The notes below the pieces were generated by a model. The model saw nothing but the letters and a program-made list of their open reading frames with translations. It made no database searches and had not been told where the DNA came from. From Perkinsus chesapeaki (taxonomy: Eukaryota; Perkinsozoa; Perkinsida; Perkinsidae), in contig JAAPAO010000203.1 in the NCBI GenBank assembly GCA_013115145.1, forward strand, positions 1 to 53,197: 53,197 nt of DNA, written 5' to 3'. This document shows, one piece after another, positions 1 through 53,197 of the stretch (the first letter of the stretch is position 1; each line of letters starts with the position of its first letter). Both the position numbers and the translations under genes were made by a program.

Positions 1-394
1 AACCCAACTACTTTTTCTACTCTTTAACTTATGGCTCTTGAGTCGACCAGTGTCCCAGCCAAGGCTCTGAACACTACCCTCCCCCTGGCGTGACGTAGCC
101 CTGCTCCATCCCGGTGTGACAGCCTATAAAACTTCCACGCGTGATAACTTCTACAGCCGGAGGATCAACGGCCATGACAAGGTACCGACTCTAGCCTTGA
201 GTAGCACTAATCATCTACGACTCAGCCGGGATCACCGCCGTTCGGTGGTTCCTGTGCGTATATCGCAGATAATGCCGGTAGACAGACTGCTACGTCACGG
301 TCTAAGACTGTCACGTGGCGCCAAGGTAGGCCAAGTCATCATTCAGAAGGAATCGGGCGACTCAGCCGTGGCCAACTTAGTGTCACATTACACC

Positions 395-1165
395 ATGGAC
401 GTGGCATTGGACTCCACAATGGATTACACCATGGCACCATTTCCAAGCTCAGAATGGCGCCAATTTCGGGCGTCAGGCCCCAATAAAATAATCCACACGG
501 ACTCTCATATCATGGTGGGCGGCTGGTTCCGTGTTATTATGTCACTAACTTTGGCGAGTGTGGCTATCTATGGCGCCCTTAGACTGGGCTGCATGTTATC
601 GGCCGATAATATAATACAGGCGTATGTGTCCCAATGGCGAGTCGAACTGCGGAATCTTCAAGTTGGCCCCGACCCTGCTTCATTTGGTATTCCTTCCGAT
701 CGCACAAGGTGCCTCACTTTTGGTTCGGATGGTTACGTCAACATTTCGTTTGTGGTTTCGTTTACTAACAATCCTTCATGGCTGGAGGTTTACATAGAAT
801 CAGCCCAAATATTGGAGCCCGATGTAACCCATAGTCGGCTAAGGGCTCGGACGGCGCCCTTCAAAGGCGACGGCGAGGTGATCGTCCATCACAGAGTGCC
901 CTCTGATTCTGTGCGCCGACTAAGTTATATCTCCCTGTGGAACATAACGCGGGCAGTGGAAGTGACTAATGTGCAAATAACTCTCGCTGCCCAGTTCTCT
1001 CTCTTCGGTTACAAGAGGGAAAGGCAGTTCCATATCCTAGCATGGGCAGCAGTGTACAACACAGCCCAGAGAAAGCTGGGCTCCGTCAACTCCAACCTCG
1101 GAATGGTACAGGGAGTCGCGTCTGACTTGGAATTATTCTGTGCACCTCTTCTCCTTCATTGCTAG
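395..1165 (+). CDS. LEA2-like single-pass membrane protein, copy A
   Basis: One open exon of about 256 codons. The frame is open upstream to base 116, but this Met matches the start of the paralogue at 4729. One hydrophobic segment near residues 44-66 (MSLTLASVAIYGALRLG) is followed by about 190 residues outside the membrane, with N-glycosylation sequons (NIS, NPS, NIT). The stretch around YVNISFVVSFTNNPSWLEVY recalls the beta-sandwich of LEA_2/WHy proteins (N-terminal helix, then NPxWLxV); this family link is inference. Copy B shares the TM helix, the VELRNLxV block, the TNNPxWLEVYI block and the APFKGDGEV block. No partner or pathway can be named. Confidence 0.6.
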   Translation: MDVALDSTMDYTMAPFPSSEWRQFRASGPNKIIHTDSHIMVGGWFRVIMSLTLASVAIYGALRLGCMLSADNIIQAYVSQWRVELRNLQVGPDPASFGIPSDRTRCLTFGSDGYVNISFVVSFTNNPSWLEVYIESAQILEPDVTHSRLRARTAPFKGDGEVIVHHRVPSDSVRRLSYISLWNITRAVEVTNVQITLAAQFSLFGYKRERQFHILAWAAVYNTAQRKLGSVNSNLGMVQGVASDLELFCAPLLLHC

Positions 1166-2514
1166 TAGTATATTGGCCCTAGCAAGCAATTATAGGATAA
1201 TAACAAACGAAAACACCATCGCGACGAACTTCTCGTCGGTTGTTGATCACACTTCATTTATGTATGGGAGGAACTTATCGTTGTTCGAAGGCCCACCAAA
1301 CAGGTCCCCCCCCCGAGGAGCGCGATTCCACGTGCTTAGCAGCTTCCTGACTGTAGTTTCGTTCTCTCTATTAGGGATTGAGTTGATAGTTAATTATGTC
1401 CTGTCAGTTGGGCTCAAGTTCTTGCGCCCCTCTTGTTCACCAAGCTTTTGACGATGTGCCACTCTAGAAAGTGGAAGACTCGGTTCACTGATGAGAAGCT
1501 CATGTACCTGTGTCGGTAATAATCATGACCTTTCCCCGATTGACGGCGGCGAGTGCAATCAACCCGCGCATGCTTTCACTGTGTACGATGATGATACGGT
1601 GTCCGTGCAAGACAGTCAGTGTTGGTAACGCCACTCTCGGCAGCTGACCAGACTATTCAATTGAACCGGTCCTCAATAACGAGAAATACGCAGCGTCATC
1701 ATCAATACAGCTGACCATACCAAGCCTTGTCTCTTGACAGTAAAGCGACATACCGATCGCAGTACGAATTTTATCTGAAACCGAAAGATACTCGGCACGC
1801 AAGATACCAAATCCCAAGTGGCATCAGGATGGAGCGGCCCCGACTTCACCGTTATGCACTACTGTCATATATAATCCTTCCGTTCTCCTCGGAGAGTGGT
1901 TCTTCCTTTGAATGTCCCCTTTCACAAGTCACCCGCTTACGAGTACGAACTTAAGTAGAATCGTTTCATCTGTGAGGTAAGTTGGCTAAGGTCACTTCAA
2001 CCCGCCTCACCCTCAAGGTAAGGAGCATCAGCCTCACCGGGTAAGACCTAAAGTAGTACGAGTAAACCCGTAAACTTTTTTGACTTGCCTTACTAAGTTC
2101 TTACCAACTCAATCAACTTGCCGGTGAACCACCCATACCCAAGCCTTACCGCTGAAAATACGGTCCCTCCCGCACTTCGCCCCTCTGAGCTTCATACACA
2201 CTCCGAGAGAAACCAAAGCTCTGTTTTTGGCTCTTGTACTTGGCGCCGTCAATTCCCCATCGCTCCTACAGTCGCGCACTTAAGTGAAGAACCCAATACC
2301 GCACATCATCTCAAAGCATTGATGATCCGTATCTTCGGCATAGCTCTGTGTTTGTGAGTTTATAGTCCACCGCCGAAAATGGCTTAGTTAGACTATCCAT
2401 ACTATGTCCGGTGTGTTCAACTGCCGGGAAAGTTTAATGCCTATACTGTTTTTTCACTGTATGGTATCCACAGCTTCGGTAATGGAAAATTGTGCAGTCT
2501 CGTAACCTTTCCAA
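1166..2514. other. region without recognised gene
   Basis: Only short open frames in several phases, without the phase-consistent exon chains seen elsewhere. It probably holds the 3' end of copy A and the promoter of the gene starting at 2515. Nothing else is recognised. Confidence 0.4.
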
Positions 2515-3737
2515 ATGCACGGCTTCCTACGATTCTTGACTAACGGTTGCGGGGGAGCTTGCGACGCTGCTGGAGCTTGTCGGGAAAAGATACCTCCCAG
2601 CCCGGTTGAGGTTGTGGAGAGCGGTGAGCACACCGATGTTTACTATTGGGCATCTTTTGGTATTCAGAAGAGCCTGGATATGAGCCTGTGAACGATGATG
2701 ATTGCGAAACTGCGGACATACCGGAATGGAACGACCTTATGTAAATAGCTTTGAAACACTGGCGATGGCCAGCTGGCCCTTTCGTACCCATCAGAGTTCC
2801 ACGCTTCGATACGGCTACCTCGAGCCCCAGCTACCATGGCCGGAGCGATCGGGCATCCTGTAGTGGCTAATCTTGCCCAAAGCGAATACCTTTTCCGCTT
2901 ATCAGGCATGGAGTCCTTTGATGGATCGACGCGCGCTGAAAGCTCGCGTGGATGCTCAGAAGGCACGGGCGATAAACAGAAGCTGAGAGTAACGTTAATA
3001 GCGTATTAAGCTTGTAGCGTCTTCTTAGCAACTGGTTCGAGACTTCACAGCAAAGGCTGCCTCCGGAGTGGCGTGCTGGCAAGTTGACCTACGCAGTGGG
3101 AGGGTTCACAAGGCTATGTAAGCACCTTCACCATATTATCGTTCTAGCTAATGTGACAACACCTCTTAATTTCACACTGGCGAGTTGATAGTACTATGTT
3201 CAGGTATCAAATTGATAACGAACTTCGGCGACTAATACTCGCAACTGATGAGGACGTTCGGCAGTGTCCGCCATTGTCCTGCGACATAGCCGATATAGTT
3301 GAATTTATGCGTGCCGAAGAGTCTCTAACTTTGTTGGTAAGAGCCTCTACTGGTAGAGCCCGACCTCATTCTCAGGAGTATCCCTCTGTCCAGGACTCGC
3401 TGACACCGGAAGAGATTAATCGAATGATTTTCCTGCAAGTAAAGGCACGGACTCGGCCAGCCGACGGCCGTTCTCCGTAGGTATACCATCACGACCTTGA
3501 AGACGTTGAGGTGGTGGCATTCTTGGAGACTTCCCGGAATGATAGAGAAGTGTTCCTAGCAGGCATGAATATCCTACAGTGCGTATCCCTGACAAGCGTG
3601 CCTTCCACTTTCTTCGAATGCAGGATATACACCCAAGCTGCGGCGTTTGGAAGATCCACCGAAGGATGAAGGAGCGACGTTGTTGTGCTGCAACTGTGTC
3701 GGCGGCGCCACGACGGAGACACATTTCGAATGAATGA
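2515..3737 (+). CDS. nine-exon protein of unknown function
   Basis: Reconstructed exons 2515-2623, 2668-2740, 2795-2859, 2906-2988, 3029-3117, 3204-3336, 3376-3438, 3481-3582, 3624-3737 give 276 residues with every phase kept. Seven of the eight introns are 39-54 nt. An in-frame TAG at 3478-3480 falls inside a 42-nt intron, so it is no defect. The N-terminus is Cys-rich (NGCGGACDAAGAC). An acidic stretch (NDDDCETADIPEWND) follows, then a folded-looking part (LVRDFTAKAASGVACWQVDL, then VYHHDLEDVEVVAFLETS) and a basic tail rich in Arg. The middle part could be a PH-like fold, a weak guess. No family is recognised. Confidence 0.6.
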
Positions 3738-4207
3738 ATACATGCTGCTACGTTACTCTCGAGTCTAAAATATTTGATTTCTGCTTTGCTTCGATTGTGT
3801 TCTATATTTAAGTGGATAAGCTACCCTAAAAGATAGTTATAAATCCTTCAAGATAGAAATACACCCCACGGAAGTCAAAGTGTACAATCCTTGCAGATCG
3901 CATTAATTGTTGTGAAACCCTTGTTGACTTGCTACACCAACTTGAGTGATCATTTTAGTCGAGCTGACAACTGCACTGTATTGTCCATTAAGCGGGACCA
4001 GCTTCGAATGGACCTTCGATCCCTAAGGAACCCCTCCACTTCGGAAGGGCGGCAATCTTTGGAAGTTCCAACGGTTGATTCCCCACTTTCTTCGAGGATG
4101 GTACAAGGTGTCTCTCTTCAACGTTCGGGTGTGCAGCGCTTCGCCACTACTACTCAGCTATATAGTACATAAATCCCATTATTTGACCCGAAGTCAAGTT
4201 ACTTGAC

Positions 4208-4236
4208 TCCTTCATACTTGACTCAAGTATGAAGGA
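4208..4236. repeat. perfect 14-bp inverted repeat (hairpin)
   Basis: Arms TCCTTCATACTTGA and TCAAGTATGAAGGA are separated by a single base. It lies between the two genes and could be a terminator-like fold or a tiny MITE remnant. Confidence 0.8.
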
Positions 4237-4728
4237 ATTATTTGTATAATTCATGTGGAGCCACCTCTAAGAACTCCTTCAAATCCTTATGCCATAACTA
4301 CAGTCGCGTTCTCTCGTCTCGTCTCCACCAGTGTCACTCACACCTTCGCATACCCTCCAGCCCATCCTGCTAGTAAGACATCAAGCGCGTCTTGATCTGC
4401 GGTAAACGCCAGAAACATTCATCCAACTCGTCTGCGCATTGACCCTTGGTTTTCGGCGCACGGCGCCTTGCCTGAAGAAGGAGCCAGGAGGCATCCTCAA
4501 CAACGGTATTCCATGCTGATTGACCTTCAACTGTGGGCATTCATCGTACAGTTGCAAGAGCTGGACACTCACAGATAACCTCACAGTCCTATGGTGCTGA
4601 GCGATAAAACAATCGATTGAGTTTGAGAAATTGGTGCCCGGGGCCGAAGGAGCTGGGGTGACTGTCTCCGCGCCTTGGTGACACCGAACTCGTCGCCGAT
4701 GAGCCGTCTATCGATTCTCATATTCACT

Positions 4729-5478
4729 ATGGATCTCGACGTGAAAATGGGTCACCTTTTTGAGCTTGATCCAAGTATTCGTTTCCAAGCGAAGTACGGA
4801 GATTCGGAGCATCCGAAGGGAACATGGTACCGTGTTATTATGTCATTAACCTTGGCATGTACGGCTATCTATGGCGCACTCAGGATCGGTTTTTCACTAT
4901 CGGTCGACAATATAATAGAAGCGTACGTGTGGCAATGGCGGATCGAACTGCGTAACCTTGAAGTTAGTCCCGACCCTGCTACATTTGGCGATCTGGTTAA
5001 TACTACAGCGTGTATCGTTTCTGGTCCAGAAGATTATGTTAATATTTCATTCATTCTATCGATAACCAACAATCCTCCATGGCTGGAAGTTTATATCACT
5101 TCAGTGCGGGTCATTGAACCGGACTTGGATGGTATCCAGCTTAGAGCTCGGTCTCCACCATTTAAGGGCGACGGTGAGGTTCTCGTTCGGCAAGGAATTC
5201 AAGCGTATCGTGTGACGAGAGAGAAGTACAGAGAGTTGTGGGCCGTGGCAAACTTCGACACAGACTCCGCTCTATGGCTTGCACTCGATGTTCGGTTCTC
5301 AATTTTTGGTTATCAGGTAGATGGCCTCACTGTGAGAGGCTATGTAATACATAGTGCCCCGACCAGAGCGAATGATACTGAGGGTGCCTTACCACCTACC
5401 GACCGCTGGTTTGGCCCTATAGGCACATTCGGGAGAGACGACCTCTCCCTCCTGCTCCCAGCCTGTTTCACAATGTAG
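4729..5478 (+). CDS. LEA2-like single-pass membrane protein, copy B
   Basis: About 249 residues, intronless, same strand as copy A and about 3.5 kb downstream. Starts MDLDVKMGHL; TM helix near residues 33-55 (MSLTLACTAIYGALRIG). The rest is a predicted beta domain with NIS and TNNPPWLEVY. The two copies align without large gaps through GDGEV and then diverge in the C-terminal fifth, so selection seems to hold the TM and the sandwich core. The N-terminus faces the cytosol if the positive residues before the TM follow the usual rule. Function unknown. Confidence 0.6.
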   Translation: MDLDVKMGHLFELDPSIRFQAKYGDSEHPKGTWYRVIMSLTLACTAIYGALRIGFSLSVDNIIEAYVWQWRIELRNLEVSPDPATFGDLVNTTACIVSGPEDYVNISFILSITNNPPWLEVYITSVRVIEPDLDGIQLRARSPPFKGDGEVLVRQGIQAYRVTREKYRELWAVANFDTDSALWLALDVRFSIFGYQVDGLTVRGYVIHSAPTRANDTEGALPPTDRWFGPIGTFGRDDLSLLLPACFTM

Positions 5479-6261
5479 AGGTTGAAGTTGACACTTCTTC
5501 GTATCATTTTCATATACCGTACTTCTTGTGAGGATAGATTGGCTTCTAGCGGCCTACTGAGGTAACCTCGACCTGGTAAACTAAACGTTATCTTATAAGG
5601 TGAAACACGATGGACGGTCTTCCAATGGCGTTGCCAGCACACACCGCCGACTTGTATACCTGGAGTATTGATCGACCCAACTTGGCCCTTGGTTTGAGGG
5701 TATGGTATGGCGGGCCCTCGCTGGTATGGTCCACTAATGGTACGCATCTTTTAGGACGGCGGTCGATGCCCAGTTCTGAATCTTTGATTGTCGTAATGGA
5801 CGGTTTGCCTTGGTATCCTGAACTAAATGCAGTGTCTCGACTGGGAGCAACGATACCAACTGCTGCCGATCGGTTGGCTGTGTTGTGAAGCGAAAGAGTG
5901 TAACACGATTTCAAGTCTTTGCCGTTTTCGCTCGTTCTCACTTTAAAAGCCAACACCTCAAGTATCAGCGAGCTTTGAGGAAACCGCCCTGAGGCTCCCA
6001 CAAGATCATCTTTACTATTGATGTACATTTCCAGTTCAAGCGGAGATTGAGTTGTTTATAGTTCGATATGAGCTGTCTTGAGACCATCTGTGATGCCGGC
6101 CACTTTCTGCTTAATAGACTAATAACGCGACTCGAACTAAGGAGCTGAAGCTGGTAATAGCAAATGTGGTTATTCTCCATTCGCGTAGGTGGAGTACAAC
6201 ATATAAAACATCATAAATCCACCTACGCCTCTCATAATAACAGAACCGAGGTCTATCTCCG
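5479..6261. other. unresolved segment, open frames on both strands
   Basis: The + strand has an ORF at 5610-5888 with WSIDRPNLALGLRVW and two MDGLP boxes. The - strand frame 6028-5588 starts MYINSKDDLVGASGRF and could splice at GTGAGA. Neither gives a consistent exon chain, so no gene is called. Confidence 0.3.
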
Positions 6262-6521
6262 ATGAGTCCTGACAAGAATGACAGTGATGGCGAGGAACCC
6301 TTTTGCCAGACGCACTTGATGCGCTAAAACATCCATCCAAAAGATCTACCAAGTCGCGAATAATTTCAACTCAGGGTTTTGTATTTCCAGTGGAGGACTT
6401 GATAAGGAAGTCCAACAATAATACGGAACCGGTCGAACCAACAATGGTGTTGAGCAGTATAACTTGGACTGTTCACCCGCAAACAGGGAAATTGGCGGTA
6501 GGACTCACATCCATCGAGTGA
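6262..6521 (+). CDS. small hypothetical protein with a 26-nt intron
   Basis: Exons 6262-6283 and 6310-6521 join in phase to a 77-residue protein starting MSPDKND and ending AVGLTSIE. Read without splicing, the first ATG soon meets TAA, while the second exon is open throughout. The proposed intron of 26 nt (GT to AG) is unusually short. The C-terminal half (SSITWTVHPQTGKLAVGL) looks beta-like and faintly resembles TWSIDRPNLALGL in the ORF at 5610. No family recognised; the gene could have more exons. Confidence 0.35.
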
Positions 6522-6749
6522 CTGTCAGCCGCCTGTGTAAAGTGACATGAAGGCCCGGGGGACTCCTTCAGCTTGTAGCTCACACGGGTGGTCTCGTATC
6601 TGCAGAGGATGCATACTAGGTTCAAGATAACTATAGTGACGGCTTACTTCATGGACTGCTGCAGTCTCATATTTGACTTCATCAGCTCTTCGAACAAGCG
6701 CCTCATCATTACGTCTTGATTCGTAGCGAACCTGCCAAAGACGAATTCG

Positions 6750-6953
6750 GTGAAAGCAACCGCGGAAGTCCGCCAGCCTCCGGACAGGCGCGATGCTCAC
6801 ATGTTCGCCACCAGCAGGAAGGTGGCAAATATCGGTGGAAATAATCGGCGGAGGAATTCCACTTTTTCAAATGGGAGCATCTTGGACATGAACGGGACGA
6901 AGTCGAAGGCTGTCGGTGACAGAATCCGGCAGTATCTGCGCGCAAGTAGATGA
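6750..6953 (+). CDS. short basic ORF, possible 3' exon
   Basis: About 67 residues, Arg/Asn-rich with a basic C-terminus (VGDRIRQYLRASR). The composition looks coding, but there is no secure start or splice partner. It may be the last exon of a gene whose other exons I could not place. Confidence 0.25.
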   Translation: MKATAEVRQPPDRRDAHMFATSRKVANIGGNNRRRNSTFSNGSILDMNGTKSKAVGDRIRQYLRASR

Positions 6954-7700
6954 CCGGACGGCGGTGGTGAAGGGGTGGGAGGCAGTAGCGCTTAACGACA
7001 CCACGGCTGTACTATCACACGGGAAGCCCTAAACTGCAGTCTACAGCTTGGAACCCGCAAAGTCATAGTAACTACTGCTAGCTTATATTAATTATAAAGT
7101 AGCAGTTCATTATTTGAACCATAAAGTATATCATCCTCGAACTTATGAAATCTTGCGATTCATCTTGAATCTGGCGAACCTTCCCCAGACACTCCAGCGG
7201 GGATTTTAAAGCCAAGAAGATGGACTCACAGTTCGAGAACGAAGTTAGTGAGAAGTAGGGCGAAGGAGGCATTCAACAGAGCTTGGGGGGTCCCGATGGC
7301 CAACGCCGCAGCGAGACATGCACAGAGTATCTAAATGAAGGACATGCAGCGGCGCTGCTGTACAGCAATGTCCAGCTCGTCACCACCTGTACGAATCCCG
7401 ACTGCACCAAAACAGCTGTGACTGTGGGAATCTCGTCACTTTCGCCGGTCTGAGGGTAAAAGTAGCATTGTTATGAGAAGACAAGACATAGCATGGATGA
7501 TACGATGATTGTGTTAGTTGTCCCGCTTCTACTGTATCCTATATCGATACGTATCGCCGTCGATACGTAAATTGTGTTGCTAGCGCGGGTCTGCAAAACT
7601 AGGGCTACTTGAGATGTTTTATACACGTATTAGTATTGTGCCCTAATCGGAGGGATGTATTTATAGAACTATCTGTATGTCCATTGGAACTGTATCGAAT
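6954..7700. other. region without recognised gene
   Basis: Low-complexity and AT-leaning sequence with no consistent exon chain. Nothing recognised. Confidence 0.4.
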
Positions 7701-7710
7701 ATTAACCATA

Positions 7711-7720
7711 TCATCATCAA

Positions 7721-7758
<38 letters not shown>

Positions 7759-7765
7759 ACAACAA
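7711..7765. repeat. (ATC)n microsatellite
   Basis: About 16 ATC/CAT triplets with one interruption, ending in AACAAC. Either strand is open across it, giving poly-Ser, poly-Ile or poly-Asp frames; those are shadows of the repeat, not genes. Confidence 0.95.
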
Positions 7766-7940
7766 CCCTCATCTGTCTTTGGTTATCGATGATTGGATTC
7801 ACGAAAGACACTCTTTAACAAGTGAAATGAGTGCATATATTCGACCTTGGCAGCACAGACGCCGTATCCGAATTCAGCCGCTGCGGTTGCGTTTCGACAG
7901 AAATGGACTTTTTTGAATGGAGCTCTCAGAAATTAGGTGC

Positions 7941-8304
7941 TTACTCTGACATCAGATATGTATACCCATGAATACCCTGACTTATATTTAAATAGGGAGC
8001 TTCTGAGCCCGCTAAAACCCCACCTACCATCTGCATAATATCTCCATACACATTGTACTCAGCGCGTCTCTTAGCTTTACCAACAACAGCGAAGGCTTCA
8101 TCGTACCTATCAGAACATCATCTCCTCGGCATCTTCCTCAACTCACTTTTCTCGCTCTTTGCGTCCCTCGGCTTCAGCTGTCAGCTTCTTGTACATCTCG
8201 TAGACCTCAACGTGCTGAGAATCTTTTCGCACCCCCAAGATTTGGTAATAGTTCGGAGTGCTTGCCACGAAGGCATAATAGAACATACCGACAATGACGA
8301 CCAT
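7941..8304 (-). CDS. membrane-anchored J-like protein lacking HPD
   Basis: Exons 8304-8147, 8106-8028, 7976-7941 are in phase; introns are 40 and 51 nt. The protein starts MVVIVGMFYYAFVAS, a short TM anchor. NYYQILGV (J-domain helix I) follows, then a charged helix pair and KRRAEYNVYGD, the helix IV ending typical of DnaJ domains. Family members carry His-Pro-Asp between helices II and III; here that loop has no HPD, so it should not stimulate Hsp70 in the usual way. Likely in the ER or another endomembrane. An acceptor (TTTTAG) stands just before the Met, so an upstream exon may add residues. Confidence 0.55.
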
Positions 8305-8502
8305 CGCTATCTAAAACAACCAAACGATCCTTGGGCAACTCAAACACATCCCGAGGACCGGGCGGGTCCTCGGCTGCTGCAGTAGCGAACAGCGAGCTAC
8401 ATCACTGCTGCGGTTGGATAGGCTAATGCTGACGATAACGTATATCGTGTCAAGTAGCCAGACTTTTCTAGAGACCCTCCAATTCATCGAATTCCACTTC
8501 CC

Positions 8503-9243
8503 ACTAGATCGAGAGCAGCACGCTTCAAGCTTCACGGTATCATCCGACTAACGATGCAAACTCTAACACCCGAATCGATATAAGTACTAATAGTACTGGG
8601 AATCACCAGACGACCCCAGACGACCTGGACAGGGCATTCGAGGCGTTCATGCGGGAAATTGTGGAAATGGTCCAACATGGCTCAACGAAGCTGTCCTACC
8701 ACGACATTAGGTCTCTTGAAGAGCTGAAGCCTTTGCCTCTGAGACTTGTCGCTCGGGTGGTCCAAAGACAGCAGCACCCTAAGATAGACACAGTAGGGAT
8801 ATAATAGGAGGGCAGTATTACTTCACCAGAGGAACCAGACATATAAATGGCATGAGCACCGCGTCGAGGGGGCAGCTGGTGAGACTGGCAAGATTCATGG
8901 ACAATGTAAAAACTGGTAACTAAACGATGAAAGACTCAACAACATCCTCAGACTCCAAAGCATCTATGAGATTGCCCCTCCTCGGAGCAGGAACCTCTCA
9001 AGAGGATCCATCCAAAGTAACTATGCAATTCAGAGCCGTTGAATCCGTCACCTTCAGCAGATGTGCCAAAGGCCGCCGCCGCCGATGCCGACCTTGCAGC
9101 TCCTAGTGGTGACGAAACAGCAGATGGTCCCGCCAGGATTGCATTCGATGATTGCCTCTGCCATGCAACAGAATCAGCCACCCCTACCAGATCCTCAGAA
9201 ACCTTCATTCTTTTTTAACGTTTACTTGGAGGAATCTGGTTAA
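8503..9243 (+). CDS. multi-exon protein of unknown function (5' end not found)
   Basis: Chain: open exon from about 8503 to 8792, then 8816-8915, 8952-9016 and 9058-9243, all in phase. Introns are 23, 36 and 41 nt. The first part contains DDLDRAFEAFMREIVEMVQ and LEELKPLPLRLVARVVQRQQ, helix-forming and charged. The last exon is Pro/Gln-rich (QRPPPPMPT, MQQNQPPLPDPQKP) and ends VYLEESG. No start Met was fixed. An alternative reading of the last two exons gives an Ala-rich tail and cannot be excluded. Head-to-head with the J-like gene. Confidence 0.4.
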
Positions 9244-9458
9244 ACCACCTCAGCAGCCCCAACTTAACAACAAGCCCAACAATAGCAGAGGCTTCAACGG
9301 TCACGCAGAATCAGTCGAGCAAGGTCGATAGATATTTTTAGTGCAATATGGTTGGTGATGATGATATAACACCACTATATAGGGAGTAGTTTCGGACTCT
9401 TGCCGAATCAGTAAGGTATTAAACATAATCGTTGGGCAGTTCACGCAACCACGCAAGA

Positions 9459-9692
9459 TCAAGTCAACACTTCCATCGCCACAACCGCGATAGTAAGTAG
9501 AACGCTTGGAGGGACATCGGATAGGGACTGCGGCATGGCGCTGAAGGCCAAATCATCGTCGTTAAAATTGGTATACAATCGCTGCTCTCGAACCGAAGGT
9601 GACAGCTCGACCACATCCAGGGGTGGAAGAGTTTGTGCCCAGGGTGCCTCGATGGCTATGAGAAAGTAAAGGATTAAGAGTAGTCGTAGCAT
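9459..9692 (-). CDS. small secreted protein
   Basis: 77 codons from ATG. The N-terminus MLRLLLILYFLIAIEAPWAQ is a clear signal peptide with a likely cut after AWAQ-like residues. The mature part is short and acidic (NFNDDDLAF), and the C-terminus is again hydrophobic (VLLTIAVVAMEVL), so it could instead be a membrane or GPI-like form or have a further exon. It lies downstream of the GWxDH repeat gene on the same strand. Function unknown. Confidence 0.45.
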   Translation of the reverse strand: MLRLLLILYFLIAIEAPWAQTLPPLDVVELSPSVREQRLYTNFNDDDLAFSAMPQSLSDVPPSVLLTIAVVAMEVLT

Positions 9693-9825
9693 AGATTAGG
9701 CAACCAGCAGCAACAGCTGACAAATGATTGCACTGAAAGGTCTCTCCGGTTGCCCCCTGAACTGTTAACGCAGAGCCAGGCAATTTGGACACCGATAGCA
9801 CATGAACATCACACTGCTTCTTCTT

Positions 9826-11535
9826 CTAATAGAAAGGAGACCTCCGAACACCCCCGCCGCCAGCGGCTCCCGAGGCTCTTGTAGCCATCATAGTCTTATC
9901 GAGATGCTCCTCCGCCCACCCGGCCTTCGACACTGACGGATGCCTCCTTCCTTCCGGCTTGCCATCAACCGTTCCCACCCCACCAGCGAGATGATCCGTC
10001 CAACCTTCCTGTGCCGCTGTCCCGTGCATCCTGCCATGAACCTGCTCCGGTTGATCCTCAGTTGTCCATCCGTGGATATGATCCTTCCAGCCCTCTTCCA
10101 TCGCTCCAGCATGCCCTCTGCCATGAGGCCTATCAACCACAACACTAGCCCTTGTAGTGTCTCCCTGAATGTGATCCTTCATGCAGCCTGCATTCTGATC
10201 AGCCCTCTTTCTCCCTTGCTGTCCCACCTGTCCCTTGCCATCATCAGCCTCCCCCTCATTGAGCATATGATCCCTAATCCACCCCTCCCCACCCTCCGCA
10301 TGCTTCCTCCCATGAACACCCTCCTCCTCCGTCCTGCCGTATCCAACTGTTCCTCCCTTAATATGATCCGACCAACCCTCAGTAGAAGCGTCTGCGTGCT
10401 TCCTGCCGTGAACTGTTTCGTCCACATTAGGCACTCCGTCATTCTCAAAATGATCCTTCCAGCCCTCCGTCTCCGGCGATGCGGCCTTCCTTCCCCTATT
10501 CCTCTGTCCCAAATCAACTCTCGACGTATTGCCAAACACATGATCATGCCACCCCTCAACCGTTGGTCTGGCATGTCTCATCCCCCTTGCCTTGTGCTCC
10601 GGCTCTATAGGCTCATCCTTATAGGCATCGAAGCGCCTCGATCCCTGCTGGAGTTCGTCCTCCAGTATATGATCCCTGATACAATCCTCCCCCTCCGGAG
10701 CAGCTCTCCTGCCCACCGGCGCCTCAACTTCATCTCCCTCCCCGCCCTTAATGTGGTCATGCCATCCCTCCTGCACAGACCCGAACCTTCGCAACCTCCG
10801 TCCACGTTCCTGCTCCTCGGGTAGCCCATCCTCCTCGAAATGATCCCTCCAGGCATCCGCGTCCGGATCGACATGTCTGCGGCCCCGAGCCTCCTCCCTC
10901 TCCACTGCAGCGTCACCAGTGATGTGATCATGCCAGCCTTCTTTGGTCTGAAAAATCGCCATCAATCATCAAGATACTATCCATCCACTTCTGAGCTGCC
11001 AAGCCCACTCTAGAGAACCTCAACAAATTCATCCTCAATAAGACCCCAGAGAGTTCCGAGAAGACCTACCAATCTAGCTATTTGCTTGAAATAACAACTT
11101 CGCCACAAATTAACTTTCAAACGCTTCCAAAACCCCCTTCTCACCGGTGAAGCATGCAGCCTCCCCCTCGTCTTCGTATTTGCCTCCTGCGCCGTCGGGT
11201 CCAGATGGTCTTTGATCCATTCAGCAGAACCATGCGCCCTCCTCACAGTCCCCTCTCGAGCCTCCTCGGTCGGATACGTCAGACCGTCCAATCTACGCTC
11301 ACCCAACGGAACGAAAGATGCCACGCGATCCTCTGCGTACAAATGAGGGAACTGATAATCGAAACAATTTACCGCGCGCCACGAAATTACTATCCCACCT
11401 TCTGATCAGGTCTGATCCTAAATGGGGACCTGTCCCTTGCTATATCATAGACCGTCTCCGGGCAGCCAAAGTCCCACGGGTTCTGGCCCGAGAGCTTACA
11501 TTGGAGATCGATAATCCATCTAAGTTGGATCTCAT
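9826..11535 (-). CDS. protein with 13 GWxDH / GRxHA repeats
   Basis: Exons 11535-11500, 11351-11145, 10947-9826 give 454 residues in phase 0 throughout. After a short N-terminus (MRSNLDGLSISNF) the protein consists of about 13 diverged repeats of 25-35 residues. Each has an (E)GWxDHI core and a GRxHA core joined by acidic, Gly-rich linkers. Variants include AWRDHF, CIRDHI, GCMKDHI and AEEHL. One repeat is split exactly by the second intron (GRLHASP then TKEGWHDHI). A Gly/Ala/Arg-rich tail closes it. Hydrophilic, no TM, no signal. I know no named family with this motif. The fixed Trp, Asp, His and Arg-x-His could bind metal or form a linear scaffold (inference). Confidence 0.75.
11352..11499 (-). 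repeat. intron with family D motif (repeat gene)
   Basis: 148-nt intron whose 3' third carries ATTTCGTGGCGCGCGGT in the sense strand, about 30 nt before the acceptor TTATCAG. The same motif recurs in other introns of this window. Confidence 0.7.
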
Positions 11536-11689
11536 ACCGCTCCCTCCGCTACCAAGCCAACTTACCTTATCATAGCATCACTCTGCCTAGGTATCCTAGG
11601 ACACTCCAGAGTGGCTTCTGCCTTGTCCCTGAAGTCTCGGCATCTTTGCAGTAGCTTGGCATTAGTAAGGCCCTCCAGTTGGTCATACC

Positions 11690-11770
11690 TGATGGATTAT
11701 TATTATATTATTTATATTAAAATTATTAAATATTATTTATTATATACATTTAATAGTATTAAGTGAATTC
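11690..11770. other. AT-rich tract between genes
   Basis: Nearly pure A/T (TATTATTATATTATTTATAT type) between the start of the repeat gene and the end of UTP18. No gene in 11576-12173; probably promoter and 3' UTR sequence. Confidence 0.6.
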
Positions 11771-12173
11771 GTTGACATCACCAATTCCTCCTTCCTAGAC
11801 TGACTGCCCTAAAGGCCTTCCGAGGAGACTCAGACTTCCCATGACTCAGACAGCTCGACGAACATACTACTCCGCTTCGGGACACTAGGGACCCGGTCCC
11901 GAGAGTCCACATGTTCAGCAGGATAATCATACCGCGGTAACATTCCCTCCCTCGCCCGGTATTACGTCCATAAATGATAGACAGTATCATCAATCTCGAC
12001 CTCCGTGGTCACCGAATGCCTCAGATCCTTCCCACCACCAGCTGCTGCTGCTACTGCACGACGGCTGCTTTGAAATCTCTGACTCATAAAAACCTGCCAC
12101 AATCCTCCTCCTCCCCGCAAACACAACCCCCGCGCTCTGTACGTAAGGGAATGATCTGATAGATACAGTTACG

Positions 12174-13625
12174 TCAGTCAACGTTGAACAGCAACACCTG
12201 TCCCCGAGAATTGCCCATAGCCAACCAATCCTCCTTGGCCGCCAATGACTCCACTCGCCCCAGATTACTAATGGTCGTTGGCCAGTTCGAATACGTCTGA
12301 GATGTCCCAGCATTGGTCGCTCTGATGGCCGAGTTCTTAGCATTGGTTGCGCCGAAAATGACATTGCCCTTCATGGAGCAGACCGAAGTCAACGGGTTCA
12401 CCAACGAGTCACAGATGGTCCTGAAGTCCCCGAGGCCGCCGCCGCCCTCCTGCTTGAAGTCCACCACATCCATAGTGCTGCTAGAAGTCCCGAAAGCCAG
12501 GCCCTTATCGAATGGAGCTCCACAGGTGATCGAGACGGCCAGGTCGTCATGGACTTTCGATACGCACCGTCTTGTACCGACGTCCCACTCGTAAACATTC
12601 GCCCGACCGTCCGCACAGATGAGATTGCCATTGTTAGGATGCCACATAACAACACTTGCCGGGCCACCAAGTTGGACTTTGGCTGCCAGCTTCCTGCTTC
12701 TGGTATCAGACACGAGGACCTCTCCGCCCTGTGTGGCCGTGGCGAAGTACTTAGTTCCGAGCGGAGCCAGGCACCAAAGCTTCCTATCCCTCCTCGACGT
12801 TCCGCAAGCTCCTTTAACCGCCGTCACAGTCTGCTTGTTCACATCGAACAGGCACACTGTCCCTTGGGGCCCGACCGCGGCCACCTCCTGATTGTTGAGA
12901 AATGCGGCCGACTGGATCTTAAAGTCCTTCAACTTCGCAGAGTAAACTTCAGTGTTCTTTTTTCCATCGACCTTATTCAACCGGAACGAATCGCTGAACT
13001 TGCTTGCCGACAGCAGAAGCTTCTCTCTAGGATGCCACGCTAACACCGTCACCGGTTGATAGCCGGACTTCTGCCTCACGGTGACGTTGGTGAGTCGGCG
13101 AATGGCCAGCTTGGTCGGGTCCGATATTTTCTTGAGACTCGGTACGAAATCGTCATCAGAGTCCTCACCAGTGGCAGGCTGGGTAGCCCATGCCTGCCGG
13201 CCGCTCATCTGCGTGAATCGACTCCTCAATCTGGACTCGTACTCCTTGACAGACACTTTGGCTTCATCACGACTGGCTCGAAGCTTCTTAAGACGGTTAT
13301 GGCTCGTCAAATCAACCTCGGGAAGATCTTCATCGTCCTCATCAACCTGATCGATTCACTGATATCTTCGCAGGCCATCGAACTTACCCAAGCGGCCTTA
13401 GCTGGCGCTGCCGGGGCCGCCTCTCCACTGGATCCACTCGCTTTCCTAAGAACGAGCAATGTGGTCGTCAACTTCGCTCCGCTGTCTAAATTTAGCGCGG
13501 AAAAGCGTTCCTAGGATACTCGGTACCACACAGTGTGTTAAGTGGCAAAGGCGATCTTTAATTGTACTAAAATAAGGCCTCAATCGAACGAGACGGCCGC
13601 CTGCTTACCTTTCCCTTTTGGGCAT
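12174..13625 (-). CDS. UTP18: UTP18, U3 snoRNP WD40 subunit
   Basis: Exons 13625-13609, 13445-13388, 13346-12174 give 415 residues. UTP18 is a WD40 protein of the small-subunit processome (UTP-B), needed for 18S rRNA processing in the nucleolus. Diagnostic parts are visible: AAWVDEDDEDLPEVD at the N-terminus, KEYESRLRSRFTQM, then WD repeats with VTVLAWHPREKLLLSAS, FRLNKVDGKKNTEV, SVVMWHPNNGNLICADG and a final WLAMGNSRGQVLLFNVD. The first exon codes only MPKRE plus two bases, joined across a 163-nt intron; the second intron is 41 nt. The length is a little short for the family. Its start lies 17 bp after the stop of the next gene upstream. Confidence 0.93.
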
Positions 13626-13642
13626 GTCGCAGTTCAAATCGA

Positions 13643-14162
13643 TTACCAAGGCGCGCGCAAACTAAACTCGATGATATGCGTACGGTAGTACAGGTTCCAG
13701 GCCAACTCATCGGGGGTCGGGGTTGGAGTGCTAAGAGCCTGCTGGGCGTTATATAACAGATTCTGGGTCTCTAGAGCTCCCTGATTGAATAGCCCATGGA
13801 AGGGTACGTCAGAATTGGCTTGGCCAAAGTCGCGGAGTGGCGGATCGTGGGCGATGGTCCTCGGCGACTCTGCTGCCTACTGCCCGCCGCTTCAATGAGC
13901 GAGATTACTTAGGCAATCTAGGCATGTCTAGGAGGCCCACGGCACTAGTAGCAGTGTCTGGCGATAACCTGATGCTTGCGCACGCGTGCAGGCCCTCAGG
14001 CGCAGGACTGTCACGGCACTGGTGACTCACCACTGGTGAGGATCTCAAGGACTGGTGTCACACCGGTGATGTGATTCCAAGGTTGGAGGGTAGCTCTGAC
14101 ATATATTCTCCATAGTCGTGGGATTCGGGTCACACTTTCACCACCGTTTGGAGCTTGTTCAT
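13643..14162 (-). CDS. small four-exon protein, unknown
   Basis: Exons 14162-14136, 14095-14064, 14007-13909, 13859-13643 give 124 residues, all phases kept; introns are 40, 56 and 49 nt. Starts MNKLQTVVKSYPPTLESHH; the C-terminal half reads DFGQANSDVPFHGLFNQGAL and ends RTHIIEFSLRAPW. No TM or known domain. It ends 17 bp before the UTP18 start on the same strand. It begins 95 bp from the divergent four-TM gene at 14258, implying a shared promoter. Confidence 0.55.
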
Positions 14163-14257
14163 AATCGAGTACCTAATCCCGAATCAGTTGTTTATCTGAC
14201 CAATGCCCTTTCACAACTCCAACAGACCTGCCGTGGCTCCGTAATATCCCCTCCCAA

Positions 14258-15256
14258 ATGTCATCACTTGATCAGTTGTTTAGGTTCGGCCTCGTTCTCT
14301 CTGACCCGAACAAGTACAACTCTGTGACAGGAATAATATTGCTCTCCCTCATCCCGGTGCTCTGCATCGCCCTCTTCGCTCTCATCCGTATCTGGGTTCT
14401 CGTTCCCGTTTACACATGGTAAGAAGAAGCAGCCTCTTAGCATTCCCCACAGACACACCTTCCCTCTAGGATGTACATCTTCAACGTGCTGTCGTTTGTG
14501 ACGCCAGTGCTGCTTTACTACGCCTTCCTCCGCAACAACAGCTTGAGCATGATCTGCTACTGCACCCTGTCCCTGGGCCTCTTCGTAACGTACCTCCTAT
14601 ATCTCGCCCGAGTAATGCGGGTTTTGGGTTTTCGGGTTTCGGGTTTTCCCACTGTATCACGACAGGTCTTCACCTTCGTTACGGCCTGTTATGTGTTCTC
14701 CAAGGAATGCAAAGTCGAAGGATCTAAAGTTGTCAACGCGGTGGCCAACCCCATGTAGCTCGATCAATCGACATTACTATTGTATCGCTCCTTCAGATAT
14801 AACTGCTCCGATTACAACGTAAGTGACTTGACTAATTTCCAGTACTGGGCCGAGACCACGACTACTACCTACTGGACCTACGGCGTCCTTATTGGCATTT
14901 TGATAGTCGCCGATCTGGTAAGTCGTGTCTGGTTATATCTTGGTTGTTCACTGATGATCAGGCTATGGGCATCTGGGGTATACTATTCGCCGTAAGACTG
15001 CGTAAAGGCGTCCTTGTCACGAGGGAAGCTCCTACTACCTTTGCCTATACGGTAGGCAGGAAGGGGGTGCATTTGATAGGGAATATGTCACTAGAGGAAC
15101 ACCCGACATTGCATTCTTTTTGGGAACACTGTGGTTTATCAATCGCTTTTTGGTCAGGTTGACACTGACGGGGTGACGATGACCAGAGGCACTCACCCCG
15201 ATGATGGTACCGTCGCCGTCGGCATTCCTGTTGAGAAGCCCGCGGAAAAGTTATGA
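14258..15256 (+). CDS. four-TM membrane protein, unknown
   Basis: Exons 14258-14418, 14470-14611, 14666-14754, 14797-14917, 14962-14991, 15158-15256 give 213 residues in phase. Four hydrophobic segments: GIILLSLIPVLCIALFALI, FNVLSFVTPVLLYYAF, a third (YCTLSLGLFVTYLLYLA), and GVLIGILIVADL with AMGIWGILFA. Loops between TM3 and TM4 hold Cys (ACYVFSKEC) and an NCS sequon, as in tetraspanin- or MARVEL-like proteins, but no signature is complete. The tail is cytosolic and acidic. Introns are 42-166 nt; one contains a telomere-like tract. Confidence 0.6.
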
Positions 15257-16155
15257 ACAGAACTTCAGCCGAGCTTAAGCTCGCTAGTTTACGCGGCGAT
15301 TAGATATAATTGATACTCAACCTTTGACAACAAATTTTAGGATTTCATCTTCTACAGAATCCTGTTGTGCAATGCAGTGGGGCAAGGTGGAGACACTTGT
15401 GGTGTGTAAAGTGAATGGTAGCGCCATGTTGAATAGCAGTGCTCTGAGGGACCGTTTGAACTCAGAAAGAATCTCTCAAAATCTGATGTATAAGCTTGAC
15501 TTAATAAGGTGCTGCAAGAATCCAAAAGTGTGATCCTCCTTATTATTAGAATTAATACTCATATCAGGTTTGGATTACAAATATGGTATCAGTTTTAATT
15601 CTAAGGAGCGTTTGATGCCCCGTGTGCGTCCGTACCGAAAATAAAGACCAATAAATACACCCAACCGAAAGTACCGTTAGATCGGTGAACCCTTTAGTAT
15701 AAGAGTAGCGGTACAGTTGTCCGAGGACAAGTTAATATCGTTACACCTCAGAGCCATGCTCTCATGAGACTGGTAGGATGTCACTGTTACTGATTAATAC
15801 CACTGACCTCGCAGTATAATGGGAAGTTCCAGAAAAACGTGTTATTTGCAGATGACTATGTGGAGTAACAAAAGTTGAAATATGCTAGACACTGTCTATC
15901 CCATATGAGAAGTTCTCTCGTTCAACAACTTGAACATTGTTCTACTTTATCTCAATGAGAATGGTTTGTGTACCTGATATGTGGCGTGTAAGGCCGCTAC
16001 TATTCGCTTGAACGCCTGCCAGCGCCGAATGTGTAGATGTACGGGCGACCACATGTCCACAGGAGGGTATACTACTCGCGAAATTGATTCCTCAATCCGA
16101 CACCTACCGTTATATTGATGTCCCTATTCGCGGAAATAGCGAAATAGATTTCTGA
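15257..16155. other. region without recognised gene
   Basis: AT-leaning sequence with one short ORF near 15324-15533 that lacks splice partners. Nothing recognised. Confidence 0.4.
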
Positions 16156-16605
16156 AAGGTATAAACCACTTGTCGAGGAGAAGTTATCAATAGTGTCGAT
16201 GATGGAACTTATGTCGACCGTCTGACCGTGCTCATCTGCCATTATAAGTGTGTCACAGAGTGGAAGGCAATCCGCTGTATATCAACTTGCATATCATACA
16301 ATAGGACTTCGACGTTATATGACTTATGTAGATCTACACCATTGCGGACTATCTTTGCAATTCCATCGAAGTTTATTTTCTGCAGTCTGCACCGCATTGT
16401 GCATTTCTCTCGCAGCGATGTTACGTTCCCCTACCGACAGGTCCGCCTCGATGCTCTCAGTCGAGCTTATACAAGACCCGCATCCTCACCGGAAGTCTTA
16501 GATACAGTCAATATTTACTGCAACTTTGATGAACACAAGAACATGTTCCTGGCTTTCAGAGCTGTAATAGACGACTGGCATTCACAGTACCACATCCTTA
16601 TATAA
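16156..16605 (+). CDS. isolated ORF, doubtful
   Basis: About 150 codons open, reading VDDGTYVDRLTVLICHYK through DEHKNMFLAFRAVIDDW to HILI. No Met near its start and no recognised domain. It may be an exon or a decayed mobile-element fragment. Confidence 0.25.
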
Positions 16606-17120
16606 TTTAGGACCTCACAACCTGGTTCGACACAAACAAATCTACTCCACCTTGTGACGGTGAATGGATGAAAAAGGGTACTCAACTGTCAGCAACAACG
16701 ATAAGCTTTCTCGTTGTTACTTCATTCGTCGAGATATAATGCATCATATTCGGCATAAAGATACTATTGACTGACATTGGGATAACTCAGCGTACTTGAC
16801 TGTACGTAAGCTGAAATTGTGCTGCAAGAGCACGAGGAGGGGGGATCTTTTATTTACACTTTATCAGATGAGCCTCCTCCACAACACTTGGCTCGGCATC
16901 CAGCCCAGCAGCCGCGCCAGTTAAGACTGCGGCACTGGGTGGCGAGTTTGCGAGGCAAACTGGTATACCAGGCTATCGATACGAACATCAAGATGTACCC
17001 TAGATACGTGAGGATAATTGTGAAGAATATTCCATAGAAGGAATATGACCCATCAGAGTTGTACCTGAAATGACATTAGCGTTACAGTTACTGAGCAAAC
17101 TTACATCGACATATGAACGC

Positions 17121-17960
17121 CTAAGGCATTCTCTTCAACCACTTGCAAAGGCCCGGCGCCAAGATCGGGACAAGTCCCTTCTTTGCCTTGTGCAACAGAG
17201 GCCACTTGATAAACACAGCTCCCAAGGTGGAACTTGTACTGCTTACCAGTAGCAGCTGAAACGATGAGGGTCGAGACAATTGAGAAATATGCGGACTTAC
17301 GATCGATAAGGTACCAGTTGACGGCATCCAGGAGAACGTGGCGGAGCAAGTCCATCATAACAGCCACAGTGGCCACTAGTATCATGTAAAAAGGGCCCCA
17401 TTTCCTAATGTGGGGTTTAACGTTTTTGCGTTTTCTTTTTGTACCAATAAAGACCTGGAGAACGTATGTCGGCCAAAGGGGAACATTGCCTTACAAATTG
17501 GCAGAGGTTAGTAAAGACAGCAAGGGTAAAGCCGAATGTGATAGAGTGCGAGAAGCCATTGAGCCCCGCGGAGCTCGCCAGGCCAAGGAGGCCGAGGACG
17601 AGCACAGGCCAGCATCAGGATCCGACCTGACCAGATGTTAGCGCGCTACGGTGAGATGAGATCTTACCAACGCCGGAATTGATACTAGCATGACCAGAAA
17701 TGAAACGATAAAGGACTTCACAGCGCTGCCCTGCGACACCTGGGCAAACATGTTGATAAAGTACCCTTCGGGGAAATCCTACCTCACTGGTGTCAGCAGA
17801 GGGAATCTCGTCCATCAGCACCTGCTTGTCCTCAGGCTCCTGTCATTCATCACACTCTTCAGCATCGGGCCTACTCTTATCGCCTGTAAAGGATATGAAA
17901 GTGAGGACCTACGTGAACCCCCTCCCTACGTAGGTCCTCGTTTACTTCTTGGGGCATCTA
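17121..17960 (-). CDS. multi-pass membrane protein, possibly broken
   Basis: Likely parts, reading leftwards: QVLMDEIPSADTSE (acidic), a TM block FIVSFLVMLVSIPAL, a TM block VLVLGLLGLASSAGL, GFSHSITFGFTLAVFTNL, then exon 17454-17301 (TKRKRKNVKPHIRKWGPFYM, VATVAVMMDLLRHVLLDAV). The end reads FIKWPLLHKAKKGLVPILAP. Introns near 40-45 nt join most parts in phase. An in-frame TGA at 17615-17617 separates the second and third blocks with no rescuing splice found, so it is a pseudogene, a sequence error or a missed exon. The first exon near 17960 is uncertain. Confidence 0.4.
17903..17939. repeat. 12-bp inverted repeat (hairpin)
   Basis: Arms GAGGACCTACGT and ACGTAGGTCCTC with a 13-nt loop. It sits at the 5' end of the minus-strand membrane gene, perhaps in its first intron. 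Confidence 0.8.
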
Positions 17961-17965
17961 AATAA

Positions 17966-18533
17966 CTTGCTTTCTATGAGCTTGTAAGGGTCAACTGTCC
18001 AACTAAAAACTACGAGGAATAACTCGCGCCAACCACGATAGTAAAGATATGCTTCATCACCCGAGTTACTTTTTAATTCGCTAAAGCAGCCAAGAATCTT
18101 GCACGCATGTACTTAAGGATACGCATGCGCTTTTTAACGCGGACTTCCCATGTACTGTATGCTCTGCCATCTGAAGAGTCTGTTCGCAGATCAAGTTATT
18201 TAATATAAAACAACAGCGCTTGAATACACGGCAATATCCAGTTACACTCAGAATGACCCTTTCCTTATACTAAAGGACGCACCAAGTAACAGGACATCAT
18301 ATCGCACGCGTGCACAATACCAACACAACGTTGACCGTTTCATTAAACCTTTCCCTTTTTCTGCCCCTCTATTTGACTTGTCTCTTGCATACTTCTTTTT
18401 AATATGTTGATCCGCACTATGGACAACACAACACCAACTAAACCAATGTAACTGCCACTTTGTATCCAAGATCCGACACCATTGTACGTTTATAGCAGAT
18501 TACAATTAACTCGCTTCAATTCACTTAACAAAA
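17966..18533. other. region without recognised gene
   Basis: Lies between the start of the multi-pass gene and the end of the first HMG-box gene. No exon chain found. Confidence 0.4.
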
Positions 18534-18983
18534 TTACAGGCCAGCAGCCTTCTTTTCACGCTCGTAACGTTTCTTATCATCCTCGGCCAGCTTATTGTAA
18601 GGAGCCTTCTCTTTCTCGCTCATCTGCCATAAAACTCACAAGTGTTCAATCTTTCCCACTTACCGCCTTCCAAGCTTCGCCCATCTTCTTGGCGAGCTCC
18701 CCTATATCCCGGCTCTGGAGGCCACTCTCCTTCATGATCTTATCGCGGTTCTTTTGCATAAAGAAGAAGTATCTAAACAAACACATCCATGGACGGTGGT
18801 GGAGCGAGTTCAGGGCTACACAAGAGTCAAACGCGCAACTATCTGCACACTTAAAACCTACGCGCTGATAGACCTCTTGATCTTCGGCTTGCCATCGTCG
18901 CTCTTGCCCTTCGTAACCTTTTTGACTTTGGTAGGCGTGCTCTTCTTAGGAGAAGCCTTGGTTGTCTTCTTAGTAGCCGCCAT
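18534..18983 (-). CDS. small HMG-box chromatin protein, copy 1
   Basis: Exons 18983-18862, 18772-18664, 18623-18534 give 106 residues. A Lys/Ala/Thr/Pro-rich N-terminus (MAATKKTTKASPKK) leads into one HMG box: PKIKRSISAYFFFMQKNRDK, ELAKKMGEAWKAMSEKEKAP, NKLAEDDKKRYEREKKAAG. HMG boxes bend DNA through the minor groove. Single-box HMGB proteins of this size are common in alveolates. The aromatic core and the KKMGEAWKAMSxxEKAPY helix II/III joint are intact. Introns are 89 and 40 nt, at the same codons as in copy 2. Confidence 0.9.
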
Positions 18984-19173
18984 TTGTTCGATAAAGAACC
19001 TTTCCTAGAAAACCAATCGAAGGGGAACAACGTCAAACTCAAACTCTTGAAAAGTCAGTAACTGCCGCTAATTAAGGCTGTGAAGTGACAGAAACCGCTA
19101 TGGGTTACTCCAGAGCTACGTTCTGATCTTGAGCAAGTTACCAACTGAGCATGCATAAGCAGTGCAACGGCCC

Positions 19174-19574
19174 TTAGATGCCAGCAGCCGCCTTCTCGCG
19201 TTCATAACGCTGTTTATCATTGTCGGCCATTTTAGTATAAGGAGCTTTCTCCTCGACGCTCAACTGAAAACACCGCGATAATGAAAAGCTTGTGCAACAG
19301 TGCCTACGGCCTTCCAAGCTTCGCCCATCTTCTTGGCGAGGTCCCCAATATCTTTGCTCTGCAGACCATTCTCTTCCATGATCTTCTGGCGATTCTTCTG
19401 CATAAAGAAGAAGTATCTGGCAACAATCATACACCACCCACACCCTTAAGGATCCTACGCGCTCAAGGCACGCTTGATCTTCGGCTTGCCATCGTCCTTC
19501 TTAGCCTTCGAAGCCTTCTTGACCTTCACCGGGGAGGCAGCCGTCTTAGTAGCCTTCTTAGGAGCGGCAGCCAT
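19174..19574 (-). CDS. small HMG-box chromatin protein, copy 2
   Basis: Exons 19574-19459, 19416-19308, 19263-19174 give 104 residues. Basic N-terminus MAAAPKKATKTAASPVK, then the HMG box PKIKRALSAYFFFMQKNRQK, DLAKKMGEAWKALSVEEKAP, TKMADNDKQRYEREKAAAG. Exons 2 and 3 are exactly as long as in copy 1 (109 and 90 nt) and the donor after the AGCGC hinge is the same, so this is a recent tandem duplication. The 190-bp spacer between the copies must hold the copy 1 promoter. Confidence 0.9.
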
Positions 19575-19781
19575 TAGACTACTATTAACCTTACAAAGCC
19601 AGTATATTTCGTTTGTTATCGACAACGCCGTTTTCGCCCGAAGTGCAGACGAAACGGGCACTGAGAAATCCCCAAGATCGCCAAGAGTATCTTTTCTTGC
19701 GCGTTTCATGCACGAAAAACACATTATAAAAAGCGCACGCCCAAAAATAATCTGCAGAATACCCCTCCGATCGTTGTTCTG

Positions 19782-21272
19782 ATGGAAGACTCGGGCAATC
19801 CGGAGATCCCAGAGCTGCCATTGGCAGACTCAGCTAGGACCACCAGCTCCACTGGACGGAAGGTCTCGACTGCTCGTGGTCGGCGAAAGAAGTTCACTCT
19901 GGACCAAGTAGAAGCTGAGCTATGCCAGTAAGCCGTACATTGCCAATTTTAGCGACTCTGCTGCACGGAAATGCCACCGTGTGCCAGCCAATCGATTCAA
20001 TCGAATCAAATATATGACTGAGCTGGCCGGAAATAGGCTTTGGGCTGCCTCTCGGAAGCCCCTAACTTGTTGAGCGTTCCCAAAAGTTGTGTAAACTCAA
20101 CTGCCTGAAAAGGGTGTGTCTATTCAACCTAATACTCTCAGGCGATTGGTCGACACAGAGAACAATTTCACCAAGACAGATGAGCACCTCGCCAAGTTGC
20201 TGGCGCGCAAGCTAACGTTTCCCGAGGACGATCACATCATTGAATCCGCTCGAGACCGCAGGACCAACACAGGTACCGATCCATGTCGGACGTTACAAGC
20301 CATTTGCAGCTGCGGTCAGATGCCGAGTACAAGCTGAAGGAGGCAGAAGGCCTGATAGCGATGCTTCAAGACGAGCTTTCGGCAGCCCGGAGAGCCAACG
20401 CCGACGCCCGAGACGAAGCCAGGTACGTCATTCGCATCAAATTTCGCGAGATGCCTTATCTGTGTTAGGTGCTGTGTGGAGGAGAGCGAGAACCTGAAGT
20501 GCGCATTGCGGGACATAAGACGCGATAACGAACGAGTGAGTTCCAGTCAACCGCTATGCTATCAGCCTAGGCTTAGCTCACGGCCGAGCGGGACCATGCA
20601 ATATGCCAACAATACGAGGCACGGAAAATCATAGAAGACCGCGACAGGAATGAAGCTCAAGGGTCAGGGATGGCCAACTGCGCCTGCGCATCTCCATTAC
20701 AGGTACCAAGATCTGTTGGCGACCCATGAAAGGACGCTTATCAACCTCGAGGATGCCTCGATGGAATTGGAGAGGGTTAAGGACGAAAATCGGTGAGACG
20801 CTTACGGAGATCCGCGCGACAGAACGATCCACCGCAGGCGACTCATGGACGAATTAGTAAAATGCAAAGTGCAATTAGCGTCATTTAGAGAGAAGCGAGA
20901 TAATGCAGGTCAGCTTGGTATCAGTCCTAGTGAAGGAAATCATCTTATTTCAGATCTAATTGAAGCTCATGAGCTGCCGTCCACTGAAGGCAGACTCCGA
21001 CGGTAGGTTAGAATTCCCTTGGCCTTCTATCAATATCTTTCAGGGACTCTCGAGACAGAAGAGCTCCTTTGACAGCAAGGACTTGGGGTGCCGTTAAAAA
21101 AGTAAGGACGATTCCGAGGGGCCGACGGGCTACTGGCAGATTGCAGGCCCTCGGCCAGTATAAGCCACCCGTTCATCGAACTCCTTCGCCTCCAGGCGTC
21201 TCGCGATACCCTAGCGACGCTTTCAACAGCGACAAGATATTCCGCGATGACTCTGGGATCGATGGTTGTTGA
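19782..21272 (+). CDS. coiled-coil protein, nine exons
   Basis: Exons 19782-19927, 20142-20272, 20320-20422, 20469-20535, 20577-20662, 20703-20792, 20838-20908, 20954-21002, 21044-21272 give 323 residues, all phases kept. After the first (214 nt) the introns are 40-47 nt. The N-terminus is basic (RTTSSTGRKVSTARGRRKK). The middle is heptad-rich coiled coil (KLKEAEGLIAMLQDELSAAR, LINLEDASMELERVKDENR, LMDELVKCKVQLASFREK). The C-terminus is a basic Pro/Ser tail. Such shape fits a cytoskeletal or centrosomal scaffold, but nothing specific is recognised. Convergent with flavocytochrome b2. Confidence 0.75.
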
Positions 21273-21785
21273 ATTTAAAGGACTCGATTGTGCTGGTCGG
21301 TTGGCCGGCAATGTCCCGCCCCCAGCAGCTGCGTCATCGGCTCCGTATCGACGAGCAGACCGTTCATGACTTACCAATGTCATTACTATCGTTTTATCGA
21401 GTTAGTTTTATTCCAATGACGAGCATTTACACGCTCTTGTCGAACAAATGCTCGCGATCTCCTCTTGCTTAATCAGCAAAATCGAAGAAGTACTGTGGCT
21501 TCAGAGCTTATTTATTGTATGATACAGTTTGTATTTAGCATTTTAAGTCGCGACTATGTTCTCAGCTTTGAGTGCAGCGCTGACGCTCTTCCCGTTCCTG
21601 AACAGACTACTACTTCCCGAGATTTCCCCCTAGAGACTGTGACAACAACATGTCGAAGAAGAGGGTCTTATACGATCACTTGATGGTCCAATGAACTTAA
21701 ATAACTCAGCACAATAGATACGGAAAGATGCCCAGCAGAATTTCGCCGAATGCGCGGTACAATAGAAATATAATATGAAAAACTC
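21273..21785. other. convergent intergenic region
   Basis: Between the ends of two convergent genes; no gene seen. Expected to hold two 3' UTRs. Confidence 0.5.
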
Positions 21786-24700
21786 TCAATATCGAGCCCG
21801 AACTTGGCCCGGTGGTGGATAATCCATCGCTCTGGCGTCCAATAATTCCTCGTCAACTTCATCCAGATTCTGGCATCCCAGCAACCTCATATTAACCAAT
21901 ATTTCCTCCTTGAATAGATTAGCCAGCTTCACCACACCATCCTCGCGAAAGGCCGCCATTGCAGTCATAAAGGGCCTGCCGATACCAACCGCGCTCGCCC
22001 CCAGAGCAATGCATTTTAGAATGTCGGTGCCTCGTCTGACACCACCATCAACGAATACTGAAAACTGAGCATCGGAACGGCCCTTCCAGCCAACCTGAGA
22101 AGCAACGTTGTAGTGGATTCATAGCCCCCTGGCCCGGAACATTTTGAGCCCGCGTCCAATGGCAGACCCACCGACGTCACTAGACAGACTGCCTGTCATA
22201 GGCAGTATTACCCGAAAGTAATTTTGGTAGAATTAATGATTTTCAATTATACATGAAAGCAGACAGCTCAACTGACAGTCGGGTTAATGACCAGCAGTCT
22301 CGAAGCTGTTCTTAGCGAACTAAACACTGAGAAACGGTATAAAAATGGCCGAGCTTTAGCTCACGGATCTCCAGTTTCAAGTGGGCCACTTGAAGTGGCT
22401 TAATCTTTCCGAAAAAGGTTGAGGTTCTCCGGTGGCACCAGACTGGTGCAATCTGTCACTGACACGCTGCGGGCTTCAAAAGGGATAAACCAAAAAGTAC
22501 TATAGTAGTATGGTAGAGAAGCATTCTCCGCTGCTAACTGGGGCTGCAGGGGGAGCAGCATTACTACTAAAATGTATAAATAAGCTGCGTCTTGGCTGCG
22601 ATACCAGAATAGCTTATAGCGAATACCAAACCTACGAAGCTGGCGATCTTGGCGCTACTGACTAGCAAGGCGAGTTTCGTCCTCTCAGCTTCGTAAACTC
22701 TGTTCTTCAGATTGTGGACCTCGTTACCAAGGACGAACTGAGTTCGTCGAACTCTGACGCGGTGCCCAATCACGGAGATTCGGAGTGACCACTGGTCATT
22801 CGGAGTCCGCATTTCGGACTTTCTGAGCCATGATTATCATGACGTGATATCCCTCGGGGAGAATCATCGCGAGGCACATACTGTAAACAAGGGATGACTC
22901 GAAAAAATGTTTCAGGCCCTTTCTTCATCTGCACGTCTTTTGCTTGAAGTTCTCCATGCAAGAGTGACAATAATTCCTTACTAAAAATGTGGTGCGAACT
23001 CCTCCTACCTTCTTCAATGCCCGTGTGCATTCGTATAGCATCTGTACTCCACTTTTAACCGTGTCCACCTGTCTCGCTCCATGATTCGATACCACTATAC
23101 CACGCAAGCCCAACCGATGGCGCTCTCGATATGCTCGGACAGCGTCAGTTGCTGAAACAATGAACACTGTCATCGATGCTCAACTCCCTGAACCCACGCT
23201 TTCCACACCCCGCAGTGGCGTTCCAAGCCCAAATATGCGCAACCCGTTTACTTCGCCGTATTCCTCTTAAGAGCGTTAAAATGCAAATCTCCTGCCCAAG
23301 CCTACGTGAGTGGATTCCCTTCAAAAATATGTCAATATTCCTACCGCGCTCTGCGGCTTTCTTCTTCGCCAAGTTAGTAATATCTGGTAAATTTTTCCAC
23401 GAAAGACTGTGGGTTATAAACGACGTAATAGCCTGCGCCACCCCAGCAGTTTCCCGCTTCGCTCCGCCCTGGACAGCCGCGCTCTCCCGGGCTTTGAAAC
23501 GCATATCCTTCTCCCTCATGCCGAGCTCTGGGGCGTCAACGGTGATGAAGAGCGCCGAAAAACCGTTGTCGATGATCTTCGTTATCATGGACTCGACCAC
23601 GGAAAAACTTGGATTGACGTAGAGCTGGTACCACTTATCTAGCGAAGGCTCACAAGCCGCCACAATTTCCCTCAGACCTGAAATCAAACTTAATGAAGCT
23701 AAGAAAACCGAAGAATTGCTACTGCAGCTGGCAAGAGTTGGGACCATGTAGGGCATGTCTATCCCACACGCCTTGGTCTTACTGACACCTCTAGCCATAC
23801 ACTTCTCTCCTGAAAACAAACCTTTTGCAAACCTTCCGGTTGGTCGTCTGTTATCCATGAGCTCTAATAGACTTATATTATATAAGTCTACTAGAGCTCA
23901 TCGGCTCATGGTCTATATGAGCTCATTATATAAGTTATATAACGAGGCTACATCATTTCAGGATATATTTCGGAATTTCATAAATCACGATGCGCGATTT
24001 CGCCTTGTGAATTTCCCGAATTACTCGCCAGCTACATTTCCCCATCCACTCCCAGACGACACATGCTGCAAGCACCTTGCATGAAGTACAATAAATCCAA
24101 GTTGCATTTGGCGAAGGAAATCCAATTACCAATTAGCTCCTCAGATACCCCGCAACCGAGCTGCTCTCACCATCTCTGTCGTAAAGCTTGGCCATAGCCA
24201 CCGCTGTGATGTAAAACGGTACGTCACAATGTCGGCCCAAAATATTAGCGGAGCAATCAACCTTGCTCACATCTACCAAGACTCGTGGAATCAGAGATAT
24301 CCTGGAAAACAAGGTCGAAAAATTTCACCGAGGAGAACTACCTGGCAAACGCATCTTCGTTCTCTTGATAGGAGAACTCGTCACCAGCTGCCGAATACAA
24401 ATACGCCCAACCTTCACGAGACACTTTACCTGCATGAGGCGAAGTTGGATACGTACGATATTGATATATTAGATAGTAAATAAGAAATTATGAAAGCAAT
24501 GCTACATTGCCGAAAATATTGAAAATCAAGCTATAATAGCTAAACTATTAACTAATTAGGAAATAAGTCCACTGTGCATTTGCTGTGAAAATGTGTATTA
24601 TACACATTTTCATACGGAATCGCAGTTGCAGCATCTGCTACTTTATACATAGCAAACAGTAGGTAAGAAGCACAAATGCTGATATACACAGGTAGCAGCT

Positions 24701-26097
24701 ACTGCTGGTAGTAGTAGTGCTATATAAACCTATATACACTTGAGATATACTCCGATTGAAATCGTTAAGGCATCGTATTTCCGAATGCTGGAATAGCAAA
24801 CGATGATCCTATATAGAGGAAATTCCCGCGCCTAAGTACTCTCATGAAATACGATCCACCCCAACCAGGCAGCATCCGTTCTATAGAGGGTGAAATCCGA
24901 ACCCTGAAGTGGCCTTACTCTGGCCAGGTATAGAAGGTATGTTATGAAGAGGCCAAGGTACAGGATGCAGTAGCGGGAGGATGCGTCCTTATCGACTCCG
25001 AATCGACTTATCAGATACCAAGGAGATAACGTGTCTTAATTTAACACCGAGAACATGTGAAAGAGAGGCGACCGCCCAATGCTGGCAACCTCAACCCGAC
25101 CCGACCTTGTCGAAATTGCCTAAGGGTAATGTTTCCTCACTGATACTCCACACACGAATAGATTTCGACACTGCCCAACGTCCAACCACTTTCTACCCTC
25201 AGCGACCGCCTTGAAGTCCATGGCATTGAGCATCATGTCGAGGGTAGCATTCTTAGGCTCCTCGTCGATCAGAGAGACCATCTCGGGCGTGTCATCTACC
25301 GGTGGCGGCTCCGATGCGGTCACAGTTGCCGGCTCTTCGAAATCACCAACTATTGCAGACTGGAAATGAGACACGAATTCGTGTGAACAGGTCTACTATA
25401 ATTAATGACATCCACCGGGATGAGCAGCGATATATTAGATACATACTACTAGAATAAATGGACATAATAATAAATGGACAATATAATAAATGGACAATAT
25501 AATAAATGGACAATATGATAAATGGACATAATAATATAATAAATGAATATACTAATATAATAACGTTTGGCATGCAATAACAAATAATATGTACCATTCC
25601 CTTCTACACCAGACTGCTCTCAAGCAATAAAGCTCCATTGATTGGGCGAAAATTCAACGAATTCCGATATTAAATGAACCGAAAAAAATCGACCTTCTTC
25701 TCCCAATTGCCAATTCTCCGGTTCCCTCTGCCCAATTACATTCGGCAAAACTCTCTCTATCATATCCTCCGAGTGGAACTTCTCAAATTCCTTCGTAGAG
25801 TCCCTTCCCGAATGCCGCAATAGGATCGCTGATCCTCCAGGATGTTCGTGGATGAATGCTGTGAGATCATAAACCTTGCCTGAGAATAGGCAAAATAACA
25901 ACAAATCTTCCCCTCAAAAAGGAATCCCAAGTCCATCACAGTTGGGAGCGGAAAACCGCCTAGAGTATCAAGTTACCAAATTCCAATTGAAGGTCAGACG
26001 CATGCCCCTCAATAATACTATTACCATGAATTGCCATCCAGCAGCTCTCCTTAGTAGTGTGCTTACTGAGCTCAGCAGCGGTAATCACTTTTACCAT
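21786..26097 (-). CDS. CYB2: flavocytochrome b2-type L-lactate dehydrogenase
   Basis: Exons 26097-26025, 25879-25740, 25359-25197, 24429-24342, 24301-24171, 23809-23723, 23677-23306, 23151-23009, 22094-21786; 501 residues, every phase kept. The N-terminal cytochrome b5 domain has both haem His residues (HEHPGG and EKFHSED). A linker (EPATVTASEPPPVDD) leads to the FMN-dependent alpha-hydroxy-acid dehydrogenase barrel: WAYLYSAAGDE, VPTLASCSLREIV, WYQLYVNPSF, IDIFLKGI (flavin Lys), IVVSNHGARQVD (catalytic His and Arg), FVDGGVRRGTD, GRPFMTA. The family oxidises L-lactate to pyruvate and passes electrons to cytochrome c. It starts MVKVITAAELSKH with no transit peptide, so it may be cytosolic. Introns of 767 and 914 nt contrast with 39-45 nt ones. 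Confidence 0.9.
23857..23901. repeat. 45-bp palindrome in a b2 intron
   Basis: ATGAGCTCTAATAGACTTAT faces its reverse complement with one mismatch. A third partial arm (TATGAGCTCATTATATAAG) follows. Looks like a MITE-like insertion in the intron. Confidence 0.8.
24586..24612. repeat. 27-bp perfect palindrome in a b2 intron
   Basis: TGAAAATGTGTAT, one base, then ATACACATTTTCA. It sits in the 767-nt intron. Confidence 0.85.
25452..25560. repeat. AT-rich tandem repeat in a b2 intron
   Basis: About six diverged copies of AATAAATGGACAATAT (16-17 nt) within the 380-nt second intron. Confidence 0.85.
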
Positions 26098-27082
26098 TCA
26101 GAAAAAAAAACTATCTATCTGATCACTCGAAATCAGACGGACACGTACTAGCGAGAGTGTTTCACTGACGAGCTGAGGGTTATTCAAAAATACCAAAACC
26201 CGTACAATGCAATTTCGGCGCAATCTTCCGCACTTGTCCACCGAGCCCAAGCCAGTCGTGTGACGCGAGTTGCCACAGATCAACTACCTCACGGAATGCA
26301 ACTATGCAAATTTGCATACATTATTCCACCACTCATCTGCGTCCTGTAAACTTCCCATCTTATCGTCCTCGAAAAGCAGCGAGCTTCCCCTTCTTTCGGA
26401 GCCCCCCGAATTTTCACAATACGGTTATCGGAGTACTATGCGAAACGATTTCTCCATTTTCTTCCCCCGCCTTCGACGCCATGAGGATGCGTACGCACGC
26501 ATGCGCACTAAAGATTCTTTTCCAGGTTGCAAAATGCTGAGCGTACTTCGGGGAAATATGAACCAGAAAACCATGGCTCTCGAATATGTGAATGAGTGAC
26601 GATAATAATAACTAATAGGTGGATTCCCGAGGGGAGCCCACAGTTCATCTTCTGCAAACCGCAGGCATCGACCAAGGATGGAGAAGTGCTCTCTGAGAGT
26701 CAATCAGCATTCCAAATACAGAATCAAGCACACCGCTTCAAAAACATCATTTTTAAAGGGGTGAAACGATAATATCGGACGACCCTCAGTAATACAGAGT
26801 TTTCCTGCCCTCCCCTCCGACTTGACAAACCCAACACTCAGTTCACTTTGCGCTAATACAGCGGTTATCAGTCCTCTTCACAGCAGACTGCAGTAGTAGT
26901 ACGGAGGGCAGCAGTACTAATAGAAGTCTAGATAGTTCTTATGACAGTTACAACAACAACAATTCGGTACGAATCTTTATGGTGAGTACGAATCTACTGG
27001 CTCGTGACACTGACGTTGACAGATATTCATGAGCGGATAAAGCTGCTGCTGCCGGTGTTGCCACTCAGACGGCATCATTCGT
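26098..27082. other. intergenic region upstream of b2
   Basis: No exon chain on either strand. It holds the b2 promoter and the adenylosuccinate synthetase 3' UTR. Confidence 0.45.
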
Positions 27083-29656
<2,574 letters not shown>

Positions 29657-30022
29657 GGTCAAAGTCGAAAGCTACCTCGAAAAATATCTGCACGCATGCG
29701 CAGGACCCCCTCCCTTCGACGCCGCCGAGAGGCGTTAATCAGCTATGTGATCAATAACTTCCCTTTCTGCACAGAAAGACACACGGAAATTTAACAGTGA
29801 AAATCTGAGATTTTTTCCGGTTACCCCTGAAAAAATCGCCCGAAAAGATATCGCTACTTCTCCGTTTTTCCTTCCCTCGCCCCCACGGCCCACTAGCTCC
29901 CCTCAGCTACCCACGAGGGGGACAGCAGCACACAATCGATGCGCCCCAAAAACACAAGATACTTTTGAGGTTAAACGAACGGTGCGTTCTCGACACCTTT
30001 AATGAGTTACCGGCACACCTTC

Positions 30023-30488
30023 CTACTTGGCCGGCGAGTCGTCGCCTGCTGCTGCTTGCTTCTCGGTCGTTGCCGCCTCGCTCGCGGCCCGCTGTTGGGC
30101 CGCGGCAGCCTTTCTCGAGGAGGCCTCGACAACCTTCTGGTCGGCCTCAAAATGGTCGTTCATGTCCACAGTGTACATCTCATCGCCAGGGTTGGCGAAG
30201 CCCTCAAAGCCTATAGTGAAACGATCGGCATCATCGGGGGCAAGGGCTCTGAAAAAAAAGGGGACAGAATTTGTGCAACGAGCTTCACACGAAAAGTATC
30301 CCTATCCACGCGAGGAGCGGTACGACACAAAAACTGTCCCCCTTACTGGACAATGCGTTTGAATCTTAGTCCCAACGGCTTAACCAGCTTCTCCTCTCGG
30401 GAAGACAGCCATAAGGCGATCTTAACTCCACCTGAAATCCGTTTCTCAACAAACTCGGACAGAACTACGTAATCACTCCTGTCTACTC
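30023..30488 (-). CDS. unknown conserved-looking protein, 3' part
   Basis: Two exons, about 30488-30347 and 30248-30023, join in phase. They read DYVVLSEFVEKRISGGVKIA, LWLSSREEKLVKPLGLRFKR, DADRFTIGFEGFANPGDEMY, VDMNDHFEADQKVVEASSRK and end in an Ala/Gln-rich helix. Soluble, charged, no TM. The first exon was not found; a Met at about 30612 (MGNFCELGSATTPSD) is a candidate across a family-A-like intron. No family recognised. It ends 366 bp before the adenylosuccinate synthetase start, on the same strand. Confidence 0.5.
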
Positions 30489-30669
30489 GAGCGATATATG
30501 TTTAATACAAATACTCATTACACTTCGAGGTCGAAGCGTGCATTAATTAAAAAATAAGATACGGTGCGGTCGGATGGTGTGGTCGCACTGCCAAGCTCAC
30601 AGAAGTTCCCCATCATTTCTAATATATTCTGACCAAACAGACCTAAACGAGGCCAGCTCATGCAATAAT

Positions 30670-32028
30670 TCAATTCAGGTTCAGCCATGTCTCAACAAAC
30701 CGCACTTTAGTATTCATTCGCTCATCCGACAATCTCAGCGGCCATCTTTCAACACAGTCTCGAGCTATCAGCACTATCAATACCGCCTCCGCCGCCTTAC
30801 CTCTCCTGACACTGCATACCACTCCACACACCACATCCTCGTTAATAAGAGGGTAGTAGGTCTCACCGATCACCGAGAGGACCACATCAGTCCAAATATC
30901 ATCAACAATCTAACAAGTGATAAGTGACAACTGCCGATTTAAGCGATCTCCCATCATTTCCCGAAATACGGAGTCCATCAATCACATCCAATCCACAAGG
31001 CTTGGAATGCTCGTAACCTCATTTACATAAATGTACATGCGTCGGCATCATCATCACCACCGACTCGCATCACGCTTGCTCCCAGCCGTGCAGCTTATTA
31101 CGTTTAACGTGACCAGTACAACACAAAAAAGGATTCGAAAGGACCGACTTTGCGAACTTCACACGCATCCTACTCAACTTATCCCTCTTTTATAGAATCA
31201 ATCATGTAGCTCAAATTGAGCAAAAGCAAAGCGCTCCATCGAAGTAAAGAAATTCTTCAAACACTTGGCATAGCTGGGGTAAGAATTCTTCTATCCCAGC
31301 CATCTAATCCCGGATGCTCGCCCAGGCCTACTATGTCTACTAATTACTGTTATATTAGTACACTAATGATACTGACGCCTATTAACGTATGGTATCGACC
31401 ATACGTTTCACTACCTTTTGTTTCTCAGCCTTAACGATCCATCTGCCTCCCTCAGTGCATGCAGGATCCTCCCAGGCAGGACTCACACCAGCTCTAAAAA
31501 AGCCGGGCCTGGGATTCGAACCCGCGATCTCCCGCTTACTTGAAGACGCTGTAGTCCGCATGAACAAGTCTGCTGGGCTTGTGCATGTTATTAGAGATTC
31601 TCCAAAATTCTTCAATAGTATTAAAGTCGATGGCCTTCTGCTGGTTTTGCTGCCAATGATCTTTAACCGACTAAACGAAGCAGCAAAATGTGTATTCGTG
31701 AATCGCTTCGCTCCGCCATTTCTACTACCTTCCCTTGCTGTGACATGACCCACAAACTCCACTCATGCTGCAATTTATGATCTTCCACCGTACTAGGGGA
31801 CGCTTCTAAGATAACAAAAATACACCCACCAGGGATCGAACCCACGCCCTTTCCCTTACCTCCGTTAAACTTGGCGCTCTCCCCCTCGGCCACTGGAGCG
31901 TCGGCTTCCTTCTTCTCTTCTTCTGCGGGGACCGGCTGATTCACCACTTCCTCCTTTCGTGTCTCTTCCTCCTCCACAGGTGCCTCCTTCGTCGCCGCTG
32001 CTGCTGTTGGTTCAACCGATGATGCCAT
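30670..32028 (-). CDS. EIF4E: eIF4E, mRNA cap-binding translation factor
   Basis: Exons 32028-31860, 31805-31729, 31670-31540, 31493-31415, 30909-30801, 30764-30670; 219 residues, all in phase. eIF4E binds the m7G cap and recruits ribosomes. The N-terminal 55 residues are acidic and low-complexity. The core shows HEWSLW, DHWQQN, IEEFWRI, PAWEDPACTEGGRWIVKA and WTDVVLSVIGE with CGVVCSVRR. The three cap-stacking Trp positions and the Glu after the second cap Trp are present; the phosphate-binding basic residues are less clear. The last exon departs from the family and its 36-nt intron is the least sure junction. Introns 1 and 3 are tRNA-like (family B) and intron 2 is family C. Confidence 0.92.
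31384..31407. repeat. 10-bp perfect hairpin at an intron start
   Basis: AACGTATGGT, loop ATCG, ACCATACGTT. It lies just inside the 5' end of the long fourth eIF4E intron. Confidence 0.8.
31494..31539 (-). mobile_element. family B (tRNA-like) intron (eIF4E intron 3)
   Basis: 46-nt intron, GTAAGCGGGAGATCGCGGG then TTCGAATCCCAGGCC and a T-run before AG. It resembles the 3' half of a tRNA from the anticodon stem on. Confidence 0.8.
31671..31728 (-). mobile_element. family C intron (eIF4E intron 2)
   Basis: 58-nt intron with GGCGGAGCGAAGCGATTCAC and then CATTTTGC before the acceptor. Confidence 0.8.
31806..31859 (-). mobile_element. family B (tRNA-like) intron (eIF4E intron 1)
   Basis: 54-nt intron with AAGGGCGTGGGTTCGATCCC, then a T-rich 3' end TATTTTTGTTATCTTAG. 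Confidence 0.8.
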
Positions 32029-32044
32029 TATGGCTGAAAATTTA

Positions 32045-32506
32045 TTATTCAACGAGAGAATTAAACAAGCCGGTAATTAAGCCTGAAAACGATACCTCTG
32101 CCCACCCCGACACAGCACCAACAATCACCCCCCCAACCCCCCCCCGAGGAAACAACAAAGTCGTTCGGTAAGAAACGTAGTAGATAGTAGACGTGGTAGT
32201 GCTAGCTTCGACGTCGCTTGGGTCTCGCTCGCTTCCCATTGGAGGCCTGAAGCGAGGAGAATGGTCGTGTGCCACAAGACGAGATCCGTTTAAGCAGTGG
32301 AGCAGAAGGTGGGGGGAGTAAAGCCGGGCATTCACGGCCTGCACGCGAGCATTCCTGGGACGGTATAGTAGACGGTTTGATAAGAAACGTGCTGCTTGTG
32401 AAAACCCGAGAATCCAGAGAAGGGTTACTAATAGACAAAGGGGCAGCCTAAGGAGCGTGTTAAAGCTATAATGAGTAGTAGCTTTACTTCGGGGAGTCTC
32501 CTTCAT
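32045..32506 (-). CDS. possible small membrane protein
   Basis: Open frame of 153 codons from an ATG. A hydrophobic helix (LCLLVTLLWILGFSQAA) is followed by an Arg-rich stretch and a Gly/Val-rich C-terminus. No family. It may instead lie within a long intron or 3' UTR of the gene at 32560-33169. It ends 16 bp before the eIF4E start. Confidence 0.3.
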   Translation of the reverse strand: MKETPRSKATTHYSFNTLLRLPLCLLVTLLWILGFSQAARFLSNRLLYRPRNARVQAVNARLYSPHLLLHCLNGSRLVAHDHSPRFRPPMGSERDPSDVEASTTTSTIYYVSYRTTLLFPRGGVGGVIVGAVSGWAEVSFSGLITGLFNSLVE

Positions 32507-32559
32507 TTATATAATGATTTGAGGAAAGAGCGGTATGAGATTTAGTAAGTGCAACTTAC

Positions 32560-33169
32560 TTCAGCGGGACGCTTGCCGAGCTGCATTGGATCAAGTTCAA
32601 CGTTGCGAGATGCTTGGTGACGAGCCTGAAGGGAAGAGTAGGGATGAAGTATCTCAAGTTGGACCGCGCACGATACATATTAGGTTAATCGTCGCCGAAA
32701 GCCTGCGATATTGAGTAAGTGGAATGTGAGATAAGTCAAATTGGGGAAGAGTATCTTAGGTCGAACATCGTAAGATACAGAATACGTAATTATGATACTA
32801 CACCAAACAATACAATGCAGGAAATCTCAAGCATGAAGGGTATCTTAGGTCTACCCATGCAAGATACACTGAAAGTCGACTTACTTTCAATATATCATCA
32901 TCATAGTGTACCATACCCTCGCCGGCATTCGAAGAATCGACCAAGTCTTGCAAAGACCTCCCTCCACTACGAGGTGGGCCACCCGAGCTCATCTGACAAA
33001 ATATTCAAAGGTCGAAGCATGCAAGATACAAAACAGGTCAACTTACTGTCTTAGAAGCTTTAACAATATCTCCCAAATTGCTCTTCTTCACAGCCATGTC
33101 CGCCATCTCCCCCACTTCCTCCAAGGTAACAGTGCCTCCACTTCCACCCGATCTGAGGCGGAAAGCCAT
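32560..33169 (-). CDS. small protein of unknown function, 3' end unsure
   Basis: Exons 33169-33047, 32992-32885, 32625-32560 are all phase 0 and give 99 residues so far: MAFRLRSGGSGGTVTLEEVG, KKSNLGDIVKASKT, RSGGRSLQDLVDSSNAGEGM, RHQASRNVELDPMQLGKRPA. A donor GTAAGT follows. The next exon is not certain; the acceptor at 32084 would add Ala and a stop. Soluble, Gly/Arg-rich, no known domain. Its introns are the best examples of family A, one complete 54-nt copy and one with three units. Confidence 0.5.
32626..32884 (-). mobile_element. intron holding three family A units
   Basis: 259-nt intron with three successive diverged copies of the GTATCTTGCA... CGACCTAAGATACCCTTC element. The first starts at the donor itself (GTAAGTCGACTTTCAGTG); the last ends at the acceptor (CTACTCTTCCCTTCAG). 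Confidence 0.75.
32993..33046 (-). mobile_element. complete family A introner-like intron
   Basis: 54 nt: GTAAGTTGACC, GTATCTTGCATGCTTCGACC, ending TTTTGTCAG. The element boundaries are the splice sites. Confidence 0.8.
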
Positions 33170-33261
33170 CACATCTTCCGAACCGAGCTCGAGACTTGCA
33201 GCACTACATCAGCGACTTTCCCAAAAATAGAGATACAGGAATTTACAAAAAATAGCTGGGC

Positions 33262-33500
33262 ATTCATATATAAAGATATAATATAGTATATATTAATAAG
33301 GCGGCCCTAATATAAAGATATAATAATATATATTAATAAAGCCGTCCTAATATAAAGATATAATAATATATATTAATAAAGCCGTCCTAATATAAAGATA
33401 TAATAATATATACTAATAAAGCCGTCCTAATATAAAGATATAATAATATATATTAATAAGGCCGTCCTAATATAAAGATATAATATATATTAAAGAAATA
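33262..33500. repeat. 40-bp AT-rich satellite
   Basis: About five to six copies of a 40-bp unit beginning CCTAATATAAAGATATAATA and ending ATTAATAAAGCCGT, nearly identical. It lies between two minus-strand genes, close to the end of neuroguidin. Confidence 0.95.
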
Positions 33501-33536
33501 AGGATATATATCATATACCTATATAAGTAGTATTAA

Positions 33537-34496
33537 TTAATTAATAATACCAGGTACAATATCTATAACAAGACCATCCCTCCGAGTCCACACAGGTGTC
33601 GAGATCGAGAGCCCAGGTGACACCAACGTGAACGGTTGCCAAAGCCTACTACTAGTAGTAGAACGTAAGAACAGCATCTTCCCCCTCCTCCCGTACCCTC
33701 CCAACACAGTGCTCCTAAGTCGCCTCAGCTCCGCTTTATTCTGCTTGGTAGTAGGCAATCTCAACATATTATTTTCCTCATACTCCTCCCTTTCTGTCCA
33801 TTTATTAATAAGCCTACTGTCCTCAGCGCTCATAGGTCCCTTGCCCTCCCCAACGACTACAGGGGCATCACTGAACTCATCCCGAAGGTCCCGAACGGCC
33901 CGGGATCTCTCCAATGCCGCCAGCCTTCTCTCGGCCTTCTTAATATCTCCTCCAGTAACATCATTATTCATCATTACACCTCCGGCCACCTTCGGTGCTC
34001 GATACAACTGCTCCCCAGGTCTCCCCTCCTCCTCCTCCGCCACCTCCTCCTCTTCAAGGCCCTTTTCTAGACTGGCCAGATTAGGCCGATCTTGGAGCTC
34101 CTCATCCATCTGGCCTTCGGAGCTTGCCAACTTCACCAACCTATCAATTTGATACTTTAATTTCTGCTCGATCGGTCTCATTCTTTCCATCAAAGCCCTT
34201 TGCCAAGCCAGTTGCTTCACTACTGGATGCTCGGCGATGCTGATGCCTCGGTTCTTAAGTCTCATATAGTACCCCAAATTCGCCATATAGCTCATCAACA
34301 GCTCTAACTTTGCCATGATAAATCTGACCACCCCCTTATCGGGAAGCTCAGGAAGCTTGGATATGCATTCGGCAAGCGGCTTAGTGCGGGCTTCTAGCTC
34401 TTGGGAACATTCTTTATAGTGCGCTAAGATACTCCGATACTCCTCCACCTCACCAGCGACAACCTCTTGCCTCTTAGAAGGGGAAAGGGCTGCCAT
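33537..34496 (-). CDS. NGDN: neuroguidin/LCP5-like Sas10/C1D protein
   Basis: About 319 codons from MAALSPSKRQ. Sas10/C1D domain proteins such as LCP5 and neuroguidin serve in the small-subunit processome. The N-terminal helical domain shows LELLMSYMANLGYYMRLKNR, AEHPVVKQLAWQRALMERMR, PIEQKLKYQIDRLVKLAS, the strongest family match. An acidic linker (EEEEVAEEEEGRPGEQ) and YRAPKVA follow. EYEENNMLRLPTTKQNKAEL matches the conserved C-terminal YEExNFxRLxxxK block. The last ~50 residues do not fit the family and run up to the AT satellite, so a final intron may be missed. The region just upstream (34508-34574) is a tRNA-like intron, probably in the 5' UTR. Confidence 0.88.
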   Translation of the reverse strand: MAALSPSKRQEVVAGEVEEYRSILAHYKECSQELEARTKPLAECISKLPELPDKGVVRFIMAKLELLMSYMANLGYYMRLKNRGISIAEHPVVKQLAWQRALMERMRPIEQKLKYQIDRLVKLASSEGQMDEELQDRPNLASLEKGLEEEEVAEEEEGRPGEQLYRAPKVAGGVMMNNDVTGGDIKKAERRLAALERSRAVRDLRDEFSDAPVVVGEGKGPMSAEDSRLINKWTEREEYEENNMLRLPTTKQNKAELRRLRSTVLGGYGRRGKMLFLRSTTSSRLWQPFTLVSPGLSISTPVWTRRDGLVIDIVPGIIN

Positions 34497-34507
34497 GTAA
34501 GAAGACA

Positions 34508-34574
34508 CTGTGGTGAATGGTATTATTAAATGGCGCTCCTGGGACTAGAACCCTGGACCTTCTATCAGTCTTAC
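34508..34574 (-). mobile_element. family B (tRNA-like) intron before neuroguidin
   Basis: 67-nt intron with GGTCCAGGGTTCTAGTCCC. Its GGAGCGCC could pair with GGCACTCC in the exon just upstream, like a tRNA acceptor stem. Confidence 0.65.
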
Positions 34575-34840
34575 TAGGAGTGCCCAGGGCCGTCCAAGCT
34601 ACTTAAGTTGACCCTAGTGGTATCTTATTAGGCCGCTTAATACCTTGCGGAAAAAATCTTGAAAATTTTGCCAAAATGACGATAATGAAGATGATGTAAT
34701 TCATTTACACCGACAACTCGCTAAGTGTACGTAATGTGGCGCGCGCGTAGTTTTGTGGCGCAGTGACGGTGGTCTCTACCCGATTTCCACACACTTTTGG
34801 CGCGGATATTTTTAAGGTTAACTTGTTGACCTTTGCCTGA
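34575..34840. promoter_or_regulatory. divergent promoter region
   Basis: Separates the minus-strand gene run from the plus-strand run. It contains a family D motif (TTTTGTGGCGCAGTGACGG, near 34752-34770) preceded by GGCGCGCGCG. Thiolase starts at 34841. No TATA-like element is obvious. Confidence 0.45.
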
Positions 34841-38090
<3,250 letters not shown>

Positions 38091-38213
38091 CCAAACCACG
38101 CCCGGTTCGCCTCTAGAAGGCAATGGTGATCTAGTTTGGCAATGCCCTTCGGTCCTCTGCGACTGAGCACTTTGAGTGTTTGCAGTATCCTTTTTTGTCT
38201 ACATTCATCTACT

Positions 38214-39995
38214 ATGTCTCAGGCAGGCAGCAAACGTGAATGGGACCCTACGTTGGAGCCATTAAGTAGGCGAGAGAAGGTCGTGGGTTCGAATCCTGGC
38301 AGGGGTATTTTTATTTAGTGAAAGTGCTGATGAGCAAGAAGGGTATCAATCATCGCAATGCGACTGAAGTTGGCAAGAAGGTGGTCACCATCATCCGAGG
38401 TAGGAAAGATTCCCGGAAGCTCAGCTTGAGATTGTTAGGGGCGGTTATCTAGCCTCCCGAGAATGGGCTCTATGACGGTCAGAAATTGTTCCCTATATGG
38501 AGATATAATTAAAATATAGATAGAGTTGATAGATGCTGCTAGTGCAATAATGAACATTACGCCCCCTCTGTGCACATTCTATGTCCCCCCGACTCCCTAG
38601 GAGGAGAGGGACTGCTGCTCGGCTGCCTTTCTCCCTAATTTCGTGGCGCGCGGTCATTGATATTCCGTCAGGCAAGGAGTTAACTGAGTTCCTGCTCAAT
38701 AACGGCGCACTTCTTAAGAAGAGATGCCCCGATGCCTTGAAGGAGTATCTCGACGGTAAAATGCCGGAGTCGGAGGCCGATAATGCCAAGTTGGTTATAC
38801 CGCTCATACGAGGCGGTTTCATGTTCCGTTGTGTCGATGCTACGGTAGGGCCGAATGGGGGGGCTGTAGAATGTCTTGGATCAGATTCAAGCAACGGATA
38901 AGCCTTCTGGGAGCACAGAGCGTCGACGTCGGAAGTGGCCTGATAGGGTTGCTAGAGTGGCACCTCAACATCAAGGATATGATCCTAAGGGCCTTTATAT
39001 CGTGGAGTGGGAGGTGAGGGAGGGGAGAGGGAGGCGGAGCGAAGCGTTTCATGCTTACCATTTTTGTTATTTAGGGATCGAAGACCATGCAATATGTGTT
39101 GTTGGCTGTGATTATCACCGCGGTTCTTCTTATGTGTCTTTTCCCTGTATGGCCTTTGTGGGCTAAATTCGCTGTTTGGTAAGGGGTATCTTTGGCGGTA
39201 TCGCACTATGAAGAATTTGGGGTATCTTTCAGGTATCTTACGGTGGCGTTTTCGACCTTTATGATTGCGCTATTGATCATCCGTATGGTATTCTACGTCG
39301 CTCTATGGGCCTTTGGCGCTGACTTCTGGATTTTCCCTAACCTCTTAGATGAAGACGTAGGCGTCAACTTGACCTTTCATGTATCTTGCACGCTTCAACC
39401 TCGGATTTTTTTCAGCTCGGAGTGATAGAATCCTTCCAACCTCTCTATTCCTTCGCTTATCGTTCTGATGACTGGTTAATGATAATCTGCCGCGTCCTGT
39501 CCGTGGGCGTCATAGGCATTGCCCTCCACCAGCTCAGTCAGACGCACTCCTTGTCTGATATCGGCGAGTTTGCGAAGGTTCAGTTTTTGGATATTGTCGA
39601 ATGGGGCGAGAACAAGTTACAGAGCGGTAAGGTTCTAACTCATTACCAACACTGGGTAACGCAGAGTATCCACCGGTCGCAGGTTCGATTCCCAGGCTGG
39701 GGTTTTGTCCCTATTTTATTACAATTATCAAATACATATATTTTTTCTAGTCTCCTTACTCTCGAAAGTTCTTTTTGGAAATCTCGGCGGAAAATTTTCC
39801 GGTATTTTTTTGTTTTTTTCAGGTCCCGAGATGAAGCAAAGATTCCCCTCGCTGGAGCAAGTTAAACAGGAGACCGAGGTTGACTTTGACAACGACACGG
39901 AACGTGTCCACACCGACTACACTACCCAGGATACCGGCGACCAGGCTAAGGAGGCTGATGATGATATGGATGACTTTATAGATGAGGAGCAATAG
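38214..39995 (+). CDS. SEC62: Sec62, ER protein translocation subunit
   Basis: Exons 38214-38265, 38319-38399, 38672-38844, 38870-39013, 39075-39178, 39233-39356, 39416-39626, 39823-39995; 353 residues, all in phase. Sec62 works with Sec61/Sec63 in post-translational import into the ER. The cytosolic N-domain has FLLNNGALLKKRCPDALKEY and LIRGGFMFRC. Two TM helices follow (VLLAVIITAVLLMCLFPVWP and TVAFSTFMIALLIIRMVFYV), then the hallmark FWIFPNLLDED with ESFQPLYSF. The C-terminus is acidic (DDDMDDFIDEEQ). Of the seven introns four are repeated types: tRNA-like (1 and 7), family C (4) and family A (6). The second intron carries motif D and the third is only 25 nt. Confidence 0.95.
38266..38318 (+). 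mobile_element. family B (tRNA-like) intron (Sec62 intron 1)
   Basis: 53 nt: GTAGGCGAGAGAAGGTCGTG, GGTTCGAATCCTGGCAGG, T-rich end TATTTTTATTTAG. Confidence 0.8.
38400..38671 (+). repeat. intron with family D motif (Sec62 intron 2)
   Basis: 272-nt intron with CTAATTTCGTGGCGCGCGGT about 15 nt before the acceptor CCGTCAG, sense orientation. Confidence 0.7.
39014..39074 (+). mobile_element. family C intron (Sec62 intron 4)
   Basis: 61 nt with GGCGGAGCGAAGCGTTTCAT, CTTACCATTTTT and the acceptor TTATTTAG. Sense orientation. Confidence 0.8.
39357..39415 (+). mobile_element. family A intron (Sec62 intron 6)
   Basis: 59 nt: GTAGGCGTCAACTTGACC, GTATCTTGCACGCTTCAACC, ending GGATTTTTTTCAG. Confidence 0.8.
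39627..39822 (+). mobile_element. family B (tRNA-like) intron (Sec62 intron 7)
   Basis: 196-nt intron with CCGGTCGCAGGTTCGATTCC then CAGGCTGGGG and TTTTG. Longer than the other copies. Confidence 0.65.
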
Positions 39996-40057
39996 GCTCG
40001 ATGATGGTGATGATGATCATATTCCATCCTATGTGATGATCCTCCTTTCAAAAGGGA

Positions 40058-40465
40058 ATGCTGTGGTGTTATTATAGCGGGAATCTTTATAGTGGGATGA
40101 TGCTGTGGTGTTATTATAGGGGGAATCTTTATAGTGCGATGATGCTGTGGTGTTATTATAGCGGGAATCTTTATAGTGCGATGATGCTGTGGTGTTATTA
40201 TAGCGGGAATCTTTATAGTGGGATGATGCTGTGGTGTTATTATAGCGGGAATCTTTATAGTGCGATGATGCTGTGGTGTTATTATAGGGTGAATCTTTAT
40301 AGTGCGATGATGCTATGGTGTTATTATAGCGGGAATCTGTATAGTGCGATGATGCTGTGGTGTTATTATAGGGGGAATCTTTACAGTGCGACGATGCTAT
40401 GGTGTTATTATAGGGGGAATCTTTATAGTGCGACGATGCTATGGTGTTATTATAGGGGGAATCTT
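40058..40465. repeat. 42-bp minisatellite, about 10 copies
   Basis: Unit CTGTGGTGTTATTATAGCGG plus GAATCTTTATAGTGCGATGATG. The unit is a multiple of three and free of stops in one + frame, giving a 14-residue repeat MLWCYYSGNLYSAM. It follows Sec62 by 60 bp; no signal of a start or splice. Likely a non-coding minisatellite. Confidence 0.9.
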
Positions 40466-40919
40466 GATTCTTTCTCGAAGCAATGTTAGTAGTGTTGGAA
40501 TGTCCTCAGTCATCAGTAATCAATGAAATTCCTGCTGAGCAAACATTGGCCGGAATCAATGCCTTGTATTCGTTATCAACTTTTGTGGGGAAGTTCTCCT
40601 TCCCCTAAATGCAGACCGCGGTACTCTCTTATTGATCATTTCAAGATGTAAAGAGTAACGCCCAAGAGCTGGGTTAGCAAACTAGGTTCATATTACCCGC
40701 AGCACAGAATTCGACTGATTTTTCCCGGACTGGATTATTAATAATCTTTAGCCGCTCGTTACCAATTATCATCAGTAGTTATACGATTATAATACACTCT
40801 TATCGTTTTTATATAATAATGATAGTAATAATCAGATAATATAATAATTCTACTAGTATTATGTGAATGAATCTCTCGCCACCGAGAAGCAAGAATCCTT
40901 CAGCTTGTTTTCTCCCCTC
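40466..40919. other. intergenic region
   Basis: AT-rich, no recognised gene. Holds the promoter of the next gene. Confidence 0.45.
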
Positions 40920-42291
40920 ATGTCATTGTTTCAATCTCGGATTCTTTCCCGAGGACTTCATCGCCGTCAAGACTCAACGTCATCATCTGACCAAACCGAT
41001 GATTGGCAGCCGGCAGCCACCGAAGCTCCGCAGACCGGCACGGTCACGACGATACTGCCGCCACCGCCGCCGCCACCGAAAGCTGAGGTTCGAGAAGTTT
41101 CCGGACTGGGGCTGTTCGGGGGCTACACGTCATCGAGTAGTGATGAAAGTGATGACGAGGAAAGTGAAGCGGAAATAGAGAACAAGAAGGAGCCGGAAAT
41201 AGAGGAGAAGAAGGGGTGTGTTGTGGCTGGGGATGATAGGTAGGTTTGGAATTAGAAAGGCTTGGCGGAGAGAGCGGTATGAAATACAACGCATCGGACA
41301 TGATAATAGACATACGAACATTCCTCCTTAAGCTTAAAGGGGAGCGACTTTTCGGGGATCAGTCCAGCGAGGTCAACCCTGCAAGTTGGATTTTCCACCA
41401 CTTACCGTCTTCGATGTGTTCATGATCAATTGGTGAGTTTTGCAAGTGGCTGAACGCAGCGCGCTCTAATTCTGAACTGCAACGGATGTGTTGTGGAAGT
41501 ACGCACAAGAGGTATCCTTTTCCTCTTTGAAACTCACCGTCGTGAAAGATATTTCGAGATCTTAAACCCGCCTTAGGATTTTTAATGAAACTGTAACCTT
41601 TAAAAGTGCCAGATTGTAATGCGCTTGTGTAGGTGTCGGAATCCTCCTGTCGTTGGTCGAATGCCGAAGTTGAGGTTTATGATAGCTGAGCTAGTTAAAC
41701 CTGTTTTAGAGAAGAACGAGGAGATGGATAGGAGGGAAAGGGCATTGGCAGTGGCACCATGTACGTAGTTGGGAAGGGTATCTAAGGTTGATGGTTGAAA
41801 GATACAAAATAGGTCAGATTGCTGACCGTATATCACAGCTTGTCGTTTTAGTGATGACCCAGCGGACATGAGAAGTTATTTCCCTTTCGTGGGACCTTTC
41901 AGGTCGTCGGAAAATATCTGTGAGGGGACGCAGCTCTCCAACGTGAGAGTAAGGATATGGAACTGGAAGTGATGAGAGATGAAGCGTGCATCATTTAACC
42001 TTTCTCGTATCTTGCACGCTTCAACCTAAGATTTCCTCAGCTAAGCGTTGTTTTTTTTCTTCAGGGCCAATACGAGAGCAAGTCCGTCGACTTCATGGTC
42101 TCTGTAGCGTAGACAAGACTAGCGCTCAGTGGCGGCAATTTGAGTGCAGATTGCAGGACTGCCTGGAGGCCGGTAAACTTAGCATGGCCAGGTTCGGGGA
42201 GGCCACCGCGGACGCTATAGCGGCGTATACCGGACTGGAAGGGGAGCAGGCTTCGGCACAAGAGGAGGAGGATAACGACGCTTCGAGGTGA
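40920..42291 (+). CDS. proline-rich and acidic protein, unknown
   Basis: Exons about 40920-41239, 41633-41760, 41839-41919, 42065-42291, all in phase, about 251 residues. Parts: MSLFQSRILSRGLHRRQD, a poly-Pro run (ILPPPPPPPKAE), LGLFGGYTSSSSDESDDEES, an acidic Lys/Glu region, RMPKLRFMIAELVKPVLEKN, and a helical end (RQFECRLQDCLEAGKLSMAR). The Pro run plus LGxYxSSSSDES pattern is seen in nuclear splicing-linked proteins, but no family is certain. The start could be upstream. The third intron holds a sense family A copy next to its 3' end, the second a reversed one. Confidence 0.5.
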
Positions 42292-42396
42292 TAACCGAAT
42301 TGGGGCGCGCAAGAATTCTCAACACTTCCGGGCCTATTGTTGCTCATTCAGCAATGCCTGCTGGCTTATTACGTGGGACCGGCAGGTTAGGTGGTA

Positions 42397-43320
42397 ATGT
42401 TAGAGTATAAATCTCGTTGGCAGCTTTATTATTGTACATATGGTACTTATGTAGTATACACGTTTCGATTGGAACTACTATAATCAGTTCTTCAAAAATT
42501 TTATCAATGTTGTCGGAATACTTCCCAGCAGTTTCAGCAAATTTCCGTTTCCTATGTTACTGTTTATATAACCGACTTTACTTTGCCTTCTGTGAACACA
42601 TATCGGCTCTACAGCCGACTGGAGGTCAATTCTTCCTTCACAGGCGATCATCAACTTTGTCGTGCTCCTATGGATCGTGTTTATTTGCCGTCACCTCGTC
42701 GTTGACGCTTGGCGGGGTCGCCTAGCAAAATGGTACGGGAAATGGCTGTGTCTCACTGTTCAGGTCTGTAGTCTCTTCCGTGGAAAGCGCAGTCGAGGAA
42801 GAATTCTCGCGCGCCCCAGAATCTCCTCCAGAATCATCTCCTGAAGAGAGTCTCAGCCAAGAATCCACCTCAGCAGTAGTTTATTCCCGCGCGCCACAAA
42901 TTAACGAAACTGCTCTGAGAGAGCGATCGAAATTTGCAAATGAGGAAGTGCCGGTGGATCCCGACGAGATCGAAAGGGAACTCGAAGCGTTGGCGGAGGC
43001 GCACGAGAAGGAAACCAAGCGGAAGCGAGAGGAGAGCTTCCCAATCGACGGTTTTAAAGTTGATAAGGACGACCTGCCGGAGCGACCGTCGAAATGGGCG
43101 TGTAGGCCGCATGAAGATGCTGATGAGGAGGATCGGAGGAGATGTAATAGAGGGTTTTGTGGCGCGCGTGAAAAGGGCTTTGTCAGGGATATTTAGTAAG
43201 ACTCCTAGGGTTCGGCTTAAGGACCCGAATGCGGCAGCTGATCGAAGCACGCATGGCTTGGTTGGCAAGTGGACCAGTTTGCAGCGACGGAGAGCCGGAG
43301 GGAATTATCACCGTTCTTGA
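42397..43320 (+). CDS. single-TM protein with acidic coiled region
   Basis: Exons 42397-42450 (tentative), 42644-42732, 42764-43143, 43187-43320; about 218 residues in phase. TM helix IINFVVLLWIVFICRHLVV early, then a long acidic/basic stretch (ESPPESSPEESLSQES, DPDEIERELEALAEAHEKET), SFPIDGFKVDKDDLPERPSK and a basic tail (DPNAAADRSTHGLVGKWTSL). This layout (short lumenal N-terminus, TM, charged helix, Gly/Arg tail with HGLVGKW) resembles selenoprotein-S-like ER proteins; that is a guess. The last intron (43 nt) is a complete family D element. Confidence 0.5.
43144..43186 (+). mobile_element. family D introner-like intron
   Basis: 43 nt: GTAATAGAGGG, TTTTGTGGCGCGCGTG, ending CTTTGTCAG. Splicing converts CNRGFCGA into a phase-consistent W-IFSKTP join. 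Confidence 0.65.
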
Positions 43321-43660
43321 GGGCTCCTGCTTTCGTATATTTTGTATCATTCTTATTTGTATGATTCTCTATTCGACGGTCAAGTGGGAGTTGGGTACGA
43401 CGGGTGGGTAGGGTTCGCGGAGCCTCACTGGAATTGTTTGAGAGCATTTCACAAATGAAAGGCTTCCCATCATCCATCGAGGGAGCAATTGGAAGCTCGA
43501 TAGGACACGAGTTCCTAGTGAGAATGGTCACATACTGCGATCGTTCGGGAAATGTTTGATCTCCTGTGAGTTCGTGAAATCGGTATTTCCTTTCTGGTAG
43601 TGTGTCCCCCATCGTCCTTGCGGAAGCATTTGCTCACGTTGTATTAGTGTTACTACTGCT

Positions 43661-44319
43661 ATGTTACCAATCTTCCCTCGACAATGGCGGATACGGTATG
43701 GCTTTTGGAGCAGCTCCACTCGATGCTATCATAAATTTGTACGACCGGAGGCGCCTAATCAGGACAATCTCAAGAAGATAATTACCAAGGTAGTGTTGGG
43801 ATGAGGATTGCTAAAACTTACTATCGACCGTATCATCGATGCATCGTGCGCTCCGAAGCGTCACGGCCCTCATCTATGGTGCTCTGATTTACTCAAATAA
43901 AAACGTTCCAGTCTATTCAAATTTCGTTCTCGATTGTTCCGTGTGGCGTATAGGCAATCGGAGAGGGATTTAATAGAGAGGGGAAAGATCTTCCTTTGAC
44001 CGCCAAGAGGGATTACTCAGGAGCTCCAGCCCATCGCATTCGAGATGCAAAATGACAAGAATGCCGGCAACTACCTTTATGACAAGCATTATTGGGGATA
44101 CATTTGCTCACCGAAGTTCGAAGGAAAGACATACAAGGAGATGAAGGAGATGTTAAAGGAGTTGCTGGACAAATGCGATATGGGGGAAGGCCGCTGTCGT
44201 TTCAAGTTGGAGCCGCCGAGTCGGTGGGAGGTAGGATGGAGCAGCTATGACCGCGCGCCACGAAATTGTATCAGAAACTCAAGAGAATTCGGCGAAGACA
44301 TTTTTCATTGGATCGGTGA
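43661..44319 (+). CDS. small basic protein, perhaps mitochondrial
   Basis: Exons 43661-43789, 44021-44230, 44275-44319, all phase 0, 127 residues. The N-terminus MLPIFPRQWRIRYGFWSSST is rich in Arg, Trp and Ser without acid residues, as in mitochondrial presequences. The body reads FVRPEAPNQDNLKKIITKEL, NDKNAGNYLYDKHYWGYICS, FEGKTYKEMKEMLKELLDKC. A basic end (KLKRIRRRHFSLDR) follows if the last 44-nt intron is removed; unspliced, the frame ends FHWIGDMFKGFL. Family not recognised; a mitochondrial ribosomal or respiratory accessory subunit is possible. Confidence 0.5.
44231..44274 (+). mobile_element. family D motif in antisense, probable intron
   Basis: 44 nt, GTAGGATGG to TATCAG, containing ACCGCGCGCCACGAAATTG, the reverse complement of the family D core. 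No stop in frame, so retention is possible. Confidence 0.45.
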
Positions 44320-44701
44320 CATGTTTAAAGGGTTTCTGTGATGATTACTGAGAATGAGTTGCTGAAAGGAAGGCAGGGACAGGTCTCGAATCGATAGGAA
44401 AAGTTTTCCTCCTCACCAGCGAAGTAAGAGGAGCCAGTAGCATTTGGGAGTTACGGTCTGGTCATATCTCCGAATATTGTTGGAAATTTCGGGCGTAGGG
44501 AGAGAGACAGTCGGGTGATCTAAGAGCTAAAGGTTGCACTTGACATCACTAGTTTCTTGGCGCCGCCAAAATGTGGGGCGTTTGTGGTAGAAGCGTTGCC
44601 AACGAGCCGAGGCACTGGGTACACCACCCCACTGAAGCTGGTGAAGTAGTGGCATTTTTAATTGAAGACTTCAATTTGAAGTATTTGTCTATTATTATTC
44701 C
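44320..44701. other. intergenic region
   Basis: No gene supported; promoter of dolichol kinase. Confidence 0.5.
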
Positions 44702-46090
44702 ATGCCATCCAAATCATCATTTTCTCTCCAAAGTCTGCTGGAGAGTATTCTCCTCACCATACCGTTCCTTTGTGTCCCTCCAGAGGCATGCCTCTTACAA
44801 GCGACAATTGCAGTCATCGGCCTTGTCGAGCTCATGGTAGCGCCCGTGTGGCGCAACACTCCTGCGGCCCTCGGTTTGGCCTTCGCCGTTCTGGTCCGCT
44901 ATGATGCCACATACACACCTCTATGTGCTTTACTGGTCATAATTGGTTATATAGTATCGGTTGCATTGAAACCTAAGTGGGAGAAGGTGTTCGTCATTCT
45001 CTCCTTGCCGGTGGCTGTCTCGAGCCCTCCAGTGGGGCTCTTCCTGCTGGCATTGGTGTGTGGTCTCTCTCAAGACCTCCTCGGGAGTCGTCTGAGTCGC
45101 CTGGAGGCCGGCCTGCTGGCCCAACTGACAGCGTGTGCGGCTCTGGCTCTGTCGAAGGACCCGACCAGTTCGGTTCCGATGGCCTGGGCTGGAATGTTAA
45201 GTAGCACATTGGCGATCTTTGCTGTGTTGCTGATGCTTGCTAAGCTTGGTATCACCCCAGAGGGGCTGAGATCTCCCCTATGGGCATTGGCAGCTTGCAC
45301 TGGGTTCATTCTGATACGCTCCGTTTACAGTGGAGTGCCGCAGAGATCCATAGCATCACTTGTGGCGTACATTGAGGCCACACAGCACCTCAGAACTCTA
45401 GCTTGGTGGGCTCTGGCGGTAATGGTGGGAACATGGGCCACTCAGTTGGTCGAAACCGTGCATTTGTTCGGCCACGGTCCTCGGGCCACAGTGATCGTAA
45501 GAAAGCTCTTCCACCTGCTCGCCGTCATACTGTTCCAACCTTGCTTAAGTAGGGACCCTCAATTCCTCGGTTTCTCGCAGTTGATAGCATTCGGCCTCTT
45601 TGTTATTCTGGAAGCTCTCAGAGTGCGTTTTGTTGACTGGAAGCTTGTCGGTAAGTTATCCGATTATTTGGGCCAATATCTGGACTGCAAGGATCCCTCC
45701 ACTGGCGGCCTCATCCTCACCCACATCTCCCTACTCTTGGGAATGGCAGTGCCGGTCTGGTTCGAGCTCGGATTCGCCACAGAATTCTCTGTAGTACGCG
45801 CCTCCGCTGGCATCCTCGCTGTCGGTGTCGGTGATGCTATGGCTGCCTGTGTGGGGGTTACAGTAAAAGGCCCGAAAATGCCCGGAGCGGAGCGACGCAC
45901 GATCGCTGGCTGCTTAGGCTTCGTCGTGTCCAGTGTCATTTATGGCTTCGCTGTGAGCGGGGGTGACTGGTCTGTCATTTCGGAAAGGAATGGTATGGCA
46001 ATCTACCTCACTGCGTTCTTAGAGTGCTACATTACCAGCGTTGACAATCTTGTGCTGCCAGTGTACATGCTGTCACTGATGGCCTTCTGA
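44702..46090 (+). CDS. DOLK: dolichol kinase
   Basis: Single exon, 462 residues, about a dozen hydrophobic helices. Dolichol kinase phosphorylates dolichol with CTP in the ER membrane, feeding N-glycan and GPI assembly. The C-terminal catalytic half matches the family: VIVRKLFHLLAVILFQPCL, FGLFVILEALRVRF, then the CTP-binding region GILAVGVGDAMAACVGVTV with GPKMPGAERRTIAGCLGFV. The last helices end YITSVDNLVLPVYM. Shorter than human (538). It is intronless among very intron-rich neighbours, which could mean a retrocopy or late loss of introns. Confidence 0.93.
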   Translation: MPSKSSFSLQSLLESILLTIPFLCVPPEACLLQATIAVIGLVELMVAPVWRNTPAALGLAFAVLVRYDATYTPLCALLVIIGYIVSVALKPKWEKVFVILSLPVAVSSPPVGLFLLALVCGLSQDLLGSRLSRLEAGLLAQLTACAALALSKDPTSSVPMAWAGMLSSTLAIFAVLLMLAKLGITPEGLRSPLWALAACTGFILIRSVYSGVPQRSIASLVAYIEATQHLRTLAWWALAVMVGTWATQLVETVHLFGHGPRATVIVRKLFHLLAVILFQPCLSRDPQFLGFSQLIAFGLFVILEALRVRFVDWKLVGKLSDYLGQYLDCKDPSTGGLILTHISLLLGMAVPVWFELGFATEFSVVRASAGILAVGVGDAMAACVGVTVKGPKMPGAERRTIAGCLGFVVSSVIYGFAVSGGDWSVISERNGMAIYLTAFLECYITSVDNLVLPVYMLSLMAF

Positions 46091-46233
46091 GTTTACTGAA
46101 AGACTATTGATTATCACGATGAACGAAAGATCGTGTTACCTTCGAGTTTCTACAGTGTATCAATTTCTTTGTCATCATCATCATCAGCCTTAGATTGTAG
46201 TTGCGTTGGTTATGCAGTGGGGATAGCGTCTCT

Positions 46234-48117
46234 ATGAGTTCCGATGGGCCGATCGGTCTGCTGGCATTGCAGTTCACTGCCGAAGAGCAGCTGTGGCGCA
46301 CCACGTACCGTACGTACTTCCGGACCACCGCGACTGTGGTTTCATCTGGCGCCCTGAGAATGGTCGCTGATTCGATAACCCTCTCTTTGTTGGGAGAGGA
46401 CCCTCGGGCCATGTCCTTCGGGTTCGCTGCTCGGTGCTCCCGCAATACCTTTGGCGTCTGCGTGATGGCAGGTAGCCCCCAACAGTGGGTGACTTCGACT
46501 CTCGTGTGGTCAGGTGTGAGCGAGTTTGTAGTGTGTCTCGTGCTGGTTGGTGTGTTTGTATGGCATTTCCAGGAGAAGCTGGGAGATCCCTTTTGGAACC
46601 GCTGGTGCGCTGGGACCTTCTCGTGGTCGGTTTTGACAGGAGCTGCCGAGTGGTTGCCGATGACGGTTTTATCTGCTAAAGTGACAGCCTTAGTGAGTTA
46701 CTCCGGCGACACATGGTCCTGGATAGAGTGCTCGATGGCCGTCACCGTAGCACTGGTAACGACCATAGTATGTACCCTATGTGTGCATGGTGCCCTCCAC
46801 AGAGGTGGTTCTGCTATATTTGTGCCCCATACGATGTCCCAGTATCTCACGTTGCTTACTATGTACTGTACGGGTGTGAGTGTTGGGACATCTTGGTGGT
46901 TGATAATGTAAGTCGGAACGGACTTCGGCAGACTTTTTGATTTCTAATAAACTGCATTAAGGAGTTTCGTAGAATGAGCTCAGCTCTAACTTTGAATCAA
47001 TCTTAATGTCGTTGGAACTTGCATCAAAACTACTTTCTTGGAGGGAGTTGAGGTTCAATTCCTTAACACCTGGCGAGACTTTTTGTAAGGTAATGGAGAT
47101 ATGGCTCCGCTAGCTCAGTAGGCAGAGCGTGTGGCTGTTAACCACAAGGTCGGTGGTTCGAACCCATCGTGGAGCGTTTTGTGGATTATTTGTTTGGAAC
47201 AGTCCGTATTCAGATACGTCACGTTCCTCAAATCCCAGCCAAACTCCTTATTCCTATCACTCTTCTGGTCCGCAGGAGTTACCACAGCAGCTGTGATCTT
47301 TTATAATCGCTATGGTCCGGAACCAATAATGCCCCACGGCAACCACACGTCCTCCTCACTGAAACGCTCAGCGTTGAGCTTCATGGTCTATGCCAGTGTC
47401 GTGTGCACGGCCAATGCGAACCATTCTACTTTGAAGTGTCTGATACAGTCGCTACACTCCTTCAACTTCCCAGTCGATGTGGATGCACAAGGTTTGCTGT
47501 TACTGGCATTCACAGCGTGGTTCGTCACGATGTTTGCTGCCTTTCTCGGTTATTGGATAACGCGAACGACACAAATCGGCTTCGGTGCTTCCGGGCGATT
47601 CTCCCGTATGGCTGTTGATGATGCTGATCACATGCAAAGTCCATGGGGAGTCCTAGCAGAGCAGAGTGCCCTCATAGTAAGTAAACATTTGTCAGAATCG
47701 ATTAGTGGGATACTTGCTTCACCGAGAGCCTTTCCTGATGGATGCATCAGGTCATGACATTCGACTGCCTGTCGCTTCTTTCCGCTTACCAGTGGGGCAC
47801 TGTATCTATGGGCTGCTTCGTGCTACTAATCGGCTCCTGGGCACTTCAATTCACTCCGGTGTAATATTCCTCACATTGCCGTGCGATTCCTGTCTAACAT
47901 AATAGGTATCTCCTTGGTAGTCTCATTTATGCCTCAGTTGTAGTGCTTGGGGTGTCATGGTTTTGCCGTACGTACATTCCGAGCGATGCAGAGAAGGCAA
48001 TGTAAGCGTCGTTCCTCATATTACTGTCCGCGCCTCTCTCTCAGGTACTCTTCTTCACTCCCATTAGGCTTCGAACCTCAGCGGCTGGAGAACCTTCCGC
48101 GGTCACCAATCGAGTAG
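46234..48117 (+). CDS. multi-pass membrane protein, unknown
   Basis: Exons 46234-46907, 47214-47676, 47751-47860, 47906-48001, 48045-48117; 471 residues, all in phase. Starts MSSDGPIGLLALQFTAEEQLWR. About eight to nine hydrophobic segments (EFVVCLVLVGVFVWHF, WIECSMAVTVALVTTIVCTL, SLFLSLFWSAGVTTAAVIFY, LLLLAFTAWFVTMFAAFLGY, LIYASVVVLGVSWF). Sequons NHTS and NHST lie in loops. No transporter signature recognised. The first intron (46908-47213) contains a tRNA-Asn gene on the same strand. Confidence 0.65.
47104..47175 (+). tRNA. trnN-GUU: tRNA-Asn (GTT)
   Basis: Complete cloverleaf: acceptor GCTCCGC/GTGGAGC (one wobble), D-arm with A-box TAGCTCAGTAGGC, anticodon arm TGTGG-CTGTTAA-CCACA, T-arm with B-box GGTTCGAAC, discriminator G, then TTTT. 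Lies inside an intron of the surrounding gene in the same direction. Confidence 0.95.
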
Positions 48118-48246
48118 CCGAAGATCGTGTAAAAGTTGTGTTGCATTTTTTCGTGATCGTTACGGTACCGTTTCATGATGCTTGTTTTGTGCTTTCAATG
48201 CTAAGCCAATAGTTATTGAGAAGTATCACCTGTTCCAGTGTGAAGC

Positions 48247-48828
48247 ATGCAAACGTCTAAAATTACGTTGTCGGCACCGCCAGCTGCGAGGCTTCCTGGC
48301 AAGAGCCTCACCGCTACAAGGTCTTTATGTTCGCTCAATGTAAGATGTTGGCCAATAAGCTCGATATTGGCACCTCTCAGGCACCAGCCGAGCGCCTGCC
48401 GTATCCCCAGGGTAAGCCGCGAACCTTCCTCTATGTTCGAAGTGCCTTGCTCAGAGTCGTCCTTCCCGAAGCTCGCACGTGCATCCTCCGGCGTCGACCT
48501 GAGGCTCACCCACTACCAAGCTATGAGAGAAGCAATTGCCGCTCGAAACAGGTGTGATTGATTTCAATGTGACCCAGCCAGTGTTGCTCACTTTAGCCTT
48601 GTGCTCGGTGCGGGCCTTTATCGAGTTTCTCGTCGGCGCGCTGCGATTCCAGGATACGGCGGGTTCATTCCCTGCAAGGACTCGGCCAACGTTCTTGGCT
48701 GCAGCTACCGCAGAGGTGGGCTATGATGGTTGTCTTTTCATGGAGCATCTTTCTCAGCTAATCTGGTCGCCTCTGAAATCATGGAGAGGTTGAACCCTCA
48801 CCTTCCTCCCGCAGAATCTTTGTGCTGA
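48247..48828 (+). CDS. IPGY-motif protein, likely flagellar (CIMIP2/FAM166-like)
   Basis: Exons 48247-48551, 48597-48715, 48758-48828; up to 164 residues in phase, introns 45 and 42 nt. The central AAIPGYGGFIPCKDSANVLG with CSYRR matches the IPGYxGFIPG...(Y/F)GxTY motif of FAM166/CIMIP2-type microtubule inner proteins of cilia and flagella. Upstream GVDLRLTHYQAMREAIAAR and the end EIMERLNPHLPP are consistent with a small filling protein. The first 60 residues are less convincing; a start at Met 48439 (MFEVPCSESS) is possible. This would fit an organism with motile flagellated cells. Confidence 0.6.
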
Positions 48829-49262
48829 CCTAAGCGTATCAGCCATGAGTTTATGAAAGGTGTTAAATAATTTACCAATTACTCATGCCGTTGCGTGAAC
48901 AGTAACACATCTCTAGGACTCGTACGGATAGAAAGTGCGCAAGAATGCCTCGATGGCTTATAGGCCAAAGTGCCGTTCATCTCGAGTTCGATCCAGTAGT
49001 ACACCGCGAAGATACACGGTTATTCCATACCGTGAAGTACCATAAAATGGCTGCGGTTAGTACTCGCTTATAGGGAGAGTATTAATTTGTGCACCGCGCG
49101 AATGCATCATGCGCCAACAGGAGCTAGACAGTTAATCGATAGCTTCGCCCTTCCCCACACAAACGGTCCCCTTAGCCGCCCTTAGTCGACGGTTTCTAAC
49201 TGAATTTGGCTAGTACGAACTCATCTTGCTTTAATAGTTTCTCTTCGTATCCCTCTTGTTGC
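48829..49262. other. intergenic region with tRNA-like fragment
   Basis: Contains CGAGTTCGATCCAG near 48980 with no foldable cloverleaf. Otherwise promoter sequence of the secreted gene at 49263. Confidence 0.4.
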
Positions 49263-50915
49263 ATGCGAATCGCCACCACTGCCGTCGTGGGCTACTTAGC
49301 CATGGTCAATTCTGTGACCGCCCGCCTCTCTGGCGAAAAGACAGTCTCCGAGAAGACCGCGGTGTTCACTTCGAAGGACGTCGAGAAGTACATTGCTCCT
49401 CAACCTTTCACGTCTTTCATGAAGCTTGGTGGCTCTTCTTCTACGTCGCCTGTTATGGACTGGATAGACAGCAGCATTGCTGGTCTCAAGTCCTGGGCCG
49501 GCTCCGAACTCCTCAGCTGGGGTAAGACGATTATTGATACTCTTGGTGACCATGTTGAAGGGGCTGATATGTATTATAACTTTATCCCAAGACATGTTGC
49601 CACGCTCGAGAATGGTGGCAAATGGCATAACTTCGAAGGTCGGTGTTTCAAAGATATCAAAGTAAGGTCTACCAAGCAGGATGACGGTACTACCAAGATC
49701 GAGGCTGACTACCAGAACGCTGTCTCCTGGACTTGTGCAGAGTACGTTCTCTTCGGCAATGCCGCGGACTTCCAGATGCAGTACAAGATTCATAGAGGCA
49801 CCGAGAGCTATACCTGGTCGGCCGATGACAGCAAGATTCACGTCTTGGATCTTCGTACATCCCTTACGGACGCGGCAGAGGGGATCATCAAGACCGCGGA
49901 TCTTCTACTTGGTCGCGAGCACGTTCTGGACTTCCTGAACCACTTCATGGGTGTCACACTGAACAAGCGCCCTAACCCTGGTGGAGTTGATATAACAGAG
50001 GAGAACATCCATCCCGGCGACGCGGTTCTCGTCACCAACATTCAGGGACAGAGTGCCACGATCATGTGGGGTTCGGGCTCGATGGCCAGCCATACACTCA
50101 TGTTCTTGCGTGAGCCTGAGACCCAGGAGCTTTACACCGTCGAAAGCTGGGCTGGTGGTGTGCGGAAACTTCCCTTCCAGGACTTCTTGAAAGACGACGC
50201 AGGCTGGTATAATAATGCAGTTCTTGTCCCACTCAAGGAGGAGCTTAGAGAGAGCTTTGATAACGATGCTGCCTGGAAGAAGTTCACTTCTGACTTTGAG
50301 GGCAACGACTACGGTTACAGCAACTTCCTCTTCACCACTATCGATACCCTTAAGGGTAACTACCCTTGTATGCCCATGGACAACTATCAAACGTGTCTCT
50401 CATGGGAGTTCATCGAAATCGGCCTCGGTCTGGTTGAGCGTTCTCGTCCCGATATGGCCCAGCTGATCTTCCTTGAGGCTTTCAACCATCGTATGGGTAC
50501 CTCCGAGCTGGGTCTAAATGACCTCTTGAAGTTGGCCGACTCTAAACTTGAAGGAGGTGCAGCGATGCTCCCTGTTATTCCTGAGAACGATGAATGGACA
50601 TATCACACCCATCATAACGGGCAACCCATCGTTGGGCCTTCTCGGGTATGCAGTGCACTCGCGTGCGAGTTACTTCGTGCTGGTGGTGTCTTGGGCGATC
50701 ACGCGTTATCTTGTTCTGAGTTTACTCCCTGGGATATCTACAGTATGGATATTTTTACCACGCCCACGTTCCAGCTTAAGGGTGACTACGCTATCGACTT
50801 GACTCTTCCTCATGCTCTGCCCCTCGGTCAGAAGCCTGTTACTGATGACATGGCAGAGACTTGCGCAACTATCATCACAGACGATTCCTTTTATGCGAGA
50901 GCTCCACATTGCTAG
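49263..50915 (+). CDS. secreted permuted papain-fold (YiiX/NlpC-P60-like) protein
   Basis: Single exon, about 550 residues. Signal peptide MRIATTAVVGYLAMVNSVTA, no later TM. The N-terminal ~200 residues are of unknown fold. Then the core: HPGDAVLVTNIQGQSA (GDxxL strand), GSGSMASHTLMFLREPETQ (catalytic-type His after Ser) and LYTVESWAGGVRKLP, the order seen in permuted papain proteins such as YiiX (His first, Cys later). GNDYGYSNFLF and RVCSALACELLRAGG, with Cys at the start of a helix, complete it. If active it would be a secreted cysteine hydrolase (amidase, peptidase or acyltransferase). The frame is open upstream to 49206, but this Met gives the signal peptide. Intronless. Confidence 0.7.
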   Translation: MRIATTAVVGYLAMVNSVTARLSGEKTVSEKTAVFTSKDVEKYIAPQPFTSFMKLGGSSSTSPVMDWIDSSIAGLKSWAGSELLSWGKTIIDTLGDHVEGADMYYNFIPRHVATLENGGKWHNFEGRCFKDIKVRSTKQDDGTTKIEADYQNAVSWTCAEYVLFGNAADFQMQYKIHRGTESYTWSADDSKIHVLDLRTSLTDAAEGIIKTADLLLGREHVLDFLNHFMGVTLNKRPNPGGVDITEENIHPGDAVLVTNIQGQSATIMWGSGSMASHTLMFLREPETQELYTVESWAGGVRKLPFQDFLKDDAGWYNNAVLVPLKEELRESFDNDAAWKKFTSDFEGNDYGYSNFLFTTIDTLKGNYPCMPMDNYQTCLSWEFIEIGLGLVERSRPDMAQLIFLEAFNHRMGTSELGLNDLLKLADSKLEGGAAMLPVIPENDEWTYHTHHNGQPIVGPSRVCSALACELLRAGGVLGDHALSCSEFTPWDIYSMDIFTTPTFQLKGDYAIDLTLPHALPLGQKPVTDDMAETCATIITDDSFYARAPHC

Positions 50916-51643
50916 AGCTCCCGTTTCCGCCTTCACTGAAGGCTGTTTGGCATTCCTTTTGTCGTATTTTTCCTCGCTTTTGTGCGATTGTTGTAATTAT
51001 GGCCCTTATGCAGGCCGACTTGCTCTCTTTTCTTCCTCACATACTCAAGTCTTCCATTGGAGGCCCTATTCCGTTCGGAGATCGATCACTGTTTTGTCCC
51101 TCCAGCTAGTCTTGAGTTTAAACGTTTCGTATAACTATAATACCCTACAAGCTATAAGCAATACCGTTGGATCCGAGGCTCGCTGTCTCCGCGGGCCCTC
51201 TCTCGACCATTAGGCAGCAAGCAAGCTGGGGTGCATGTAGGCACAATACAGTAGGGGGTATCCTAGACAATAATATTAGACAATGCCAAAGGTACATATG
51301 ACCGGCATGGATCATCAAGTGTTGTAATATCACAGGGTTTTTCTATCATAGACAAACCATGACACATGATAGACAGAGATAGATAGGCAGTCTATGACCA
51401 TACTCACTCTCACGCAAGGTATCACAGTTCAAGGAAACATAACTACCAGGTTATAGTGTCAAGAAGAGCTTCAGGGTGTTAGAGACGGCGGCATTTTTAT
51501 GATCGGGCTATATGCTTTCTAGATCACAGGACAACGCTGTGGACATGACTCATACGACTTATGTACAGAGTCTAAGGTGCAACATCAAAACGGACTCGAT
51601 AATGACAGGAAGACAGAGACAAAAACAAAGGCAGTTGATAACG
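50916..51643. other. convergent intergenic region
   Basis: No gene; 3' UTRs of two convergent genes. Confidence 0.5.
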
Positions 51644-52645
51644 TTACTGTTGCATACCTCTAAGCGGCTTACGTGAAAATGCTCTTGCCCTTAAAGCGGC
51701 TAGCAGCTGTGGACCATAGTAACAAACATTATCAACTTGCAGAAAATTAATATATTTTAATTGAGGGATGAAGTCAACAAGACGTTTATTAACCTCGCTG
51801 CGTTCAGCATCCTCAAGGATATTTGACCCCTTGAGAGTCATCCTGAATGCTGACTCAACGCTATACTGCCAGTGAGCAGGAATGCTAGACAGTCTAGTCG
51901 GTAGGGGCGTCTCCGAGGCTGTCTCCTCAATGTAATCGAACAGTTCCTTGTTTATCTCTTCACTGTTCTCAGAGCCTTGGTGGCAATCCCCATTATCACG
52001 ATAACAAACAATCGAAGGATCCCAATTGGCATCAGAGCATTTCGCTTCACCTTCGAGAACGAACAAATGACCACCTGACAAGCTCTTACTCACAAGACTC
52101 GCATTCGACTTACCCCCTTCAAGCTTAGACATGTTCTTGGCCCCGTCGACAGTTAGGCCACGCAGCTTCTTACACGAACCATCAGATCCGATAGACTGCA
52201 TCAGCTTAAGGTCAGCGAGAACCTTCCAAACCTTCCCTCTGCATTCGTCGTCATCAGGATCATAGTGACTCAAAGATACCACCACCAGTTCATCAGGGTG
52301 AGCATTGGCCCATCCAATGGCGTCTTTGAGGGCATCTTGAAGCTGGGTGAAGATGATAAGAGCACCGTGGTGCATTCGCACTCTCCAGAGTTTACAGGCA
52401 GGTCGGAGGTCGAACGCTCGAGCTCCGCAGTCGAGTTGCTGGGCTAGATTACCATCCTGTGTCTTGGCGACTCTCCAAGCTACATTGGCTCTCGAAATGT
52501 AGCCTGTGGCTGCATCATGCGTTCTGAAAGGGCTGAGATATGGTTGATCACCAATAACGGCTCACCTAATCATTGGCCATTGGTTCAAAGGAATGTTTTG
52601 TCCAAAAGCAACAATGATGGATAAATAGAGGGTGAAACCTATCAT
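51644..52645 (-). CDS. secreted PI-PLC X-domain-like phosphodiesterase
   Basis: Exons about 52645-52567 and 52523-51644, joined by a 43-nt intron; about 319 residues. The first exon codes a signal peptide (MIGFTLYLSIIVAFGQN), then NQWPMIRTHDAATG, the first catalytic-type His/Asp region of the PLC X barrel. AQQLDCGARAFDLRPA (metal-binding or strand 2 region), RVRMHHGALIIF (second His) and HPDELVVVSLSHYD are typical of PI-PLC-X-like TIM barrels. The middle part is Cys-containing and acidic. Whether it cleaves phosphatidylinositol is unknown. The start base is within one or two bases. Confidence 0.75.
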
Positions 52646-52646
52646 T

Positions 52647-53197
52647 ACAAGCACAGGAGCCGACGGGATCTGGCAAAGGAAGAATCGGAATCAGTTTATC
52701 AGGACGGCAGGACTGAAAATAAGAACAATTTGCTACATGCAAGTTTTAAGCGAGAAATCCTTCATTGGTTTCACTGAAAGCTTCTCATTCCCGATGACGC
52801 AAATGCGTTCGTGTGCACACACCAGGGACCCTGGCCCAGGATGTTGGTCAACTCGACACTCATACTCTATTGGGCGAGGAAAAACTGCTTACAATTTCTC
52901 AAGTGGTCTTAAACTCGTCGAAGCGATGATCGATCATGGTGTGAGGCCTGACAAAGATCATTAGTCGTTCACAATCATAGGCGCTGAGTCATAGCTAATG
53001 GCCGCCTGCACGCGTGTTCACCACCACCTGCGGGCCACTGGACGTAATTATACTGGATCAGATGGGCTACTCCGCTTGACCGGGCATCCCTCCTTCGCGG
53101 TGATGATGCGTGATACCATGAGACTCTACACCTTTTCAACGCCTATTTCGACAATAGTAACTTCTATTTCGACAGGCGAGCGAAATTTATGTTAAGA
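52647..53197. other. window end, no recognised gene
   Basis: Promoter side of the PLC-like gene. Open frames here lack starts or domains. Confidence 0.4.

What the first reader, a model, noticed from the sequence alone, without database searches (positions are those of the whole stretch)
31494..39822. tRNA-like introns: a possible B-box introner family
Seven introns in five genes carry a block of the tRNA 3' half: GTAAG or GTAGG, a few bases, AGGTC-like spacer, GGGTTCGAATCCC, then a T-run and AG. In eIF4E (two), Sec62 intron 1 and ADSS the intron is hardly more than this block (46-54 nt). Larger ones are in thiolase, Sec62 intron 7 and before neuroguidin. Six of the seven are in sense. A tRNA-derived sequence that supplies both splice sites would be an intron-creating SINE. 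The seventh is outside this span, at 28026-28072.
Basis: partly seen in the sequence, partly recalled or inferred. Interest (0 to 1): 0.9.

Follow-up and report, generated by a model that had tools for sequence, protein, structure and literature searches.

The report
Introns made from tRNA 3' ends
In the genome of a single-celled Perkinsus parasite, hundreds of short DNA blocks shaped like the tail half of a transfer RNA occur, and many of them sit inside genes as tiny introns, which suggests that pieces of tRNA can become new introns.

Summary
Seven introns in five genes of this Perkinsus contig carry a tRNA 3'-end block: variable loop, B box, acceptor strand, discriminator, T-run. Six are in sense. 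Homologous proteins confirm the exon joints of five of the seven.

The block is a genome-wide family. A pattern with tRNA spacing occurs 464 times (tRNA genes included), against 0 reversed. Of 48 exact copies, 26 lie in a callable 35-70 nt intron, against 205 of 1354 random positions. Both orientations occur. Two eIF4E paralogues lack the intron.

In verified sense copies the donor favours two tRNA registers: position 35, where tRNA-Thr has GTAAG (6 of 26), and position 42, where tRNA-Ile has GTAGG (5 of 26). The T-run can serve as pyrimidine tract before AG. A tRNA 3' half is thus close to a ready-made intron.

'Introner' is well supported; 'SINE' is not: no shared A box or larger body, no target-site duplication. 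How it spreads is inferred. Unexplained: the B-box core is almost never mutated, while the T stem around it is unpaired. No presence/absence test between species was possible here.

The parts
31494..31539 (-). eIF4E intron (46 nt), sense tRNA 3'-half element: GTAAG at tRNA position 35, B box GGTTCGAATCC, TTTTTTAG
   Evidence: IF4E domain spans the joint; P. olseni protein colinear; two eIF4E paralogues read through the site
31806..31859 (-). eIF4E intron (54 nt), sense element, B box GGTTCGATCCC
   Evidence: P. olseni protein colinear across the joint; coordinates
28026..28072 (-). Adenylosuccinate synthetase intron (47 nt); the tRNA-like element lies antisense (+ strand), B box GGTTCGATTCC at 28046-28056
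   Evidence: Adenylsucc_synt domain 16-119 on 207-310 spans the joint without a gap
38266..38318 (+). Sec62 intron (53 nt), sense element, B box at 38286-38296
   Evidence: three Sec62 proteins of transcript collections (organism not named) are colinear across the joint
39627..39822 (+). Later Sec62 intron (196 nt) with a sense element, B box GGTTCGATTCC at 39682-39692
   Evidence: P. olseni Sec62 colinear across the joint; coordinates
37921..38022 (+). Intron near the end of the thiolase gene (102 nt; donor could also be 37916) with sense element, B box at 37955-37965
   Evidence: splice signals only; Thiolase_C match ends just before the joint
34508..34574 (-). Likely intron just upstream of the start codon of the neuroguidin-like gene (67 nt), sense element with a mutated core GGTTCTAGTCC
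   Evidence: splice signals only; gene has a Sas10_Utp3 domain

Best explanation
The introns belong to a family of introners whose unit resembles the 3' half of a tRNA or tRNA-like Pol III transcript: from the anticodon loop or variable loop through the T arm (B box), the 3' acceptor strand and the discriminator to the oligo-U end. Copies were inserted into genes in either orientation and are removed by the spliceosome, mostly as introns of about 41-69 nt (two in the window are longer, 102 and 196). Shown: multi-copy family, tRNA spacing, enrichment in introns, spliced reading frames confirmed by homologous proteins, absence from some paralogues. Inferred: in the sense direction the donor is often the tRNA's own GUAAG (positions 35-39, as in tRNA-Thr) or GUAGG (42-46, as in tRNA-Ile), and the U-tail followed by AG is the acceptor; in the antisense direction the complement of the variable-loop region (GACCTTTCG...) gives the pyrimidine stretch. 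Least certain: spread by reverse transcription of the RNA, with a fixed 3' end and a variable 5' end as in target-primed insertion.
For: Copies: AGGTCNNNGGTTCGAATCC up to 1 mismatch 326 against 1 reversed; GGTTCGAATCCCAG 90 against 0; C48, B box, discriminator A and TTT at tRNA spacing 464 against 0; all three counts include tRNA genes. ARAGORN finds no tRNA at the 50 fetched exact copies. Introns: 26 of 48 exact copies against 205 of 1354 random positions, Fisher p 1e-9. Pfam domains run across the joint in 9 of 20 chosen spliced peptides, 4 sense and 5 antisense; aligned proteins confirm three further joints and re-confirm one. Gain: two eIF4E paralogues read 66 codons through the site and a weak third match 40; 12 of 22 other DnaJ matches cross that site with no stop. 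tRNA origin of the donor: in verified copies, one tRNA gene removed, 6 of 26 GTRRG lie at position 35 (p = 0.006) and 5 at position 42 (p = 0.03), 1.7 expected each; in the genome listing 25 and 21 of 94, possibly raised by unscreened tRNA genes. tRNA-Thr(AGT) carries GTAAGCGGGAGGTCG, as does the L021 intron; the eIF4E intron differs by one base. In 19 of 53 tRNA-gene contexts the T-run begins at or one base before the end of the tRNA, in 26 no TTT is near.
Against: No parent tRNA was found: the best average match is 13.2 of 27 positions (tRNA-Met); the tRNA catalogue is incomplete. Outer T-stem pairs are no more frequent than in shuffles, so copies are not fresh tRNA copies. No target-site duplication. 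No DNA-level empty site: joined flanks of 25 introns found only themselves. For the DnaJ site, 5 of 22 other matches have stops inside and 5 end within about five residues of the site, as they would with an intron there. 22 of 48 copies could not be called as introns. No transcript data.
Confidence: 0.57

Rival explanations
1. The block is kept in introns because the B box works there: it binds TFIIIC (as extra TFIIIC sites or insulators) or drives a Pol III transcript. Introns are then hosts of a selected DNA motif and are not created by it.
For: Core almost invariant: with TTC left free, 62 of 65 hits still read TTC; of 19 core mismatches in the listed part, 14 fall at the tRNA-tolerant positions 59 and 60 (my tally); T-stem pairing is not kept; both orientations occur.
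Against: Would not explain why introns are often hardly more than the block, why donors favour tRNA registers, or the discriminator and T-run at fixed spacing.
Confidence: 0.21
2. The introners are DNA transposons (MITE-like) that picked up a tRNA end, as most known introners look DNA-borne.
For: Most described introners fit DNA transposition (PMC9860276, passages of the abstract and section 7); both orientations occur.
Against: No terminal inverted repeats evident by eye in the copies listed and no target-site duplication above control introns; the 5' end is variable while the 3' end is fixed.
Confidence: 0.1
3. Ordinary ageing of tRNA pseudogenes that happen to fall in introns.
For: tRNA-like spacing; 22 of 48 copies are not in a callable intron.
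Against: No 5' half by the A-box patterns tried, intron ends lie close to the block ends, and the core is not decayed.
Confidence: 0.08

Closest known systems
Introners / introner-like elements (PMC9860276: passages and section 7 seen)
   Same: Multi-copy, sequence-similar spliceosomal introns at many gene sites, several families in one genome, length within the reported range of family medians (30-654 nt)
   Different: Unit resembles a tRNA 3' half; no TSD or TIR seen here. The paper's main text has no occurrence of 'SINE', 'tRNA' or 'Perkinsus'
Amoebophrya introner elements (PMC7789003: passages seen)
   Same: Repeated introns in a parasitic dinoflagellate
   Different: Those carry inverted and direct repeats and non-canonical splice sites; here GT-AG and a tRNA-like core
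tRNA-derived SINEs (recalled)
   Same: Pol III B box, Pol III-like T-run, many dispersed copies
   Different: No shared A box or body found; 45-55 nt
Tailless retropseudogenes of mammals (PMC5322556: passages seen)
   Same: Truncated tRNA copies, hundreds per genome
   Different: Those are 3'-truncated and have TSDs; these lack the 5' half and lie in introns

Membership tests
Introner | multi-copy similar sequence forming spliceosomal introns at many sites | tested here: met
Introner | intron absent at the same site in relatives | tested here: inconclusive
   absent in two eIF4E paralogues and crossed without a stop by 12 of 22 other DnaJ matches, but old paralogues allow intron loss; no orthologous DNA on hand
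Introner | splicing shown in RNA | not testable with these tools
   no transcript reads; inferred from reading frames and homologous proteins
DNA-transposon introner | target-site duplication | tested here: not met
   exon-start GT in 25% of 52 called introns against 26% of 65 control introns
DNA-transposon introner | terminal inverted repeats | not tested
   none evident by eye; no computation was made
tRNA-derived SINE | A box and B box | tested here: not met
   no A box coincides with the 62 exact copies by a strict pattern; a loose one fits 1 of 48, in an exon
tRNA-derived SINE | shared body beyond the tRNA part | tested here: not met
   no conservation beyond position 33 or the T-run in the 30 bases looked at on the 5' side and 45 from the B box on the 3' side
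tRNA-derived SINE | 3' tail shared with a LINE | not tested
   no LINE of this genome was compared
tRNA gene | cloverleaf, full length | tested here: not met
   ARAGORN finds none at the 50 fetched exact copies
tRNA 3' half | spacing of variable loop, T arm, acceptor strand, discriminator, terminator | tested here: met
tRNA 3' half | paired T stem | tested here: not met
   49-65 and 50-64 pair no more than shuffles

The most novel reading that the evidence does not exclude
tRNA 3' halves are pre-packaged introns: the anticodon or variable loop holds GURRG and the Pol III terminator is a pyrimidine tract. In Perkinsus such RNAs are reverse transcribed into genes and become introns. Because each copy keeps a B box, introns remain Pol III promoters that seed the next round, so the lineage evolves under selection for the B box alone. 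This would account for the intact core amid diverged flanks.
Probability: 0.25. Interest if true: 0.92.

Novelty: new variant of a known kind. Interest (0 to 1): 0.74.

Why it matters
How new spliceosomal introns arise is an open question, and the known introners look mostly like DNA transposons. A family whose unit is a tRNA 3' end would give an RNA-borne and universal source of intron sequence with ready-made splice signals, testable in any genome with tRNA retrocopies. It would also link Pol III biology to gene structure in a lineage next to dinoflagellates.

Tried and rejected
Chance: rejected. Palindrome rather than B box: T54 is all but invariant while its partner A59 varies, so rejected. 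Type II variable arm of tRNA-Leu or tRNA-Ser as the source: GAAA loops resemble it, but of four pairs tested only one beats shuffles (p = 0.017). Direct copy of one known tRNA: no parent among the 24 distinct tRNA sequences at hand. Target-site duplication: AG|GT at the joints looked suggestive, but control introns show the same. Empty sites by DNA: only self-matches for the 25 of 36 prepared joints that I submitted. A first coding test at wide intron limits called 234 of 600 random positions and was dropped as too loose. Literature: 10 searches of an open-access library listed no tRNA-derived introner by title or abstract start; beyond listings I saw passages of PMC7789003, PMC3101222, PMC5322556 and PMC9860276, and section 7 of the last. 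Subscription papers and preprints are not held.

Rows dropped: 125 collected copies became 122 after removing doubles and 106 after requiring tRNA-like features. One of the 106 (L009 at 2450) is a tRNA-Ile gene that slipped in; one search leaves it out. Of the 62 exact hits, DNA was held for 50 and 48 passed the filters. Positions 44-48 were part of the search pattern and positions 63-65 of that, so their conservation in the pooled profile is partly built in. The 20 peptides sent to Pfam were picked by me from 45, partly because they looked recognisable. One search used the 100 listed of 206 hits and removed 6 as tRNA genes; tRNA genes missed (a lower bound) may remain.
Full report
What was checked. 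The seven blocks are present at the stated places. The genes carry IF4E and Adenylsucc_synt, Sec62, Thiolase N and C, and Sas10_Utp3 domains. The assembly has 35.4 Mb in 884 contigs. The protein at window 49206-50912 is 77% identical to one of P. olseni, 66% to P. marinus and 63% to P. chesapeaki, so this is a Perkinsus species; which one is not known. Published P. marinus introns run from 39 to 1622 bp, most under 100 bp (PMC3101222, passage), so 46-54 nt is a normal size.

Are they introns? For ADSS the Pfam match covers 104 residues on 104 profile positions across the joint. For eIF4E the P. olseni protein aligns without a gap at the two B-box joints and the middle joint. For Sec62 the first joint is colinear with three proteins of transcript collections, whose organisms the listing does not name, and the last with P. 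olseni. Thiolase and the neuroguidin-like gene rest on splice signals alone. Beyond the window I sent 20 spliced peptides, window genes included, to Pfam: in nine the domain runs clearly across the joint (WD40, IF4E, PEPCK_ATP, Adenylsucc_synt, DnaJ, DEAD, HATPase_c, HisKA, GAS; the DEAD match is below its curated cut-off), a tenth (Exo_endo_phos) has only about six residues on one side, and ten gave no support. The nine are four sense and five antisense copies.

How many copies? Up to one mismatch in AGGTCNNNGGTTCGAATCC gives 326 hits, 62 exact, against 1 for the reversed pattern. GGTTCGAATCCCAG gives 90 against 0; 17 are shared with the 62, by my own count of the two lists, which suggests about 330 exact-core copies if the two markers are independent. 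C48 to discriminator A plus TTT at tRNA spacing gives 464 against 0; 38 of my 106 sampled copies fit it. All these counts include tRNA genes, of which at least 62 exist. None of the 50 fetched exact copies is a tRNA gene by ARAGORN.

Where are they? Of 48 exact copies, 17 lie in a callable sense intron and 9 in an antisense one; 22 could not be called. Random positions in the same loci were called 205 times of 1354 (Fisher p 1e-9). Called introns are 41-69 nt long, medians 49 (sense) and 50 (antisense). A strong donor GTRRG lies within 29 nt upstream of the B box in 33 of 106 copies against 74 of 786 control windows, and the antisense equivalent downstream in 15 of 106 against 47 of 786.

Anatomy. 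Aligned on the B box, conservation runs from about tRNA position 33 to the T-run and fades on both sides within the stretch looked at. Discriminator A (66%) and T at the next five places (47-71%) were not part of any search pattern used to collect these copies. Where positions 44-48 were not searched for either (26 of the 30 loci), C48 is present in 21, discriminator A in 18 and a T-run in 16. The consensus is close to TAAGCGAAAGGTCGCG-GGTTCGAATCC-CAGCGGCGGCA-TTTTT, with AGGTC, the core and CAG partly built in by the searches. In copies taken without a condition on the T stem, pairs 49-65 and 50-64 form in 17 and 18 of 48, below the shuffle means of 23.7 and 20.6; pair 51-63 forms in 32, near its mean of 30. 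A strict A-box plus B-box pattern gives 36 hits with spans of 54, 62 or 64 except one of 46, none at the 62 exact copies; a looser A box fits 1 of 48, in the thiolase exon.

Where the donor comes from. In the verified copies, without the one tRNA gene, 26 GTRRG lie 9-23 bases before the B box: 6 begin at tRNA position 35 (p = 0.006) and 5 at position 42 (p = 0.03) against 1.7 expected. Genome-wide, GTARG followed within 14 bases by C-NNN-GGTTCGANYCC occurs 206 times against 0; among 94 listed places, after removal of six known tRNA genes, 25 begin at position 35 and 21 at position 42. In contigs C1 to C62, where lets me leave out tRNA-Thr(AGT) genes by sequence, 8 of 26 are at position 35 (my count). 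Other tRNA-Thr or tRNA-Ile genes may still inflate the listing. Two tRNAs of this genome carry such donors: tRNA-Thr(AGT) reads GTAAGCGGGAGGTCG from position 35, tRNA-Ile(TAT) reads GTAGGTCG from position 42. The intron in L021 begins GTAAGCGGGAGGTCG; the eIF4E intron begins GTAAGCGGGAGATCG; those in L029 and L104 begin GTAGGTCGCGGGTTCGA as one tRNA-Ile does. The 3' parts do not match these tRNAs.

Gain or loss? Two eIF4E paralogues read 66 codons through the site with no stop, a weak third match 40. For the DnaJ intron, of 22 other genomic matches 12 cross the site with no stop, five have stops inside and five end within about five residues of the site. These paralogues are old, so loss is not excluded. 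At the DNA level the joined flanks of 25 introns found only themselves.

The puzzle. If copies decayed freely, core and non-core positions would mutate alike. With TTC left free, 65 hits are found, of which 62 are the exact ones. Of the first 38 one-mismatch hits I leave out 12 as tRNA-like (three with the tRNA-Thr sequence, two with a sequence that lies in a tRNA gene, six sharing one repeated sequence, one that is an A-box plus B-box hit). Of the other 26, 19 have the mismatch in the core: 6 at position 59, 8 at 60, 2 at 57, 2 at 62, 1 at 52, none at 53-56, 58 or 61 (my tally). Either the B box is selected in place, or copies descend through many rounds of B-box-dependent transcription with short final branches. 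The data do not decide.

Reading. Introner-like behaviour is well supported; the tRNA 3'-half nature is supported by spacing and, more weakly, by donor registers; RNA-mediated spread is a reasoned inference; 'SINE' fails defining features. Ten literature searches listed no tRNA-derived introner, within an open-access library only. Two other repeated cores, at least partly in introns (families 2 and 3), suggest that this genome holds several such families.

Noticed in passing
window 27834-27879, 28234-28275, 31671-31728 (- strand), 39014-39074 (+): A second repeated core, GGCGGAGCGAAGCGNTTCA, lies in four likely introns here; genome-wide 196 hits with up to 1 mismatch against 0 reversed. The eIF4E joint is confirmed by P. 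olseni. It looks like a second introner family.
   Followed up: partly
window 36048-36092 and 34751-34769; L006 near 678: A third repeated core, TTTCGTGGCGCAGTGACGG, resembles a tRNA A box by eye and lies in at least one likely intron (36048-36092); 190 hits with up to 2 mismatches against 0 reversed. It could be a 5'-half counterpart.
   Followed up: partly
window about 33260-33500 and 40020-40490: Tandem repeats seen by eye: an AT-rich array, and an array of units of about 40 nt after Sec62.
   Followed up: no
C440 and C328 (L064, L065, L067-L069, L077, L079): Clusters of near-identical tRNA genes, mainly tRNA-Arg(TCT).
   Followed up: no
window 116-1165 and 4675-5478: Two open frames that look like paralogues of one membrane-protein family, by eye.
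   Followed up: no
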